Below are positions 1-64,000 of a stretch of DNA of 64,000 nucleotides, one piece after another. A program made the position numbers and the translations under genes. The stretch is from Paraprevotella xylaniphila YIT 11841 (lineage in GTDB: Bacteria; Bacteroidota; Bacteroidia; Bacteroidales; Bacteroidaceae). How positions within the stretch are numbered: the stretch's first letter is position 1; each line of letters opens with the position of its first letter. Below the pieces are notes generated by a model, which was not told the origin of the DNA, did not search any database, and saw nothing but the letters and a program-made list of their open reading frames with translations. The stretch covers positions 1 through 64,000 of the forward strand of contig NZ_GL883831.1 of the NCBI RefSeq assembly GCF_000205165.1, in the 5' to 3' direction.

Positions 1-50
1 ACCCGTTGTGTGGAAATCGGAAACAGATAATACATACTCACGTTGATTTG

Positions 51-106
51 TCCCATCATTTGGAAAAAAATGTCCCATACACTTCCAAAATAAGTCCATA
101 CCTTTG
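51..106 (+). promoter_or_regulatory. Phased direct repeats and -7 box upstream of the beta-helix glycosidase
   Basis: A -7 box TAccTTTG occupies 99-106. Upstream of it the word TCCCAT occurs at 51 and 73 and TCCAT at 95, a spacing of exactly 22 bases, and the first two copies also share an A-rich tail. Two helical turns between copies, the last one touching the -7 box, is what a dimeric activator of the AraC or hybrid two-component type would need. The repeat is seen directly; the activator is inferred and is not in this window. Confidence 0.5.
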
Positions 107-151
107 CAGCGGAAACATGAAAGAGTCATTGAATAACAGATATTTAAAAAT

Positions 152-2164
152 ATGAAGAAAGTCATGATTAGAAAGAAAACGGTAAGCATCATGTGGATGA
201 TGTTTGTATTCATACTCACAGGGCAAACCATCTGTGCAAAGCCCAAAAACATAACGGTTCATCCATACGCTCCGTTTGTCATTCCAGAAACAGGCCTTGG
301 CGGAGAAGCCTATCCTTCGCATGTAAGAAACGATGTAGCCTCTGCACGCTTTAATGTAAAAGTGGCAGATACCAAAGTTGCTGCAATCCGCTATGACAAT
401 ACTGGTTTTGGCAATCAAGGCCACAACATGGATGTCGCCCGTTTTGCCACGAACAGCCGGACTCCCGAAATCGAAGTCAATGTGAAAGGAGAAAACGAAA
501 TCAACAGCGTAACCATCCATCCTGTACGCTTCTATCCGCAAGAAAAGCTGAAAATCAGCCCTGACAAAAGGAGTGTCACATTCGAAATGGCCAAAGAACT
601 ACCCTACGCCATAGTCATCATCAACGGTAATGACCCACAGGACGCTTCTACTTCCAATCCGCAACTTACGTTGATAAACGATCCTTTGGAAGACTTGACC
701 GAACACCCTTTGCCGAAAGCTCCCAACGTTCTTGATTTTAAGAAGTTCGCAAAGAACTATTTAAAGGAAAACCCTATTACGGAGACATCCGGACAAGTAT
801 GCCGGCCTGCGGGAAGCATCACGGACGCTAGCCTGAATGACGGGAGAATGTTCACGTGGAATTACGAAAAGGGGGTGTTCGTCCCCTATACAGACCGGAT
901 TGTCGCGTTTCCGAATATGAGAAAAAGAAGCCGGAATGACGTTTCGGATGCCCTGCAAGCGGCATTGGAAGTAATCAAGAACACACCGGAACTCAACACG
1001 CTATACATTCCGGCCGGAACTTACCTATGGTCAGGACTGCGCATCATCAACTGGAACGGCGACCGTAAAAACGGAGGAAAACCCCTTTTCGTTTACACTG
1101 ATGAAAACGCGCTTATGATTAACCGTTTGAAGGAATGCCGGGAATCTAATGAGCCTGCCATTTACATCGCCAATTCCTCTTATGTGACCATTTCCGGCCG
1201 TGGCATGCACGACGGGCAAGGCTGCTTTACTTTCGCCATGGACAGGAAGGATGCACGGAACACTCCCCACCAAGGAGGTGCAGTCATAAAGAAATCAAAC
1301 CATATCACATTTAATGATACATATATACGTGACAGCCAACAATGGAATTGGGAAACACATGATGCCACGGACATCGAGCTGAACAACATCAAAGGATTGT
1401 CGCCTTATAACCACGGGTGGATAGACGGACTCAACCTGTCAAGTGGAAAGAACATCACTGTCAACGGTTCCATTACGTTGGGAAATGACGATACATTCGC
1501 AACCGGCCATTATAACCCTTCTAACGAATTTCCAATACGTACCTATCGGGAAACCCCTTCCGTCAATCTCGTGAACACAAACGAGAATCCGGCAGAAATA
1601 CGCCACACGTTTGCTGCAGCAGGTGTTTACAACAAAGACCGGATGAAATGGAGCCGCGACGGCGGATCGGAAAATATCCGTGTCCACAATGCCATCGGAT
1701 GGACACGCACAGCCCATTGCATACGTATCGGAGGAAATGTCCTGATTGGCAAACCTCAGGACAATTCAAGCGAAAAAAACATAAAAGGTTATTACTTTGA
1801 TAATTTCCATTCCATCGCAGGAAGAAAAGCGGGCGGAAACATCAGAATCCAATTCTACGACAAAACCGATTTGCCGGCGAAAGGCGAACTGGTAATCAAG
1901 AACTGCTCTTTCTGGACGGCTTCAAAGGCATGGGCTTTAATCCCGGCCTCTAAAGACAACCACACATCAATACGTAAAGTGGTGTTGCAGAATCTTTATT
2001 TCGCAAAACCCATAACGGAACCTTCTGCCATCTTCTCTGACATCGAAGAACTGACGATAAAGCAACTGCATATCGGAGGACGGAAGATTGACCAGTACGA
2101 TTTGTCCGGCATTCCCCAAAAATTAGAGAATGTCACTCACTTCAAAAACGATTTCAAGGACTAA
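152..2164 (+). CDS. Secreted right-handed beta-helix glycoside hydrolase (GH28/GH49-like)
   Basis: The protein has 670 residues with an N-terminal signal peptide (hydrophobic stretch around residues 10-28). The C-terminal two thirds look like a parallel beta-helix of the pectin-lyase fold. The active-site signature of polygalacturonase/dextranase-type enzymes is visible: D425 in WIDGLNLSSG, then D446 and D447 in TLGNDDTFATGHYN, which would be the three catalytic aspartates. The long beta-sandwich-like N-terminal part and the spacing favour a GH49 dextranase/isopullulanase-like enzyme over a classical GH28, but I cannot decide the substrate. It stands alone, with no susC/susD pair next to it. 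Phased repeats in front of its promoter suggest substrate-dependent control. Confidence 0.7.
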   Translation: MKKVMIRKKTVSIMWMMFVFILTGQTICAKPKNITVHPYAPFVIPETGLGGEAYPSHVRNDVASARFNVKVADTKVAAIRYDNTGFGNQGHNMDVARFATNSRTPEIEVNVKGENEINSVTIHPVRFYPQEKLKISPDKRSVTFEMAKELPYAIVIINGNDPQDASTSNPQLTLINDPLEDLTEHPLPKAPNVLDFKKFAKNYLKENPITETSGQVCRPAGSITDASLNDGRMFTWNYEKGVFVPYTDRIVAFPNMRKRSRNDVSDALQAALEVIKNTPELNTLYIPAGTYLWSGLRIINWNGDRKNGGKPLFVYTDENALMINRLKECRESNEPAIYIANSSYVTISGRGMHDGQGCFTFAMDRKDARNTPHQGGAVIKKSNHITFNDTYIRDSQQWNWETHDATDIELNNIKGLSPYNHGWIDGLNLSSGKNITVNGSITLGNDDTFATGHYNPSNEFPIRTYRETPSVNLVNTNENPAEIRHTFAAAGVYNKDRMKWSRDGGSENIRVHNAIGWTRTAHCIRIGGNVLIGKPQDNSSEKNIKGYYFDNFHSIAGRKAGGNIRIQFYDKTDLPAKGELVIKNCSFWTASKAWALIPASKDNHTSIRKVVLQNLYFAKPITEPSAIFSDIEELTIKQLHIGGRKIDQYDLSGIPQKLENVTHFKNDFKD

Positions 2165-2308
2165 AAAAGGAACAAAGCCCAATGGAAGGCATGGAAGTTA
2201 GGCGCAACTCCCACCCCAGAGTTTTTGCAAAAACCAAGGAAAGGGTATACAGATTCTCGAACTCATTGGGAATTCTGACCTTTAAAAAGGTATCCGGAGA
2301 ACATCGCA

Positions 2309-2692
2309 TCACTCCGTAATCTCTATCTGATTACCTTCCGGTCCTAACACGCAACTCTCATAAAAACCATCGCCTGTAAAACGCGGCCCACTTAACACGG
2401 CATATCCTTGAACCTGCAGAGAGGAAGTCAACCTATCCACTTGTGCCTTACTCCCTACACTGAATGCCAAATGGATATATCCAATCTGGCAAAGTTCTTT
2501 TGTCCCCTCCGTCATATCCGGACGAGACATGATTTCCAATTTGGCTCCATCCTCGAAAGAAAGGAAATAACTCTTCAAGCCTGTCCGGGGATTATGGTAC
2601 ATTTCATTAGAAACGGCATCGAAAAAACGCACAAAGAAATCCTTTACCGCCTCCAAATCCCTCACATACATAGCCACATGATTGATCTTCAT
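2309..2692 (-). CDS. VOC-family (glyoxalase/bleomycin-resistance fold) protein
   Basis: This 127-residue protein has the two beta-alpha-beta-beta-beta halves of the vicinal oxygen chelate fold, beginning MKINHVAMYVRDLE and ending with GPEGNQIEITE. The usual metal ligands can be pointed to: H5, E53 in AKLEIMS, H74 in YIHLAF and the C-terminal E in IEITE. The substrate is unknown; glyoxalase, fosfomycin-type or dioxygenase activities are all possible in this family. Its start codon overlaps the stop of the upstream HpaII-family gene by 4 bases, so the two are translationally coupled and probably cotranscribed. Confidence 0.8.
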   Translation of the reverse strand: MKINHVAMYVRDLEAVKDFFVRFFDAVSNEMYHNPRTGLKSYFLSFEDGAKLEIMSRPDMTEGTKELCQIGYIHLAFSVGSKAQVDRLTSSLQVQGYAVLSGPRFTGDGFYESCVLGPEGNQIEITE

Positions 2693-3783
2693 TTCTTCAC
2701 AAAACCTATCTTTAGGTTCAACTTCAAATAGTAGGCACGGTTTTCACGCTCCAAATAACCGTACTTGTCCTTTTCCGGATGCCCTTTCTCCAAACGGGTA
2801 TGCGTGAACAGGAAATCGGCAAAGACCTGACGCTCCGTCTTACGATAGGCCACCATACGTCCCTCCGCATCCACCATCACGAATCCCGCCACAGCCGAAT
2901 CCGTACCGTCATACTGCTTGGCCGGACGCAAGCCCAAAGCCACGGCCAAAAGGAACTCTTTCATCTTATGACGATAATACCCGTGCTTGCGGATCAATTC
3001 CTCCTTTATTTTCAGCGGGTTCCGGTCTTCTATAAGTGCCGTCAGTTCGTCCACCCGGCTTATGTTGTCCAAATGCATCAAACGCACCATCTCGGCCAAC
3101 ACACGGGAGAAGTTGAGGTCTATCAAGCAAAGGTTACTGCGGAACACTTTATCGGCCACGTCATTATATTTCAACACACCGCCCATGCTCTCGATGTAAA
3201 GCATACGGCGCGCCACCTCGTTCGGATTGTCCGGGTCTTCCGTATAATTGATTTTGTTGACCGCCGGTTGGGAAAAACGAATGCCTCCCTGCTCGAATTT
3301 CAGATTGGCCGTCCGCCCACCGTCCAACAAGGGCACCATGGCACAAAGACGTGAATAGATGCGGAATCCCACGGGCGGGAAACTGTCATCATGAAAAGTA
3401 ATGTAGAAATCGGTACGGTCGTCTGTCCGGGCTTCCATATCATAAATCTTCAGTGCGTCGAGGAAACCTTCTACCCCTTCGGGTGCCTCCACCTCTTCGT
3501 TCCGATCCCGTTTCAGCGCATCGAGAATCATGGATGCCACTGTGCCGAAGTCTTCACGCGGAAAACGTTCGTCCATCTGTTCCCCTTCTACATGGATGTC
3601 GGTCTCTTCCATCGTATAACGACGCTCTCCGTCATGCTCCTGCCGCGTCACCCGAAAAATAGGCAACACACGGCCGGAAGGTAGCCCCTCCTCGTTACCC
3701 AAGACTACCTCCCCCTGAGCCAACAAGTTGAAAAACACATATAATTCGTTCCATTCCCTACGCGTAGCTGTCAACATATCCAT
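2689..3783 (-). CDS. HpaII-family restriction endonuclease homologue (orphan)
   Basis: The 364-residue protein matches my memory of the type II enzyme HpaII (CCGG) over its whole length: the N-terminal REWNELYVFFNLLAQGE, the central VFRSNLCLIDLNF, and the C-terminal LAVALGLRPAKQYDG and YYLKLNLKIGF. The expected PD-(D/E)XK core, which I recall as GF-S-I-K-S in HpaII, reads GFRIYSRL at residues 139-146, so the catalytic lysine seems replaced by Y143. No cytosine methyltransferase is in the window. It is followed by a VOC protein with a 4-base overlap. It may be a nuclease with a different catalytic residue or a non-cutting DNA-binding relative. Confidence 0.65.
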   Translation of the reverse strand: MDMLTATRREWNELYVFFNLLAQGEVVLGNEEGLPSGRVLPIFRVTRQEHDGERRYTMEETDIHVEGEQMDERFPREDFGTVASMILDALKRDRNEEVEAPEGVEGFLDALKIYDMEARTDDRTDFYITFHDDSFPPVGFRIYSRLCAMVPLLDGGRTANLKFEQGGIRFSQPAVNKINYTEDPDNPNEVARRMLYIESMGGVLKYNDVADKVFRSNLCLIDLNFSRVLAEMVRLMHLDNISRVDELTALIEDRNPLKIKEELIRKHGYYRHKMKEFLLAVALGLRPAKQYDGTDSAVAGFVMVDAEGRMVAYRKTERQVFADFLFTHTRLEKGHPEKDKYGYLERENRAYYLKLNLKIGFVKK

Positions 3784-3801
3784 TTCATTTTAAAATACAG
3801 G

Positions 3802-3809
3802 CAAAAGTA
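3802..3809 (-). promoter_or_regulatory. -7 box for the HpaII-family gene
   Basis: On the minus strand the sequence reads TACTTTTG, matching TAnnTTTG, 19 bases before the start codon at 3783. It is back to back with the serine dehydratase promoter. Confidence 0.5.
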
Positions 3810-3832
3810 ATAAATAATATGGGATTTTCCCC

Positions 3833-3840
3833 TACCTTTG
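3833..3840 (+). promoter_or_regulatory. -7 box for sdaA; decides the start codon
   Basis: TAccTTTG matches the Bacteroidales -7 consensus. Transcription would begin near 3847, so the in-frame upstream start at 3838, which lies inside the box, cannot be used and translation starts at 3862. Confidence 0.6.
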
Positions 3841-3861
3841 CAGACAAAAACAACGCTTACA

Positions 3862-5085
3862 ATGATAACTCTGAAAGAACTATACCGTATCGGCTACGGA
3901 CCGTCGAGCAGTCATACCATGGCTCCGCGCAAAGCCGCCACCCTCTTTTTGGAACGTAACTCGAAGGCCATACGTTTCGAAGTAACCCTTTACGGCAGTC
4001 TGGCCGCTACGGGAAAAGGACACATGACGGACAAAGCGATTCTCGACGTATTGGACGAACCACGGACTACTATCACCTGGAAGCCGAAAACTTTCCTTCC
4101 CTACCATCCGAACGGTATGAAGTTCCAAGGATTCGACCCAGAAGGGCACATCACGGAAGATTGGACCGTGTTCAGCATCGGTGGAGGAGCACTGGGTGAA
4201 GAGGGAAAACAAAACCTGACGTTTGAAGAAATATACCCGATGAACTCTGCCACAGAAATCCTGGCCTGGTGCATGCACACCGGAAAAAGTTATTGGGAAT
4301 ACGTGGAGGAATGCGAGGGAAAAGACATCTGGGATTATCTGGAAGAAGTGTGGAACACCATGCAACAGGCCGTACGGAACGGACTGGAACACGAAGGCGT
4401 GTTGCCCGGCCCATTGGGATTGAGAAGGAAGGCTACGTCTTATTATGTCCGTGCCGACGGCTACCAACATTCCATGCGTACCCGCGGACTGCTTTTCGCA
4501 TACGCCCTTGCCGTGAGCGAAGAGAATGCCGGAGGCGGAAAAATAGTCACAGCCCCCACCTGCGGCTCGTGCGGAGTGCTGCCGTCTGTGTTATACCACC
4601 TCTCCGTATCTCGGCACATCAGCGACCAACGTATCCTCAAGGCTTTGGCCACGGCCGGCCTGTTTGGCAACATCGTAAAAAACAATGCTTCCATATCGGG
4701 TGCCGAAGTAGGATGTCAGGGCGAAGTGGGCGTAGCTTGTGCCATGGCGGCTGCGGCCGCAGCCCAGTTGTTCGGAGGCACACCGGCACAAATCGAATAT
4801 GCAGCCGAAATGGGATTGGAACACCATTTGGGACTGACCTGCGACCCCGTTTGCGGTTTGGTGCAAATCCCCTGCATCGAGCGCAATGCCTATGCCGCCG
4901 CCCGTGCCATGGATGCCAATTCGTATGCCATGCTGACTGACGGGGCACACCAAGTGTCGTTCGACAAAGTGGTAGAAGTTATGAAAAAAACCGGCCATGA
5001 CCTACCTTCCCTATACAAAGAAACAGGAGAAGGAGGACTGGCCGAAGATTACAAACGGATGTGGGACACGTTGCATACCCGCTAA
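3862..5085 (+). CDS. sdaA: L-serine dehydratase (L-serine ammonia-lyase), single-chain iron-sulfur type
   Basis: The enzyme deaminates L-serine to pyruvate and ammonia in the cytoplasm using an oxygen-sensitive [4Fe-4S] cluster. The N-terminal domain starts LKELYRIGYGPSSSHTMAPR, the typical substrate-domain signature. The alpha domain contains the cluster cysteines in TCGSCGVLP and CDPVCGLVQIPCIERN and the motif SGAEVGCQGEVG. The length of 407 residues fits a fused alpha-beta chain. The start at 3862 (MITLKELY) is chosen because the promoter box covers the earlier candidate. It converges with, and overlaps by 4 bases, the phosphatase gene on the other strand. Confidence 0.95.
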   Translation: MITLKELYRIGYGPSSSHTMAPRKAATLFLERNSKAIRFEVTLYGSLAATGKGHMTDKAILDVLDEPRTTITWKPKTFLPYHPNGMKFQGFDPEGHITEDWTVFSIGGGALGEEGKQNLTFEEIYPMNSATEILAWCMHTGKSYWEYVEECEGKDIWDYLEEVWNTMQQAVRNGLEHEGVLPGPLGLRRKATSYYVRADGYQHSMRTRGLLFAYALAVSEENAGGGKIVTAPTCGSCGVLPSVLYHLSVSRHISDQRILKALATAGLFGNIVKNNASISGAEVGCQGEVGVACAMAAAAAAQLFGGTPAQIEYAAEMGLEHHLGLTCDPVCGLVQIPCIERNAYAAARAMDANSYAMLTDGAHQVSFDKVVEVMKKTGHDLPSLYKETGEGGLAEDYKRMWDTLHTR

Positions 5086-5552
5086 CGGGCACCACGCAAC
5101 GTATCCAACAAACCGGCACAGGCATCTTCCAGTATGTCGAGCACATTCTCGAATCCGCTGTCGCCTCCATAGTAAGGGTCGGGCACATGGTCTACTACTT
5201 TCAGCCGACAATAGTCCGTCATGCGCACGACTTTCTTTTCTTCTTCCAATCCGGGTGCCAAAGACTTCAACTTACTGATATTACAGTCGTCCATTCCTAC
5301 GATCCAATCGAAATCAAAGAAATCATCATACCGCACCGGGCGCGAGAGATGGGTGATATGATACCCCCGGCGGGCAGCGTGTGCCCGCATACGGGCATCG
5401 GCGGGTTCCCCTTCATGATAGTCTATCAAACCGGCGGAATCCAAGAAGAACTCATGCTCCAAACCGGCATCACTCACCAACTTCCGCATGACTTCTTCGG
5501 CAGCCGGAGACCGGCAGATATTTCCGAGGCAAACGAATAAAATCCTTTCCAT
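5082..5552 (-). CDS. Low-molecular-weight protein tyrosine phosphatase
   Basis: The 156-residue protein begins with the P-loop CLGNICRSPAAEE, in which the cysteine is the nucleophile, and ends with the general-acid loop VPDPYYGG. This is the full signature of LMW phosphotyrosine phosphatases. Such enzymes often reset tyrosine kinases of capsule export, but no Wzc-like kinase is nearby, so the partner is unknown. It is the last gene of the minus-strand operon that starts with the nitroreductase at 8541, 34 bases after the lipoprotein gene. Confidence 0.93.
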   Translation of the reverse strand: MERILFVCLGNICRSPAAEEVMRKLVSDAGLEHEFFLDSAGLIDYHEGEPADARMRAHAARRGYHITHLSRPVRYDDFFDFDWIVGMDDCNISKLKSLAPGLEEEKKVVRMTDYCRLKVVDHVPDPYYGGDSGFENVLDILEDACAGLLDTLRGAR

Positions 5553-5586
5553 CGCTATCTAAAATCAAATCCTTTCCACCGGGCTG

Positions 5587-6075
5587 TCACCAAGAAAGAG
5601 TGTATGAGCCACGCCCCGTACCATAAAGTTGACTGGCAGCCGTAGTCGTAATACTACCGTAAAGGCCTGATTGTCCGCTATTGGAGCCACTCGGTGCCGA
5701 TTGCGGAGCCGTAGCCGAATAACTATACTGGACGCTGAAATTTATTTTAGCCATCCTGCTGCGAAAATCGTCCGGAAGCCGGATACCGATGTATGGGTTG
5801 GATTTATCTGCGTCATACACCACATTATAATCTTTTGTGAAAGTCGTATCCGTACATTCCACACTCCAATGGTATTCAGCCTTATACAACAAATCTCCCA
5901 AACTTTGCTGTACTGCAGTAATCGTGACCGAGTCCCCTGCATTCCAAACCGTAGGCTCAATACGGAAACCGGCAAATGACGGCAAAGTACAAATATGCTT
6001 GTCTTCTTCACAAGCAACAAAGGCCATGGCCACCGCACCCAAGCATGCCAGACGCATCAAAGATTTCATTTCCAT
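5587..6075 (-). CDS. Putative lipoprotein of unknown function
   Basis: This 162-residue protein has a lipoprotein signal peptide with the lipobox AFVAC (lipidated cysteine at residue 22) followed by EEDK, an acidic start typical of Bacteroidales lipoproteins. The mature part contains a short beta-rich region with features of an Ig-like domain (WNAGDSVTITA, YHWSVECTDT) and a serine/glycine-rich stretch near residues 128-150. I do not recognise a family. It sits in the operon between maf and the phosphatase with short spacing, so it is likely coexpressed with them. Confidence 0.7.
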   Translation of the reverse strand: MEMKSLMRLACLGAVAMAFVACEEDKHICTLPSFAGFRIEPTVWNAGDSVTITAVQQSLGDLLYKAEYHWSVECTDTTFTKDYNVVYDADKSNPYIGIRLPDDFRSRMAKINFSVQYSYSATAPQSAPSGSNSGQSGLYGSITTTAASQLYGTGRGSYTLSW

Positions 6076-6089
6076 TCGTCTCTTTATCT

Positions 6090-6680
6090 TTATAATGTTT
6101 TTAATTCCTTATATAAACGCTGCACCGGCAGCCCCATGACATTAAAATAAGAACCGCTGAGGGAAGATACTCCCACATAGCCTATCCACTCCTGAATGCC
6201 GTATGCCCCGGCTTTATCCATCGGACGGTAGTGCGCCACATAATACTCTATTTCTTCATCCGACAACTCGTCGAAAGTCACTTCACTGACCGTCGCAAAA
6301 GTCTTTTTCTTACCAACTGTTACCAATGTCACCCCGGTAATTACCTGATGCGTACGTCCAGACAGGCGGCGCAACATGTCCTTGGCTTCGGCCTCGTCTT
6401 TCGGCTTGCCCAAAACCTTCCCGTCCGTCCAGACTATCGTGTCAGCCGTGATAATCAACTCGTCCGGCTGCATAATAGCTTCATACGCTTCCGCTTTCTT
6501 GCGGGAAATGTACTGCGGGATTTCTTCCCCCGACAACCAGTCCGGATAAGACTCGTCGATGCCTGGCAACACTCTCACTTCATAATCCACATCCAACCCC
6601 GCCAAAAGCTCTTTACGGCGCGGGGAATTGCTGGCCAAGACCAGACGGTATTTCTTCAAGTTCTCCAACATATTCTCCAT
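6090..6680 (-). CDS. maf: Maf-like nucleoside triphosphate pyrophosphatase
   Basis: The protein hydrolyses non-canonical or excess nucleoside triphosphates (dTTP/UTP type in the YhdE branch) to monophosphates. The Maf signature is clear: LVLASNSPRRKELL near the N terminus, then ITADTIVWTDGKVLGKPKDEAEA and GAYGIQEWIGYV. The start is set at 6680 (MENMLENLKKYRLVLAS); the open frame extends ten codons further but that segment overlaps kdsC and has no family match. It lies in the operon directly after kdsC. Confidence 0.93.
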   Translation of the reverse strand: MENMLENLKKYRLVLASNSPRRKELLAGLDVDYEVRVLPGIDESYPDWLSGEEIPQYISRKKAEAYEAIMQPDELIITADTIVWTDGKVLGKPKDEAEAKDMLRRLSGRTHQVITGVTLVTVGKKKTFATVSEVTFDELSDEEIEYYVAHYRPMDKAGAYGIQEWIGYVGVSSLSGSYFNVMGLPVQRLYKELKTL

Positions 6681-6687
6681 TGTTTTA

Positions 6688-7206
6688 CTACCAACCAAAA
6701 GCCTTTTCATCCTTCAGCCACAATCCTTGCGCCTTCAATACCTGTTCTATCACGTCGCGCCCGCATCCATATCCTCCTTTCAAATGGGAGATATAAACCG
6801 CCAAAGCCTTGATTTCCGGAGCTGCGTCGGCCGGCGCACAAGGACAGCCGCAACGCTGCATGACTTCATAATCGGGGATATCATCACCCATGTAAAGCAC
6901 TTCCTCGTCCCGCAATCCATAACGATCCAAAAAGGCTTCGTACGTCTTTATCTTCACGGCACATCCCAAATGCACGTCCGGAATGCCCAGTCCCTCATAC
7001 CGTTTACGCACCGATTCGGTACGCCCACCGGTGATAATGGCCACATGCAAGCCCGACTTGACAGCCAACTGCAAGGCATACCCGTCTTTGATATTGACCG
7101 AACGCATCGGCTCCCCTCCGGGATGCAAGGTGATGGTCTCGGCACTCAGCACGCCGTCCACGTCGAAAACCAACGCCTTTATCTTTTTTAATTCGTAATT
7201 AATCAT
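6688..7206 (-). CDS. kdsC: 3-deoxy-D-manno-octulosonate 8-phosphate phosphatase
   Basis: A HAD-superfamily C0 enzyme that dephosphorylates KDO-8-phosphate in lipopolysaccharide inner-core synthesis. Motif I is [14 protein letters not shown], motif II the serine/threonine in IITGGRTE, motif III lysine in CAVKIKTYE, and motif [13 protein letters not shown]. The length of 172 residues is normal for KdsC, and there is no cap domain. It overlaps the end of the DUF2520 gene by 8 bases and precedes maf, the arrangement common in Bacteroidales. Confidence 0.93.
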
Positions 7207-8002
7207 TTATTTCCTTCCTTTCCGCTTCATTCCTCAAGGCCAGAGCATGGATGCTCCGGCTCATCATTTCATAGATTGCTTTCCATTCAGGCTCTCCATC
7301 GAGCATGGCACATTGACGTTCTATCACATTCCGGTCATAGCGCACGGCCGGCCCCGTTTGCGCCTCCACGGGCGGAAGACGATGTACCTTCCGCGCCGTC
7401 TCGTCTATCAAAGGCCACATTACATCGAACGGTATGTCGTCCCGCCCCAACAAGTCCGCAGCCAAAGCGTAACAATGATTCACAAAATTGCAAGCAAATA
7501 CTGCCGCCAAATGGAGACAGCGGCGTCTTTCCGTACTCATCTCCTCCACCCTGTCCGAAACAGAACGCGCCAACTGTTCCGTCTGTGCAAGCGAGTCGGA
7601 GGCGGATGCTTCCACAAAAACCGGAATCTCCTTGAAATCCACCGGACAATCTTTAGAAAACGTCTGCATGGGATATAACACGCCATAACGCCGGACATGT
7701 CCACGGAAAACATCCATCGGCATGCTCCCGGCCGTATGCAGGCACAAGGCATCTCCTATCCGGGGAGCGATACGGGACACCAAGCCCTCTAACACTCCAT
7801 CTTTCACGGAGAAGATATACACATCCGCACCCGGCACCACGGCATCAAGGTCATCCGTCGCCGGACATCCCAAACGTACGGCCAAAGCTTCAGCGGAAGC
7901 CATCGTACGGCTGAAGACCTGCAACGTTTCATGGCCTGCACCGTGCAGAGCCAGTCCCAACCGCGTGGCCAAATTTCCGGCACCAATCCAGACAATTTTC
8001 AT
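7199..8002 (-). CDS. Rossmann-fold / DUF2520 oxidoreductase-like protein
   Basis: The N-terminal NAD(P)-binding motif [15 protein letters not shown] and the downstream pattern VYIFSVKD and [11 protein letters not shown] resemble 6-phosphogluconate or ketopantoate-reductase-like folds. The C-terminal half (from about residue 135, QTFSKDC onward) is the helical DUF2520 domain, including [11 protein letters not shown]. The substrate is not known. Overlaps of 4 bases with the nitroreductase and 8 bases with kdsC show tight coupling. Confidence 0.85.
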
Positions 8003-8541
8003 TCTTCCGGCGCGTCAAAGGTATTGATATGCACTTTTTCCCACTGCAACCGGTCTTCATTAAACGGTTTGCGTTCCATTCCCTTATGGCCCACAGCCAC
8101 GATGGAAAGCACCCTTAAATGCTCCGGGACATGCAGAATGGCCCGCACCATCTCCTCCGCAGGTTTTCCATCCGCCATTGTACGGTTCCGGATCTGTACC
8201 CAACAAGCACCCAGACCCAAATCTTCAGCCTGCAACAGCATCATGGTCGTAGCCACCGAAGCGTCTTCCACCCACACGTCGCTCTGCGTCGGATTGGCCA
8301 AGATGACCACCGCCAAGGGAGCACCTTCTATCAACTCGGCTCCGTGCTCCTTGCAATGCGCCAATTGTTGCAACAAATCCTTATTGTCCACAACCACGAA
8401 CTCCCAAGGACACACTCCCTTGGAAGAAGGGGATATCAACGCCGCACGCAACAATGCCACCACCTCGTCTTGGGTCAACTCTTCTTCCGTAAACTTCCGC
8501 ATGCTACGACGGATGCGAATCAGCTCGCTAAACTTTTCCAT
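7999..8541 (-). CDS. Nitroreductase-family FMN protein
   Basis: This 180-residue protein has the nitroreductase features: FMN-phosphate binding RIRRSMRKF at the N terminus, SPSSKGVCPWEFVVV in the middle and LGLGACWVQIRN for the second FMN contact. It probably reduces nitro compounds, quinones or flavin-like substrates with NAD(P)H; the physiological substrate is unknown. It is the first gene of the six-gene minus-strand operon and has a -7 box about 35 bases upstream. Confidence 0.9.
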   Translation of the reverse strand: MEKFSELIRIRRSMRKFTEEELTQDEVVALLRAALISPSSKGVCPWEFVVVDNKDLLQQLAHCKEHGAELIEGAPLAVVILANPTQSDVWVEDASVATTMMLLQAEDLGLGACWVQIRNRTMADGKPAEEMVRAILHVPEHLRVLSIVAVGHKGMERKPFNEDRLQWEKVHINTFDAPEE

Positions 8542-8575
8542 TTCCTTATCCTATATTTATTATCATGTCACTGCG

Positions 8576-8583
8576 CAAAGATA
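8576..8583 (-). promoter_or_regulatory. -7 box for the nitroreductase-kdsC-maf operon
   Basis: The minus strand reads TATCTTTG. The predicted transcription start near 8569 gives a leader of about 28 bases before the start codon at 8541. Confidence 0.55.
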
Positions 8584-8670
8584 CATGATTTCCCTATTAC
8601 GAAGAAAAGAAATCCAGACGGAATCGACAGTTTCACCAAATAAATCGACGGTTCTTTATACAAAAAAGCG

Positions 8671-8678
8671 TATTTTTG
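8671..8678 (+). promoter_or_regulatory. -7 box for the TonB-dependent receptor
   Basis: TAttTTTG matches the consensus and lies 35 bases upstream of the GTG start at 8714. Confidence 0.5.
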
Positions 8679-8713
8679 CGTTATTTAAAAAGTGTAAGTA
8701 GACAGACAACGAA

Positions 8714-11110
8714 GTGAAGACAAGACTTTTCAAATCCATATCCTGCCTTTTCCTGCTGACCCTTATGGCCTTGCAAGTGGCCGCCCAAGACAAAGTAAAA
8801 CTGTCGGGAAGGGTCATCGACGATGAACAAAACCCGGTACTTTTTGCCGTAGTAAAAGTGGCCGGCCAGGCGGCAGGTACTACCACAGACCTGCAAGGAC
8901 GTTACCAACTGGAATTCTCCACTGCCGACACCGTGACCGTGTCGTTCAGCATGATAGGTTACGTAACCAAGAAAAAAACACTGGTCCGTCCCAAAGGTAG
9001 TTTACGGCTCAACATCACCATGCAAACCCAAAGTATCGACATGGGTGAAGTAACGGTAAAGGAAGTACGGCGACAAATGAATTCCACCCAACACTTGAAT
9101 GCCGAAAACCTGAAACGGCTGCCCTCCACCACCGGAAATGCCGTAGAGGAACTGGTGGCCACACAAGCGGGAGTCAGCACACACAATGAGTTGAGTTCGC
9201 AATACAACGTAAGAGGCGGGAGTTTCGATGAAAACAGTGTATATATCAATGGAGTGGAAGTATACCGCCCCTTACTTATCAGTTCCGGACAACAGGAAGG
9301 ACTGAGCGTCATCAACAGTGACATGGTGGAAAACATCAACTTCTCGGCCGGAGGTTTCGATGCCAAATACGGGGATAAGATGTCGTCTGTTTTGGACATC
9401 ACCTATAAGAAGCCCAAGAAATTCGAGACTTCAGTTTCGGCTAGCCTTTTAGGGGCCGGCCTCTATGTAGGTTACGCCAAAAAGAACTTCAGTATGACAC
9501 ACGGCGTGCGTTACAAGACTAACCAATATATGTTGGGGTCGTTGGAAACCAAAGGAGAATACAACCCGCGTTTCCTCGACTACCAGACCTATATCAGTTG
9601 GTCGCCCAACCGGAAATGGAGCCTGGACTTCATCGGGAACATCTCCCAAAACCAATATGACTTCCTGCCGACGAACCGACAGACCAATTTCGGCACAATG
9701 CAGGATGTCAAGTCGTTTCGCGTATATTTTGACGGAAAGGAAGAAGACCTCTTCCGTACACTATTCGGCACACTGAGCCTGTCGCATAGCTTTACCGACC
9801 GCACAAAGCTTTCCCTTTTGGCTTCGGCATTCGCCACCAAGGAAAGGGAAACATACGACATCCAAGGGCAATACTGGCTCGACGAGACCAACACGACCGA
9901 ACAATTAGGCGTAGGCACCTACATGGAGCATGCCCGCAACTACTTGGATGCCAACATGAAGAGCCTGAAACTCCTGTTCTCTCACAAACCGAAAGGGCAC
10001 GACATACAGGCCGGACTCACATGGAAGCACGAAATCATCAAAGAGAACTCACGCGAATGGGAGATGCGCGACTCTGCCGGATATTCCATCCCCCACACGG
10101 GCAACCGTCTGGATCTGATTTACAACCTGAAATCCTCCAATCGCATCAGCAGCGACCGCCTCGAACTTTTCGGACAGGACACTTGGCGGTTTACTAACAG
10201 ACACGGCATATTTTCCCTTAATTACGGGGCACGGTTAAGCTATTGGAGCTGGAACAAGGAATGGCTGTTCAGTCCGCGTGTTTCGCTCGGCATCATCCCG
10301 TCTTTCAACGAAGATTTCACATTCCGCATTGCCACGGGACTGTATTACCAGGCTCCTTTCTACAAGGAACTACGAGACACTGTGACAACCGGTGTCTCCA
10401 CCAAAGTACACCTGAACCGCGACATCAAGTCGCAGCGTTCGTTCCAAGTCGTATTAGGGGGAGACTACAAGTTCAAGCTCATGAACCGTCCTTTCAAATT
10501 CACCACGGAAGTCTATTACAAGGCATTGAACAACCTGATACCCTACAATGTGGACAACGTGAAAATCGTATACTACGGAGGCAACATCGCTTCGGGATAC
10601 ACCACAGGCATCGACTTCAAAATCTTCGGGGAGTTCGTGGAAGGTACGGATTCCTGGATCAGCTTCAGCCTGATGAAAGCCCAGCAGAAAGTGGACGGCA
10701 AGAGTTTCCCGCAAGCCACCGACCAACGCTATAACCTGAACTTCTTCTTCAGCGACTTCTTCCCCGGTACGACGCGATGGAAGATGACACTGAAAGCCAG
10801 CATTGCCGACGGACTTCCTTTCGGTCCTCCCCACACGGGATTGGAACGCATGGTATTCCGCGCCCCGGCCTACAAACGCGTGGACATCGGAATGAGCTAC
10901 CGGTTGTTGGACAACGAAGACGGGCGCAACCAAAAGAAATTCATCCGCTACCTGCGCAACGTATGGTTAGGCGTGGACTGCTTCAACCTGTTCGACATCA
11001 GCAACGTAAGCTCATACTATTGGGTGACGGACGTGACCAACCAACAATACGCCGTGCCCAACTACCTGACTGGACGGCAAATCAACGCACGTATACTGAT
11101 TGAATTATAA
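8714..11110 (+). CDS. TonB-dependent outer-membrane receptor with carboxypeptidase-like N-terminal domain
   Basis: The product has 798 residues and starts with GTG. A signal peptide (residues 1-24) is followed by a carboxypeptidase-regulatory-like domain (about 28-105, KLSGRVIDDEQNPVLFAVV), the plug (about 115-225, with YNVRGGSFDENSVYINGVE) and a 22-stranded-barrel-like remainder ending in the aromatic-poor ARILIEL. It would import a ligand across the outer membrane with TonB energy. No susD follows, so it is not a SusC-type glycan receptor; an iron chelate, cobalamin or other ligand is possible. A box TAttTTTG lies just upstream. Confidence 0.9.
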   Translation: MKTRLFKSISCLFLLTLMALQVAAQDKVKLSGRVIDDEQNPVLFAVVKVAGQAAGTTTDLQGRYQLEFSTADTVTVSFSMIGYVTKKKTLVRPKGSLRLNITMQTQSIDMGEVTVKEVRRQMNSTQHLNAENLKRLPSTTGNAVEELVATQAGVSTHNELSSQYNVRGGSFDENSVYINGVEVYRPLLISSGQQEGLSVINSDMVENINFSAGGFDAKYGDKMSSVLDITYKKPKKFETSVSASLLGAGLYVGYAKKNFSMTHGVRYKTNQYMLGSLETKGEYNPRFLDYQTYISWSPNRKWSLDFIGNISQNQYDFLPTNRQTNFGTMQDVKSFRVYFDGKEEDLFRTLFGTLSLSHSFTDRTKLSLLASAFATKERETYDIQGQYWLDETNTTEQLGVGTYMEHARNYLDANMKSLKLLFSHKPKGHDIQAGLTWKHEIIKENSREWEMRDSAGYSIPHTGNRLDLIYNLKSSNRISSDRLELFGQDTWRFTNRHGIFSLNYGARLSYWSWNKEWLFSPRVSLGIIPSFNEDFTFRIATGLYYQAPFYKELRDTVTTGVSTKVHLNRDIKSQRSFQVVLGGDYKFKLMNRPFKFTTEVYYKALNNLIPYNVDNVKIVYYGGNIASGYTTGIDFKIFGEFVEGTDSWISFSLMKAQQKVDGKSFPQATDQRYNLNFFFSDFFPGTTRWKMTLKASIADGLPFGPPHTGLERMVFRAPAYKRVDIGMSYRLLDNEDGRNQKKFIRYLRNVWLGVDCFNLFDISNVSSYYWVTDVTNQQYAVPNYLTGRQINARILIEL

Positions 11111-11171
11111 CCACCGGAACGGCTACTGCCAAAAAAACATGAATTTATTTCCTGTTTCACCGCAAAATGCG

Positions 11172-11179
11172 TACTTTTG
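11172..11179 (+). promoter_or_regulatory. -7 box for the mce-mmdA-mmdC operon
   Basis: TActTTTG matches the -7 consensus, leaving a leader of about 45 bases before the epimerase start at 11229. Confidence 0.55.
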
Positions 11180-11228
11180 CAAGTCAGTAAACGCACAATA
11201 ACGTGCAAACAACTAAAATTTATATGTC

Positions 11229-11633
11229 ATGAAGATATCACATATCGAACATTTGGGTATCGCAGTGGAAAGCATCGAAGCCGCACTGCCTTATTATGAA
11301 AACGTATTGGGACTGAAGTGCTACGCTGTGGAAGAGGTAGCCGACCAAAAGGTAAAGACAGCCTTCCTGAAAGTGGGCGAAGTAAAAATCGAACTCCTCG
11401 AACCTACAAGCCCGGACAGCGCCATCGCCAAGTTCCTGGAAAAAGGCGGACGCGGCGTGCATCATGTGGCTTTCTGTGTGGAAGACGGTGTGGCCAACGC
11501 CTTGGCTGAATGTGAGGAAAAAGGCATCCGTCTGATTGACAAGGCACCGCGTCTCGGAGCGGAAAAACTGCAAATCGCATTTCTGCATCCGAAAACGACA
11601 TGCGGCGTATTGACCGAACTTTGTGAACATTAA
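11229..11633 (+). CDS. mce: Methylmalonyl-CoA epimerase
   Basis: The enzyme interconverts (2S)- and (2R)-methylmalonyl-CoA in the succinate-to-propionate route. It is a 134-residue VOC-fold protein with the characteristic HLGIAVESIEAALPYYENVLG start, the metal ligands H8, H79 within GVHHVAF and the terminal glutamate in LTELCE. It heads the cluster with mmdA and mmdC, which act on its product, so the pathway assignment is strong. Confidence 0.95.
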   Translation: MKISHIEHLGIAVESIEAALPYYENVLGLKCYAVEEVADQKVKTAFLKVGEVKIELLEPTSPDSAIAKFLEKGGRGVHHVAFCVEDGVANALAECEEKGIRLIDKAPRLGAEKLQIAFLHPKTTCGVLTELCEH

Positions 11634-11805
11634 CACAACTCCAAGTGAAATTCAATCCAATCATTGAACTTCATATAAAGGCTCGTCCTTGAACCTGATA
11701 CCACCAGCGGAACCGCTTTCTATGAAAGTCTTCCGTTGGTGGCTTGTTTTTTTAGGGATAGGGAAATTCAAAGCCTTCTTTTTGAAACAGAAAATAAAAC
11801 AGATT

Positions 11806-13359
11806 ATGAGTGTCCAAACAGAAAAAATCAAGGAATTAGTAGAATTGCGCGCCAAAGCACGCATGGGAGGCGGCGAGAAAGCCATCGAAAAACAGCATGC
11901 CAAAGGCAAGTACACGGCTCGCGAACGCATCGACATGCTGCTCGACCCGGGCAGCTTCGAGGAAATGGATATGTTCAAACTGCACCGCTGTACGAACTTC
12001 GGCATGGAAAAGAAACAGTACTTGGGCGACGGTGTGGTGACCGGTAGCGGCACGATAGACGGCCGGTTGGTTTATGTTTTCGCACAGGACTTCACCGTCA
12101 ACGGCGGTTCGCTGTCGGAAACGATGGCTGAAAAAATCTGCAAGGTCATGGACCAGGCCATGAAAATGGGCGCACCCTGCATCGGCCTGAACGATTCCGG
12201 CGGCGCACGTATCCAGGAAGGCATCAACGCTTTGGGCGGGTTTGCCGAGATATTCCAACGTAACATCATGGCTTCGGGCGTGATACCTCAGATTTCGGGT
12301 ATCTTCGGCCCCTGTGCCGGCGGTGCGGTCTATTCTCCCGCCCTGACGGACTTCACGCTGATGATGGAGGGCACTTCTTATATGTTCCTCACCGGTCCGA
12401 AAGTGGTGAAGACAGTGACGGGCGAAGACGTGTCGCAAGAAGACTTGGGCGGCGCAAGCGTGCACTCCACCAAGTCCGGAGTGACGCATTTCACAGCCCA
12501 GACGGAAGAAGAGGGCTTGGCCACCATCCGCACGCTGTTGAGCTACATCCCGCAGAACAACATGGAGGAAGCTCCGCGCATGGAATGCACAGACCCTATC
12601 GACCGCATGGAAGACGCGCTGAACGAAATCATTCCGGACAACCCGAACAAAGCATACGACATGTACGAAGTTATCGGAGCTATCGTGGACAATGGCGAGT
12701 TTTTCGAGGTTCAAAAAGACTATGCCCGCAACATCATCGTAGGCTTTGCCCGCTTCAACGGCCAGAGCGTGGGTATCGTGGCCAACCAACCGAACTGCTA
12801 TGCAGGCGTGCTCGACTGCAATGCCAGCCGCAAGGGCGCACGTTTCGTACGTTTCTGCGATGCCTTCAACATACCTTTGGTCACGTTGGTAGACGTGCCG
12901 GGCTTCTTGCCGGGGACGGGACAAGAGTACAATGCCGTCATCCTGCACGGTGCCAAGCTGCTGTATGCTTACGGCGAAGCCACCGTACCCAAAGTGACGG
13001 TAACCCTGCGTAAGAGCTACGGCGGTTCGCACATCGTCATGAGCTGCAAACAGTTGCGCGGCGACTTGAACTACGCTTGGCCGTCGGCCGAGATTGCCGT
13101 GATGGGAGCAGAAGGTGCCGTAGCCGTGCTTTATGCCAAAGGCGCGAAGGAAGCTGAGGACCCGAAAGCTTTCCTGGCCGAAAAAGAAGCCGAATACAAC
13201 AAGCTCTTCACCAACCCGTACCAGGCTGCCAAATACGGTTATATCGACGATGTCATCGAACCGCGCAATACACGATTCCGTGTCATCCGCGCCTTGGCCC
13301 AGTTGAAAACCAAGAGCTTGACCAATCCGGCCAAGAAGCATGGCAATATTCCTCTGTAA
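11806..13359 (+). CDS. mmdA: Methylmalonyl-CoA decarboxylase alpha / propionyl-CoA carboxylase carboxyltransferase subunit
   Basis: A 517-residue carboxyltransferase with the two crotonase-like halves of this family, for example [44 protein letters not shown] and [10 protein letters not shown]. It transfers the carboxyl group between methylmalonyl-CoA and biotin. The start is set at 11806 ([15 protein letters not shown]); the open frame runs upstream without family similarity. Whether the complex runs as a sodium-pumping decarboxylase or as a carboxylase cannot be told from this gene: the membrane beta subunit and a biotin carboxylase are both absent from the window. Confidence 0.93.
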
Positions 13360-13381
13360 TCCCTTTCAAAACGAAATTGTC

Positions 13382-13552
13382 ATGGAACAGAAACAGAATG
13401 AAGTGTACGCGGCCATCACACTGGCCCTGCACGAATACCAGGGCTACACGATGCATGTGCCGGAAAGCGGTATCCTGACTTTGGGAAATGCAGATACTGA
13501 GTGGAACTCCAAACTTCGTACGCAACGCCAGTTGCCTGAGCACAAATTTTAA
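13382..13552 (+). CDS. Small protein resembling the C-terminal part of OadG (decarboxylase gamma/delta)
   Basis: A 56-residue soluble protein starting MEQKQNEVYAAITLALHEYQ, located 22 bases after mmdA and 15 bases before the biotin carrier gene. In other Bacteroidales the same place is held by a longer OadG-like subunit with an N-terminal membrane anchor whose last part, as I recall it, has the same order of features: EVYAAI-AL-EYQ, ES-ILT and T-WNSKL. Here no transmembrane helix precedes it. It may be a minimal assembly peptide for the carboxyltransferase complex. The similarity is from memory and should be aligned. Confidence 0.65.
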   Translation: MEQKQNEVYAAITLALHEYQGYTMHVPESGILTLGNADTEWNSKLRTQRQLPEHKF

Positions 13553-13567
13553 AGCAAACAATAGCAA

Positions 13568-13972
13568 ATGAAGACATACAAATATAACATCAACGGCAAC
13601 GATTATGAAGTGGCCGTGGAAGGAATCGAGAACTATGTGGCCACTGTTACGGTGAACGGCGAAAGCTACACGGTGAAGATGCCGGAACCGGAAAAGCCGG
13701 CACATCATCCCGTAGTAGTGAAACCCGCCGGAGTGCCCGCCGTAATTGACAAACCCAAGAAGTATGGCGTGAAAGCCCCGCTTCCGGGTGTGATAGTAGA
13801 CGTGAAGGTGAAACCGGGCGACGAAATCAAGCGCGGCGACACGGTGGTTATCCTGGATGCCATGAAGATGGAAAACAACATCACGTCCGACCGTGCCGGA
13901 CGGGTCTCGGAAATCTGTGTCACGCCAGGCGAATCAGTCATGGAAGGCAAGGACCTGGTGGTGTTGGAATAA
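13568..13972 (+). CDS. mmdC: Biotin carboxyl carrier protein of methylmalonyl-CoA decarboxylase
   Basis: The 134-residue protein carries a C-terminal biotinyl domain (from about residue 66, YGVKAPLPGVIVDVKV) with the biotinylation motif LDAMKMENN, the modified lysine being K100. The N-terminal 40 residues form a small beta domain, followed by a proline/valine-rich linker (about 40-63) that lets the biotin arm swing. It shuttles carboxyl groups from MmdA. It is the last gene of the cluster; a strong terminator follows. Confidence 0.95.
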   Translation: MKTYKYNINGNDYEVAVEGIENYVATVTVNGESYTVKMPEPEKPAHHPVVVKPAGVPAVIDKPKKYGVKAPLPGVIVDVKVKPGDEIKRGDTVVILDAMKMENNITSDRAGRVSEICVTPGESVMEGKDLVVLE

Positions 13973-14013
13973 CCCTCTCCTGCACGCACTTATAGCGAAC
14001 GGATATGAATATG

Positions 14014-14057
14014 TTCCACCCCGGAATGCAGCAAGCATTCCGGGGTGGAACTTTTTT
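14014..14057 (+). terminator. Rho-independent terminator after mmdC
   Basis: A perfect 16-bp inverted repeat (arms 14014-14029 and 14035-14050, loop AGCAA) is followed by CTTTTTTG. Confidence 0.93.
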
Positions 14058-14228
14058 GCATCCTCCTTTCCAAACGGAAATTCCCTTCAGAAAGAATAAA
14101 AAAAGCATAAATCTTCTCATAAGAACAAGGCATTGATTGTTCTAAATACTATCTTTATCCCAAATAGCGTGGCATGTTTCCGCTATTTTATAAAGAAACA
14201 CAAATCCACCTTAATACCTAAAAACAAA

Positions 14229-16751
14229 ATGAGAAAAGCATTATTGGCATTCCATGTGCTATGGATTACGGCTTGCAGCCACGTGAGTGGCCCGAATTTG
14301 AGGCTGAATGAACTTGAGTACTTCGAGACCCAAGGTGTCAATGTCCTCGTTTACAGCAACCAATTCACCGGAGGCTTCAACGACGAAAAGAACTCCGGCA
14401 TCGAACTCATCCACCACGGCGTACGCACTGCACAAGGCGGTGCCATAAGGCTCTCCAACACTCCTGAACAATGGGATTTGGTGCCCACTACCACATCACG
14501 GAAAGTAAACGCAGAGGACAATTTGATTGAAGTAGGCCTGCGCTACGAGGATTACGACTTCGATTCGCGTGTCGTGGTCACGGGAAAAGGAAAAGCAGTT
14601 GAGATATCCGTCTACCTGGACAAACCCCTACCCCACGAACTGGAGGGCGATGCCGGCTTAAACCTTGAGTTCCTCCCGTCTCAATATTGGGGCAAGGCTT
14701 ATCTCATGGACGGGCATCCCGACCGTTTCCCACGCTACGCAGTGAGCAACACTGTCTGCCGCCCCAATGCCGAGAAAGTAAAGCAGTTCAAGGGATACAA
14801 GACATACGACGACCGTGGGACTGGCCAATTCGTGGAACCCTTGCCCCTATCTTCCGGACACACCATGATACTCGCACCCGATACCCCCGAACGCATGGTG
14901 AAAATCACATCCGACTCTTGCCTGTACCTCTACGACGGGCGCATGTTGGCACAGAACGGTTGGTTCGTGGTCCGTAGCATCCTGCCAGCCGGCAAGACGG
15001 GAAAGGTGCTGACATGGACAGTGGAACCGAACGCCGTCGAAGGATGGATAAGAAAGCCCAACATCGGTTTCTCCCAAGTGGGCTACTTGCCTTCACAGCC
15101 CAAGGAGGCCGTCATCGAATTGGACAAGAACGACAAAGTCATCCCCCAGGCATCCATCTGGCAAGTGAAAGCAGACGGGACGGAAGCCGAAGTATTCAAA
15201 GGGAAAACTGCCGTATGGGGGCCTTATTACAAATACAATTACATCAAGTTCGACTTCTCCGAAGTGCAGGAACCGGGAATCTATTACATCCAATACGGCA
15301 ACGAAAAGACCAACAACTTCACCATAAGCCCAAACGTGTACGACCACATCACGGACGCTACCACCGATGTATGGATTCCCATACACATGAACCACATGAC
15401 CGTCAACGAAGGTTACCGGGTCTGGCACGGCGAGCCTTTCAAAGAAGGATACCTGCAGGCACCGCCCCACACCGACCATTTCGACATGCACTGGCAGGGA
15501 GCTACCACCGACACTCGCTATAAGGCATTAGAACTGATTCCGGGACTGAACGTAGGGGGGTACTTCGATGCCGGTGACTTTGACATCGAAACGGGTGCCA
15601 ACATCAACGTCGTCCAGAACCTGGTCAGGACATGGGAACTTTTCAAGCCGTTGCGTGACGAAACGTTCGTCAGCGAACAGCAACGCTACGTGGACCTCCA
15701 TCGTCCGGACAGCATACCAGACATCATCCAGTACATCGAGCACGGGGTGTTGAACCTCTTGGCACAGGCCGAGAACATCGGACACATGTCGCAGACACTC
15801 TCCAACTCCGTGTTGGACAACTACCACCATTTAGGAGATGCCGCAAGCATCACCGACGGATTGCACTACGACCCCCGCCTGGCTCCCTACGAAAAATCGG
15901 CTGACGGGAATTCGAGTGGCACACCGGACGACATGTGGGCCTTCACAAGCCGCAACCCACGCATGGACTTCAGGGCGGCCACCATGTTTGCTGCCGCAAG
16001 CCGCGCCCTGAAAGGATACAATGACGACTTGTCGGAAAGAACCTTGAAGCAATCCAAAAGACTATTGAAAGAAGCCACGGAACTCATGTCGGAAGGATCA
16101 CAAAAGGACAAAAGGCAGAATGTCGGCGGCGACATGGCCACAAACCTGCAATTATACGCCTCTACCGGCGAAAAACAATACTTGGATAACTTCACGCAAG
16201 GAATCTGGATGGCACTGGAACACAACTCCAACCGCAACATCATGACGGCCTTGGAAGCCATCCCCTACATGGACGCGTCTTACAAAGAAAAGCTCCGACC
16301 TTATGTTAAGAAATACAAAGAATACCTCGACAGCCAAGACCAGGAGAATCCTTACGGAGTGCCCATCGGTCGGGGGAACTGGGCCGGAAACAGGGGAATT
16401 GTCGATTTCGGTATCTCGGCCTGCTTCGCCAACAAATACTTCCCCGACATCATCGACAACAGCTATGCTTTCAAAGTGGCCAACTGGCTTTACGGTTGCC
16501 ACCCTTACCACAATTATTCTTTCGTGGCCACCGTCGGAGCCACTCGCCCCAAAGCCGTCTTCTATGGCAACAACCGGGCAGATTTCTCCTTCATCCCAGG
16601 CAACATGGCTCCCGGCGTACTGTTCCGGCACCCCGACCATTTCGAGAATTACGACGATTGGCCATTCCTCTGGGGGCAGAACGAAGGCACCATCGCCGAC
16701 AACACAAGCTACGTGATTTTCGGCCATGCTTTCAAGGACCTGCTGCACTGA
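14229..16751 (+). CDS. Lipoprotein GH9-family endoglucanase/beta-glucan hydrolase
   Basis: The 840-residue product starts at 14229 (MRKALLAFHVLWITAC), where the lipobox ITAC-S marks a lipoprotein; earlier in-frame starts give no signal peptide. An N-terminal beta-domain (about 20-275) precedes a CelD_N Ig-like domain (about 275-370, GFSQVGYLPSQPKEAVI) and the (alpha/alpha)6 GH9 barrel (about 390-838). Catalytic residues are visible: D447 and D450 in GGYFDAGDFD, and the acid E819 in WGQNEGTIADNTSYV, with YGCHPYHNYSFVATVG as the conserved late motif. It would cut beta-1,4-glucan-type chains at the cell surface. The leader carries an AAATAGCG/CGCTATTT hairpin (14162-14188). Confidence 0.9.
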   Translation: MRKALLAFHVLWITACSHVSGPNLRLNELEYFETQGVNVLVYSNQFTGGFNDEKNSGIELIHHGVRTAQGGAIRLSNTPEQWDLVPTTTSRKVNAEDNLIEVGLRYEDYDFDSRVVVTGKGKAVEISVYLDKPLPHELEGDAGLNLEFLPSQYWGKAYLMDGHPDRFPRYAVSNTVCRPNAEKVKQFKGYKTYDDRGTGQFVEPLPLSSGHTMILAPDTPERMVKITSDSCLYLYDGRMLAQNGWFVVRSILPAGKTGKVLTWTVEPNAVEGWIRKPNIGFSQVGYLPSQPKEAVIELDKNDKVIPQASIWQVKADGTEAEVFKGKTAVWGPYYKYNYIKFDFSEVQEPGIYYIQYGNEKTNNFTISPNVYDHITDATTDVWIPIHMNHMTVNEGYRVWHGEPFKEGYLQAPPHTDHFDMHWQGATTDTRYKALELIPGLNVGGYFDAGDFDIETGANINVVQNLVRTWELFKPLRDETFVSEQQRYVDLHRPDSIPDIIQYIEHGVLNLLAQAENIGHMSQTLSNSVLDNYHHLGDAASITDGLHYDPRLAPYEKSADGNSSGTPDDMWAFTSRNPRMDFRAATMFAAASRALKGYNDDLSERTLKQSKRLLKEATELMSEGSQKDKRQNVGGDMATNLQLYASTGEKQYLDNFTQGIWMALEHNSNRNIMTALEAIPYMDASYKEKLRPYVKKYKEYLDSQDQENPYGVPIGRGNWAGNRGIVDFGISACFANKYFPDIIDNSYAFKVANWLYGCHPYHNYSFVATVGATRPKAVFYGNNRADFSFIPGNMAPGVLFRHPDHFENYDDWPFLWGQNEGTIADNTSYVIFGHAFKDLLH

Positions 16752-16849
16752 CTCACAACCTTACGGTTCTAATGGAATAAAATGTAAAAAACAAGGAAGA
16801 TATAATATTTTCCACATTAATACTGGTTTTCAATTACTTATATCAGAAG

Positions 16850-16935
16850 AATCGTTCTGCGCCAAATAAAAAATCATTTGGCGCAGAACGATTTTCCGTT
16901 GTGCTGAGAACGATTTTCAAATCTCAGCACAACGG
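16850..16935. repeat. Palindromic repeat locus A (two hairpins built from a dispersed 22-nt unit)
   Basis: Two inverted repeats stand side by side between the convergent GH9 and GH2 genes. The first has perfect 18-bp arms (16850-16867 and 16876-16893) around an 8-base loop; its core is ATTTGGCGCAGAACGATT. The second has 14-bp arms (16896-16909 and 16922-16935) with core CCGTTGTGCTGAGA. The same cores recur near 31032-31097 and 45674-45753. The hairpins may terminate both genes, but long T-runs are absent. Confidence 0.8.
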
Positions 16936-16987
16936 TTTCAGGCTTTCTGCCGTAAACAACATTTACCAACCGGAAGCCTCATCCCAT

Positions 16988-19000
16988 TCAAAAAAGCACC
17001 CATTTGCAACGGTCTGAGAACTCCTGTCCACCCCGATGCCCGAAAGCCTCCACTTGGTTCTCCCCGTGCTTCAAACCTACCTTCCTCCAGATGCAAACGC
17101 TTCCGTCGCGCTCCGGACTGCCGCAATCCTTCCCGTTCACTTTCAGGCGGACGGTTTCGCAATTCGTATATACTTTGACATCTGTCAAAGAATCCCGACG
17201 GGCCACGTCCCTCCGGCTAGTGATATGTACCACCGGCTCTTCCGACCATTCCGACTGATAAAAGTAGAAAGCGTCCTTCCGTATCTTACGGTCGTAAGAG
17301 ACCAAACCTTTGTCATTCATCCCCGGCATATCACCCTCGTTGCGCGACGCACTGGCAAAATCGAACATGTTCCAGACGAAAGAACCCCACGCGAAACCGC
17401 AGCGCTTGATGGCATCGTAAGTCTGTTCGTGCACCGTGGCCTGCCATTCTTCGGGATGGAACACCCCATCGGCCTTCGGTGTCTTCTTTCCCGTCTGCCA
17501 ATGGTGCCACACGTTGGCTCCTGCCCCGTACTCGCTCACGGCAATGCCCTTTCCACCGCCCTTACGGTTCCAACGCTCCAAAGTGGGTTTCATTTCCGAC
17601 GGTTCCGCCCAATACCAACCGGGATAAGTGTTGAACGCCAAAAGGTCGGGCACGGTGTTTTCCGGCCGCCCCTCCACATTGGAGGCCAATACGGTCAGCC
17701 GTCCCGGGTCTTCGCGGTGCGCCACGTCATTGAGTTCCGAAATCAATCCTTTCACATCGCCCTTGGACAGTTCGTTCGACAAGCTCCAACAGAAAATGGA
17801 AGGGTGGTTGAAATTCTGTCGGACGAGTTCCGTCAATTCCGTTTTCATGTTCTCCGTGAATTCCGGGGTGTCCAAGGCTTTGCCGACCAAAGGAATCTCG
17901 GCCCAGACCAACATGCCCTCGCGGTCGCACAGGGTGTAAAACTCGTCCGAATGCGGATAATGTGCCAGCCGGATGCCGTTGGCACCGATTTCCTTGATGA
18001 GTGACATGTCCTCCCGGTGGTCGGCCGAAGAGATGGCCCAACCCTTGTCCGGACGATCCTGATGGCGGTTCACTCCTTTTATCTTATAAGGCTTCCCGTT
18101 CAGGATGAAACCTTTTTCAGCGTCCACACGGAAAGATCTCAGGCCGACATACTGCGACAGGGTGTCCAACACTTCCTTGCCCCGTTTCAGCTCCACGAAG
18201 ACACGGTACAGGTAAGGTGATTTACGCCCGTCCCACAACATGGGGTTGTCCACCGTCAACCGGTTCGTAAAATCGAGCCGTGCCTGTCCTTCTGTGGCTT
18301 GGGAGGTGGTGGCCGTCGCCACCAGTTTACCGGCGGCATCGAACACGTCCGCCTTCACGGACAATTCTTTCACCCGTTTCAGTCCGTTGTCCACTTTAGT
18401 GACTACCGACAAGTCCGCACGTCGCTCGTTGACCTGTTGACTGACATATACCCCGGAAGAAGCATAATCCAAAGGCGTGATGCAAGTCTTGGGCAATAGG
18501 AGGAGCGAGACAGGCCGGTAGATGCCGCCAAAGACGGTGAAGTCCCCCTCCAACGGGGCGATGTTCAACTCCTTACGGTTGGACACGGCAACCTCCAACA
18601 GGTTCTCGCCGGCATGCACGTAGGGTGTGATTTCAAAACAAAAGGCATTGAAACCTCCCACATGTTCTCCTACCTCCCGTCCGTTGACTTTCACTTCTGC
18701 CTTCTGGCTCGCCGCCTCGAAACGCAAAAATATTCGTTTTTTCATCATCGCGGGCGAAATGGACAAGGTGTAACGGTACGTGCCGTCGCCCCTGTAATAA
18801 TCGGGTGACGTGCCGTCTTTCGCATTCCACGTGTGAGGCACGTCCACTTGCTCCCATACGTCTTCCGCCCCATCCCTATCCAGACGGAAATCCCATTTCT
18901 CACTCAAAAAACTTTGCTGTCTGAGCTGCCCGGCCACAGGAACGGACAGGCATGCGCAAAACATCGCCAAGGCCACGGACCTTACTTTTAATACATTCAT
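16988..19000 (-). CDS. Secreted GH2-family beta-galactosidase/beta-glucuronidase-like enzyme
   Basis: The enzyme has 670 residues from the chosen start MNVLKVRSVALAMFCA, which gives a signal peptide cleaved near VAGQ; the longer open frame upstream lies before the promoter. The GH2 domain order is present: jelly-roll sugar-binding domain (about 28-200), Ig-like domain (about 205-310) and TIM barrel (about 315-610). The general acid is E410 in FCWSLSNEL and the nucleophile E490 in AVSEYGAG. It is short for a beta-galactosidase because the extra C-terminal domains are missing. Together with the convergent GH9 gene it could process a plant beta-glycan. Confidence 0.9.
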   Translation of the reverse strand: MNVLKVRSVALAMFCACLSVPVAGQLRQQSFLSEKWDFRLDRDGAEDVWEQVDVPHTWNAKDGTSPDYYRGDGTYRYTLSISPAMMKKRIFLRFEAASQKAEVKVNGREVGEHVGGFNAFCFEITPYVHAGENLLEVAVSNRKELNIAPLEGDFTVFGGIYRPVSLLLLPKTCITPLDYASSGVYVSQQVNERRADLSVVTKVDNGLKRVKELSVKADVFDAAGKLVATATTSQATEGQARLDFTNRLTVDNPMLWDGRKSPYLYRVFVELKRGKEVLDTLSQYVGLRSFRVDAEKGFILNGKPYKIKGVNRHQDRPDKGWAISSADHREDMSLIKEIGANGIRLAHYPHSDEFYTLCDREGMLVWAEIPLVGKALDTPEFTENMKTELTELVRQNFNHPSIFCWSLSNELSKGDVKGLISELNDVAHREDPGRLTVLASNVEGRPENTVPDLLAFNTYPGWYWAEPSEMKPTLERWNRKGGGKGIAVSEYGAGANVWHHWQTGKKTPKADGVFHPEEWQATVHEQTYDAIKRCGFAWGSFVWNMFDFASASRNEGDMPGMNDKGLVSYDRKIRKDAFYFYQSEWSEEPVVHITSRRDVARRDSLTDVKVYTNCETVRLKVNGKDCGSPERDGSVCIWRKVGLKHGENQVEAFGHRGGQEFSDRCKWVLF

Positions 19001-19038
19001 TGGTTCTAAAAGGTTAAGTTGCATATACAAAATGATGT

Positions 19039-19046
19039 CAAAGATA
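19039..19046 (-). promoter_or_regulatory. -7 box for the GH2 gene
   Basis: The minus strand reads TATCTTTG, about 38 bases before the start codon at 19000. It supports that start over the longer frame. Confidence 0.55.
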
Positions 19047-19152
19047 AGGGCCATCATCCTGCCGGGCACCATACATTCCCGTAATAAAATACGATTTTTG
19101 CGGCAAAAAGACTTTTGAAGCCGTCTTCTTCCCTCTTTTCGGAAGTTTTTCT

Positions 19153-19160
19153 TAGTTTTG
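19153..19160 (+). promoter_or_regulatory. -7 box for the hybrid histidine kinase gene
   Basis: TAgtTTTG matches the consensus. Initiation near 19167 excludes the upstream in-frame starts at 19115 and 19169 and supports translation from 19193. Confidence 0.55.
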
Positions 19161-19192
19161 CAAAAGGAATGAACAGCCACAGCCTTACTCTT

Positions 19193-21718
19193 ATGAAACA
19201 AAATACATCCTTCAAAATCGCCTGCGGATACTTTTTATTGATTTGTCTCCTGTTGGGTTCCATCTATTATATTTACCACCAAACCTCCTCACTGGCCCGG
19301 ATGTCCGGCAATGAACAGACGTTGGCAGAACGCCGGAAAGTGACCCACCAACTCGTCAGCCAACTTTATGAAACGGAAAACATCGGCCAGGCCGTCCATT
19401 TCGGCCGTTGGGAGGCATACCGCAAATACGTGCAATCCATGTCAAACGTACAACAGACCATATCTGCATTGGACACTTTATTCACCGATTCCCTGCAAAA
19501 GGCCCGGCTAGACACACTGTCTTCCTTGCTGACCGGCAAACAGGAAAACATGAAACGGTTGGTATTGACTTTGGAGAACAACTCCGCCCCGCAGATTTAC
19601 CAACACCAAATCAGCCTACTTGTCAAAAGCCAGGACACCGTCATCCAAAAGCCGCATATTACCCGGCAAATCATACAGAAAGACAAATCCTACACGGTGA
19701 AAGAACCGAAAAAGAATTTCTTCCAACGGTTGGCTTCCGCTTTCCATAAACCAGAAGCGGACACTACCGCCGTGAAACAAACCGTGCAAATCTTGGAAAC
19801 GGACACCATCCATCAAGAATTCAACGCAAGAGACACCCTTGCACATATCCTGGACAGCATAGAAAGCAGCATGAAACAATATAACAGCCGACGGCGGCAA
19901 CGCATCAACGCGCAAGCGGAACGGCTTTGGTACACGAGCCTCGAACTTAACAACCGCGTCACGCAACTCCTGGAAAGCATCGAGAAGGAAGAACAGCAAC
20001 GGTTGGAAGAAGAAAGCCGGAAAGCCTATATGGTGCGGAAACAGGCAGCCCTCACGACCGGACTCATCGCCACGGCTGCCATCCTTTTAGCCATTGTCTT
20101 TTTCGTCATCGTATGGCGTGACATCACCAAAAGCAACCATTACCGCCACGAGTTGGAAAAATCCAAGAAAAGAGCCGAAGACCTCTTGGTTTCCCGCGAG
20201 AAATTGATGCTGACCGTGACACATGACATCAAGGCACCGGTAGGTTCCATCATGGGGTACACGGAACTCCTGGTCCCCTACGTCCGGGAAAACCGCCCCA
20301 AAAACTATTTGGACAATATCCGCAGCTCGTCCGAACATCTGCTCAGCCTCGTCGGTTCTTTGTTGGACTATCACAAACTGGAAGCCCATAAAATGGATTT
20401 GCACCCAGTCAGCTTCAGTCCGGACGAACTCTTACGCACCATAGCCCAAAGCTTCTTGCCCATGGCGGAGAAAAAAGGATTGGCACTGCAATTCGAGACC
20501 TCTCCCGAAACCCGACGGACCTATACCGGCGATGCTTTCCGCATCCGGCAGATTACGGACAACCTGTTAAGCAATGCCCTGAAATTCACACGGCAGGGGC
20601 ATATCCTCCTTCGCGCCAAAATGCACGGCCGCCTGCTTTGCATCACCGTACGCGATACAGGATGCGGAATGACTGCGGAAGAACAACAAATGATTTTCAA
20701 GGAATTTACCCGCCTGAGCAGTGCACAAGGGGAAGAAGGGGTTGGTTTGGGACTATCCATCACGCTGAAACTTGTACAACTCCTTCAAGGAGAAATCCAT
20801 TTGGAAAGTACTCTCGGAAAAGGCACTTCCTTCTTTGTCACACTCCCCTTGCAACTCACCCACAAAAAACAGGTTCCTGTCGCAGAAGCCCCTGCCACCC
20901 TTGAATCCGTAGAGCGTCCTCTCCATATATTGCTGATTGACGACGACCGTATCCAAATGCAGCTGACCCAAGCGATGTTGCAGCAAATCCAACCGGAAAA
21001 AGCGGATTGGGAGATTGTTTCCTGCCGAACGCCGGAAGAAGTATTCCACCGGGTTGGACAATGCCGTTTCGATTTGTTGTTCACAGACATACAAATGCCG
21101 TCCATGAACGGCTTCGAATTATTGAAGAAAGTACGAGCACTGAATCCTCCCGCCCACGCACAACTCCCTGTGGTGGCCATCACGGCACGTAACGACATGC
21201 AAGAAGCGTTTTTCAGGGAACACGGGTTCGCCACCTGCCTTTACAAGCCATTTAACCAAAAAGACCTGGCTCAAGCCATCCGGAAGGCACTCGGAGAAGC
21301 CTGTCCAGAAGTAAAAGAAGCACCAGGGAAACCCGAAGTTGCGCCATCCCAAACGTCGCCCGCCATCGACCTTGAACCGTTGACTGAATTCGCCGGAGAC
21401 GACCGGAACGCCGCACAGGAAATCCTGAATACCTTCCTACAAGAAACCCTCCTGCATGCCAAAGCGTTCAAAAAGGCTTACGAACAAAAGGATAAGGCCG
21501 AAATATGCAGGATAGCCCATAAATTGCTTCCTACCTTCACCCTTGTGGGAGCTCCCTGCATCAAAGCATTACGGACTTTGGAACAACAACGGGATGAACA
21601 GGTATGGGACGACACGGACAACGTCCCGGCACAAGAAGTCATCGAGTCTTTCCACCTCATCGTCCGTGCCCTGAAAGAAAAGAATGGCAGTGGACCTGCA
21701 CATCAGCATGAATATTAA
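19193..21718 (+). CDS. Hybrid sensor histidine kinase with receiver and Hpt domains
   Basis: The 841-residue membrane protein has a first transmembrane helix at about 8-28, a long mostly helical extracytoplasmic sensor region (about 30-280), a second helix at about 283-306, the dimerisation domain with the phosphorylated histidine in LTVTHDIKAPVG (about 344), the ATPase motifs DNLLSNALKF, DTGCGM and GVGLGLSI, a receiver domain with aspartate in LLFTDIQMPS (about 628), and a C-terminal Hpt domain with AHKLLPTF (about 773). Phosphate can therefore pass His-Asp-His and on to the adjacent sigma-54 regulator, 82 bases downstream. The ligand is unknown; the sensor region matches no family I recognise. 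Confidence 0.93.
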   Translation: MKQNTSFKIACGYFLLICLLLGSIYYIYHQTSSLARMSGNEQTLAERRKVTHQLVSQLYETENIGQAVHFGRWEAYRKYVQSMSNVQQTISALDTLFTDSLQKARLDTLSSLLTGKQENMKRLVLTLENNSAPQIYQHQISLLVKSQDTVIQKPHITRQIIQKDKSYTVKEPKKNFFQRLASAFHKPEADTTAVKQTVQILETDTIHQEFNARDTLAHILDSIESSMKQYNSRRRQRINAQAERLWYTSLELNNRVTQLLESIEKEEQQRLEEESRKAYMVRKQAALTTGLIATAAILLAIVFFVIVWRDITKSNHYRHELEKSKKRAEDLLVSREKLMLTVTHDIKAPVGSIMGYTELLVPYVRENRPKNYLDNIRSSSEHLLSLVGSLLDYHKLEAHKMDLHPVSFSPDELLRTIAQSFLPMAEKKGLALQFETSPETRRTYTGDAFRIRQITDNLLSNALKFTRQGHILLRAKMHGRLLCITVRDTGCGMTAEEQQMIFKEFTRLSSAQGEEGVGLGLSITLKLVQLLQGEIHLESTLGKGTSFFVTLPLQLTHKKQVPVAEAPATLESVERPLHILLIDDDRIQMQLTQAMLQQIQPEKADWEIVSCRTPEEVFHRVGQCRFDLLFTDIQMPSMNGFELLKKVRALNPPAHAQLPVVAITARNDMQEAFFREHGFATCLYKPFNQKDLAQAIRKALGEACPEVKEAPGKPEVAPSQTSPAIDLEPLTEFAGDDRNAAQEILNTFLQETLLHAKAFKKAYEQKDKAEICRIAHKLLPTFTLVGAPCIKALRTLEQQRDEQVWDDTDNVPAQEVIESFHLIVRALKEKNGSGPAHQHEY

Positions 21719-21766
21719 AACATTTAAAAAGCCGCCCCGCATATACTTTCGTACTGCAAAAGGCAT

Positions 21767-21774
21767 TATCTTTG
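21767..21774 (+). promoter_or_regulatory. -7 box for the response regulator gene
   Basis: TAtcTTTG in the 82-base gap suggests the regulator also has its own promoter besides readthrough from the kinase. Confidence 0.5.
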
Positions 21775-21800
21775 CGTCAACTTAATCCGATAAAGACCAC

Positions 21801-23162
21801 ATGGCAGCCATTCTCATAGTAGAAGACGACTTGACGTTTGCCACCATGCTTAAAACGTGGTTGGGCAAACAAGGATTCCAAACCAGTACAGCCGGAGACT
21901 TATCCAAAGCGCACAAGTTATTGGAACATCAGTCGTATGACCTCATCCTGTCGGACCTGAGGTTACCGGAAGGCGACGGCCTTTCCCTGCTTGACTGGAT
22001 GCAAAAACACGGCCTTGCCGTTCCTTTTATCGTCATGACCAGCTATGCCGATGTCCAGAATGCCGTAAACGCCATGAAACAAGGGGCATGCGACTACATT
22101 GCCAAACCAGTGCAACCGGCCATGCTTCTGGACAAGATAAAGGATGCCTTGTCCGCGTCTTCTGCAACCCGCTCCAAAAAAGATACGGCTCCCGAAGAGG
22201 TTCAAGCAGATACCGAATCCCGCCCGGCATTCCTGGAAGGGAAAAGCGAGGCGGCACGCCAACTTTACAATTACGTGGCTTTGGTAGCTCCGACACCGCT
22301 TTCGGTACTCATCAACGGTGCCAGCGGTACCGGAAAAGAATATGTGGCCCACCGCATACACCAATTAAGCAAGAGGGCTGATAAACCCTTTGTAGCCATC
22401 GACTGCGGAGCCATGCTCAAAGAACTGGCGGCTTCCGAATTTTTCGGCCACGTGAAAGGTTCGTTTACGGGTGCCGTAACCGACAAAACCGGAGCTTTCG
22501 TAGAAGCCAACGGCGGCACGCTGTTTCTCGACGAAGTGGGCAACCTGAGCTACGACGTGCAAGTACAGCTCTTGCGGGCCATCCAGGAACGCAAAATACG
22601 TCCGGTGGGTTCCAATCAGGAAATAGAAGTGGATGTCCGGCTTGTCTGTGCCACCAACGAGAACTTGCAACAGGCCATCTCCCGTGGAGAATTCCGTGAA
22701 GACCTCTACCACCGCCTGAACGAATTCACCCTGCACATGCCTTCCCTGAAAGACCGGGGTGAAGACATCCTTTTATTTGCCAACTTCTTTCTGGACCAAG
22801 CCAACAAGGAACTGGAAAGGCATATCGTAGGTTTCGACGCCCCGGCTTCGGAAGCGTTGCTCAATTACGCATGGCCCGGTAATTTACGCGAATTGAAAAA
22901 CCGGGTGAAACGCGCCACTTTGCTGGCACAAGACCGCCTGATCCATAAGACCGATTTGGGAGAGTTCAATGTCATAAACTGTGGCGAAGAAGAACTCCCT
23001 GCAGCAACTCCTTTCGCCTTACACGATAAAAATACCGAGAAAGAACGTATCCTGCAGGCCCTGCAAACGGCACACCACAACAAAGCGCGTGCCGCACGCC
23101 TTTTAGGCATAGACCGCAAAACCCTCTACAACAAAATCAAGCTCTACGACATTCCACAATAA
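21801..23162 (+). CDS. Sigma-54-dependent response regulator (NtrC family)
   Basis: This 453-residue regulator has a receiver domain (1-120; phosphoacceptor D52 in LILSDLRLP, K102 in IAKPVQP), a sigma-54-activating AAA+ domain (about 145-380; Walker A GASGTGKE, the sigma-54 contact loop GSFTGA in place of GAFTGA, Walker B GGTLFLDEVG) and a Fis-type helix-turn-helix (NKARAARLLGIDRKTLYNKI). It should bind enhancer-like sites and open sigma-54 promoters when phosphorylated by the kinase upstream. The next gene has such a promoter, with inverted half-sites at the expected distance. Confidence 0.95.
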   Translation: MAAILIVEDDLTFATMLKTWLGKQGFQTSTAGDLSKAHKLLEHQSYDLILSDLRLPEGDGLSLLDWMQKHGLAVPFIVMTSYADVQNAVNAMKQGACDYIAKPVQPAMLLDKIKDALSASSATRSKKDTAPEEVQADTESRPAFLEGKSEAARQLYNYVALVAPTPLSVLINGASGTGKEYVAHRIHQLSKRADKPFVAIDCGAMLKELAASEFFGHVKGSFTGAVTDKTGAFVEANGGTLFLDEVGNLSYDVQVQLLRAIQERKIRPVGSNQEIEVDVRLVCATNENLQQAISRGEFREDLYHRLNEFTLHMPSLKDRGEDILLFANFFLDQANKELERHIVGFDAPASEALLNYAWPGNLRELKNRVKRATLLAQDRLIHKTDLGEFNVINCGEEELPAATPFALHDKNTEKERILQALQTAHHNKARAARLLGIDRKTLYNKIKLYDIPQ

Positions 23163-23202
23163 TAGTGTGGAATTCTTCCCCACTCATCCCCACATTCCAC
23201 AC
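23151..23202 (+). promoter_or_regulatory. Candidate enhancer sites for the sigma-54 regulator
   Basis: Three copies of the same half-site occur: ATTCCACA at 23151-23158 (overlapping the end of the regulator gene), its complement GTGTGGAAT at 23165-23173 and ATTCCACAC at 23194-23202. They lie roughly 105-155 bases before the predicted sigma-54 start, the usual range for enhancer binding. Binding is inferred. Confidence 0.5.
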
Positions 23203-23281
23203 GTATGCTTTTGAGCCTCATGCTATCTTAAGCGGAAAGAAATCATTTATAATCAATTCCTTACAATCATCTTTCTTTTTC

Positions 23282-23296
23282 TGGCATACCTCTTGT
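23282..23296 (+). promoter_or_regulatory. Sigma-54 (-24/-12) promoter for the repeat protein gene
   Basis: TGGCATACCTCTTGT fits the consensus TGGCAYRNNNNTTGC with correct spacing and one mismatch in the -12 element (TTGT instead of TTGC). Transcription would begin near 23308, 50 bases before the start codon. Confidence 0.6.
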
Positions 23297-23357
23297 CCAT
23301 TAGTTTGGCAGATGACAAGATAAAACAGTCAAACAATTAAATAAAACAGAAAGCATT

Positions 23358-23819
23358 ATGAAAAAGTTATTTGCAACAGCCTTGATGGCTATGAGTATGG
23401 GAAGCGTTTTTGCACAGGGTAACATCGTAGCAAACGACACAGTTAAGACAGATACTACAAAGAACTGTCCTGCAAAAGGTTGCCAGAAATCATTGGCTGC
23501 CCTCATTTCCAACGATACTGTAACCACAGACAGCACCAAAGCCAAATTAACCGCCATGTTGGCGTACGTAGCTATGAATGATACGGTAACCACCGACTCC
23601 ACAAAATCCGCTCCGGCTGCATTAGTGGCACAGAACGACACAGTTACGACAGACAGCACGAAAGCTCAACCGGCCAAACCGGCAGCTTTAGTAGCCATGA
23701 TTGAGGAGAAGGATACGACTCAAACCAAAGATGCAAAAACAACTCCTTCCACTTGCGACAAAAAAGCAGGAGAGAAAGCGATCCAAGCATTAAACGCCAT
23801 GAGAAAAATCACCGCCTAA
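23358..23819 (+). CDS. Small secreted protein with NDTVTTDSTK repeats, unknown function
   Basis: The 153-residue product has a signal peptide (MKKLFATALMAMSMGSVFAQ). The mature part contains four copies of a motif close to NDTVTTDSTK (starting near residues 26, 52, 75 and 95) and a weaker fifth, separated by alanine/leucine-rich segments. The copies differ at synonymous positions in the DNA, so the motif seems kept by selection on the protein. Two cysteines stand in CPAKGC and one near the C terminus. It has no relative I recognise. A sigma-54 promoter and regulator sites directly upstream make it the likely target of the two-component system. Confidence 0.8.
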   Translation: MKKLFATALMAMSMGSVFAQGNIVANDTVKTDTTKNCPAKGCQKSLAALISNDTVTTDSTKAKLTAMLAYVAMNDTVTTDSTKSAPAALVAQNDTVTTDSTKAQPAKPAALVAMIEEKDTTQTKDAKTTPSTCDKKAGEKAIQALNAMRKITA

Positions 23820-23843
23820 CCACACTGATTTTTCTCATTTTAA

Positions 23844-23880
23844 AAGAGGAGAACGTGCCCGCGTTCTCCTCTTATTTTTC
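23844..23880 (+). terminator. Terminator after the repeat protein gene
   Basis: Perfect 12-bp arms (23844-23855 and 23862-23873) close a TGCCCG loop and are followed by ATTTTTCC. The right arm overlaps the stop codon of the convergent gene. Confidence 0.85.
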
Positions 23881-24675
23881 CTCTTCCCCAGTTTGCTTTT
23901 CGGTCAGATACTTCCAGTAACGCACCGGCATGTCTTTCCGGTGCTTACGGGGATTCAAGCGTTCCTTAATACAAATGGCTTTGAAATACGTCCGCCACAT
24001 CTCCTGATACCACATTTCATCCTCGTCCCGCATCGCTTCGCTCAAACGTCCGTCCGGCAACCGGAAAACCTCTGCTCCATCTTCAAAAGTAACACGCACG
24101 GACTTATGCCCGGCATAATAGTAGCCATACCGGCGGCGACGGTCGTAAATCAGCCAACATTCTTCCGAAAAACGGTCACTAAAATGCGGAACGATTAAAG
24201 GCAACACGTCATAGTCCGGCTCAATCATGGCAAAATAAGTCCCGTCGGCAGTTTTCTGGAAGCGCACGAATTGCATCATGCGAAGACGTTCACAACGTAC
24301 CTTACGATAGGTATTCGTCACAAAAAGCACATCCGGATCTGCAAAATTCGTTTCAATGCTTTGCCCGGCCTTCACGGCTTTGCATACATACCGAAACAAA
24401 GGTAAGTCCAAATCCGGCAGTTCGGAAAAAAGACTGGTCGTCAGGCAAGCCAATGCAGCGGATGAAAGTTTCCGTTGCAATGCCCGAAACACTCTTCCGG
24501 CTTTTTCCTCGTCCGTTATCACCCGATGTACGACCGCAAAAAGAGGAGGCGTATCCTTTTCTCCGATAATCGCCACAGGAAACTGGTGACGGTAGAATGC
24601 ATCGAACACCGCTGTCAGCAAACCGTCCCACGTACGGTCGTACACGAATACACAATCCTCTGTCATACTCCTCAT
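23872..24675 (-). CDS. TIGR03915-family putative DNA repair protein
   Basis: This 267-residue protein matches the DUF4130/TIGR03915 family: VFVYDRTWDGLLTAVFDAFY at the N terminus, TNTYRKVRCERLRMMQFVRF in the middle and YYYAGHKSVRV plus RHRKDMPVRYWKYLTE at the end. The family is always found beside the radical SAM protein encoded here directly upstream, and in some bacteria the domain is fused to a uracil-DNA-glycosylase-like domain, so a role in DNA base repair or modification is assumed; no activity is known to me. The ATGA overlap with the upstream gene sets the start at 24675. Confidence 0.85.
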   Translation of the reverse strand: MRSMTEDCVFVYDRTWDGLLTAVFDAFYRHQFPVAIIGEKDTPPLFAVVHRVITDEEKAGRVFRALQRKLSSAALACLTTSLFSELPDLDLPLFRYVCKAVKAGQSIETNFADPDVLFVTNTYRKVRCERLRMMQFVRFQKTADGTYFAMIEPDYDVLPLIVPHFSDRFSEECWLIYDRRRRYGYYYAGHKSVRVTFEDGAEVFRLPDGRLSEAMRDEDEMWYQEMWRTYFKAICIKERLNPRKHRKDMPVRYWKYLTEKQTGEEEK

Positions 24676-25946
24676 GCAGGTTCCTCCTTAAACAGCAACG
24701 TCAACTGCCCGTCGTTCTGTTTCTTCCGGCTTTTCGACTGCACCAATAAAGAACGGACTCGTTCGGGATAAAGCTCATTCACTCCCTTGGCTTCCAACTC
24801 CCCACAGGTTATGAAATACTGGGCACGCTTCATCACGCATCCCATTTTCTTCAAATCAAAACTCGTCAAACGTCCGAAACGTCGCGAACAGACAATCAGA
24901 CGGGCCGACTTTACCCCAATACCGGGCACCCGTAGAATCCGTTCATACTCCGCACGGTTCACATCCACGGGAAATTGTTCGGGATGCCGAAGAGCCCAAG
25001 CCAGCTTCGGATCCACTTCCAAATCCAAATCAGGATGCGTTTCATCCACAATCTCTTCCACTTTGAACTGATAGAACCTCATCAACCAGTCTGCCTGATA
25101 CAAACGGTTTTCCCTGACCAACGGCGGTTGTTTCAGAGCCGGAAGGCGAGGGTCGTACGTATTCACTGCCACATAACCGGAATAATACACGCGACGCATG
25201 GTAGGCCGACCGTATAATGCGGACGAAAGGTGCAAAATATCCCGGTCGGACTCCCCGGTTGCTCCCACAATCATTTGCGTGCTCTGTCCCGCCGGAACAA
25301 AACGGGGAGCATGCCGGTGTTTTTTCCGTTCTTCCGCACTCTCCAGTACACCTTGCTGTATATATCCCATAGGGCGGTAGACACTCTCATGATCTTTCTC
25401 CGGTGCCAACAACTTTAGCGAAGCCTCATTGGGAATCTCTATGTTCACACTCATACGGTCTGCATACAAACCCGCCTCGTCCACCAACTCACGACTGGCC
25501 CCCGGAATACTTTTCAAATGGATATACCCATTAAAACGGTGCACCGTACGCAAGTCTTTCACTACACGCACCAAACGTTCCATCGTATAGTCGGGATTCC
25601 TCACCACACCGGAACTCAGGAACAATCCCTCGATATAATTCCTTTTGTAGAACTCCATCGTCAGGTCTACCAATTCCGATACGGAGAGTGTGGCACGGGG
25701 AATATCATTCGTACGGCGGTTGATACAATAAGCACAATCGTAAATACAATAGTTCGTCAGCATGACTTTCAGCAAGGAGATGCAACGCCCGTCCTCGGCA
25801 AAACTATGACAAATGCCTATGCCTCCCACGGTATTCCCCACTCCGCCTTTCACGTTACGCCTCACCGTGCCGCTCGAAGAGCAGGACACATCATATTTGG
25901 CCGACTCAGCCAATATCTTCAACTTCTTGAGCGTATCGTCTTTCAT
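24672..25946 (-). CDS. Putative DNA modification/repair radical SAM protein (TIGR03916)
   Basis: The radical SAM cluster motif CX3CX2C is seen in MLTNYCIYDCAYC, followed by a TIM-barrel-like body with HLKSIPGASRELVDEAG. Near the C terminus ILRVPGIGVKSARLIVC is a helix-hairpin-helix DNA-binding motif, which supports an action on DNA. The start is placed at 25946 (MKDDTLKKLKIL) because the longer frame begins with TTG inside the -7 box. It is translationally coupled (ATGA) to the TIGR03915 protein. The reaction is unknown. Confidence 0.88.
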   Translation of the reverse strand: MKDDTLKKLKILAESAKYDVSCSSSGTVRRNVKGGVGNTVGGIGICHSFAEDGRCISLLKVMLTNYCIYDCAYCINRRTNDIPRATLSVSELVDLTMEFYKRNYIEGLFLSSGVVRNPDYTMERLVRVVKDLRTVHRFNGYIHLKSIPGASRELVDEAGLYADRMSVNIEIPNEASLKLLAPEKDHESVYRPMGYIQQGVLESAEERKKHRHAPRFVPAGQSTQMIVGATGESDRDILHLSSALYGRPTMRRVYYSGYVAVNTYDPRLPALKQPPLVRENRLYQADWLMRFYQFKVEEIVDETHPDLDLEVDPKLAWALRHPEQFPVDVNRAEYERILRVPGIGVKSARLIVCSRRFGRLTSFDLKKMGCVMKRAQYFITCGELEAKGVNELYPERVRSLLVQSKSRKKQNDGQLTLLFKEEPA

Positions 25947-25970
25947 ACCGCAAACCACTTTTTGTTTTTG

Positions 25971-25978
25971 CAAAGATA
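25971..25978 (-). promoter_or_regulatory. -7 box for the DNA repair pair
   Basis: The minus strand reads TATCTTTG; the predicted start near 25964 leaves a short leader before 25946. Confidence 0.55.
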
Positions 25979-26000
25979 ACCCTTTTCAGCAGATTAGGAA

Positions 26001-26034
26001 AAAGCCGCTCCGGGTTTTCATCCGAAGCGGCTTT
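26001..26034 (-). terminator. Terminator after the 56-residue ORF
   Basis: On the minus strand AAAGCCGCTTCGGA pairs with CCGGAGCGGCTTT (9 bp perfect plus imperfect upper stem) and is followed by TTCC preceded by a T-run in GGCTTTTTCC. It ends the operon of the large secreted protein and the small ORF. Confidence 0.75.
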
Positions 26035-26065
26035 GCCGTATCACGTTCAAAAGTGTACCAAAGTA

Positions 26066-26236
26066 TTAATACTCGTTACCCCATATATCGGTAAAACCTT
26101 GATTCATATTGGTCCGACCTTCTATTCCATCCTGTGGCGTGTTATCAACTCCTATGGAGCAATTCAACAACAATGAATCTTGAATCTCAAATTCTGCCAC
26201 TTCGCAAACCGGTTTTATATATATTTTCTTGTTCAT
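26066..26236 (-). CDS. Small ORF (56 residues), Bacteroidales short peptide type, unknown function
   Basis: The frame encodes 56 residues beginning MNKKIYIKPVCEVAEFEIQD, with SLLLNCSIGV in the middle and ending FTDIWGNEY. It starts 18 bases after the stop of the 861-residue secreted protein and precedes the terminator, so it belongs to that transcript. The pattern K-K-x-Y-I-x-P-x-x-E-V-x-x-F-E followed by a short hydrophobic/serine stretch resembles very short uncharacterised ORFs I recall from Prevotella and Bacteroides. No membrane segment or signal peptide is evident. Two cysteines (residues 11 and 26) are present. Confidence 0.65.
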   Translation of the reverse strand: MNKKIYIKPVCEVAEFEIQDSLLLNCSIGVDNTPQDGIEGRTNMNQGFTDIWGNEY

Positions 26237-26253
26237 ATTCCAACTTGTTAATA

Positions 26254-28839
26254 CTATTTTACTACTACTTTTTTACCATTCACAATGTAAATGCCCTGCG
26301 GCAAGCCTTGAGTGGCCTCTGATTCGTTGACCTGATGACGGACTTCCACACCGCTAAGTGTGTACACATCTGCCAAACCGCCCTCAACCATTGTTTCGGA
26401 GATACCGGTCGCATCTTCAAATGAAATCAGGCGTTGGTTCACGCCAACTTCCCCACTGTATTCCGGAACCTTATCCATATCAATATAAGCACGGTTTCCC
26501 GAAATCTTACAACCCTTACCGCAAAGCTGCACTTTGTTTTGGGCACTAATCAGGTACATGCCCTCAGCCACATCTTGCCCCTCAAAAGAACCGACCAATC
26601 CGTTTGCTTCACCAGCTTCAGCTACAGCCTTTCCACTGTATGCCGCTATAAGCTTATCGGAAGTTGCACTGAATATATAAGGAACTCCAGCCTCAAGGGT
26701 GGTCACTTGCTCCAATACCATGGACTGCGGCCCTCCGTCCTTCATGACTTTTCCGGCAATGCTGAAGAACTCTGCACCAACCATATCTTCTGCGGCCACG
26801 GCATAGGGAAGACAGATAGTACCGTAATCGCCGGAAGCGACATTGCGAACATAACCATCAACGATAGGCATATCTGTTGCAAATTGGTTAGTCGTGCTCG
26901 AAAGTGAATATGTTCCGAAAACACTGTTACCACTTGAAACCCCAAGTCCTAATACACGAGCAGAATTTGTAGAAGAGTGCCAATAACCATCACTTTCTTT
27001 CTTCCACGTGAATTTCTTTGTATCGACTCCTAAATCAGTACTATTTCCTACGTGGGCTACATACTCTCCCGATACAGTTTGGATAGTACCCTTACTTTCA
27101 TCTATATAAAATTCAAAATCTACAGTTTCAGAAGTCTTAACGACTTTGTTATTCAAAACATCAACTACATCTGTATCCAACTTTTTATCTGAAATTTTAT
27201 TGGAAGAAAGCATGGCATAATACACACCATCCTTTTCTGCCACTAAAGCCCTTGCTTCCGGCAATGCAGAAGGATCTACCACATTCACGGTACAAGTTGC
27301 AGTCGCACCAGTAAATTCATCATTTTCGGCGACAGAGGCTGTAATCGTTACCGTTCCGGCTTTGTTTCCCGCCTGAACCTTGCCCTCGCTGTCCACTTTG
27401 GCTATTTCTTCATCCTCAGAAGAATAAATAACCGGGGATGTAGAATTCGTAGTAGCCTTGATGATTAAGGATTCACCCAAGTTCACAGAATAAGCATCTT
27501 GTTCGAAAACCAAGGTCGCCTGCGTCTTGCCTGCGGTCTTTACGGCAATATCCTCTTGCAAGATTACATTCAGTTGTTTATCAGAGTGAAACAAACCCGG
27601 ATACCCTGTTACGTCAACCGTGGCCTGCACATCTGCCGTAATGCTTTCATCAGCCGCCCTAAGTGCTATCTTTTCACCGTTTTGCTCGATTTCCCCATTC
27701 TTATTGTTAAAGCCTGATGTTACCGTCGCATCAACCACCTTTACACGCATGGATTCATACTGGGCAAAGTTTTGGTTCAATTCAGCCACAGTCACCACCT
27801 GTACCGGAATCTCAACGCCTTCGGCAACCTCCACATTGTCGAACTCCCCTCCTTCCACCTTCAATTCATACAGGCCATTGTACAATGCCAATTGGGCTGA
27901 TACCACACCGTTCAGTTTCGTCCCGGCCTTCAAATCATTATTTCCATAAATATACAACCCTCCTGTAACATCTTGAATATAAGCCTTCCGGGAGTCGGCA
28001 TACGTCACCACAGCATCTTTCAACTCTACAAAACAAGTTACACCTTCCGCCGTAGCTATACCGCTTTCTTTCAATGCCTTCAAAGAAGTATATGGTTCTA
28101 ATTTGGTGTAAGTCGCAGTGACTACTTCACTATTGTCCAACCCATCTTTCACGGCAATAGCTTTTAATGTGGTAGTTTCCGTGAGAGTTACGCCTTCTGT
28201 TGGAAACTTATCAGAACCTGTAGTAGGCTCTGCTCCATCCTTTGTATAATAAATCGTGGCACCTTCTGTAGGACAAGAAGCTCCGACCGTAAGTTTATCC
28301 ACAAAGGTAGTTCCATTAGCCGGTGCAAAAACAGGTGCTGCCACTTGAGTTATCTCAACAGGACGGTATACAACTTTCAAATAATTCACATATAAACGAG
28401 ACTTTTTATCCCTACCCATACAATAAAATGTAACAGACTTCGCATTTAAATTAGAAGCTGCATATGTGGCATTCGCATTTAAACTCTCTGTTTTTGATTT
28501 TTCCACACTTTCATTTATTGTATAAGCAATACTTGTAGACATAGAAGAACCGATTTCCGCAGAAACCAACTCAAAGCCGTCAATCACAGATATTGTAATA
28601 GAACCTCCACCATTACCTGAAGCATTCTGATACAAACGAATCTCATCGTTATTAATTGCAGGATTACTTGTTCCCCCTCCTTTTGCCGTAGCATAAGAGA
28701 CCTTAGCATCCCCCCCCAAACTTTTAGAATTCAATTCCGTAAAAACAGACTGTTCTACAGTTACTTCTTGCCCCCAAACACTGCCGGAGACCAACGCGAG
28801 AAGTAGTAATGTCAAAATTACCCCCCCCCGATTTAACAT
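26254..28839 (-). CDS. Large secreted multidomain protein (chitobiase-C-like, Big2-like), probably phase-variable
   Basis: The protein has 861 residues from the in-frame start MLNRGGVILTLLLLALVSG. Domains: a beta-sandwich (about 25-150), an FN3-like/chitobiase C-terminal domain (about 165-240; ATIYYTKDGAEPTT), an OB-like/DUF5689-like part (about 245-410; FVELKDAVVTYADSRKAYIQD), a Big2 Ig-like domain (about 425-510; SPVIYSSEDEEIAKVDSEGK), and a C-terminal region ending in a short sorting-like tail (GLPQGIYIVNGKKVVVK). It is most likely a surface or secreted protein; the function is unknown. A run of nine G bases covers codons 4-7 (see separate entry): with eight, translation from 28855 would give MKKFTNVKSGGVILTL, a better signal peptide. 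Confidence 0.85.
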   Translation of the reverse strand: MLNRGGVILTLLLLALVSGSVWGQEVTVEQSVFTELNSKSLGGDAKVSYATAKGGGTSNPAINNDEIRLYQNASGNGGGSITISVIDGFELVSAEIGSSMSTSIAYTINESVEKSKTESLNANATYAASNLNAKSVTFYCMGRDKKSRLYVNYLKVVYRPVEITQVAAPVFAPANGTTFVDKLTVGASCPTEGATIYYTKDGAEPTTGSDKFPTEGVTLTETTTLKAIAVKDGLDNSEVVTATYTKLEPYTSLKALKESGIATAEGVTCFVELKDAVVTYADSRKAYIQDVTGGLYIYGNNDLKAGTKLNGVVSAQLALYNGLYELKVEGGEFDNVEVAEGVEIPVQVVTVAELNQNFAQYESMRVKVVDATVTSGFNNKNGEIEQNGEKIALRAADESITADVQATVDVTGYPGLFHSDKQLNVILQEDIAVKTAGKTQATLVFEQDAYSVNLGESLIIKATTNSTSPVIYSSEDEEIAKVDSEGKVQAGNKAGTVTITASVAENDEFTGATATCTVNVVDPSALPEARALVAEKDGVYYAMLSSNKISDKKLDTDVVDVLNNKVVKTSETVDFEFYIDESKGTIQTVSGEYVAHVGNSTDLGVDTKKFTWKKESDGYWHSSTNSARVLGLGVSSGNSVFGTYSLSSTTNQFATDMPIVDGYVRNVASGDYGTICLPYAVAAEDMVGAEFFSIAGKVMKDGGPQSMVLEQVTTLEAGVPYIFSATSDKLIAAYSGKAVAEAGEANGLVGSFEGQDVAEGMYLISAQNKVQLCGKGCKISGNRAYIDMDKVPEYSGEVGVNQRLISFEDATGISETMVEGGLADVYTLSGVEVRHQVNESEATQGLPQGIYIVNGKKVVVK

Positions 28840-28855
28840 TTGTAAACTTTTTCAT
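28821..28855 (-). repeat. G9 homopolymer across the translation start of the secreted protein
   Basis: On the coding strand nine G bases stand at 28829-28821. The ATG at 28855 opens MKKFTNVKSGGG and then leaves the signal-peptide frame; removing one G joins it to VILTLLLLALVSG. The tract is thus placed to switch start use or expression by slipped-strand mispairing. An assembly error of one base is the alternative. Confidence 0.75.
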
Positions 28856-28911
28856 ACGCTTAAGTTTTATATGAATAATAAATTGAAAAGTTTTCTCATG
28901 TTATGACCTGA

Positions 28912-28919
28912 CAAATATA
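28912..28919 (-). promoter_or_regulatory. -7 box for the secreted protein gene
   Basis: The minus strand reads TATATTTG, about 57 bases before the ATG at 28855. Confidence 0.45.
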
Positions 28920-29175
28920 TACAAAAGAAATCAAGTTACCATATAAAAAACAAATTATTATTCATATTTCCCCATAAAAATCAATTCATATTGCAATAAA
29001 ATGACATCATAACGCCACCAAAATTCTTTCAAACCTACAAAAATATTTTAAAATCAAGATATTAACATTATTTTTCAGGAACAAAAGCCTTCGACAAAGA
29101 TTCACATTCCAAGCCCTATCTCATTATTTCCCGTACTTTTTTGCCCTTTCGGCATGCGGATAAGAAAAAAAGTTG
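28920..29175. other. AT-rich intergenic stretch without recognised gene
   Basis: Between the promoter of the secreted protein and the tRNA promoter I see no open frame with family features, no long inverted repeat and no repeat of other loci. The stretch is strongly AT-rich until about 29100. Confidence 0.5.
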
Positions 29176-29183
29176 TAACTTTG
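29176..29183 (+). promoter_or_regulatory. -7 box for tRNA-Ser
   Basis: TAacTTTG ends 12 bases before the first tRNA base, the expected distance for a tRNA with a short 5' leader. Confidence 0.6.
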
Positions 29184-29195
29184 CCCACCGAACAA

Positions 29196-29285
29196 GGAAA
29201 GATGCCGGAGTGGTCGATCGGGCCGCACTCGAAATGCGGTGAACGGGCAACTGTTCCCAGGGTTCGAATCCCTGTCTTTCCGCCA
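29196..29285 (+). tRNA. tRNA-Ser (anticodon CGA), CCA encoded
   Basis: The acceptor arms GGAAAGA and TCTTTCC pair, followed by G and the encoded CCA. The anticodon stem CCGCA/TGCGG holds the loop CTCGAAA with anticodon CGA. A long variable arm follows (AACGGGCAACTGTT region), as in all class II serine tRNAs, and the T loop GGTTCGAATCC is canonical. It reads UCG codons. Confidence 0.97.
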
Positions 29286-29366
29286 ATACTCCCGACTTCA
29301 CTATCTCCCCTTGCGGAATGGTAAGGTCGGGCGTTTCGTTTCACCTGACATATAGGGAAAAACAAA

Positions 29367-30068
29367 ATGGGACACGAAAAATCAGAAAGGATACAGACCT
29401 CCATCCTGAGCCGGGTGGAGAAGAAAGCTTTAGTGTGGTTAGCCGGACGGCAACCACGTTGGGTCACATCGGACTTCCTCACGTTCGTAGGCGTAATGGG
29501 AGCCGTGCTCTTCGCTGTCGGCGGCATGCTAGCACACATCGACCTGCATTACCTGTGGCTCGGCTCACTCGGGCTTGTGGTGAACTGGTACGGTGACAGC
29601 CTGGACGGCACGTTGGCACGGGTGCGCCATACCCAACGCCCCATATACGGTTTCTTCATCGACCATACGTTGGATGCGTTAGCCACCTGCCTCTTTTGCC
29701 TCGGACTGGGCCTCTCGCCCGTCATGCGGATGGACGTGGCATTGCTCATCATGGGCGGTTATTTGTGCCTCTCCATCTACACCTACATCAGTACCATCAT
29801 CATCGACGAGTTCCGGCTCACTTACGGCAAATTAGGGCCGACGGAAGTACGCCTTATCCTGATAGCCGTGAACACGCTGTATATCTACGCCCCGTGGCGT
29901 GAAACCCATTATGCCATTGGCGGACAGCAATGGAGCGCGTTCGACCTGATTGGTGTGGCCGTGTCGGTTATCCTCTTCACACTTTATGCCACCCAATTTG
30001 CTTCGGACCGCCGTAAGTTGGCCGTAAAAGATCCCTTGAAGCCTTACCGACCCGAAAGCGAAAAGTGA
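29367..30068 (+). CDS. CDP-alcohol phosphatidyltransferase family protein
   Basis: A 233-residue membrane protein with about six transmembrane helices. The CDP-alcohol transferase signature D-x2-D-G-x2-A-R-x9-G-x3-D-x3-D is present from GDSLDGTLARVRH to GFFIDHTLD, near residues 79-105, and holds the metal-binding aspartates. It transfers a phospho-alcohol group from a CDP-linked donor to an acceptor alcohol, as in phosphatidylglycerol or phosphatidylinositol synthesis. The acceptor is not predictable. It follows the tRNA and converges with xpt. Confidence 0.88.
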   Translation: MGHEKSERIQTSILSRVEKKALVWLAGRQPRWVTSDFLTFVGVMGAVLFAVGGMLAHIDLHYLWLGSLGLVVNWYGDSLDGTLARVRHTQRPIYGFFIDHTLDALATCLFCLGLGLSPVMRMDVALLIMGGYLCLSIYTYISTIIIDEFRLTYGKLGPTEVRLILIAVNTLYIYAPWRETHYAIGGQQWSAFDLIGVAVSVILFTLYATQFASDRRKLAVKDPLKPYRPESEK

Positions 30069-30079
30069 AACACCCTTAA

Positions 30080-30134
30080 TATAAACCGTTGTGCCCGGAC
30101 TCCCCTGTAGGAAATCCGGGCACAACGGTTTATA
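30080..30134. terminator. Perfect 20-bp inverted repeat between convergent genes
   Basis: Arms 30080-30099 and 30115-30134 pair perfectly around a 15-base loop. The arm contains CCGTTGTGC, also found in the second hairpin of locus A at 16896. It lies between the stop codons of two convergent genes and likely ends both transcripts, though it lacks a T-run. Confidence 0.7.
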
Positions 30135-30161
30135 CAGCCAAGAGGGCACGAGGCACGTGCC

Positions 30162-30731
30162 TTAATCCTTCAACGTGATGCGACATCCGTCCAAACTTTC
30201 AATCACCGCCAACGACTCCACGTGAATGCCCTGCGCACGCAAATAATCGCCCCCATGTTGGAAAGCTTTTTCTATGAGGAATCCCATCCCGGCCAATTCG
30301 GCACCGGACTGACGCACCAAATCCATCACCCCTTTGGCCGCATTGCCATTGGCCAGAAAATCATCTATGAAAAGCACCTTGTCGCCCGGCTGCAGATAAT
30401 CCTTACACACGCATACATCATACGTATTGTTTTTGGTAAACGAAAAGACTTTCGTCGCCAACATATTTTCCATCGTGCTCGGTTTCTTCTTCTTGGCAAA
30501 GACCACCGGGAGCTCCAAGAGGTAGCCCACCATGATGGCAGGTGCAATGCCGCTGGCCTCTATCGTCAGTATCTTGTTGATGTCGCGCGAAGCGAAACGA
30601 CGCACGAACTCCACGGCCATGGACTTCATCAGTATGGGATCCATCTGATGGTTGATGAAATTGTCCACTTTCAGTATTCCTCCCTCGAAACATTTTCCAT
30701 CGCGCAAAATGCGCTCCTTGAGTTGTTGCAT
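30162..30731 (-). CDS. xpt: Xanthine phosphoribosyltransferase
   Basis: The enzyme converts xanthine and PRPP to XMP in purine salvage. The start [23 protein letters not shown] at 30731 is typical of Xpt, and the longer frame upstream has no similarity. The PRPP-binding motif reads [14 protein letters not shown] (about residues 127-140), and the early motif [13 protein letters not shown] is also standard. The length of 189 residues fits the family. No purine riboswitch is visible in the roughly 55-base leader. Confidence 0.95.
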
Positions 30732-30793
30732 ATCTTTTTCCTCTTTATATCCCGTCTGAATGTTTTTCCTTCCGGCATGGCCGAAATGTGGGG

Positions 30794-30801
30794 CAAAGAT
30801 A
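30794..30801 (-). promoter_or_regulatory. -7 box for xpt
   Basis: The minus strand reads TATCTTTG; initiation near 30787 gives a leader of about 56 bases. Confidence 0.55.
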
Positions 30802-30910
30802 GTATAAAAAAAGTAAAAAATGAGGTTTCCTCCACAGAAAATAATGAGACGGTCAATGCCTCCGGAAGAAATAAAAAACACCCGTCACCCCCATACAGAA
30901 GTTTTCCGAA

Positions 30911-31203
30911 AAACATCCTTCATCTTTCAGGTTGCACGATAAACTACTTATAATTAACAGATTATAACCTGAAGGATGTTTCAGGCATCTTTCAGCCATG
31001 GCTCATTTCAACCGGCTCAAATTGACGAACCGTTTGGCGCAGAACGAAAAATCGCTTGGCTTAGATTGAAAAATCATTTGGCGCAGATCTTTTTATCGGT
31101 TTCAGCCATGAAAGAAGACTGAAAGATGCCTGAAACATCCTTCATCCTGTAAAGCATTGTATGACAACACATTTCCTCATAACCTGAAAGATGAAGGATG
31201 TTT
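30911..31203. repeat. Nested inverted-repeat element (locus B) between hydF and xpt
   Basis: Outer arms 30911-30933 and 31181-31203 are perfect 23-bp inverted repeats; inside them 30970-30995 and 31119-31144 are perfect 26-bp arms. The four arms are variants of one sequence around GATGAAGGATGTTTCAGG, in orientation minus, plus, minus, plus. The centre holds three tandem 22-nt units (31032-31097, core TTTGGCGCAGA) and a degenerate fourth (31010-31031), flanked by an 11-base direct repeat TTTCAGCCATG at 30990 and 31100. No convincing open frame is present. The whole lies downstream of hydF and upstream of the xpt promoter. Confidence 0.85.
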
Positions 31204-31238
31204 CCTGGAAAGACCTTGGGAAAGAAATCCCCATCCTC

Positions 31239-32438
31239 CTACTCTGGTACCGCCACCTTGTCCAAGATACCGGTCAAGGCTGCTATGGCTATTCCATAAT
31301 TGGTCACAGGCACACCACAGGCACGCGCCCGCCTCAAACGGTTCAGCACATGGCGACGCGTAAACATGCAGGCCCCGCAATGGATGACCAAATCGTAAGC
31401 GGACAAGTCTTCGGGAAAGTCGTTTCCGGACACGATGTCGATGTGCAAAGCCTCGCCGAACTTACGGCGCAACAAACGAGGAAGCTTCACGCGCCCTATA
31501 TCTTCATGTTGCGGCACGTGGGTGCAAGCCTCCGCTATCAGCACGCGGGCATCCGGACGCAAAGCGCATAACGCCTCCGCCCCTTGCAGGAATTGCCGGA
31601 TGTCCCCCTTGTAACGGGCAAACAAAACGGAAAAAGAAGTCAGCCGCGTTTGCGGTGGGCAAAGGGCCTCCACCGCCGGAAATACTTGCGAGTCCGTGAT
31701 AATCAGGGACGGGGGCGACGACAAGACGGACAACGTGGTCGGTAAACGGTCTGCCGTACAACACAAAGCCGTACAACGTTTGTCCAACAGATTGCGCAAG
31801 GTCTGTACCTGTGGCAGGATTAACCGTCCCTTAGGTGCCTGAATGTCTTGCGGCATGACCAACACCACGGTATCGCCTTCGCCCACCAAGTTTCCAGTCA
31901 AATCCTCCACCTCATCCGTACGGCGATACACCTCGGCCATCGCAGACAGCAAACAGTCACGACCTTCTCCCGTACGCGCCGAAACCGACACCACATCCGT
32001 TGCCCCCAATGCCGTACGCCAAGCACCGGCATGGCTTCCACCATCTTCGTCCACCTTATTATATATATACAAAACGGGAATGTCGTCTGCTTGGAAACGT
32101 TCCCCCCAAGCCTTTTCCTTCTCTGCCCCGTCCGGCAAACCCGACACGACAATCAAAGCCAAATCTACCCAACGGGCAGCATTGACGGTCTGTTTTACAC
32201 GCAGTCCGCCCAATTCCCCTTCGTCGTCATAACCGGCCGTGTCAACCAAAACGGAAGCCCCGATACCCGGCAGTTCGATATTCTTCAATATCACATCCGT
32301 CGTCGTGCCCGGCACATCGGACACTACGGCAACCTCCTGCCCCGTCAGCATATTCACCAACGAAGACTTGCCGCTGTTGCGCCGGCCGAACAATCCGATA
32401 TGGAAACGGTTGGCGCGTGGAGTTTCTTCTTTCATCAT
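31239..32438 (-). CDS. hydF: [FeFe]-hydrogenase maturation GTPase HydF
   Basis: HydF is the scaffold on which the 2Fe subcluster is assembled before delivery to the hydrogenase. The N-terminal GTPase domain shows G1 GRRNSGKSS, G2/G3 PGTTTDV and DTAGYDDEG, and G4 YNKVDE. The C-terminal cluster-binding region includes IHCGACMFTRRHVLNRL, giving the conserved HCGxC and second cysteine-free ligand region. It follows hydG by 19 bases and closes the hydE-hydG-hydF operon. Confidence 0.95.
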   Translation of the reverse strand: MMKEETPRANRFHIGLFGRRNSGKSSLVNMLTGQEVAVVSDVPGTTTDVILKNIELPGIGASVLVDTAGYDDEGELGGLRVKQTVNAARWVDLALIVVSGLPDGAEKEKAWGERFQADDIPVLYIYNKVDEDGGSHAGAWRTALGATDVVSVSARTGEGRDCLLSAMAEVYRRTDEVEDLTGNLVGEGDTVVLVMPQDIQAPKGRLILPQVQTLRNLLDKRCTALCCTADRLPTTLSVLSSPPSLIITDSQVFPAVEALCPPQTRLTSFSVLFARYKGDIRQFLQGAEALCALRPDARVLIAEACTHVPQHEDIGRVKLPRLLRRKFGEALHIDIVSGNDFPEDLSAYDLVIHCGACMFTRRHVLNRLRRARACGVPVTNYGIAIAALTGILDKVAVPE

Positions 32439-32457
32439 AGCCTATCTTGTCTATATC

Positions 32458-33885
32458 TTAAAAACGGAAATCACGCCCGCCCTCCTCTATGGCTTTCAAA
32501 TAGCGACGGGCATTCTCCCGTACCCGTTCGCCGGGAACGGTTTCCAACAAACGGGCAATCATGGCCTCTCCTTTCGCACGGGTGGCAGGCGACGCATAAT
32601 CATTCAAATACTCTTTCAGGGTCAGCAAAGCATTAGGCAGGCAACAGTTGGCTATCTGCCCTTTCTTCACCAACGACATGAAACGGTCGCCAGTGCGGCC
32701 CTCACGGTAGCAGGCCGTACAGAAACTGGGCAGATAACCCAAATCGAGCAGCCAACCCACCACTTCGTCCAACGAACGGCGGTCGGACACGTCGAACTGG
32801 GCGGAATTCTCCTCCGCCTCTTCTTCGTGCACATACCCTCCCACACTGGTACGGGAACCACCGCTCAATTGCGACACGCCCAATTCCAAAACCTTCTCAC
32901 GGCTGGCAGGCGTCTCACGCGTGGACACAATCATTCCCGTATAAGGCACGGCTATACGGAGCACCGCCACAATCTTATGGAAAACCTCGTCCGGCACACA
33001 GTTCTTGAAATCCGCCGTGTCTATGTCATCGGCCGGGCACAGGCGCGGCACGCTGATGGTGTGCGGCCCGACCCCGAAACGGGCTTCCAGATGCTCGGCG
33101 TGCATCAGCAGGCCGATGAAGTCGTAACGGTAAGTCTCCAACCCGAACAACACGCCGATACCCACGTCATCAATGCCTCCCAACATGGCACGGTCCATGG
33201 CCTCGGTGTGATAGGCATAGTCGCTCTTCGGCCCCGTAGGATGGAGTGCCTCATAATTCGTCCGGTTATACGTCTCCTGAAAAAGAATATACGTACCGAT
33301 GCCCGCGTCCTTCAAGCGACGGTAGTTCTCCACCGTCGTGGCAGCAATGTTCACATTCACGCGCCGGATGGCTCCGTTCTTATGCTTGATGCCGTAAATC
33401 GTACGGATGCTCTCCAACACATATTCGATAGGGTTGTTACGCGGGTCCTCTCCGGTCTCCAAAGCCAACCGCTTGTGTCCCATGTCCTGCAAGGCAATGA
33501 CTTCCCTGCGGATTTCTTCCTGCGTCAATTTCCGGCGGCGTATCATCTTGTTCTTGGCATGGTACGGGCAATACACGCAACCGTTCACACAGTAATTGGA
33601 AAGGTACAACGGAGCGAACATCACGATGCGGTTGCCATAAAAACGCTGCTTGATGTCGCGTGCCAAGGCAAACATCTCTTCCGTCAGGTCCTGCTGCCCG
33701 GAAGCCAACAGCACGGCCGCCTCGCGATGGGTAAGCCCTTTGCAAAGGCGTGCTTTCTCCAATATGGACACGATGAGCGGACGGTCATCCTTATGTGCCT
33801 CGGCGTATGCCATTGTCTCACGTATCTCCGCGTCGGAGATAAACTCTTCGGCGCGTTCCGATTTCACATCATACATTATCTTCAT
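32458..33885 (-). CDS. hydG: [FeFe]-hydrogenase maturation radical SAM tyrosine lyase HydG
   Basis: HydG cleaves tyrosine to make the CO and cyanide ligands of the H-cluster. The radical SAM motif is CVNGCVYC within LYLSNYCVNGCVYCPYH, near residue 95. The family-specific C-terminal cluster motif CX2CX22C is seen in SFCTACYREGRTGDRF and IANCCLP. The length of 475 residues is normal. It lies between hydE and hydF with gaps of 17 and 19 bases. Confidence 0.96.
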   Translation of the reverse strand: MKIMYDVKSERAEEFISDAEIRETMAYAEAHKDDRPLIVSILEKARLCKGLTHREAAVLLASGQQDLTEEMFALARDIKQRFYGNRIVMFAPLYLSNYCVNGCVYCPYHAKNKMIRRRKLTQEEIRREVIALQDMGHKRLALETGEDPRNNPIEYVLESIRTIYGIKHKNGAIRRVNVNIAATTVENYRRLKDAGIGTYILFQETYNRTNYEALHPTGPKSDYAYHTEAMDRAMLGGIDDVGIGVLFGLETYRYDFIGLLMHAEHLEARFGVGPHTISVPRLCPADDIDTADFKNCVPDEVFHKIVAVLRIAVPYTGMIVSTRETPASREKVLELGVSQLSGGSRTSVGGYVHEEEAEENSAQFDVSDRRSLDEVVGWLLDLGYLPSFCTACYREGRTGDRFMSLVKKGQIANCCLPNALLTLKEYLNDYASPATRAKGEAMIARLLETVPGERVRENARRYLKAIEEGGRDFRF

Positions 33886-33902
33886 ATCTAATCGTTCTAA
33901 TG

Positions 33903-34991
33903 CTACTTTCCTACCTCATGTCCCGGACTGTCTCCGCGACCGTATGAAATGTGGTAGCCTATTTTTTTCAAATCCTGTTCCAGACGGTGCAACCCTTCGG
34001 CTGCCTCGCTCCCGCCGGACGCCTTATGGTCGTAAATACTGTATCGCCCCCTCACGGCCAAAGGGGACAAGTTAGGCATCACCACGTTTGCCCCTGCCAA
34101 GATACCGGCTTCACGCCCGTGCGCGTCCAACGTAGCCAAAGCTGTAGTAGCCGGAATCAATGCGTCCGGAAAGCGCAGCCTCATCAAGGCAATCAGCCGG
34201 AGCGTCAAAGACACCGACCCGGCCGGATGACGGGCAAAAGGCGTATGGGCAGCCGGAACGAAAGGTCCCATGCCTATCATCTCCGGTTCCAATTCTTCCA
34301 AAAAAGCGATGTCATCCAACAAGCAATCCCATGTCTGACCGGGCGTTCCCACCATCATGCCGGCTCCTGTCTGATACCCCAAAGCTTTCAGCGTCCGCAA
34401 GCATTCCCGACGCCGGGCACCGTCCATCTCACGCGGATGCAAACGGGCATAATGCGCCTCATTCCGTGTTTCATGGCGAAGCAGGTAACGACCAGCCCCT
34501 GCATCACGCCACCGGCGGTACACCTCCCCGTCACGCTCGCCCACAGACAACGTGATGGCATGCCTGGGAAACTCCATACGGAGCTTGCCTATCAAATCTT
34601 CTATCCAATCATCATCTTGTTCCGTGTCTTCTCCGCCCTGCAAGACAAATGTCCCGAAGCCGAGCCGTGCCCCCTCCCGGCAACAATCGAGTATTTGCTC
34701 CTGAGACAAACGGTAGCGCGAGGCGAAACGGTTGGAACGGCGTAGCCCGCAATAATAACAGTTGTTACGGCACCACGAAGAGATTTCAACGAGTCCGCGG
34801 ATGAACACCCCGTTCCCGAAACGCTTCCGGGCCGCCTCTGCCGCAAAGGCACGAAGAGACGCATCCTGCCCGTCGTCCAAACCGGCAAGCAGCAATCTCC
34901 AACCTTCCCTGCCGGGACTTTTTCCAACCAAGAGTACATCCAACAGAGCTGAAAAACTGCTTTCTGAAATATTATTGAAACATTCTGCCAT
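33903..34991 (-). CDS. hydE: [FeFe]-hydrogenase maturation radical SAM protein HydE
   Basis: HydE is a radical SAM enzyme acting on the iron-cyanide-carbonyl precursor during H-cluster assembly. The motif CX3CX2C reads WCRNNCYYCGLR (about residues 72-80), and LQGGEDTEQDDD, TLSVGER and LLRHETRN follow as in HydE. The start at 34991 (MAECFNNISESS) is the only reasonable methionine; the -7 box at 35002-35009 leaves almost no leader, so either the mRNA is nearly leaderless or another promoter is used. It is divergent from the hydrogenase gene. Confidence 0.93.
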   Translation of the reverse strand: MAECFNNISESSFSALLDVLLVGKSPGREGWRLLLAGLDDGQDASLRAFAAEAARKRFGNGVFIRGLVEISSWCRNNCYYCGLRRSNRFASRYRLSQEQILDCCREGARLGFGTFVLQGGEDTEQDDDWIEDLIGKLRMEFPRHAITLSVGERDGEVYRRWRDAGAGRYLLRHETRNEAHYARLHPREMDGARRRECLRTLKALGYQTGAGMMVGTPGQTWDCLLDDIAFLEELEPEMIGMGPFVPAAHTPFARHPAGSVSLTLRLIALMRLRFPDALIPATTALATLDAHGREAGILAGANVVMPNLSPLAVRGRYSIYDHKASGGSEAAEGLHRLEQDLKKIGYHISYGRGDSPGHEVGK

Positions 34992-35001
34992 AAAATTAAC
35001 A

Positions 35002-35009
35002 CAAAGATA
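35002..35009 (-). promoter_or_regulatory. -7 box for the hydE-hydG-hydF operon
   Basis: The minus strand reads TATCTTTG, only 11 bases before the hydE start codon. Confidence 0.45.
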
Positions 35010-35031
35010 CAAAAGATTGCCTTTTTTTTCG

Positions 35032-35039
35032 TAGATTTG
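35032..35039 (+). promoter_or_regulatory. -7 box for the [FeFe] hydrogenase gene
   Basis: TAgaTTTG precedes the start codon at 35071 by 32 bases and is divergent from the hydE box 23 bases away, which would allow joint control. Confidence 0.5.
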
Positions 35040-35070
35040 TCCAATAATCAAAACTAAATAATCCTAAACG

Positions 35071-36513
35071 ATGGCATACAACAACAACATCATGTTCATC
35101 CGCTACCAATTATTGGCGCGTTTGGTGAAAATGTGGAAAGAAAACGAGTTATTAGAGAAGATTGACCGGTTGCCCGTAGAATTGCATCCGCGCAAGCAAA
35201 AACCGTTGGGCCGCTGTTGCGTATATAAGGAACGTGCGGTGACCAAATACAAGACCATGGCCATGATGGGCTTTGACATGACGGATGAAACCGACGAAAC
35301 CGAACGGCTGTCCACCTATGCCGCCCGCATGATGGAACGGAAAAGTCCCGACCCGAAGAAAAGCATCCTCAGCGTAATGGACGAGGCGTGCTCTTCGTGT
35401 GTGAAAATCAACTACGAGGTGACGAACCTGTGCCGCGGCTGTGCCGCACGGCCTTGCTACAACAACTGTCCGAAAGATGCCATTCACTACGACAGCGAAG
35501 GAAAAGCCTACATCGACCACGAAAAATGTATCAGTTGCGGGCGCTGCCATCAGGTATGCCCCTACCACGCCATCGTGTACATTCCCGTACCGTGCGAAGA
35601 GGCTTGCCCCGTGAAAGCCATCTCCAAAGACGAATACGGTGTGGAACATATCGACCCCGAAAAATGTATTTATTGCGGCAAATGCTTGAATGCATGTCCA
35701 TTCGGTGCCATATTCGACCAATGTGCCGTATTCGACGTGCTGAACCGCATCAAGGAAGGACGGCAAGTAGTGGCCATGGTGGCCCCCTCCGTACTGGCCC
35801 AATTCAAACAACCTGTAGAGAAAGTATTCGGTGCATTGAAAGCCATCGGTTTCAGCGATGTACTCGAAGTGGCATACGGCGCCGAAGAAACCATCCGTCG
35901 GGAAGCAGAAGAATTCAAAGAGAAATTAGAAAGCGGGGCTGCGTTCATGACCACCAGTTGCTGTTCGGCTTACGTACAGTTGGCCCAGAAACACATCCCT
36001 GAAATCAAGCCTTACGTGTCTTCCACGGGCTCTCCCATGTACTACGTGGCGGAGTATGCGCGTAAGAAACACCCGGAAGCCCTGACGGTGTTCATCGCCC
36101 CCTGCGCTTCCAAAAAGGCGGAAGGACGAGAGAATCCCAACGTGGACTTCGTTTGGACATTCCGCGAACTGGATGCCGTCATTGAAGGTATGGAAATAGA
36201 CATGGCGGCATGCGAGGACTTTACGCCCGAAGAACACGCAGGACACGACGCGCACGGCTTTGCCAAGACCGGCGGTGTGTTCACGGCCGTAAAAAACATG
36301 GTAGGTGACCCGGAACTGCAAGGCACACTGATAGCCGACCTGAACAAGAAAAATATTGCCGCATTGAAAGCGTACGCCAAAACAGGCAAATGCCCCACAC
36401 GCATGATCGAAGTCATGGCTTGCCCCGGAGGTTGTATCAGCGGTCCCTGCGCCTGCAACGAGGGTATGGCCGCCATCCGGCAGTTCGATGCGGAGCTGAA
36501 GAAAAAGGAATAG
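35071..36513 (+). CDS. Monomeric [FeFe] hydrogenase, group B type
   Basis: The 480-residue enzyme evolves or takes up H2 during fermentation. An N-terminal segment of about 100 residues of unknown role precedes a cysteine-rich ferredoxin region (about 108-215) with CISCGRCHQVCP, CEEACP and CIYCGKCLNACP. The H-cluster motifs are L1 TSCCSAYV, L2 APCASKKAEGRE and L3 EVMACPGGCISGPC. Serine after TSCC instead of proline, and the short length, place it in group B rather than the bifurcating group A3. All three maturases are encoded divergently, so the locus is self-sufficient. Confidence 0.93.
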   Translation: MAYNNNIMFIRYQLLARLVKMWKENELLEKIDRLPVELHPRKQKPLGRCCVYKERAVTKYKTMAMMGFDMTDETDETERLSTYAARMMERKSPDPKKSILSVMDEACSSCVKINYEVTNLCRGCAARPCYNNCPKDAIHYDSEGKAYIDHEKCISCGRCHQVCPYHAIVYIPVPCEEACPVKAISKDEYGVEHIDPEKCIYCGKCLNACPFGAIFDQCAVFDVLNRIKEGRQVVAMVAPSVLAQFKQPVEKVFGALKAIGFSDVLEVAYGAEETIRREAEEFKEKLESGAAFMTTSCCSAYVQLAQKHIPEIKPYVSSTGSPMYYVAEYARKKHPEALTVFIAPCASKKAEGRENPNVDFVWTFRELDAVIEGMEIDMAACEDFTPEEHAGHDAHGFAKTGGVFTAVKNMVGDPELQGTLIADLNKKNIAALKAYAKTGKCPTRMIEVMACPGGCISGPCACNEGMAAIRQFDAELKKKE

Positions 36514-36531
36514 GCACAGAATGCCAATCAC

Positions 36532-36578
36532 AAAAAGAAGAAAGGGCTATCGGAATCCGACAACCCTTTCTTCTTTTT
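36532..36578 (+). terminator. Bidirectional terminator after the hydrogenase gene
   Basis: Perfect 15-bp arms (36532-36546 and 36564-36578) of A/T-rich outer and GGG/CCC inner sequence; T-runs flank it on both strands, serving the convergent DUF308 gene too. Confidence 0.88.
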
Positions 36579-36591
36579 ATCTTCACGGAAC

Positions 36592-37161
36592 TTATTCTAT
36601 CAATTCTATGGTTTCCGATGCCTTTTGCTGTTGCATCCGGCTGTACTTACGCCAACGCACACCGTTTACCAATTCCGACACACCGTAAAGCATGAAACTT
36701 ATCCCCAAAAGAATGAACGGAACGGAAGCGGACTCCAACGGATTGAAAAGCACGAACACTCCCAGACCCGTAATCAACAGAATGAAAAACAAGACATACC
36801 AACGGAAAGGTATCAAACGGCGTAAACGGAACATATTCCACAATTGGTTGATCCCAGCCACCACCATCAGGAAACCGAAAATATACATCAAATATGTAAT
36901 GAATAACCCAGGGAAAAAACCAAGAAAGACGCCGAACAACAGACTGCCCAATCCCACCAAAGGAAACACAGGTTTGACCGGCACCTTATCCGAATAACGG
37001 ATGATGAAATAATTGATGAGTGACACCAAACCGGAAATAAGAAACAACCCACCGATTACCTGAACCAACAATCCAGTCATCCGCTCCGGATTGGATACTA
37101 ACAAAAGGCCGATAAGCAAAGCGCATACGGCACGAAAAATATAACTGTTCACTATTTTCAT
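36592..37161 (-). CDS. DUF308/HdeD-family membrane protein
   Basis: A 189-residue integral membrane protein with six hydrophobic helices and the repeated two-helix DUF308 unit (LLVSNPERMTGLLVQVIGGLFLISG; FFPGLFITYLMYIFGFLMVVAG; LFNPLESASVPFILLGISFMLYG). HdeD proteins are linked to acid resistance in enterobacteria, but the role in Bacteroidales is unknown. It stands alone and converges on the hydrogenase gene. Confidence 0.85.
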   Translation of the reverse strand: MKIVNSYIFRAVCALLIGLLLVSNPERMTGLLVQVIGGLFLISGLVSLINYFIIRYSDKVPVKPVFPLVGLGSLLFGVFLGFFPGLFITYLMYIFGFLMVVAGINQLWNMFRLRRLIPFRWYVLFFILLITGLGVFVLFNPLESASVPFILLGISFMLYGVSELVNGVRWRKYSRMQQQKASETIELIE

Positions 37162-37309
37162 GAGTGCAAATATTTAATGTTTATACACGGCTAAGATACG
37201 ATATTATCATTGAAAAAACGAAAGAAACCCTGAAAAATCGGTCAAAAAGCCGATTAAACGGATTTATTTTACTTACTTTACCCCTTATTACGCTACAATC
37301 TTATCTTTT

Positions 37310-37867
37310 ATGACAGAACTTTATCTGGTGAGACACGGACAAACAGAAGAAAATGCGGCCCAAATCCTGCAAGGACACATGCCAGGCCACCTGTCACGCG
37401 AGGGCATTGCACAAGCACAAGCCCTACGGGATGAACTGAAAGATATCCGTTTCGATGCCTTATTGTGCAGCGACTTGAAACGCTGTATGGACACCGCTAT
37501 GATACTGAACGAACCGCACGGCCTGCTTCTTGAATCCACACCTCTCCTTCGCGAACGGGATTGGGGACCGTTCACGGGTATGGATATCCTGAAGGCACGT
37601 ACAAAGATAGACCATCGGGCCGAACCCGTAGAATCCATGTTTCGCCGGGCTGAAACATTCCTGCTCAATATAGTGTCCCGTTACAAAGATAAACGTGTAT
37701 TGGTAGTAAGTCACGGACTTTTCTGCCGTGTCATCCAAGCGGCCTGTTTGGGTAAGACCATCCGCGACATCCCACGTATGGACAATGCGGAGGTACGCCG
37801 CCTCATCCTTACACCGCCGTTCTCCTTCTCCTGCCTGCAAGAAGAAACCGGTGCTACGGCCAACTAA
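37310..37867 (+). CDS. Histidine phosphatase family protein (phosphoglycerate mutase-like)
   Basis: The 185-residue protein begins LYLVRHGQTEENAA, the RHG motif with the phosphorylated histidine, and has LCSDLKRCMDTA, ERDWGPFTGMD and VVSHGLFCRV with the second catalytic histidine. It is a cytosolic phosphatase of the cobC/GpmB group with unknown substrate; no cobalamin genes are near. Its end overlaps the convergent M6 peptidase gene by 4 bases. Confidence 0.9.
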   Translation: MTELYLVRHGQTEENAAQILQGHMPGHLSREGIAQAQALRDELKDIRFDALLCSDLKRCMDTAMILNEPHGLLLESTPLLRERDWGPFTGMDILKARTKIDHRAEPVESMFRRAETFLLNIVSRYKDKRVLVVSHGLFCRVIQAACLGKTIRDIPRMDNAEVRRLILTPPFSFSCLQEETGATAN

Positions 37868-40212
37868 TCATATCTGGGAATCCAAACTTTCCGAACGTGC
37901 TCCCCGATTCGCACCACATAGATGCCGGACGGCAAACGGAACGTCTGCTCCCCTGCTTCGTAACGACCGGACAGTATCCGACAACCATCCCAAGCATAGA
38001 CGGACAAGACAGACGGGACGGACAAAGACACCCACAAACATCCCTCCCTCACGCCGATTTGGCAACCGACCGGTTTGCTTGCAACTTCAAGCGCGTCGCC
38101 CTTTCTCGGCTTCAATATAGATACATCATCTACAAACGCCCCACAAGCTCCTTCCGTTTTGGCCAAGAATATGACTTGGAGGCGTTCCGCGCTCACGGGC
38201 AAATCCACTTCCTGTTTCGTCCACGTGTTGGTTATAGCATCCAAAACCAGCAAAGGAATCCATTCCTTCGAGGTTTCCTTTTTACAATACACTTCCAAAA
38301 CGACCCGTCCTCCGCTTCGTACCTTGTTCTGGTAAAAGAACCGCAATTTGGCATTACCGTCGGGATTGTCCGTCACGGGTGGAGACATCATTATCCCTTC
38401 CGAGTTTCCCAACATAAACCGCTGCACCATCCCCATATAATATGAACCGTCTGCCGCATCGGCTATATAGTCCCACGAAGCGATTTCCCCTATTCCTCCG
38501 GAACTGTCAGCCATCATACGTTCCCATTCCGTTGTATACCCCCATTGGCCTGACGCTAACCATGATGAAGCGGAAGAGGGATTCTCAAAACTTTCGTTCC
38601 ATTCCGTCTTCCATACCGAAGACGGAACCGTACCATCCGCTGTAAAACGGAAAGAGACCTGTCCGTCCGCAGTGCGGTTTATATCGGACAGTTCAAAGCC
38701 TACATCGCTCCCGTCCCATGCAAACGCCGCCGGAACGGTCTGCCCGCCGAACTCCGTCTTACCAGACGCACCTGGGAAAGGGCAACCTGCCGAATTAATC
38801 TCACCGTATGAATAAGAAGAAGATGAAGGAACGGACACGGACGAAGAAGCACACACCGGATACATCATTTGCGGTGCCGAGGCATTTATCGTATTGCCAT
38901 ACGCCCCTTCCTCTACCCAGGGATGCACGTGGTACACCATCAGCCCTTCACCGGGCAATGCCGTATCGAACCCGTCACGAACACGGCTCTCCAACAAATA
39001 AAAATCCCCCTCGGAACCTGTATCTACCCGGAACACGCCGTCTTTCTCCCAAGTGGAAGGCCGGAGCGAATAATCCCCTGTATGCGTCAACATAGTCACG
39101 TCCACCCAACCGAAGTCGTATGCTTTCACGTAAGGGTTGAAATGTGCCGGGGTGATACCGTCGTTATTCCAACTGCCTTGCGCCATGACATCCCATACGC
39201 CCGTGCCCTCGAAACTACCGCCCGTGGTATAATCGGTATCGTAATAGTCCATCGCCCCCAAAGCATGCCCCATTTCGTGGCAGCAAGGTCCGATACGCGA
39301 TATACCTCCTCCACGGTTTCCCCGTAGCTCCGGCGTACAGGAATAACGGTCTATCTTCATGCCTTGCATGGTGATTTCCGGAAACATGGCCTCATGCGAC
39401 CAGATAGCGGAGGGAGAAGCCCCGGCTTCTTCACCATATCCGGCAAACACGATATGCACGTTGTCCACATAACCGTCTCCGTCGGCATCATAATCCTGCA
39501 AGTCGATTTCCCGCACGGCATGTTCCATGGCTTCGAGAAACAAAGCATACGGGTTCGTGTCCGAACCGCCATAACTGTTCGAGCCATAATAAGCCATAGG
39601 ATACGCTGCCCTGTAAGGCCCTAATACGTCGCAATGAAACGAAAGCTGCTCGTAGGAAACCTCCCGGAAGTAATCATAGACGCTTCCCTGCGCCCCATCC
39701 ACGGCATAACCAGGCTCGTTGAAGAGGGCATCGAAATCGGCCTCAGTCTTAGTGAAGCTTACATCAGCGAACGACATCAGGATTACCAAGGCACGGCGTT
39801 CTCCAACGACTGCCGCATGCCTTCCTCGTTTTTCAACAGCCCTATTTCTGTACGATAGCTTCTTCTTTCGGGCTTCGTCCGCCATAGGACGCAACCCTTT
39901 CGGCTGTTGTGCCAAAAAACGACGCAAACTTTCCGGGCGTTCGGCATCGGCGCACAATTTATAACCAGAACGGACAGCATTCCCCATGCTGTCCGCCTTA
40001 GCAAAATACCATTCATTTCCCGAAGGGAGCAAGGTATAATTGTCTGTGGTCAAAGCCCATTTGTTGTATTCGTCGCCTTTTACTGTAATCCAAACCTCAT
40101 TACCGCCTTTTACCCGTAAAGCCACCTTTTGAGGAAAAGCAGGAACAGCCTTAACAGAGTTCGCACACAAAACACATGCCAACCATACAACAAATATATA
40201 CCGCCTCCACAT
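37864..40212 (-). CDS. Secreted M6-family (immune inhibitor A-like) metalloprotease
   Basis: The 782-residue protein has a signal peptide (1-22), a propeptide region (about 23-130), and the catalytic domain with the zinc motif H312-E-M-G-H316 in CCHEMGHALGAMDYYDTD. Before it, YDADGDGYVDNVHIVFAGYG is typical of M6 peptidases of Bacteroidetes. A beta-sandwich (about 515-705) and a C-terminal sorting-like tail (LPSGIYVVRIGEHVRKVWI) follow, suggesting export to the surface. It is cotranscribed with the small lipoprotein gene 13 bases upstream. Natural substrates are unknown. Confidence 0.92.
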   Translation of the reverse strand: MWRRYIFVVWLACVLCANSVKAVPAFPQKVALRVKGGNEVWITVKGDEYNKWALTTDNYTLLPSGNEWYFAKADSMGNAVRSGYKLCADAERPESLRRFLAQQPKGLRPMADEARKKKLSYRNRAVEKRGRHAAVVGERRALVILMSFADVSFTKTEADFDALFNEPGYAVDGAQGSVYDYFREVSYEQLSFHCDVLGPYRAAYPMAYYGSNSYGGSDTNPYALFLEAMEHAVREIDLQDYDADGDGYVDNVHIVFAGYGEEAGASPSAIWSHEAMFPEITMQGMKIDRYSCTPELRGNRGGGISRIGPCCHEMGHALGAMDYYDTDYTTGGSFEGTGVWDVMAQGSWNNDGITPAHFNPYVKAYDFGWVDVTMLTHTGDYSLRPSTWEKDGVFRVDTGSEGDFYLLESRVRDGFDTALPGEGLMVYHVHPWVEEGAYGNTINASAPQMMYPVCASSSVSVPSSSSYSYGEINSAGCPFPGASGKTEFGGQTVPAAFAWDGSDVGFELSDINRTADGQVSFRFTADGTVPSSVWKTEWNESFENPSSASSWLASGQWGYTTEWERMMADSSGGIGEIASWDYIADAADGSYYMGMVQRFMLGNSEGIMMSPPVTDNPDGNAKLRFFYQNKVRSGGRVVLEVYCKKETSKEWIPLLVLDAITNTWTKQEVDLPVSAERLQVIFLAKTEGACGAFVDDVSILKPRKGDALEVASKPVGCQIGVREGCLWVSLSVPSVLSVYAWDGCRILSGRYEAGEQTFRLPSGIYVVRIGEHVRKVWIPRYD

Positions 40213-40225
40213 TACACCTTAACCG

Positions 40226-40576
40226 TTATAATCTTGTCAAAGTATAAAACGTTGTCGAATTTTCTATCGTGAGCATCAATGTCTTACCTGTAATAGACAC
40301 TGAATAAGCCACACCGCCACCTCCGTTATAAGAAATAATTAACCTGTCACCGGTATAAGAGTATTTAAAATTATCTGAACCTGTATCATCCGTTTCAACT
40401 CCCGTGCCATCGTTGTTGAAAGTCATTGTATAATGGTCACCATCCTTATAATCTCCCTGCCACGTACCCACCAAACCACTGACTGGCGCATCGTCATCAT
40501 CATCCTTACAACTCGAAACGGAAACCGTGAACAACAGAATAAACATCCAACTCAAAAATTTTAAAGCCTTCTTCAT
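40226..40576 (-). CDS. Small lipocalin-like lipoprotein
   Basis: A 116-residue lipoprotein with lipobox SVSSC (cysteine 23) followed by KDDDDD, an acidic signal often seen in surface-exposed Bacteroidales lipoproteins. The rest (LVGTWQGDYKDGDHYTMTFNNDGTG) is an all-beta pattern of the short lipocalin-like type. It precedes the M6 protease by 13 bases. Small beta-barrel lipoproteins next to secreted proteases can act as inhibitors or chaperones; that is only an inference here. Confidence 0.75.
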   Translation of the reverse strand: MKKALKFLSWMFILLFTVSVSSCKDDDDDAPVSGLVGTWQGDYKDGDHYTMTFNNDGTGVETDDTGSDNFKYSYTGDRLIISYNGGGGVAYSVSITGKTLMLTIENSTTFYTLTRL

Positions 40577-40616
40577 AACACTTCTTTTTAATTATTAATA
40601 TGAAATTAAACTGATG

Positions 40617-40624
40617 CAAAGTTA
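40617..40624 (-). promoter_or_regulatory. -7 box for the lipoprotein-M6 peptidase operon
   Basis: The minus strand reads TAACTTTG, about 40 bases before the start codon at 40576. Confidence 0.5.
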
Positions 40625-40691
40625 AGGAGGAAAATGCGTTAAGACATATAGAATTTGTGGACGTAACGGCCACAAAGCGTAGACAAAACCG

Positions 40692-40910
40692 CTACGGTTT
40701 GTTATCGGAAACAAAATCGTCGGTATAGTACTTAAAGAAATCATGGGACAAAATACAAGAAATACGATAGAGCAACAACGTGTCTATGCTCTCCTTACGG
40801 AATAGTTTGTACACATTGGTACGGTCGCAATAGAGTTCCTTTGCGAACCATGACACGGAACGTCGCTGGCGGCGCAGTTCCTGTTCAATGAGTTGACCAA
40901 TGTGTACCAT
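40692..40910 (-). CDS. Small helix-turn-helix protein
   Basis: The 72-residue protein from MVHIGQLIEQELRRQRRSVS contains a helix-turn-helix of the XRE-like small type widespread in Bacteroidales (SWFAKELYCDRTNVYKLFRKESIDTLLLYRIS) and the conserved ending HDFFKYYTDDF. It probably binds DNA, but no target is known. The open frame extends 24 codons upstream (to 40982) with no family match. Its strongest promoter lies about 270 bases upstream, which leaves a long untranslated leader. Confidence 0.8.
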   Translation of the reverse strand: MVHIGQLIEQELRRQRRSVSWFAKELYCDRTNVYKLFRKESIDTLLLYRISCILSHDFFKYYTDDFVSDNKP

Positions 40911-40994
40911 AAAAACAAAAGCGTAAACCATCCAGTGCTTATTGCCTGCCTGAGGTACCGCCAAGTAACCTGAAGATCGCATATAAGCACAGAC

Positions 40995-41020
40995 GGTTCA
41001 CGCCCGTTAGGACGCGAACC
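40995..41020 (-). other. Leader hairpin upstream of the small HTH gene
   Basis: On the minus strand GGTTC/GAACC (5 bp) continues into GCGTCC/GGGCGT (six pairs including two G-T) around a TAAC loop, giving an 11-pair hairpin inside the predicted leader. There is no T-run after it, so it is unlikely to be a terminator. It could shape translation of the HTH gene or belong to a small RNA made from this promoter. Confidence 0.45.
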
Positions 41021-41179
41021 TCTCGTAGCTTATCCTCTGATCTTCAAATTTTGGCGGTTTTCAGACAGTGAGAATGTAAGCTAAAAGCTCGTTTTCTTAA
41101 AAGCTGAATGGAATCGCTATTCCACTATTTATATGTTTATCTTTTTTGTCGTCTGACTACTTTTGTTCTTATAAAGCCC

Positions 41180-41211
41180 CAAAGTTACGAAGATTCCGGC
41201 AAAAGTACAAA
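41180..41211 (-). promoter_or_regulatory. Full-consensus promoter for the HTH transcript
   Basis: On the minus strand a -33 TTTG (41211-41208), a 20-base spacer and a -7 TAacTTTG (41187-41180) match the Bacteroidales consensus fully. Initiation near 41173 leaves roughly 260 untranslated bases before 40910. Confidence 0.65.
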
Positions 41212-41259
41212 CAGGTAAAAGAAAAGCGGTAGTTCGGCTTCCGAGATAGCTTGCCTCGA

Positions 41260-41308
41260 AATGCTCAATCATTGAGCATTGTTCTCCGTTTCTTACTCAA
41301 CGATTGAG
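41260..41308. promoter_or_regulatory. Pair of CTCAAT/ATTGAG palindromes
   Basis: AATGCTCAAT-C-ATTGAGCATT (41260-41280) is a perfect 10+1+10 palindrome, and CTCAA-CGA-TTGAG (41296-41308) repeats its core 32 bases on, about three helical turns. They lie between the end of mfd and the HTH promoter, 50-100 bases upstream of it. They look like paired operator sites. Confidence 0.55.
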
Positions 41309-41349
41309 CAAAATGAGTATCTTTTCCCTCCATACTTTCAAGCATGTGC

Positions 41350-44300
41350 TCACACCGCCTGCAACTCCGAAATCTGCCGGAGTATCTGGACAGCCTCTTT
41401 CACCGAACGCACCTCCTGAATCACCATCGAACGGCGGCCGTTCGCCTCACGCAGGTTGCTACGGTGGGCATTCATGGCAGCATACGCGATGCACTGCCCG
41501 AAAGCCTTGCTCTCGAAATAGGCGCTCTTCTCGTTCTGCACGAAATAAAGCACCATGCGCCCGGCCTTGAGGAATATCTTTTCCGCACCGAGACACTTGC
41601 CGAGGCGGCGGAGCGCCACCACGCGAATCAGTTCCTCACCCTCCTCCGGAATCTCCCCGAAACGGTCTTTCATACGCAAGCGGAATGCCTCCACGTCTTC
41701 GTCGCGTTCCAGACCGTCCAGTTCGCGGTAAAGAAGCATGCGTTCGCTGCTGCTAGGCACATAATCGTCGGGGAAAGACATCTGCAAGTCGCTCTCCAAC
41801 GCGCACTCGTCCACAAAGTTCTCACCGCCCAAGTCGTTCCCCTTCCTGATTTCCTCGGCATAGAGGTCGCCGAACTCATCGTTCTTCAGTTCCTTCACGG
41901 CTTCGGACAAAATCTTCTGATAGGTCTCATATCCCAAATCGGCGATGAAACCGCTCTGCTCGGCTCCCAACAGGTTACCCGCCCCACGGATATCCAAGTC
42001 CTGCATGGCGATGTGGATACCCGATCCGAGGTCACTGAAGTTCTCGATGGCCTGAAGGCGGCGGCGCGCCTCCGGTGTCAAGGCAGCCAAAGGAGGTGCC
42101 AAAAGGTAACAGAAAGCTTTCTTGTTGCTGCGCCCTACTCGGCCTCGCATCTGGTGCAAGTCGCTCAGACCGAAGTTCTGCGCCCCATTGATGATAATCG
42201 TATTGGCATTGGGGATGTCTATACCGCTCTCGATAATGGTGGTGGACACCAACACGTCGTAATCGTAATTCACAAAACCGAGAATAATCTTCTCCAATTC
42301 TTCTGGTGGCATCTGCCCGTGCCCCACACATACGCGGGCATCCGGCACATGCTTGTGCAACAGTGCCTCCAAATCGTAAAGACTGGAAATACGGTTGTTC
42401 ACGATGAACACCTGCCCGTTGCGGCTCATCTCGAAATTGACCGCCTCGGCGATTAGTTCCGCACTGAACGTGTGCACCTCGGTCTGCACGGGATAACGGT
42501 TGGGCGGCGGGGTCTGTATGACCGACAAATCGCGTGCCCCCATCAGGGAGAACTGCAACGTACGCGGAATCGGCGTGGCGGTAAGCGTCAGCGTGTCCAC
42601 ATTGACCTTCATCTGGCGCAGCTTTTCCTTGGTAGCCACCCCGAACTTCTGCTCTTCGTCGATAATCAACAGGCCAAGGTCCTTAAACTTCACCGACTTA
42701 CCAATCAGTTTGTGCGTCCCCACAATGATATTGATTTTTCCGTCGGCCAAATCCTTCAAAATGTCTTTGGTCTTGGCCGCGCTACGGGCACGGCTCAGGT
42801 AATCCACCCGGACGGGCATTCCTTTCAGACGCGAAGAGAAAGTCTGGAAATGCTGGTAGGCTAACACTGTGGTAGGCACCAACACCGCCACCTGCTTATT
42901 GTCCGCACAAGCCTTGAAGGCAGCACGAATGGCCACCTCGGTCTTGCCGAATCCCACATCCCCACATACCAGGCGGTCCATCGGACGGTCGCGCTCCATG
43001 TCGGCCTTCACGGCCTGCGTGGCTTTCAACTGGTCGGGGGTATCCTCATAAAGGAAACTGGCCTCCAGTTCGTGCTGCATGAAACTGTCAGGACTGAACG
43101 CGAAACCTTTCTCCTGCCGACGCAAGGAATACAACTTGATGAGGTCTCGCGCAATGTCCTTGATCTTGGTCTTCGTCCGCTCTTTCAGGCGTTCCCATGC
43201 CCCCGTGCCCAACTTGTTCAACCGGGGAGGCTCGCCCTCCTTGCCACGGTATTTGCTCACCTTGTGCAGGGAGTGAATGGAGACGAACACCACATCGTCG
43301 TTCTGATAGATTATCTTGATGACTTCCTGCATGGTGCCGCCATTGGGAATGCGTACCAAACCACCGAACTTCCCGACCCCGTGATCTACGTGAACCACAT
43401 AATCGCCGATGTTAAACTCCTGAAGTTCTTTCAACGAAAGAGCCACTTTGCCGCTCCGCGCCTTATCGCTGCGGAGGTTATACTTATGGAAACGGTCGAA
43501 AATCTGATGGTCGGTGAAAAAGCACGTCTTGAGGTCGTCGTCGGCAAACCCGGCGTGCAAAGTACGGTTCACGGGAGTAAAGTCGATACCCGAAGCCTGT
43601 TCCGTGAAAATGGAAGCTAACCGGTCGGTCTGTTTGGCCGAATCGGCCAATATATATAAGGTGTAGCCATTTCCCAAATACTCATGGAAAGTACGATTCA
43701 CCAATTCAAAATTCTTATGGAAAATAGGTTGTGCCGTCAGGTGGAAACGCACGGTGGCCTGCGGTGTGGCGGACGGCTTGTTCCCAATCTCTACCCTGCG
43801 GAAATCGAGCATTCCCTTCATCAAGGCCGACCCGTCGATAAGCATCAGGTCGGCACGGAGCTTCTCGTGCTGTTCTGCCTCTTCCATCTCCGTCCGGGCC
43901 TGCTCGTCCATCAGGGCCTGCGTCGAAAAACCGTCGGCATATACCCGGTCGGCCACGTCACGCAAGAAGAACAAATCTTTCATCACCAAGACGGTCTCCG
44001 GGGGCAGGAAGTCCGTGAACGGCACCTTGCCCTGCGTATAACCGGCCAGTTCGGGCACGATGACGATTTCTTCCTGTTTATCACGCGAAAGTTGCGTCTG
44101 CACTTCAAACGTACGGATACTGTCCACTTCATCGCCGAAAAAGTCCACCCGGTAAGGCCATTCCGAGGAGAACGAAAACACATCGAGGATACTGCCCCGC
44201 ACAGCGAACTGCCCCGGTTCATAGACATAATCCACACGCCGGAAACCGAACGCACGCAAAGTCTCCTCCACGAACGTGATGTCCACCCGCTCGCTAGCAT

Positions 44301-44751
44301 GCAGCCTCAGCGTCTGCTCATCCAGTTTCTGCCGCGACACGACTTTTTCCATCACCGCCTCGGGATAAGTGACCACGAAAAGTGGGCAATGTCCTGCCGA
44401 CAAACGGCTGATGACCTCCGTGCGGAGTATCTCGTTAGCCGCATCCCGCTGCCCGAACTTCACCGCCCGGCGGAACGAAGAAGGAAAATAGAACACTTCT
44501 TGCTCACCCAAAATCTGCGTCAGGTCGTGATAAAAATATCCAGCCTCTTCCGCATCATCCAATACGAAAACATACGGACAAGCCATCACCTGCGGACAAG
44601 TCGCAGCCAAACTGCTGAACAGCAAAGGAGCGGCCGACGCGCACAGTCCTTCCGCGAAAATCGTCCGCACGGAACCGTCCTGCAAAGCCTTTGCCAAAGC
44701 CTTTACCGACTTATGCCCTGCATAGAGGGCCTGTAAACCTTGTATCTCCAT
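41350..44751 (-). CDS. mfd: Transcription-repair coupling factor
   Basis: Mfd removes stalled RNA polymerase at DNA lesions and recruits UvrA. The 1133-residue protein has the UvrB-like N-terminal region (about 1-330, with YEPGQFAVRGSILDVFSF), the polymerase-interacting CarD-like domain (about 460-530, FNIGDYVVHVDHGVGKF), and the superfamily 2 translocase with Walker A GDVGFGKTE, DEEQKFG, LTATPIPRTL and QMRGRVGRS, followed by the TRCF C-terminal domain. The length is full. A box reading TAATTTTG on the minus strand stands at 44773-44766. Confidence 0.97.
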   Translation of the reverse strand: MEIQGLQALYAGHKSVKALAKALQDGSVRTIFAEGLCASAAPLLFSSLAATCPQVMACPYVFVLDDAEEAGYFYHDLTQILGEQEVFYFPSSFRRAVKFGQRDAANEILRTEVISRLSAGHCPLFVVTYPEAVMEKVVSRQKLDEQTLRLHASERVDITFVEETLRAFGFRRVDYVYEPGQFAVRGSILDVFSFSSEWPYRVDFFGDEVDSIRTFEVQTQLSRDKQEEIVIVPELAGYTQGKVPFTDFLPPETVLVMKDLFFLRDVADRVYADGFSTQALMDEQARTEMEEAEQHEKLRADLMLIDGSALMKGMLDFRRVEIGNKPSATPQATVRFHLTAQPIFHKNFELVNRTFHEYLGNGYTLYILADSAKQTDRLASIFTEQASGIDFTPVNRTLHAGFADDDLKTCFFTDHQIFDRFHKYNLRSDKARSGKVALSLKELQEFNIGDYVVHVDHGVGKFGGLVRIPNGGTMQEVIKIIYQNDDVVFVSIHSLHKVSKYRGKEGEPPRLNKLGTGAWERLKERTKTKIKDIARDLIKLYSLRRQEKGFAFSPDSFMQHELEASFLYEDTPDQLKATQAVKADMERDRPMDRLVCGDVGFGKTEVAIRAAFKACADNKQVAVLVPTTVLAYQHFQTFSSRLKGMPVRVDYLSRARSAAKTKDILKDLADGKINIIVGTHKLIGKSVKFKDLGLLIIDEEQKFGVATKEKLRQMKVNVDTLTLTATPIPRTLQFSLMGARDLSVIQTPPPNRYPVQTEVHTFSAELIAEAVNFEMSRNGQVFIVNNRISSLYDLEALLHKHVPDARVCVGHGQMPPEELEKIILGFVNYDYDVLVSTTIIESGIDIPNANTIIINGAQNFGLSDLHQMRGRVGRSNKKAFCYLLAPPLAALTPEARRRLQAIENFSDLGSGIHIAMQDLDIRGAGNLLGAEQSGFIADLGYETYQKILSEAVKELKNDEFGDLYAEEIRKGNDLGGENFVDECALESDLQMSFPDDYVPSSSERMLLYRELDGLERDEDVEAFRLRMKDRFGEIPEEGEELIRVVALRRLGKCLGAEKIFLKAGRMVLYFVQNEKSAYFESKAFGQCIAYAAMNAHRSNLREANGRRSMVIQEVRSVKEAVQILRQISELQAV

Positions 44752-44765
44752 GATTCAATCCGGTG

Positions 44766-44773
44766 CAAAATTA
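44766..44773 (-). promoter_or_regulatory. -7 box for mfd
   Basis: The minus strand reads TAATTTTG, 15 bases before the start codon at 44751. Confidence 0.45.
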
Positions 44774-44847
44774 CAAAGAATCACTAAAAAAACACCTCCG
44801 CCGGAAGAAATATTTCCACTCTGTTACCTGTATTCGTGATTTATGTC

Positions 44848-44855
44848 TATATTTG
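44848..44855 (+). promoter_or_regulatory. -7 box for the dpm1-like gene
   Basis: TAtaTTTG lies downstream of the first possible start codon at 44843, so translation must begin at 44903. Confidence 0.55.
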
Positions 44856-44902
44856 TTTCACGAATACAAACGAAGTCATTCACTTTTAAAGCTGACAGAA
44901 AT

Positions 44903-45646
44903 ATGCGTTCAGACAGTGTAGTTATCATTCCTACGTACAACGAAAAGGAAAACATAGAAAACATCATCCGGGCCGTATTCGGACTGGAACAACCGTTCGA
45001 CATGCTGATCATAGACGACGGCTCACCCGACGGCACGGCGACCATCGTGAAACGCCTCATAGCGAACGAGTTCAAAGACCGCCTGCATCTCATCGAACGT
45101 ACGGGGAAATTAGGTCTCGGCACAGCTTACATTGCGGGATTCAAATGGGCTGTGGCGCAGAAATACGACTATGTCTTCGAGATGGACGCCGACTTCAGCC
45201 ACAACCCGAACGACCTTCCGCGACTGTACGCCGCTTGTGCCCAAGAGGGATACGACGTGGCCATCGGGTCGCGCTACGTGAACGGGGTGAACGTGGTGAA
45301 CTGGCCCATGGGGCGCATCCTGATGTCCTACTACGCCTCTAAATACGTGCGCATCATCACGGGGCTGAAGATAAACGACACCACGGCCGGCTTTAAATGT
45401 TACCGCCGCCGTGTATTGGAAACCATCGAACTAGACAAGGTTCGCTTCAAAGGATATGCCTTCCAGATAGAAATGAAGTTCACCGCCAAGCAGTGCGGTT
45501 TCAAGATAAAGGAAGTGCCGGTCATCTTCGTCAACCGCGAGTTGGGCACGAGCAAGATGAGCGGCGGCATTTTCAGCGAAGCCGTGTTCGGGGTCATCCG
45601 CCTACGGCTCGATGGTTGGTTCAGGCGCTATCCAAAACCATCTTAA
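44903..45646 (+). CDS. Polyprenol/dolichol-phosphate mannosyltransferase-like glycosyltransferase (GT2)
   Basis: The 247-residue protein starts MRSDSVVIIPTYNEKENIE. GT2 motifs follow: LIIDDGSPDGT, EMDADFSHNPNDLP (the metal-binding DxD region) and GSRYVNG, and the C-terminal GTSKMSGGI that is typical of DPM1-type enzymes. It transfers a hexose from a GDP or UDP sugar to a polyprenol phosphate at the membrane; no transmembrane helices are present, as in the short DPM1 class. In related genomes, as I recall, pyrC follows directly; here two genes and a repeat lie between. Confidence 0.9.
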   Translation: MRSDSVVIIPTYNEKENIENIIRAVFGLEQPFDMLIIDDGSPDGTATIVKRLIANEFKDRLHLIERTGKLGLGTAYIAGFKWAVAQKYDYVFEMDADFSHNPNDLPRLYAACAQEGYDVAIGSRYVNGVNVVNWPMGRILMSYYASKYVRIITGLKINDTTAGFKCYRRRVLETIELDKVRFKGYAFQIEMKFTAKQCGFKIKEVPVIFVNRELGTSKMSGGIFSEAVFGVIRLRLDGWFRRYPKPS

Positions 45647-45673
45647 AATCAAACATTTGCAAAACCATTTTTA

Positions 45674-45753
45674 TTTGGCGCAGATTGAAAAATCATTCGG
45701 CTGAGATTGATTTTTCAATCTGCGCCAAACGATTTCCGGTTCTCAGCCGAATG
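45674..45753. repeat. Palindromic repeat locus C with interlocking arms
   Basis: A perfect 22-bp inverted repeat (45674-45695 with 45708-45729) contains the unit core TTTGGCGCAGATTG. A second 13-bp inverted repeat (45694-45706 with 45741-45753, core CATTCGGCTGAGA) has its left arm inside the loop of the first, so the order of arms is 1-2-1-2. Two direct 22-nt units (from 45673) are followed by two inverted ones. It lies between two convergent genes and shares units with loci A and B. Confidence 0.8.
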
Positions 45754-45780
45754 TTTTTTCCACATGCCCGAATACCGTTT

Positions 45781-46425
45781 TCAGTCTTCAAACATCCCTT
45801 TTCCGTCCACCCCCAAAAGCTCGCAAAGTTGGAGCACCATCTCCTGCGGAAGCCCCATGCGCGGGTCATCCGTCGCAGGCCACAGGGATGCCAGGAAGTG
45901 AGGCCACTCCTCACGGTAAACTCTGGCCATGCGATGATTGTAATCCGAAGCCTGCCGCAAGGAGAAACGTACGTTGGCTATGCGGTCGGCCAACTTGACC
46001 ATGGGGGCGTAAGGTGTGGCACGGATACCCTCATAATATTTCACTCCTGCACGCTCGACACGCGTACGCCCTTTTTCATTCGTCAACGCGTACACAATCT
46101 CAGCCGCCATGAACGCCTGCGCCTCGTCCAGCCCCAAAGACCGGGCGCGTTTCCGCACGTCGTTGTACGTCAGACGGGCATCCTCGATACTGTCGTGGAA
46201 CCACGCCCCGAACATCACGGCCGGCACGTCTTCCGCCCGCGTGCACACCTCGCCTCCATAACGGGCCACCAGTTCTGCCACACCGTCCAAATGGTAAGAA
46301 TAAGGCAAATCCCTGCCATAAAATTGGTTGACGGCCGCATGCGCCTCATGCGCGGCATGGCGGACACGTTCCAACAAATCCGACTGCCGTTCCAGTATTT
46401 CAGAAAATAAAGTCTTGCATTCCAT
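45781..46425 (-). CDS. HD-domain hydrolase resembling small alarmone hydrolases
   Basis: The 214-residue protein from MECKTLFSEILERQ has the HD pattern of SpoT/MESH1-type (p)ppGpp hydrolases: H45 in YSYHLDGVAE, H77-D78 with E81-D82 in FHDSIEDARLTY, and KLADRIANV with D147. The E-D pair after HD is the feature of the manganese-dependent hydrolase domain. There is no synthetase domain. It may degrade alarmones or a related nucleotide. The longer open frame upstream has no similarity. Confidence 0.7.
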   Translation of the reverse strand: MECKTLFSEILERQSDLLERVRHAAHEAHAAVNQFYGRDLPYSYHLDGVAELVARYGGEVCTRAEDVPAVMFGAWFHDSIEDARLTYNDVRKRARSLGLDEAQAFMAAEIVYALTNEKGRTRVERAGVKYYEGIRATPYAPMVKLADRIANVRFSLRQASDYNHRMARVYREEWPHFLASLWPATDDPRMGLPQEMVLQLCELLGVDGKGMFED

Positions 46426-46516
46426 ATTCCTTTGATTTTGATTTGCAAAGGAAACAAAAATCCATATACCGGACAAGATTCCGCCCGACAAGATACCACC
46501 AATAAGAAGTATTTAT

Positions 46517-46524
46517 TAAATTTG
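46517..46524 (+). promoter_or_regulatory. -7 box for the dinD-like gene
   Basis: TAaaTTTG precedes the start codon at 46561 by 37 bases. Confidence 0.5.
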
Positions 46525-46560
46525 CAGGAGATGCGGATACAAAACCATTGATGGAGGCAC

Positions 46561-47394
46561 ATGAAGACAGAAGAAATCATAGAACTTTTCCGGCAATTCG
46601 AATCGATAGCCAACGAATATGAAGGTGTCGAATGTTGGAGCGCAAGGGAACTTGCCAAATTACTTGGATACGCCCAATGGCGCAATTTTGAAAACATAGT
46701 AAACAAAGCCAAAGCGGCATGTGAACATGCAGAACAAGAGGTTTCATACCATTTTGCTGAAGTCGGCAAAATGGTTTCCCTCGGTTCCGGTTCGGAACGC
46801 GAAGTTTCCGATTATATGCTCACCCGCTATGCCTGTTACCTCGTCGCCCAGAACGGTGACCCGAGAAAACCGCAAGTAGCATTTGCCCAAAATTATTTCG
46901 CCGTACAGACGAGACGAGCCGAACTGGTACAACAACGTATCCTCGACTACGAACGGATACAAGCGCGCACCAAACTTGCAGAAACAGAAAAACGCCTGTC
47001 CGGTATACTTTATGAACGTGGCGTGGACAGCAAAGGCTTTGCTCTTATCCGTTCAAAAGGAGACAAGGCCTTGTTTCGTATCGACACAGCATTGCTCAAA
47101 AGGAAATTAGGAGCACCAGAAAGCCGTCCATTGGCCGACTTTTTGCCTACAATCAGTATTAAAGCCAAAGACTTCGCAGCAGAAATGACCTCTGTCAACG
47201 TACAACAAAAGGACTTGTACGGACAACAAGAAATCGGGAAAGAACACGTAGACAACAATGCCGCCGTACGAGACATGCTCCTGCAACGAGGTATTGTTCC
47301 TGAACAACTTCCACCCGGTGAAGATGTGAAAAAAGTGGAACGAAGGCTTAAATCAGAAGAGAAACGGCTGACCGGAAAAGCGAAAAAGAAATAA
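46561..47394 (+). CDS. dinD: DNA damage-inducible protein D-like (BRO-N/KilA-N related)
   Basis: The 277-residue protein matches DinD: CWSARELAKLLGYAQWRNFENIVNKA at the start, VSDYMLTRYACYLVAQNGDPRKPQVAFAQNYF in the BRO-like domain (up to about residue 120), and a C-terminal part with NNAAVRDMLLQRGI and a lysine-rich end. E. coli DinD inhibits RecA strand exchange; such genes are scattered by horizontal transfer. Here it is placed between a conserved glycosyltransferase gene and pyrC, next to the palindromic locus C and the HD hydrolase, which suggests insertion. Confidence 0.88.
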   Translation: MKTEEIIELFRQFESIANEYEGVECWSARELAKLLGYAQWRNFENIVNKAKAACEHAEQEVSYHFAEVGKMVSLGSGSEREVSDYMLTRYACYLVAQNGDPRKPQVAFAQNYFAVQTRRAELVQQRILDYERIQARTKLAETEKRLSGILYERGVDSKGFALIRSKGDKALFRIDTALLKRKLGAPESRPLADFLPTISIKAKDFAAEMTSVNVQQKDLYGQQEIGKEHVDNNAAVRDMLLQRGIVPEQLPPGEDVKKVERRLKSEEKRLTGKAKKK

Positions 47395-47474
47395 CCGAAC
47401 ACGCCTATCATCTTCTCCGAAAATAAAATATTATAAAAACAGGAGCTGAAAAAGACCCTATAAAGAAAACCATT

Positions 47475-48836
47475 ATGAGAACCAGAATACAAAATGCCAC
47501 CATCGTCAACGAAGGAAAACGCTTCGTAGGTACGGTCACACTGGAAGACGACAAGATTCTGAGTATCGTCCCGTCCGACGATACCATACACACCCTTCCG
47601 CCGACCGACCGTGTGATAGACGCCGAAGGGCTGTACCTGATACCGGGCGTGATAGATGACCATGTGCATTTCCGCGAACCGGGACTGACCCACAAGGCCG
47701 ACATCGCCACCGAAAGCCGGGCGGCCGCCGCCGGAGGCGTGACGTCGTACATGGACATGCCGAACGTCGTGCCGCAGACCACCACCCTCGAAGCCTTGAA
47801 CGACAAGTTCCGGTTGGCAGCGGAAAAGAGCCTCGTCAACTATTCTTTCTTCTTCGGGGCCACCCATACGAACACCGGCATGTTGGAACAACTGGATCCG
47901 CACAAGGTATGTGGCGTCAAACTGTTCATGGGAAGCAGCACGGGCAATATGCTCGTCGACCGCGAAGACGCGCTACGCGCCATATTCAGCCGCTCCCCCC
48001 TGCTCATCATGACCCATTGCGAAGACTCGTCCATCATATCGGCCAACCTGAAATCGTTCCGGGAACCGTATGGAGACGACCCGGACGTGAAATACCACCC
48101 TGCCATCCGCAACGAAGAAGCTTGTTTCCGTTCTACGGAACTGGCCGTCAAACTGGCACGGGAAACCGGTGCGCGACTCCACGTGGCCCATGTCAGCACC
48201 GCACGCGAACTCTCCCTTTTCAGCCGTGGACCGTTGTTTGACGAAACCACGGGACGCATGAAAACTGTCACTGCCGAAGCCTGCATCGCCCATCTGTTTT
48301 ACACGGATGCCGACTATGCCCGCCTCGGGACACGCATCAAATGCAATCCGGCTATCAAAAGCGGTGCCGACCGGGCGGCTTTGCGACAGGCATTGACCGA
48401 CGGACGTATCGACGTGATAGGCACGGACCACGCTCCCCACCTGCCTGCTGAAAAAGAAGGCGGTTGCATGAAAGCGGCCTCCGGCATGCCCATGGTGCAG
48501 TTCTCGCTCGTCACGATGCTCCGCCTCTCCGACGAAGGCGTGCTGCCCGTCGAACGTGTCGTGGACCTGATGTGCCATGCCCCGGCCCGGCTATTCCAAA
48601 TCAAAGGCCGCGGTTTCCTCCGCGAAGGTGCACAAGCAGACCTCGTACTGCTCCGTCCGTCCTGCCCGTGGACCTTACGGAGAGAGGACATCCTGAGCCG
48701 CTGCGGTTGGAGCCCGTTAGAAGGAGAAACGTTCAACTGGTCGGTAGAACAGACCTACTGTAACGGGCATTTAGTATATAATCACGGCCATATAGACACA
48801 GACGTCTGCGGCCGGCAACTTACTTTCGACCGATGA
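47475..48836 (+). CDS. pyrC: Dihydroorotase
   Basis: The enzyme closes carbamoyl-aspartate to dihydroorotate in pyrimidine synthesis. The amidohydrolase metal motif is GVIDDHVHFREPGLTHKADI, near residues 58-77; the carboxylated lysine is in CGVKLFMGSS; later ligands are THCED, LHVAHVSTA and GTDHAPH. The length of 453 residues is that of class I dihydroorotases. It is translationally coupled (ATGA) to the next gene. Confidence 0.95.
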   Translation: MRTRIQNATIVNEGKRFVGTVTLEDDKILSIVPSDDTIHTLPPTDRVIDAEGLYLIPGVIDDHVHFREPGLTHKADIATESRAAAAGGVTSYMDMPNVVPQTTTLEALNDKFRLAAEKSLVNYSFFFGATHTNTGMLEQLDPHKVCGVKLFMGSSTGNMLVDREDALRAIFSRSPLLIMTHCEDSSIISANLKSFREPYGDDPDVKYHPAIRNEEACFRSTELAVKLARETGARLHVAHVSTARELSLFSRGPLFDETTGRMKTVTAEACIAHLFYTDADYARLGTRIKCNPAIKSGADRAALRQALTDGRIDVIGTDHAPHLPAEKEGGCMKAASGMPMVQFSLVTMLRLSDEGVLPVERVVDLMCHAPARLFQIKGRGFLREGAQADLVLLRPSCPWTLRREDILSRCGWSPLEGETFNWSVEQTYCNGHLVYNHGHIDTDVCGRQLTFDR

Positions 48837-49756
48837 CCCATACATTGACTTATCACATACACGAGGTGGCTCCCTACATCAACTGGATATACTTTTTCCA
48901 CGCCTGGGGATTCCCGCCGCGCTTTGCCGCCATCAGCCGCATACACGGCTGCGACGCCTGTCGCGCCGGTTGGTTGGCTGAATTTCCGGAAGAGGAAAGG
49001 ACGCGGGCGGCCGAGGCCATGCAGCTATTCAAGGATGCCAACCGCATGTTGGCACAGTGGGACGGAGATTTCCACACCCACGTACGTTTCGGGCTATATC
49101 CGGCCTGTTCGGACGGCGACGACCTGCTTCTTACCGACCCGGAACAGGAGGGGCGTACGCTTCGCCTCGCCTTGCTGCGCCAACAACACACCACGAAACC
49201 GGACGAACCTTATCTTTGCCTTTCGGATTTCGTACGTCCGCTATCGCAAGACATACCCGATACCGTGGGAGTTTTCGCGGCTACTGTAGATGCGGACATG
49301 GAACATCTCTACGAAACCGGTGCATACGCCGATGACTTCAAACACTTGTTGGCACAGACATTGGCAGACCGCTTGGCCGAAGCCTCTACGGAAAAAATGC
49401 ACCAAGAAGTGCGTACAACCTACTGGGGATATGCAAAAGACGAACAGTTGTCCATCGAAGACCTATTGGTGGAGAAGTTTGCCGGCATCCGGCCGGCCGT
49501 AGGCTATCCTTCCCTGCCGGACCAGTCGGTCAATTTCGTGCTGTCGGAATGGTTGGGTTTTCCGGAAATCGGTATCCGGCTGACCGAAAACGGTGCCATG
49601 GTGCCGCATGCCTCGGTAAGCGGACTCATGCTGTCCCATCCCTCCGCACGCTACTTCGCCGTAGGGAAAATCGGGGAAGACCAGTTGGAAGATTATGCCC
49701 GGCGACGCGGCCTGCCCGTGGAAACGATGCGTAAATTCTTAGCCGCTAACTTTTAA
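48833..49756 (+). CDS. Stand-alone methionine synthase (MetH) activation domain protein
   Basis: The C-terminal part matches the AdoMet-binding reactivation domain of cobalamin-dependent methionine synthase: GIRPAVGYPSLPDQS, then RLTENGAMVPHASVSGLMLSHPS and YFAVGKIGEDQLEDYARRRG (about residues 220-300). The N-terminal 200 residues correspond to the helical beginning of that domain. No other MetH domain is present. It could reactivate a MetH that lacks its own module, or serve another corrinoid enzyme. It overlaps pyrC by 4 bases. Confidence 0.85.
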   Translation: MTHTLTYHIHEVAPYINWIYFFHAWGFPPRFAAISRIHGCDACRAGWLAEFPEEERTRAAEAMQLFKDANRMLAQWDGDFHTHVRFGLYPACSDGDDLLLTDPEQEGRTLRLALLRQQHTTKPDEPYLCLSDFVRPLSQDIPDTVGVFAATVDADMEHLYETGAYADDFKHLLAQTLADRLAEASTEKMHQEVRTTYWGYAKDEQLSIEDLLVEKFAGIRPAVGYPSLPDQSVNFVLSEWLGFPEIGIRLTENGAMVPHASVSGLMLSHPSARYFAVGKIGEDQLEDYARRRGLPVETMRKFLAANF

Positions 49757-49772
49757 CCGTCAAAACAAAAAT

Positions 49773-50963
49773 ATGGTATTACGAATACTTCCCGTCTTAT
49801 TGCTGACGTTGATATTGTCCGATGTCTACCTGTACTTCAAGTTCATGCGCGGACGCAGGCACCCTCTTTGGGCCTATTTTCTCTTTTTCCTGCCCAACGC
49901 ATTGTTGCTGATTGCCGCCCTCATACTGACTTGGACGGAAAACCATACGCCGGAGAACATGACCCAAATGGTCATCTTCTTCAGTCTCTACATGCTCATC
50001 GCGCTGCCCAAGATGCTGTTCCTTATCGTGGATTTGACAGGAAAAAGCATCTGCCTGTTTTTCCCCCGTGCCAAAAAGGCATGCACGATGGTAAGTTCCG
50101 CCGCGTCTCTCCTTTTGTTCTGCATCATGGGAGCGGGGTTGAGTTTCGGACCTACCCTTTTGCAAGTCCGCCACACGGACTTCTCCTCGGCCGACCTTCC
50201 GCCTGCCTTCGACGGCTATCGCATCGTGCAGTTCAGCGACCTTCACCTCACAAGTTTCAGGAACCGGCCGGAAATGGTGGAGAAAGTCGTGGAACGCATC
50301 ATGGAACAATGCCCCGACATAATCGTGTTTACCGGTGATTTGGTCAGCACGGAAGCAAACGAATTAGACGGGTTCGACGAGATACTTTCCCGCCTGCACG
50401 CACCGGACGGGGTGTATTCCATCTTAGGCAACCACGACTACCTGACATACGCCCGCTACCTTTCTCCCGAAGAGCAAGCCGCCCAACGGGAAAAGTTGAA
50501 GGAAAGGCAACGTGCCATGAACTGGGACCTGCTGCTGAACGAACACCGCATCATACATCAAGGCCGGGACAGCATCGTGCTCGTCGGCGTAGAGAACGAC
50601 GGGAAACCGCCTTTTCCCGAACGCGGCGACCTGAAAAAAGCGTTGGACGGACTTCCCGGATATGGGGCGAACAATGATTCGACCCGTATCTTTAAAGTGT
50701 TGCTCAGCCATGACCCCACCCACTGGCGGCGCAAGGTATTGCCGCAAACCGACATCCAACTCACACTGTCGGGGCATACCCACGGCATGCAGTTCATGCT
50801 CTTCGGGTGGTCCCCCTCCGAATATTTTTATCCCGAGTGGAAATACATGTACCGCGAAGGCGAACGTGGATTATACGTCAGCCTGGGCATCGGCGGGGCA
50901 CTCATTCCTTTCCGGTTCGGTGCATGGCCCGAAATTAACGTCATAACCTTGCACAATAAATAG
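49773..50963 (+). CDS. Membrane-anchored metallophosphoesterase
   Basis: The first 130 residues form about four transmembrane helices. The calcineurin-like domain follows with the five metal motifs: FSDLHL, FTGDLV, LGNHDY, LLSHDP and LSGHTHGMQ (residues about 150-380). This is the YkuE/YaeI-like type, proposed to act on lipids such as UDP-diacylglucosamine or phospholipids. It follows the MetH activation gene by 16 bases in the same operon. Confidence 0.9.
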   Translation: MVLRILPVLLLTLILSDVYLYFKFMRGRRHPLWAYFLFFLPNALLLIAALILTWTENHTPENMTQMVIFFSLYMLIALPKMLFLIVDLTGKSICLFFPRAKKACTMVSSAASLLLFCIMGAGLSFGPTLLQVRHTDFSSADLPPAFDGYRIVQFSDLHLTSFRNRPEMVEKVVERIMEQCPDIIVFTGDLVSTEANELDGFDEILSRLHAPDGVYSILGNHDYLTYARYLSPEEQAAQREKLKERQRAMNWDLLLNEHRIIHQGRDSIVLVGVENDGKPPFPERGDLKKALDGLPGYGANNDSTRIFKVLLSHDPTHWRRKVLPQTDIQLTLSGHTHGMQFMLFGWSPSEYFYPEWKYMYREGERGLYVSLGIGGALIPFRFGAWPEINVITLHNK

Positions 50964-50980
50964 GTATTCCTTAACTTTGT
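50949..50980 (+). promoter_or_regulatory. Promoter for plsC
   Basis: TTG at 50950-50952, a spacer of about 20 bases and TAacTTTG at 50973-50980 resemble the full -33/-7 consensus; it overlaps the end of the preceding gene. Confidence 0.55.
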
Positions 50981-51006
50981 ACAAATAAACTGTCAAAGAA
51001 AACAAG

Positions 51007-51762
51007 ATGTTACTCTATCGAATCTACCAACTCTGTATCGCGCTGCCCGTCCTGTTGGTCTGCACCATGCTGACGGCCATCGTCACCATCATCGGTTCGT
51101 GGATAGGCAACGCTCATTTCTGGGGATATTATCCCGGGAAAATCTGGTCTATCATCATCTGCCGCGTGCTCTTCATCCCGGTTATCGTACGCGGCCATGA
51201 AAACGTGGACAAGAAAACCTCATACGTGTTTGTGGCCAACCATCAGGGGGCATTCGACATCTTTTTGATTTACGGCTTCTTGGGCCGCAATTTCAAATGG
51301 ATGATGAAAAAATCATTGAGGAAAATCTTCTTGGTCGGAAAAGCATGCGAGAGCGCACGTCACATCTTCGTAGACAAGTCAGGACCGAAGAAAATCCAGG
51401 AGACTTACGCCAAAGCCCGTGAAATCCTAAAGGAAGGAACCTCTTTGGTCGTATTTCCCGAAGGCGCCCGCTCGTTCACCGGACACATGGGAGTGTTCAA
51501 GAAAGGAGCATTCCAATTGGCGGACGAACTGCAACTTCCCGTGGTTCCCGTAACCATCGACGGATCATTCGACATTCTTCCACGCACGAAAGGTTTCGGT
51601 TTCGTTAAGCGCAACAAACTGGCTCTCACCATCCACCACCCCATCCTACCCAAGGGAAAGGGACCGGAAAATATCAAAGAAACGATGGAGGAAGCATACC
51701 AAGCCGTCATGGCAGGCCTTCCGCCCGAACGGCAAGGCTTTATTAAGAATGAAGACCAGTAA
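51007..51762 (+). CDS. plsC: 1-acyl-sn-glycerol-3-phosphate acyltransferase
   Basis: The 251-residue membrane-bound enzyme adds the second acyl chain to make phosphatidic acid. The catalytic HX4D motif is in VANHQGAFDIF (about residues 77-83), and the second conserved motif is VVFPEGARSFTGHMG. Two N-terminal hydrophobic segments (about 5-30 and 40-58) anchor it. It sits downstream of the metallophosphoesterase with its own promoter. Confidence 0.93.
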   Translation: MLLYRIYQLCIALPVLLVCTMLTAIVTIIGSWIGNAHFWGYYPGKIWSIIICRVLFIPVIVRGHENVDKKTSYVFVANHQGAFDIFLIYGFLGRNFKWMMKKSLRKIFLVGKACESARHIFVDKSGPKKIQETYAKAREILKEGTSLVVFPEGARSFTGHMGVFKKGAFQLADELQLPVVPVTIDGSFDILPRTKGFGFVKRNKLALTIHHPILPKGKGPENIKETMEEAYQAVMAGLPPERQGFIKNEDQ

Positions 51763-51780
51763 ATCCTTTTTTCAAACACA

Positions 51781-51808
51781 TACGGCTCGCCCTAACAGGC
51801 GAGCCGTA
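51781..51808. terminator. Bidirectional terminator between plsC and the convergent lipoprotein gene
   Basis: Perfect 11-bp arms (51781-51791 and 51798-51808) close a CTAACA loop. Confidence 0.85.
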
Positions 51809-51828
51809 ATCCTATCCGGACAAAAGAT

Positions 51829-52596
51829 TTATTTTAAAGAATCAGTACCCGAAAAATCCGGTAACACAGCCAAAGAGTCTTCCGGCAAGACATCGTCATA
51901 ACCATACCCCATTTGCTCCATATTCTCTTTCGCAGCCTTGATATAGTTCTTCACATACACATCGTTCTTAAAATAAGGAGTAGCTTTGGCCATGATCTCT
52001 TCTATTTGAGGAGTCATCACCGGATAAGGATAACTGCTTGTCAGAATCATAAAAACGCCTGCTCCTAAGACATTATCGAAATTGGACGTAATGAAATTGG
52101 TAATCAAACGGTCGTTCTGCAATGCCAAACGGTTGGCCTCGTCATTCAAACGCACCATAATGACATCCTCATCCACCCCATCCATAATCATTTGGCTTTC
52201 CTTATGCGGCAATTCTGCAATCTGATTGTCCAACCGCGTCTTGCGACGTATAAAACTATATAAGGTATCGTTCAGGGCACTTCCTGTCACGTATTGGCGT
52301 GCCGTACTGATGTGTATGGACAGTTCTTCCGGTCCAAGGACAAACGGCATCAGGCATTCATCATCTATAAAAAGGCTGACCATCATGACAGAATCCAATG
52401 CACCGATAAAATTAAACTTCCCATGCACCACGTCGCTAGAGTCAATGTCCACCAAATCATTATCCTTATAGGCTTTCAAATACAGCTTTTTCCCATCCAT
52501 GGTCTGTATCGTAGAGTTTCCTTCCACCATGTATTCTGTCTGGTGGCAAGAAGACAACACCATAAGGCTCACCAATATCCATAAAAAATTTTTCAT
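51829..52596 (-). CDS. DUF4369-domain lipoprotein
   Basis: A 255-residue lipoprotein with lipobox VLSSC (cysteine 17). The N-terminal half (STIQTMDGKKLYLKAYKDNDLVDIDSSDVVHGKF) is the DUF4369 beta domain that usually precedes a thioredoxin domain in Bacteroidales. The thioredoxin part is missing: the protein continues with a helical region and ends at SGTDSLK without a CXXC. It is probably a periplasmic or surface component of a thiol or cell-envelope system, role unknown. Confidence 0.85.
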   Translation of the reverse strand: MKNFLWILVSLMVLSSCHQTEYMVEGNSTIQTMDGKKLYLKAYKDNDLVDIDSSDVVHGKFNFIGALDSVMMVSLFIDDECLMPFVLGPEELSIHISTARQYVTGSALNDTLYSFIRRKTRLDNQIAELPHKESQMIMDGVDEDVIMVRLNDEANRLALQNDRLITNFITSNFDNVLGAGVFMILTSSYPYPVMTPQIEEIMAKATPYFKNDVYVKNYIKAAKENMEQMGYGYDDVLPEDSLAVLPDFSGTDSLK

Positions 52597-52628
52597 TCTT
52601 CTTATATTATTCCGGACTTATAGGGGTA

Positions 52629-52636
52629 CAAAGATA
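52629..52636 (-). promoter_or_regulatory. -7 box for the DUF4369 lipoprotein gene
   Basis: The minus strand reads TATCTTTG, 32 bases before the start at 52596. Confidence 0.5.
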
Positions 52637-52694
52637 AGGGCTTGTCACCAGAGGATAAAGCGTTTTATCACTATTTAAGCTTGTCTTTCCCGTT

Positions 52695-53087
52695 TTAAAA
52701 TTTATTGTTGTTGTTTCGTGGCTCTTCCTTCTCCAATTCGGCCGGAATACGAAAAGCGGTATACAATTCCAACACGCAAGCGACTGCCAGGCATACCACC
52801 CATTCCTGTCTGCGGGCAAAACCGAAATCAAAAATACGCATAGCCATAAAAAAGGCTGTACAAACCAGCAAAAGCGCACCGATGACTTGTTGCCCCCGCA
52901 ACCGGCGGATAACGAGATTATCCCCTTCGTACCCGGCACACAACTGCATGGCCGCAAAAGCGCAAGCCCCTACTGCGTAAAAATAAAAAGCATAAAGCCA
53001 CCCGGTAAAAAAAGTAGCCGCACCAATCAACAACAGCACAGCCCCGGCTATGAATACTATGTTTTGAATCTTATTCAGCTTCTTCAT
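52695..53087 (-). CDS. Small membrane protein of unknown function
   Basis: The 130-residue protein from MKKLNKIQNIVFIAGAVLLL has four predicted transmembrane helices and a charged C terminus. It follows the ftsB-like gene, overlapping it by 17 bases in this start choice. In Bacteroidales the same neighbour is common, so a link to the envelope is possible; I do not recognise a domain. Confidence 0.75.
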   Translation of the reverse strand: MKKLNKIQNIVFIAGAVLLLIGAATFFTGWLYAFYFYAVGACAFAAMQLCAGYEGDNLVIRRLRGQQVIGALLLVCTAFFMAMRIFDFGFARRQEWVVCLAVACVLELYTAFRIPAELEKEEPRNNNNKF

Positions 53088-53391
53088 TCGTAGTCTTTTC
53101 TTGTATGACAAAAATATCTTCGTCGTCCGTTTTCATGTAATACCGCTCACGTGCAATCTCGATTAACACGTCAGGGTCGGTGTTCATTTCCTCCAAATAA
53201 CGCGTGTCATGCTCGTACATCTCCGTGTACTTCCGGATTTCAGAGCGCAATTCAGCCAACTCAGCCTTATGGCGATAGCGGCTCCACAAACTGTTTTCGT
53301 CTACCACTCCCATCAACAAGACGAAAAGCCCGATGACAAAACCATATTTGTGCCGGCGAAAGATATTCCAAAAAGTATGAAGCTTACCCAT
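53071..53391 (-). CDS. FtsB/DivIC-like septum formation protein
   Basis: The 106-residue protein has one transmembrane helix (about 15-35) followed by a coiled coil (ELAELRSEIRKYTEMYEHDTRYLEEM) and the conserved TDPDVLIEIARERYYMKTDDEDIFVI typical of DivIC/FtsB. It would act at the division septum with FtsL and FtsQ. It is divergent from dnaX, with a -7 box on the minus strand. Confidence 0.9.
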   Translation of the reverse strand: MGKLHTFWNIFRRHKYGFVIGLFVLLMGVVDENSLWSRYRHKAELAELRSEIRKYTEMYEHDTRYLEEMNTDPDVLIEIARERYYMKTDDEDIFVIQEKTTNEEAE

Positions 53392-53412
53392 AACTTGACT
53401 TGTTTATAGGGG

Positions 53413-53420
53413 CAAAGATA
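53413..53420 (-). promoter_or_regulatory. -7 box for the ftsB-like gene
   Basis: The minus strand reads TATCTTTG, 21 bases before the start at 53391. Confidence 0.55.
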
Positions 53421-53463
53421 CGACAAAATCAACGAAAACGGAGGTTACGCCCGTTTTTTTTGC

Positions 53464-53471
53464 TAAATTTG
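53464..53471 (+). promoter_or_regulatory. -7 box for dnaX
   Basis: TAaaTTTG precedes the start codon at 53502 by 30 bases. Confidence 0.55.
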
Positions 53472-53501
53472 CTTTGCGAATAACTAATTCATCAATCCAT
53501 C

Positions 53502-55316
53502 ATGGGAGAATACATCGTATCGGCACGAAAATACCGCCCCTCGGCATTCGATGCCGTGGTGGGACAGGAGGCGCTCACCACGACTCTGAAAAACGCCATT
53601 GCAGCCGGTAAACTGGCACATGCTTACCTGTTCTGCGGACCACGCGGAGTGGGAAAAACGACTTGTGCCCGCATCTTTGCCAAAACCATCAACTGCCTGC
53701 ACCCGTCCGGCAACGGGGAGGCTTGCGATGAATGCGAATCATGCAAGGCTTTCAACGAACAGCGTTCACTCAACATCCACGAACTGGACGCGGCCTCAAA
53801 CAACTCGGTGGAGGAAATACGTGCCTTAATAGAAAAAGTGCGTATCCCGCCGCAGGTGGGACGCTATAAGGTGTTCATCATCGACGAGGTGCACATGCTG
53901 TCCACGGCCGCATTCAATGCTTTTCTCAAGACGTTGGAAGAGCCTCCTTCGTATGTTATCTTTATCCTGGCCACTACGGAAAAGCATAAAATCCTGCCCA
54001 CCATATTGAGCCGTTGCCAAGTGTACGACTTCAACCGCATGAGCGTGCAGGCCATTGTCAACCACCTGAAGTTCGTGGCAGACAAAGAGGGATATGCATA
54101 CGAGCCGGAGGCACTGAACATCATTGCCCAAAAGGCAGACGGCGGCATGCGTGACGCACTTTCTATCTTCGACCAGACGGTAAGCTTCACGGGAGGAAAC
54201 CTGACGTATAAAAAGGTAATAGAAAACCTGAACGTATTGGACTATGAATACTACTTCCGCCTGACAGACCATTTCCTGAAAAACGAGGCAGCGCAGTGCA
54301 TGTTGGTCTTCAACGAGATTTTAGAGAAAGGTTTTGAAGGCAGCCATTTCATTACAGGATTGGCATCCCACCTGCGCGACCTATTGGTCAGCCACGATGC
54401 TGTGACACTCCCCTTGTTGGAAGTGAGCGACAGCATCAGGGCACGTTATCAGGAACAGTCGCAACGGTGCACGCCCAAATTCCTCTACCGTGCCATCAAG
54501 TTGTGCAGCGACTGCGACTTGAACTACCGGGCTAGCAAAAACAAACGGTTGTTAGTGGAAATCACCTTGATACAACTGTCGCAACTGACCTTGGAAGATG
54601 ACAGCGCCGGCTCGGGGCGTAGCCCTGAGAAGTCATTAAAACCCCTATTCGCCCAACCTGCCGGAACGGTACAACCGACTACCACTCCGGTCAATCCGCA
54701 GAAGCCCCAGGCTCCCGTGGAAAAGGTTGCCTCTGCCGTTCAGGACAGAACGGAATCATATGAAACGCGCAAATCTCCGCTTCCGGACACCGAAACCACG
54801 GAACGCAGGCCTCCCAAAGTCAAACTCGGCTCTTTCGGCCCATCCATCAGCCGGCTTAAACAAGAAATAGGAAATCCCGCCGACACTTCCCAACCAACAG
54901 CAAATCAGGTTACAACGCCTGCAGCATCACAGGCACTGAAAGAAGAAGAAAATTATCCTGTCACAGGAGACAACATACGTTTCTGTTGGAATGAGTTCAT
55001 CAACCTTCTGCCACAAGAAGAAACAGCCATCGCACAACGCATGAAAGTCATCCAACCCAAGCTATTGAAGGATGCCACGTTTGAAGTATTGGTGGACAAC
55101 GAACAGGTGAAATTCTACATGGAACAAATCGCCCGGCGTATAGAAACCCACATGCGCAAGCAACTCCATAACCGGAACATCACCATGACCGTACGTATTG
55201 CCGAGCCGACAGAGGTTACTCGCATCACTAGCAAACCCCAACAATACCAGGCAATGAGCAAACGGAATCCGGCGTTGCAAAAACTAAAAGAAACATTCGG
55301 ATTGGAATTGGCGTAA
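53502..55316 (+). CDS. dnaX: DNA polymerase III subunit gamma/tau
   Basis: DnaX is the clamp-loader ATPase. The N-terminal AAA+ module shows Walker A GPRGVGKTT, the zinc-binding cysteines CLHPSGNGEACDECESC, Walker B VFIIDEVHML and sensor 1 LATTEKHKILPTILSRC. The lid and collar follow to about residue 365. The last 240 residues are a proline/glutamine-rich linker and a helical C-terminal region that differs from the E. coli tau end, as is usual in Bacteroidetes. The length of 604 residues is normal. Confidence 0.96.
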   Translation: MGEYIVSARKYRPSAFDAVVGQEALTTTLKNAIAAGKLAHAYLFCGPRGVGKTTCARIFAKTINCLHPSGNGEACDECESCKAFNEQRSLNIHELDAASNNSVEEIRALIEKVRIPPQVGRYKVFIIDEVHMLSTAAFNAFLKTLEEPPSYVIFILATTEKHKILPTILSRCQVYDFNRMSVQAIVNHLKFVADKEGYAYEPEALNIIAQKADGGMRDALSIFDQTVSFTGGNLTYKKVIENLNVLDYEYYFRLTDHFLKNEAAQCMLVFNEILEKGFEGSHFITGLASHLRDLLVSHDAVTLPLLEVSDSIRARYQEQSQRCTPKFLYRAIKLCSDCDLNYRASKNKRLLVEITLIQLSQLTLEDDSAGSGRSPEKSLKPLFAQPAGTVQPTTTPVNPQKPQAPVEKVASAVQDRTESYETRKSPLPDTETTERRPPKVKLGSFGPSISRLKQEIGNPADTSQPTANQVTTPAASQALKEEENYPVTGDNIRFCWNEFINLLPQEETAIAQRMKVIQPKLLKDATFEVLVDNEQVKFYMEQIARRIETHMRKQLHNRNITMTVRIAEPTEVTRITSKPQQYQAMSKRNPALQKLKETFGLELA

Positions 55317-55347
55317 CCTCTCATCCGAACGTTTCTTCATTTTTCCC

Positions 55348-55815
55348 TTATTTCAAATCATGATTCATCATGCGGAACTCTGCCATCTGCTCGAACTTCG
55401 TACCCTTGCGGCCGTAGTTGGCATACGGATAGATGGAAATGCCCCCGCGCGGAGTAAAGATGCCGGTGACTTCGATGTATTTCGGATCCATCAGACGAAT
55501 GAGATCCTTCATGATCTTGTTCACGCAATCTTCATGAAAATCGCCATGGTTGCGAAAGCTGAACAAATATAGTTTCAGACTCTTGCTTTCCACCATACGG
55601 CGGTCGGGAATATAACTGATACGGATTTCGGCAAAATCAGGCTGTCCCGTAATGGGGCACAGACTCGTGAACTCCGGGCAGTTGAAACGTACCCAATAAT
55701 CATTGCCGGGATGCTTGTTTTCAAAAGCTTCCAATACCTCAGGAGCATAATCTTGACGATACTCCGTCTTTTTGCCCAACGATTGCAATCCTTCTTTTTC
55801 TCTTTCACTACTCAT
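55348..55815 (-). CDS. queF: NADPH-dependent 7-cyano-7-deazaguanine reductase
   Basis: QueF reduces preQ0 to preQ1 in queuosine synthesis. The short (YkvM) type of 155 residues is seen: nucleophile C53 in [15 protein letters not shown], the family signature [21 protein letters not shown] and the ending [12 protein letters not shown]. It overlaps queC by 4 bases and is last in the operon. It converges with dnaX. Confidence 0.96.
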
Positions 55816-56507
55816 GGTTCTATATTTTCCTCTACATGCAACTTACATTCTTTCTCTGCCAAATATTTATGCAGGCCTTCATTACGCAACTTACAGGCCG
55901 GACAATGGCCGCAACCGTCGCCCTGCACACCGTTGTAGCAGGTCAACGTGTCGTGGCGCACCAGGTCGAGCACGCCCAATTCATCGGCCAAGGCCCACGT
56001 CTGGCATTTGTCAATCCACATCAACGGCGTATGCAAAACGAATTGCTCGTCCATGGCCAGGTTCAAGGTCACATTCAGGCTTTTAATAAACGCGTCCCGA
56101 CAATCGGGATAACCGCTGAAGTCCGTCTGCGACACACCGGTCACAATATGGTTGACGCCCCGTTCACGGGCATACACGGCAGCAATGCTGATGAAGAACA
56201 AATTTCGCCCGGGAACAAACGTGTTCGGACAGCTTCCTTCCGGCTTTTCCTCATCCATCTGCATGGTGGAATCAGTCAACGAGTTCCTCCCCAATGAACC
56301 GACGAAAGAAACATCCATACAGTCCCAGTCCACACCGGCCCGTGAAGCTATGGCCTTGGCCAACTCCACTTCCTTCACATGCTTCTGCCCGTACACAAAA
56401 CTCAAGGCCACGACTTTCTTGAAATGTTTTTTGGCCCAAAACAAACAGGTGGTGGAATCCTGGCCGCCACTGAACACCACCAAGGCGGTTTCCTTATTCA
56501 TGGTCAT
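55812..56507 (-). CDS. queC: 7-cyano-7-deazaguanine synthase
   Basis: QueC makes preQ0 from 7-carboxy-7-deazaguanine with ATP and ammonia. The PP-loop [12 protein letters not shown] (about residues 11-22) and the C-terminal zinc cysteines in [19 protein letters not shown] are present. It is coupled by ATGA overlaps to yhhQ upstream and queF downstream. queD and queE are not in the window. Confidence 0.96.
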
Positions 56508-57187
56508 AATTGAGACACCTTTAATATATTATAAGAAATGTTCTTGTCGTACACATCCACGCCTTCCACACGTTTCACCCAACGCACCACGCGAATCGTG
56601 ACGGGAAGTATGATGACCTCATAAAGCGTCTTCAGCAAAATCTGCCAGAACATCATGAGCAACAGATTATCCCAAGGCACAAGACCGCCCAAAGCTATCG
56701 GGAAAAAAATCAGCGAATCGGCCGTTTCTCCCGCCACAGAGGACAGGACGGCGCGCAGCGAAAAGCGACGCCCCCCGGAAGCCACCTTCATCACGCTCAT
56801 GACGTACGCATTAAGGAAGGAGCCGGAAAGGAAAGCCAGAAACGAAGCGGCCGCCACACGGGGAGCCAGACCGAACAGGTTGTGAAAGCCTTCCTCGTTG
56901 TTCCAATACGGCGCACCGGGAATGAGGTCGGCCACATAACCGAAGAAGACAAACAGGAAGTTCATCAGGAACCCAGTCCATATCAAGAATTTGGCCTTGT
57001 TGAACCCCCAAACCTCGACGATGCAGTCGTTCACGATATAAGAAATGGGAAAGACCAAAATCCCGGCCGTAATATTAAACGGACCGAACATGATTTGCTT
57101 CGTGGCCAAAAGATTGGCCGAAATGAGACACACACAAAACAGTATCCCCATCAGCATGAAGGATACACTGACTGTTTTTTCTTTCAT
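56504..57187 (-). CDS. yhhQ: Queuosine precursor transporter (YhhQ/VUT family)
   Basis: This 227-residue membrane protein has six hydrophobic segments and the VUT/YhhQ signatures [40 protein letters not shown] and [13 protein letters not shown]. YhhQ takes up preQ0/preQ1, and its place as the first gene of the queC-queF operon agrees with that. The operon therefore combines salvage by uptake with the last two steps of preQ1 synthesis. Confidence 0.93.
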
Positions 57188-57194
57188 ATAATCT

Positions 57195-57243
57195 TGTTTT
57201 TTAAGAGGTTACCAAGCACTCATCGCGTATTCCATCCGGAACG
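57195..57243 (-). other. Structured 5' leader of the queuosine operon
   Basis: On the minus strand the leader starts with CGCG-UUCC, loop GGAU, GGAA-UA-CGCG, an eight-pair hairpin with a UA bulge, and continues to CCUCUUAAAAAACAAG before the yhhQ start. That tail resembles the 3' part of preQ1-I riboswitches, but the AGAGG partner is not present upstream, so I do not call a riboswitch. Confidence 0.35.
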
Positions 57244-57249
57244 CGGGGA

Positions 57250-57280
57250 CAAAGATACGATAAAGACGGGAGAGAACAAA
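57250..57280 (-). promoter_or_regulatory. Full-consensus promoter for yhhQ-queC-queF
   Basis: On the minus strand -33 TTTG (57280-57277), a 19-base spacer and -7 TATCTTTG (57257-57250) match the Bacteroidales consensus. Confidence 0.7.
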
Positions 57281-57366
57281 AAGAACCTATAAAAAAAGTT
57301 TATCAGATGGAAAAAGAAAAAAGAATTCGTACCTTTACCTATTATTTATAATTTTTTACGGAAAAA

Positions 57367-58461
57367 ATGAAAAAACAAATTTTAAGCCTATTTCTGGCCA
57401 CATACTGCGGAATGGCCTTTGCACAAACGAATTATAAAGTAACATTCACCACAGACCAGACTGACATCACCAACGTGTACCTGTGCTCGAAAGAGGATGG
57501 CACCGTCCTGGATAGCGCAACCTGCCAAGACGGCAAAGCCTCATTCGACGGGAAAACCAACCTCCCCAAAATTGCAGCCATCAGCATAGACCAACAAGCC
57601 AAGAAGCCGGTAACTTTACTGATATTGGACGATACGCCGGCCACCATTGTACAAACTTCCGGCTCAACGGACATCAACGGCTCCCCATTGAACCGTAAAT
57701 ACTCCGAAATAAAGGAAAAGGCCAGAACGTATGACAACCAAATGAAAAAACTGCAAATAGAAGCACGGGATATCGCACAAAGCCACAATGGCAACCTGCC
57801 GAACGCTGACGCCGACCGGCTGCAACAAGCTTTTGATGAAGCCGTACAAGGGCAAGCCGAAAGCATCCGGCAAGCCTTGGAGGAAAACAAAGACAATTTG
57901 ATTCCGGCCCTCCTCATCTCTGTCTACGGAGACCGGCTTGAAGACCAATACGTAGGAAATTATCTGGAAACGTACGCCTACAAAGACAACGGATGCCTCA
58001 ATGAAGTAAACCAATACATGGCAGCCCTGAAACGTAAAGCCATCGGTAGCATGTTCACGGATTTTACCATGGATGACATGGAAGGCACGCCCCACAAGCT
58101 GTCCGACTACGTAGGTAAAGGGAACTATGTCTTGGTAGATTTTTGGGCCAGTTGGTGCGGCCCATGCCGTGCGGAAATGCCGAACGTAAAGAAAGCCTAC
58201 GAACAATTCCACCCGAAAGGATTTGAAATCGTAGGCATCTCGTTCGATGCACAAAAAGGCGCATGGGAAAAAGGCACGAAAGATTTGGGCATCACTTGGC
58301 CACAAATGTCCGACTTAAAAGCTTGGAACTGCGAGGCAGGCAAACTATACGGTATACGAGGCATCCCGGCCACCATACTTTTCGGCCCAGACGGCAAAAT
58401 CGTGGCCACGAACCTGCGCGGAGAAGAACTCCAGAAAAAACTGGAAGAGATTTACCAATAA
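57367..58461 (+). CDS. Periplasmic TlpA-like thioredoxin with DUF4369 domain
   Basis: The 364-residue protein has a signal peptide (1-20), a DUF4369 beta domain (about 22-120), a helical linker (about 120-225) and a thioredoxin domain with the redox motif [14 protein letters not shown] (cysteines near 261 and 264) and the cis-proline loop GIPATILFGPDG. It likely reduces disulfides in the periplasm; the physiological target is unknown. A second, similar gene lies at 62672. Confidence 0.9.
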   Translation: MKKQILSLFLATYCGMAFAQTNYKVTFTTDQTDITNVYLCSKEDGTVLDSATCQDGKASFDGKTNLPKIAAISIDQQAKKPVTLLILDDTPATIVQTSGSTDINGSPLNRKYSEIKEKARTYDNQMKKLQIEARDIAQSHNGNLPNADADRLQQAFDEAVQGQAESIRQALEENKDNLIPALLISVYGDRLEDQYVGNYLETYAYKDNGCLNEVNQYMAALKRKAIGSMFTDFTMDDMEGTPHKLSDYVGKGNYVLVDFWASWCGPCRAEMPNVKKAYEQFHPKGFEIVGISFDAQKGAWEKGTKDLGITWPQMSDLKAWNCEAGKLYGIRGIPATILFGPDGKIVATNLRGEELQKKLEEIYQ

Positions 58462-58496
58462 CCCGCAAACAGAACGTTCCTACGTTCCCATTCACG

Positions 58497-58536
58497 GAAG
58501 ATGGCATCTCCGGATATTCCGGAAACGCCATCTTTC
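58497..58536. terminator. Terminator-like hairpin between the TlpA and FadL-like genes
   Basis: AGATGGC (from 58499) pairs with GCCATCT (58527-58533), and inside TCCGG pairs with CCGGA. It serves the convergent genes on both sides. Confidence 0.65.
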
Positions 58537-58574
58537 GCTTTATTATCCCGCTAAATTATGCTCTTGCCCAAACC

Positions 58575-60137
58575 TTAAAAACTAAAGTCTATACCCAGAC
58601 CAAACACTTTGTTGGTACGGGTGAAAGAGTCACTACCCTTCAACGCCCCTGTCGCCACCAAAACGTCGGCCACAGGCTGTCCGGCCGCCATGGCCACCGT
58701 ATTGCTAATGCCATTATAGTCGTTCGTCGTACGGTTGTAGTCCTTATAGAAAGTTTGGAAATAAGCCACGTTCACTTTGATATGCTTTGTGGCTTGTATG
58801 CCGAAGCCCACCCCCATAGAGTTGGAGCTGACATTAAAACTCATGTCCTTCATATAAGCATCCGTCAGTCCGTAATGCGTGTTCTGCCATCCGGCACTGA
58901 ACTGCAACCTGTCGCAAATGTCGTATTCCACCCCGGCCAGGATTTCCCTTGAACCGCTTTCAAGAAGTTTTTGGGAGTCGCCTTCCTGCGAAGCCTGTTT
59001 GTCGAAATAATGATGGTAACCTGCCATCACACGCAACGATGGCAGGATTTCGTATTGCGCACCAAGGGTCAACAGTGCCGGAATGTCTTCCTTCACAGTC
59101 CGCCCGTCGCGGAACTTGTCCAACATGGCCAAGCGTTCAGCCGACTCACTGTTGGCCGCACGGTTGTCCAAACGAATTTTCGTCTTAAACTCATACTTGG
59201 CGCCAAAGTTGAACTTGCCTATTTTATAGTCCAAGCCGATAATGGGCGTAAAGCCCCACCCCGTCTGGTCGCAGTTAAGCGTCACGTCTTCTGTAGCTAC
59301 CGCCAAAGTACCCATTTGTTTGGCAGCCGCACCGGCCTTTTGGGCCAATTCGGCATACTGTTGCGCCAAATCCTGATTTCCGGCAGCGGCAGCCTGTTCG
59401 GCAGCCGCCGTCAGTTGGCCGGCTTTTTCTAAATAAGAAGCCATTTGGCTTGAAAACAAAACCGGAGCACTCACCATTCCACCATCGGCCGGATTATTCA
59501 CCGATATGTTCTTCACATAACCGTAGTAGTTCGTCGTGGCATACACCAAACGTCCACCCACGAAAGCCGACAGGTTGTCCGTCACCTTATAGGCCGCACC
59601 GATTTGAAACCCATAATAATATTGGCGTCCGCGCATGTAGCTGTCCATGGAATAGCTATTGATGCCCATATCTTTCCCCAATAAAGGCAGCAACGCTGCC
59701 TGACTCTCAAAAGAGCCTAAACCGTCCTCGAAGGCGCACTTTCCACCTCCACCGCCAATGGCGAAATTGAAAGAATACGACCAACGGCCACGATTGTAAG
59801 CCGCCTGCAAAGAAGGAACAACCGGAGCTTTGGCATCTCCTTTGAACAGTTTGGAAGATTCTCCACGATTGCCTGCACCGTATGCAAAAGGCCCAAACAC
59901 AGAAGTAACCTCACGCGTTTGGTAGGCACTTTGGAAGTTCAAGGACAGGTGTAACCCATCCGGCAAGAAAGCTACACCCGCCGGATTACTATACACCCCG
60001 TCAATGCCAATGGCACCGTCTCGCGCGGGATTGCGCAAGAACGTCACATTCTGATTCGTGTTCGTAAGTAGCCCTCCGGCAAAAGTTAAACTTGAAACCA
60101 TCAAGCCAAAGGAAGCCACAAGAGTTTTTTTCTTCAT
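58575..60137 (-). CDS. FadL/OmpP1/TodX-family outer-membrane protein
   Basis: The 520-residue protein has a signal peptide (1-20) and the FadL N-terminal hatch GAIGIDGVYSNPAGVAFLPDG. The remainder alternates in beta-strand pattern and ends with phenylalanine (GLGIDFSF), the usual outer-membrane assembly signal. An alanine/glutamine-rich helical insertion lies near residues 235-275 (YLEKAGQLTAAAEQAAAAG), larger than in E. coli FadL. It would pass hydrophobic compounds such as fatty acids. Confidence 0.9.
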   Translation of the reverse strand: MKKKTLVASFGLMVSSLTFAGGLLTNTNQNVTFLRNPARDGAIGIDGVYSNPAGVAFLPDGLHLSLNFQSAYQTREVTSVFGPFAYGAGNRGESSKLFKGDAKAPVVPSLQAAYNRGRWSYSFNFAIGGGGGKCAFEDGLGSFESQAALLPLLGKDMGINSYSMDSYMRGRQYYYGFQIGAAYKVTDNLSAFVGGRLVYATTNYYGYVKNISVNNPADGGMVSAPVLFSSQMASYLEKAGQLTAAAEQAAAAGNQDLAQQYAELAQKAGAAAKQMGTLAVATEDVTLNCDQTGWGFTPIIGLDYKIGKFNFGAKYEFKTKIRLDNRAANSESAERLAMLDKFRDGRTVKEDIPALLTLGAQYEILPSLRVMAGYHHYFDKQASQEGDSQKLLESGSREILAGVEYDICDRLQFSAGWQNTHYGLTDAYMKDMSFNVSSNSMGVGFGIQATKHIKVNVAYFQTFYKDYNRTTNDYNGISNTVAMAAGQPVADVLVATGALKGSDSFTRTNKVFGLGIDFSF

Positions 60138-60163
60138 ACCTATGAATATTTCTAAAAATCGGG

Positions 60164-60197
60164 CGCAAAATTAACGATTAAAACTTATATTCACAAA
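60164..60197 (-). promoter_or_regulatory. Promoter for the FadL-like gene
   Basis: On the minus strand -33 TTTG (60197-60194) and -7 TAATTTTG (60171-60164) are 22 bases apart. Confidence 0.5.
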
Positions 60198-60450
60198 GAA
60201 ATCCCTTGTTTTATTCTATTCCCAATCGTTACAAATACAACAAATACAGATTAAGGATTCCATTTCACGACAACGCACCTCCATTTAACGCCCACACAAA
60301 AAGCTTCCTTTGATTTTCCATTCTACCGGAATACCTCCAACGCTCTCCTATAATTCACACAGAATATTTGTATATCAACAAAATAAACATATATAAGCAA
60401 ACTTTTTTCTACCATTTTCGCTCCCCCTTTCCTATTCCGTTTTTTATACT
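60198..60450. other. Intergenic stretch without recognised gene
   Basis: The AT-rich stretch between the divergent FadL-like and tpx promoters shows no family-like open frame, tRNA, or long inverted repeat. Confidence 0.5.
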
Positions 60451-60458
60451 TATATTTG
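60451..60458 (+). promoter_or_regulatory. -7 box for tpx
   Basis: TAtaTTTG lies 59 bases before the start codon at 60518. Confidence 0.5.
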
Positions 60459-60517
60459 TTGTGGCCTTTCGACATACTTGCTTCGATGAGAATTAAACCT
60501 ACTTAAAAATGACGGAT

Positions 60518-61150
60518 ATGAAAAAAACGCTATTTTTATGGTTGGCATTGGGAGCCACCGTGACTGCTTTTGCCCAATCCCCCAATGGCATCACCAAAAC
60601 CTCGGCCGTACAAACGGGACAGACGAAAAACAAGGGAGAATCAATCATCTATAAAAGAAACACCCTACATACGACAGGAAAAATGGTAGAAACGGGACGC
60701 AAGGCACCGGACTTCCACCTGACACAGTCTGACCTGCAAGACGTAAAACTCTCTGACTTCAAAGGTAAGAAAGTCATTCTGAACGTATTCCCCAGTTTAG
60801 ACACCCCCACTTGTGCCGTTTCCGTACGTGAATTCAACGAAAAGGCATCGGGACTGGAAAACACGGTCGTGCTCTGCATATCCATGGATTTGCCTTTCGC
60901 ACAATCACGGTTCTGCACCACCGAAGGACTTACCCGTGTCATACCGCTTTCGGCCTTCCGAAGCCAGGATTTTACCAAAAACTACGGTTTGCAGATTGCA
61001 GACGGCCCCATGAAAGGCTTGTTGGCTCGTGCGGTGATCGTGGTGGACGAAAAAGGAATCGTACGGCACACCCAACTGGTCAAAGAGATTTCGCAGGAAC
61101 CGGACTATGAAGCGGCATTGGAAAGCGCCGCAACGGCAACTACGGAGTGA
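60518..61150 (+). CDS. tpx: Thiol peroxidase with signal peptide
   Basis: Tpx reduces peroxides. The peroxidatic cysteine is C99 in SLDTPTCAVSV and the resolving cysteine C133 in SRFCTTEG; the distance of 34 residues equals that in E. coli Tpx (C61-C95). Unlike most Tpx proteins it begins with a cleavable signal peptide (MKKTLFLWLALGATVTAFAQ) and a 35-residue extension, so it probably acts in the periplasm, where TlpA-type proteins encoded nearby could reduce it. The start at 60518 gives the better signal peptide than 60509. Confidence 0.93.
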   Translation: MKKTLFLWLALGATVTAFAQSPNGITKTSAVQTGQTKNKGESIIYKRNTLHTTGKMVETGRKAPDFHLTQSDLQDVKLSDFKGKKVILNVFPSLDTPTCAVSVREFNEKASGLENTVVLCISMDLPFAQSRFCTTEGLTRVIPLSAFRSQDFTKNYGLQIADGPMKGLLARAVIVVDEKGIVRHTQLVKEISQEPDYEAALESAATATTE

Positions 61151-61253
61151 GGACGCAGGCGCATACCCGCCTTCTGCCGCAAACTCCAAAAGGAAAAGGC
61201 TTATGGAGCAGATTTTATCCGCTGTCATCCCTCTTTTGACGGAAGTTTTTTCG

Positions 61254-61261
61254 TATCTTTG
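61254..61261 (+). promoter_or_regulatory. -7 box for ffh
   Basis: TAtcTTTG is 36 bases before the start codon at 61298. Confidence 0.55.
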
Positions 61262-61297
61262 CCGCTTTAAGAATCATCATAAAAAAACAAACGATAT

Positions 61298-62653
61298 ATG
61301 TTCGACAATTTGAGTGAAAGACTAGAACGGTCTTTTAAAATCCTGAAAGGTGAAGGCAAAATCACCGAAATCAACGTGGCTGAAACCTTGAAAGACGTGC
61401 GCCGCGCATTGCTCGATGCCGACGTGAACTACAAGGTGGCCAAGACTTTTACCGACACGGTAAAGCAAAAGGCATTGGGGCAGAACGTGCTGACAGCCGT
61501 GAAGCCAAGCCAGTTGATGGTAAAAATCGTACACGACGAACTGGCAACCCTGATGGGAGGCGAAACGGCTGAACTGAACCTGCAAGGCCATCCGTCCGTC
61601 ATCCTGATGGCGGGTCTGAACGGTGCCGGCAAAACGACCTTGTCCGGAAAACTGGCTCTGATGCTGAAAAGCAAGAAACGTAAGAATCCTTTATTGGCGG
61701 CTTGCGACATCTATCGTCCGGCGGCCATCGAACAGTTGAAAGTGTTGGGCGAACAAATCGGCATCCCCGTATATAGCGAACCGGACAACAAGGATGCCGT
61801 GCAGATTGCACAGAACGCTGTGAAAGAAGCCAAGGCCAAAGGTTACGACGTGGTCATCGTCGATACGGCCGGACGCCTGGCGGTGGACGAACAGATGATG
61901 CAGGAAATCGCCGCCATCAAGCACGGTATCAACCCCGACGAGACGCTCTTCGTGGTAGATGCCATGACCGGACAGGATGCCGTGAACACAGCCAAGGAAT
62001 TCAACGACCGTCTGGACTTCGACGGCGTGGTGCTCACCAAATTGGACGGCGACACCCGGGGCGGGGCGGCCTTGTCTATCCGTACGGTAGTGAACAAGCC
62101 CATCAAATTCGTCGGCACGGGAGAGAAAATGGAAGCCATCGACCAGTTCCATCCTTCGCGTATGGCCGACCGTATCCTGGGCATGGGAGACATCGTGTCG
62201 CTCGTGGAAAAGGCTCAGGAACAATACGACGAGGAAGAAGCACGCCGCCTGCAAAAGAAAATCGCCAAGAACCAGTTCGACTTCAACGATTTCATGTCGC
62301 AAATCCAGCAAATCAAGAAGATGGGTAACCTGAAAGACTTGGCTAGCATGATTCCCGGCGTGGGCAAGGCGCTCAAAGACGTGGAAATCGACGACAATGC
62401 CTTCAAGAGCATCGAAGCCATCATCCAGAGCATGACTCCGCGTGAACGTACCAATCCGGAAATCCTGAACACTAGCCGCCGCCAACGCATCGCGAAAGGT
62501 TCGGGCACCAACATACAGGAAGTGAACCGCCTCATCAAGCAGTTCGACCAGACGCGCAAAATGATGAAAATGGTGACGGGCAGCAAAATGGGCAAGATGA
62601 TGGCCAACATGCCCAAGATTCCGGGTATGCCTAAAATGCCTAAACTGAAATAA
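61298..62653 (+). CDS. ffh: Signal recognition particle protein Ffh
   Basis: Ffh binds 4.5S RNA and signal peptides and docks at FtsY. The N and G domains show LADVNYKVA, Walker A GLNGAGKTTLSGKLA, CDIYRPAAIEQL, VDTAGRLAVDE, TKLDGDTRGGAALS and FVGTGEKMEAI. The M domain from about residue 300 includes FNDFMSQIQQIKKMG and a methionine-rich end (GKMMANMPKIPGMPKMPKLK). The length of 451 residues is standard. Confidence 0.97.
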   Translation: MFDNLSERLERSFKILKGEGKITEINVAETLKDVRRALLDADVNYKVAKTFTDTVKQKALGQNVLTAVKPSQLMVKIVHDELATLMGGETAELNLQGHPSVILMAGLNGAGKTTLSGKLALMLKSKKRKNPLLAACDIYRPAAIEQLKVLGEQIGIPVYSEPDNKDAVQIAQNAVKEAKAKGYDVVIVDTAGRLAVDEQMMQEIAAIKHGINPDETLFVVDAMTGQDAVNTAKEFNDRLDFDGVVLTKLDGDTRGGAALSIRTVVNKPIKFVGTGEKMEAIDQFHPSRMADRILGMGDIVSLVEKAQEQYDEEEARRLQKKIAKNQFDFNDFMSQIQQIKKMGNLKDLASMIPGVGKALKDVEIDDNAFKSIEAIIQSMTPRERTNPEILNTSRRQRIAKGSGTNIQEVNRLIKQFDQTRKMMKMVTGSKMGKMMANMPKIPGMPKMPKLK

Positions 62654-62671
62654 AAAACAATCCGCACAATC

Positions 62672-63778
62672 ATGAGTGAAAGGATGAATAAATATTGCGC
62701 CGCATTTCTCTTACTGCTTTCTGGTGGGGGAAATGCGGCGCAAGCGCAAACCGCCTACAGCGTCTCCGGACGTATCGAGGACCCGTCCATGGAAGGACGG
62801 AAGATATATCTGAGCATATATGATAACAACAGGGACATAGACTCCGCCACCGTACACAACCAAAGTTTCCGCATGAAAGGAGTGGCCGACGCGCCATACT
62901 TCGTCCGTTTGGAACCATCCGACAGGAAAAGCTATGCCAATTTCGTCCTCGAAGACTCCGTGGTCATCGACTATCAGGCGCACAAACCTTCCAGTGGCGG
63001 CAAGCTCACGCAAAAGTACCTTTCGTTTTTACAAGAAATGGATTCGCTTAGATCCGCCACGGACTCGTGGAGAAAAAACTATAAGGCGCAACATCCCGAT
63101 GCGACCGAAGCACAGTACACCCAAGACTTTTACAAGAGATATTTCCACTTCTACGAAAAATGGATCGGGCAGGAAGGCACCAACGGAGTGGGCGAATACG
63201 TTTGGCGGGATGCCTACATCCATTTTTACCATACAGGACAAATGGAACTCTTACGGATGCTCCGTGCGTCGCTCAGCCCTTACCTCGCTTCCCTGAAATT
63301 CACCCGAACTGCCGTGGACGAGAAACTTGCCAAATGGGAAAGCACGTCACCCGGAAAACCGTTCATCGACATCGAAGGCATCACGATGGACGGCAATCCG
63401 ACACGCCTCTCCCAATACATAGGAAAAGGCCGTTTCGTTTTGGTCGATTTCTGGGCTAGTTGGTGCGGGCCATGCCGGAAAGAATCAAAAGAGTTCCTAA
63501 AACCGTTATGGGAAAAATACAAGAACGGGAATACTCTGACCATCGTGGGGATAGCCGTCAGAGACGAACTGGAAAAAACGAAAAAAGCCTTGGTGGAGGA
63601 AAACTACTCGTGGCCGCAAATCCTTGATGCGGGTACAAGTCCATTGGACCAATACGCCATCACGGGAATCCCCCACATCATGCTGCTCGCACCGGACGGA
63701 ACTATTCTGGCCCGGAACCTGAGAGGCATGCAAATTGAAAAAACAATCCAAGAACATATCAATAAGAACACGCAATAA
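62672..63778 (+). CDS. Periplasmic TlpA-like thioredoxin with DUF4369 domain (second copy)
   Basis: The 368-residue protein has a signal peptide (best read from the second methionine at 62684, [15 protein letters not shown]), a DUF4369 domain (about 28-105), a helical linker, and a thioredoxin domain with [14 protein letters not shown] and the cis-proline loop [12 protein letters not shown]. It shares the domain plan of the protein at 57367 but the linkers differ. It lies between ffh and folD, 18 bases after ffh. Confidence 0.88.
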
Positions 63779-63791
63779 AAGGAGGTTAAAA

Positions 63792-64000
63792 ATGACATTG
63801 ATTGACGGAAAGGCCACCGCCGCACAAATCAAGGCGGAAATTGCCGAAGAGGTAAAACAAATCGTAGAAACCGGAGGGAAACGCCCGCATTTGGCTGCCA
63901 TCCTCGTGGGACATGACGGAGGCAGCGAGACTTACGTGCGCAACAAGGTTTTGGCTTGCGAAGCCTGCGGTTTTAAATCGACCCTACTCCGCTTCGAGGA
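63792..64000 (+). CDS. folD: Methylenetetrahydrofolate dehydrogenase/cyclohydrolase FolD (partial, cut by the window end)
   Basis: The first 69 codons are present: [20 protein letters not shown], then [30 protein letters not shown], which is the substrate-binding motif of FolD with the catalytic lysine in YVRNK. The enzyme interconverts methylene- and formyl-tetrahydrofolate. The gene is preceded by GGAGGT at 63781-63786, a strong Shine-Dalgarno that is unusual in this window. Confidence 0.95.

Follow-up and report, generated by a model that had tools for sequence, protein, structure and literature searches.

BOX elements of Streptococcus pneumoniae are intergenic repeats that form a hairpin and are built of modules in the order A - B(n) - C, the number of middle modules being variable (PMC3049150). 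That paper describes them as over-represented between convergent genes and counts 17 lone modules beside 125 elements; target site duplications (TSDs) are known for them. It also describes SPRITE, terminator-like small repeats near gene 3' ends that each consist of a single short hairpin. In the Bacteroidales, the BrickBuilt MITE of Porphyromonas gingivalis is intergenic, has inverted, IS5-like ends (GAGACCTTTGCA) and carries 23-nt units (AGAYCATARTATCCTCTCRTRTG) between a leader and a tail described as non-repetitive; 19 copies are given for ATCC 33277, and the number of units at one locus varies between strains (PMC4596501). MITE464/PgRS of the same species is described as tandem 41-nt units in a MITE-like element with repetitive flanks (PMC4596501).

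We analyzed a window of 64,000 nt from Paraprevotella xylaniphila YIT 11841 (contig NZ_GL883831.1 of GCF_000205165.1, positions 1 to 64,000), in which a nest of inverted repeats lies between hydF and xpt. This element resembles BOX in its modular order, variable middle number, hairpin and intergenic location; BrickBuilt in its units set between inverted ends, intergenic location, varying unit number, copy number and Bacteroidales host; MITE464/PgRS in having tandem units in a MITE-like element with repetitive flanks; and SPRITE in its location near gene 3' ends. By analogy, it appears to work like BOX and BrickBuilt, in which a pair of outer modules encloses an array of variable size. The likeness to BOX is architectural only: the host is different and the sequence apparently so, the outer modules here are inverted homologues, the middle units form many free arrays that lack outer modules, over-representation between convergent genes is true of these free arrays only, and we have seen no TSD. 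The element does not belong to BrickBuilt, because the unit (22 nt and different in sequence, compared by eye with the printed letters) and the ends (CTACACAGGA-TTTT-CAAAAA here, also by eye) both differ. Its units are also ordered, non-identical and found free, and its outer parts, unlike the BrickBuilt leader and tail, are inverted homologues. MITE464/PgRS is set apart, by its description, through its 41-nt units and other ends, and SPRITE has no unit array. We conclude that the nest is probably one copy of a lineage-restricted, noncoding, nonautonomous, compound fold-back (MITE-like) dispersed repeat.

The sequence-only reading had placed the nest at 30911-31203. The repeat nest is there, but these limits were too narrow, and the 293 bases are the core of an element of about 343 bp: aligned copies place the whole compound fold-back element at about 30886-31228 on the plus strand (ends approximate; 21 to 22 copies aligned, ends compared in 31). 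It sits between the 3' end of hydF, which has HydF domains, and the start of a gene called xpt, whose phosphoribosyltransferase match lies narrowly below the Pfam cutoff (26.2 versus 26.3 bits). The perfect 23-bp and 26-bp arms, the units at 22-nt spacing and the 11-base direct repeat were all recovered as first described. The outer arm pair is 31 nt long (30903-30933/31181-31211, 90% complementary) and includes the perfect 23 bp (30911-30933/31181-31203); the inner pair is 37 nt long (30970-31006/31108-31144, 86% complementary) and includes the perfect 26 bp (30970-30995/31119-31144). Three central units, spaced 22 and 22 nt, start at 31014, and the direct repeat TTTCAGCCATG is found at 30990 and 31100. 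Read from the sequence and the copy alignment, the array begins with a degenerate 22-nt unit (31010-31031, plus strand); unit analysis then gives two full units, each a 14-nt core plus the linker GAAAAATC, and a third core (31032-31089, plus strand). Flanking the array are two half-elements of about 125 nt each; by our reading of the alignments, the right half, together with its loops, is homologous to the left one in inverted orientation. The region is protein-less, as had been noted: a home-made gene caller predicts no gene, and only mechanical open reading frames reach in. In silico folding, which had been suggested as a check, gave −113.5 and −132.3 kcal/mol for the two strands (z −10.5 and −11.6), far below dinucleotide shuffles, none of 100 of which folded as low on either strand.

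A mobile-type element had been expected to have further copies of the arms in the same genome. We found additional copies: in the organism's own genome, where 40 of the 133 candidates were scored, a 331-bp query gave at least 60 matches with E ≤ 0.001, the first 11 spanning much of the element and many others only the units. Because more copies exist there, the absence of a second copy, which was to have counted against mobility, does not apply. Together with the fold scores, the matches confirm the nest as real and beyond chance. In this genome, we counted 41 occurrences of the end motif YTTCATCYTTCAG and none of its reversed control. Defined by an outer motif pair, full elements are present at 18 of 18 own-genome loci examined and at 27 of 29 loci of Paraprevotella clara (G013); the loci without the pair, L168 and L228, are 2 of the 47 examined. 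Two loci of the own genome (L136 and L139) hold minimal hairpins of about 60 to 105 nt that have the end motif and lack units; the compound element may have been built from such hairpins. Some unit arrays (L108, L110, L121, L190 and L195) and end-motif matches (L137 and L140) adjoin a second repeat, inverted GGTGAA/TTCACC stretches common to several loci.

The lengths of 43 of 45 elements fall within 2 nt of 279+22n, the exceptions being 276 and 308. Across columns 25-322 of the alignment of 21 copies, 1153 of 6211 cells (about a fifth) differ from the majority, and the only gaps are a 22-nt unit missing from two copies and a single nucleotide, column 247, missing from three related ones; column 24 has a one-base gap that splits the copies into two groups. 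Thus, substitutions are tolerated and small indels hardly at all, and the 22-bp units are gained or lost whole. The near lack of small indels exceeds what is expected of a dead repeat, which suggests selection or steady exchange and counts against the dispersed-repeat reading that we favor. We also asked whether the inner block is an insertion bordered by the direct repeat, as had been proposed, and it is not: its position is constant in 22 aligned copies, of which 1, the window copy, has the same 11-mer on the left and on the right. Because the block is fixed and the 11-mers agree in that copy alone, TTTCAGCCATG belongs to the element itself and does not represent a target duplication. By eye, no TSD was seen across the 31 copies compared, whose ends are approximate.

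We then considered copies in other genomes, using a set of 61 that comprised the own genome (G000), 17 congeners and 43 genomes from other genera. Element matches occurred in five, all Paraprevotella: G000, G001, G002, G013 and G015. Those in G001 and G002 are near the element end only, and those in G015 are in units only. The search of other genomes turned up arms or units in Paraprevotella relatives and no element copies in the 43 genomes from other genera. Viral contigs, plasmids and phages gave no matches with the queries used. The unit pattern AATCRTTTGGCGCAGA occurs 47 times in G000, 37 times in G013 and 11 times in G015 and is absent from the remaining 15 of 18 Paraprevotella genomes; the reversed control gave 0 in all. 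In the GTDB collection, from which the own genome was possibly left out, a 30-base unit pattern matched 20 stretches, 19 from P. clara and 1 from a Paraprevotella MAG.

A rival reading, for which the conserved length also speaks, is that the copies are a functional structured RNA family, transcribed with the upstream gene as 3' RNA structures. The outer arms form helix P1 (30909-30931 with 31183-31205, plus strand; alignment columns 25-47 and 299-321), which is paired in 92.1% of cells. In the left half, 30969-30995 (plus strand, columns 85-111) forms a local hairpin, P2, with 94.4% of cells paired, and in the window copy this strand also makes the 26-bp inner arm; its inner-arm partner in the right half, 31119-31145 (plus strand, columns 235-261), forms local hairpin P3, with 85.2% paired. 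As a long-range inner helix, P2-P3 is perfect in the window copy and paired in 77.3% of cells across the alignment. Overall, 91.1% of cells are paired, versus 41.6 to 53.5% for slid partners; shuffles averaged 89.7%, with 1 of 500 reaching the observed value, and 7 of 500 exceeded the covariation score. Of the full elements in tandem contexts, 9 of 11 (G000) and 8 of 9 (G013) lie closer to the stop of the upstream gene, which also speaks for this reading. However, pairs with double changes number 6, versus 6.3 in shuffles (363 of 500 as high). Selection on the RNA fold is therefore weakly supported despite the pairing and covariation scores; the pairing is kept mainly since the arms hardly vary. 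An Rfam search of the window region likewise gave nothing over the gathering score (best 33.7 bits versus 80.7 required, a microRNA family), presence is patchy within the genus, and several copies at matching sites have diverged more than their flanks. We consider an RNA function of this kind improbable. Beside the region, on the minus strand at 30081-30133, there are sub-threshold Rfam microRNA-family matches that are most likely chance hairpins.

The 22-nt units also occur free of the arms, at dozens of other intergenic sites that mostly lie behind genes. Each is the 8-nt linker GAAAAATC plus a 14-nt core, and cores are found in either orientation. In the fetched loci, 93 of 93 unit clusters (53 in G000 and 40 in G013) lie outside genes predicted with a home-made hexamer caller. 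Two free arrays are in the same window, both between convergent genes and without assigned strand, at 16849-16937 and at 45674-45753, the latter with core order A B A' B'. In this order, also seen at L125, complementary pairs interleave as in a pseudoknot. With background gene pairs taken from the same fetched loci and the window, arrays flanked by genes were enriched between convergent genes in both species (14 of 34 versus 13 of 103 pairs in G000, p=0.0008; 8 of 23 versus 4 of 49 in G013, p=0.014), and of the tandem-context arrays, 13 of 15 and 10 of 10, respectively, were closer to the upstream stop. This placement, and a stem followed by a T-run at the element ends, is what would be seen if the repeats were SPRITE-like transcription terminators or 3' mRNA stabilizers that the host had multiplied, their mobility being of no importance. 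However, full elements show no such enrichment, with 1 of 13 in G000 and 0 of 12 in G013 between convergent genes, and insertion tolerance, as discussed for S. pneumoniae repeats (PMC3049150), also predicts placement behind genes. A terminator-like scan at the window site found 2 candidates versus 0.9 expected, just one of them within the element. Although 38 of 61 free arrays fold below z −2, 23 do not, which speaks against one universal terminator hairpin. Thus, we regard this explanation, too, as unlikely.

Short palindromic units that lie behind genes or where convergent genes meet would also suit REP/BIME-type repeats moved by a RAYT transposase. We found Y1_Tnp (PF01797) in only one of the 18 congeners, G010, a genome without units, and in none of the unit-bearing genomes G000, G013 and G015. 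Because the RAYT is missing, the units do not qualify as a REP-RAYT system, and we give such an origin almost no credence.

Within arrays, the order of units speaks against a slippage minisatellite. Adjacent units of the same type and direction were rarer than in within-array shuffles (3 of 95 versus 7.6 in G000, p=0.008; 1 of 66 versus 3.7 in G013, p=0.043), which argues against simple slippage. Identical direct core pairs numbered 0 versus 2.0 expected in G000 and 1 versus 1.7 in G013. Exact inverted-complementary cores numbered 10 versus 2.1 expected in G000 (0 of 2000 shuffles) and, as 14-mers, 4 versus 1.4 in G013 (p=0.043), where the excess is weak (p=0.30 with one mismatch allowed). For the central 10 nt, the counts were 23 versus 15.3 in G000 (p=0.018) and 6 versus 8.1 in G013 (p=0.85). 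By our own count, a type A core stands at the array end in 26 of 35 arrays (G000) and 22 of 26 (G013), and the order D C B A is complete in 3 of 35 and 2 of 26; these counts have no control, some of the arrays are at matching sites, and the arrays were found via the A core. Loci were chosen by a match to the element or the A core, so frequencies of unit types are biased. From the constant linker, the distinct cores in either orientation, the unlike neighbors and the matching inverted partners, one may tentatively picture the 22-bp linker-core arrays as genome-wide modular sites that change by module exchange and inverted, hairpin-templated copying, not by slippage and without RAYT, one array having been caught between two fold-back arms to give the compound element. 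We rate this picture as doubtful.

To follow the history of the dispersed repeat, we compared sites with P. clara. At 9 of 18 own-genome sites, a full element is present at the matching place (L085, L086, L088, L089, L091, L094, L096, L097 and L098; L089 rests on flanks with 71 to 76% identity). Flank matches at L084, L087, L090 and L100 are not decisive. The matching site of L093, the one unoccupied matching site examined, is itself rearranged. The suggested comparison of empty sites thus gave occupied sites and no clean empty one. As half of the sites are common to both species, recent movement is not demonstrated.

Between hydF and xpt, the P. clara genome carries a unit array but no arms. 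A search there for decayed arms gave a weak left-end match (p 0.009) and a right arm at p 0.20 by simple block shuffles, and we do not rely on it. In six further congeners with hydF and xpt together (L146 to L151), neither arms nor a unit array were seen in the junctions, which are a short gap in two and about 640 to 750 bp with other reading frames in four. The latter (L147 to L150) hold two small reading frames, possibly a toxin-antitoxin-like pair, given that one of the L147 products has a RelE match narrowly below the cutoff (24.9 versus 27 bits).

Three own-genome sites (L092, L095 and L099) have their copies directly behind a multi-copy gene, as do L166 to L168 in P. clara. The gene at L166 has AAA-ATPase_like and PDDEXK_9 domains (Pfam), and the own-genome copies are at contig ends. 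With flanks alike at these three and three copies, duplication of genes with their 3' flank could account for their spread. However, the other sites had no mutually common flanks in the comparisons made; the process is insufficient for most sites examined, and as the cause of dispersal it is very unlikely.

A one-unit difference is seen at 2 of the 9 sites occupied in both species: L208 and L225 each lack one 22-nt unit relative to L086 and L085, respectively. Divergence between matching copies is patchy; L086/L208 are identical over a long stretch on the right, beyond which they diverge, and L088/L187 show the reverse. A tree built from 45 copies joins six matching-site pairs as sisters. It places the window copy with L098 from the same genome (98/91), even though P. 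clara holds a copy at the site matching L098, a pattern that exchange between copies would give. The pair L097/L194 entered the tree with one copy reversed, at 0.516 identity instead of 0.86; we ignored its placement, and the mean pair identity of 0.65 among tree copies is somewhat low for the same reason.

We therefore return to the compound fold-back repeat. Many copies, none in a predicted gene, conserved ends and the 279+22n ladder support the MITE-like reading, as do unit differences at matching sites of the two species and the patchy divergence of matching copies. As in a MITE, the element is short, noncoding, intergenic and present in many copies, and terminal inverted repeats are present, both ends having a common motif and the outer TTTT-CAAAAA segment. 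The inverted ends would be recognized in trans by the transposase of another element, which we did not find; by our reading of the motif list, the own draft genome contains no inverted end-motif pair 0.8 to 3 kb apart. Much of the spread probably predates the split from P. clara, since which copies may have exchanged sequence by gene conversion and whole units may have been gained or lost by recombination. Of the sequence-only reading, which had offered a fold-back mobile element or a structured RNA, the dispersed fold-back element fits, and the inner-block insertion and, with covariation weak, the structured RNA are not borne out; mobility we infer, the comparisons having yielded no clean empty site, TSD or transposase. 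In G002, six near-identical copies of a related end (C4, C9, C11, C16, C24 and C26) run into contig ends, which points to a larger collapsed repeat inside; we looked there for an autonomous partner, and the interior is absent from the assembly.

Among the open-license PMC papers listed for Paraprevotella, no title or abstract opening describes such a repeat, and no title among the matches listed for the 11-letter core concerns one. The finding adds a modular fold-back repeat family to the gut genus Paraprevotella. For the host, these repeats most likely amount to passive hairpins that are tolerated behind genes and that may serve as transcript ends. Sister species with and without arrays would let one test action at transcript ends against mere tolerance behind genes, and a full element in one species versus a bare array in the other makes the same test possible. 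The arrays also offer a chance to learn by what routes, other than slippage, a repeat made of unlike units can change.
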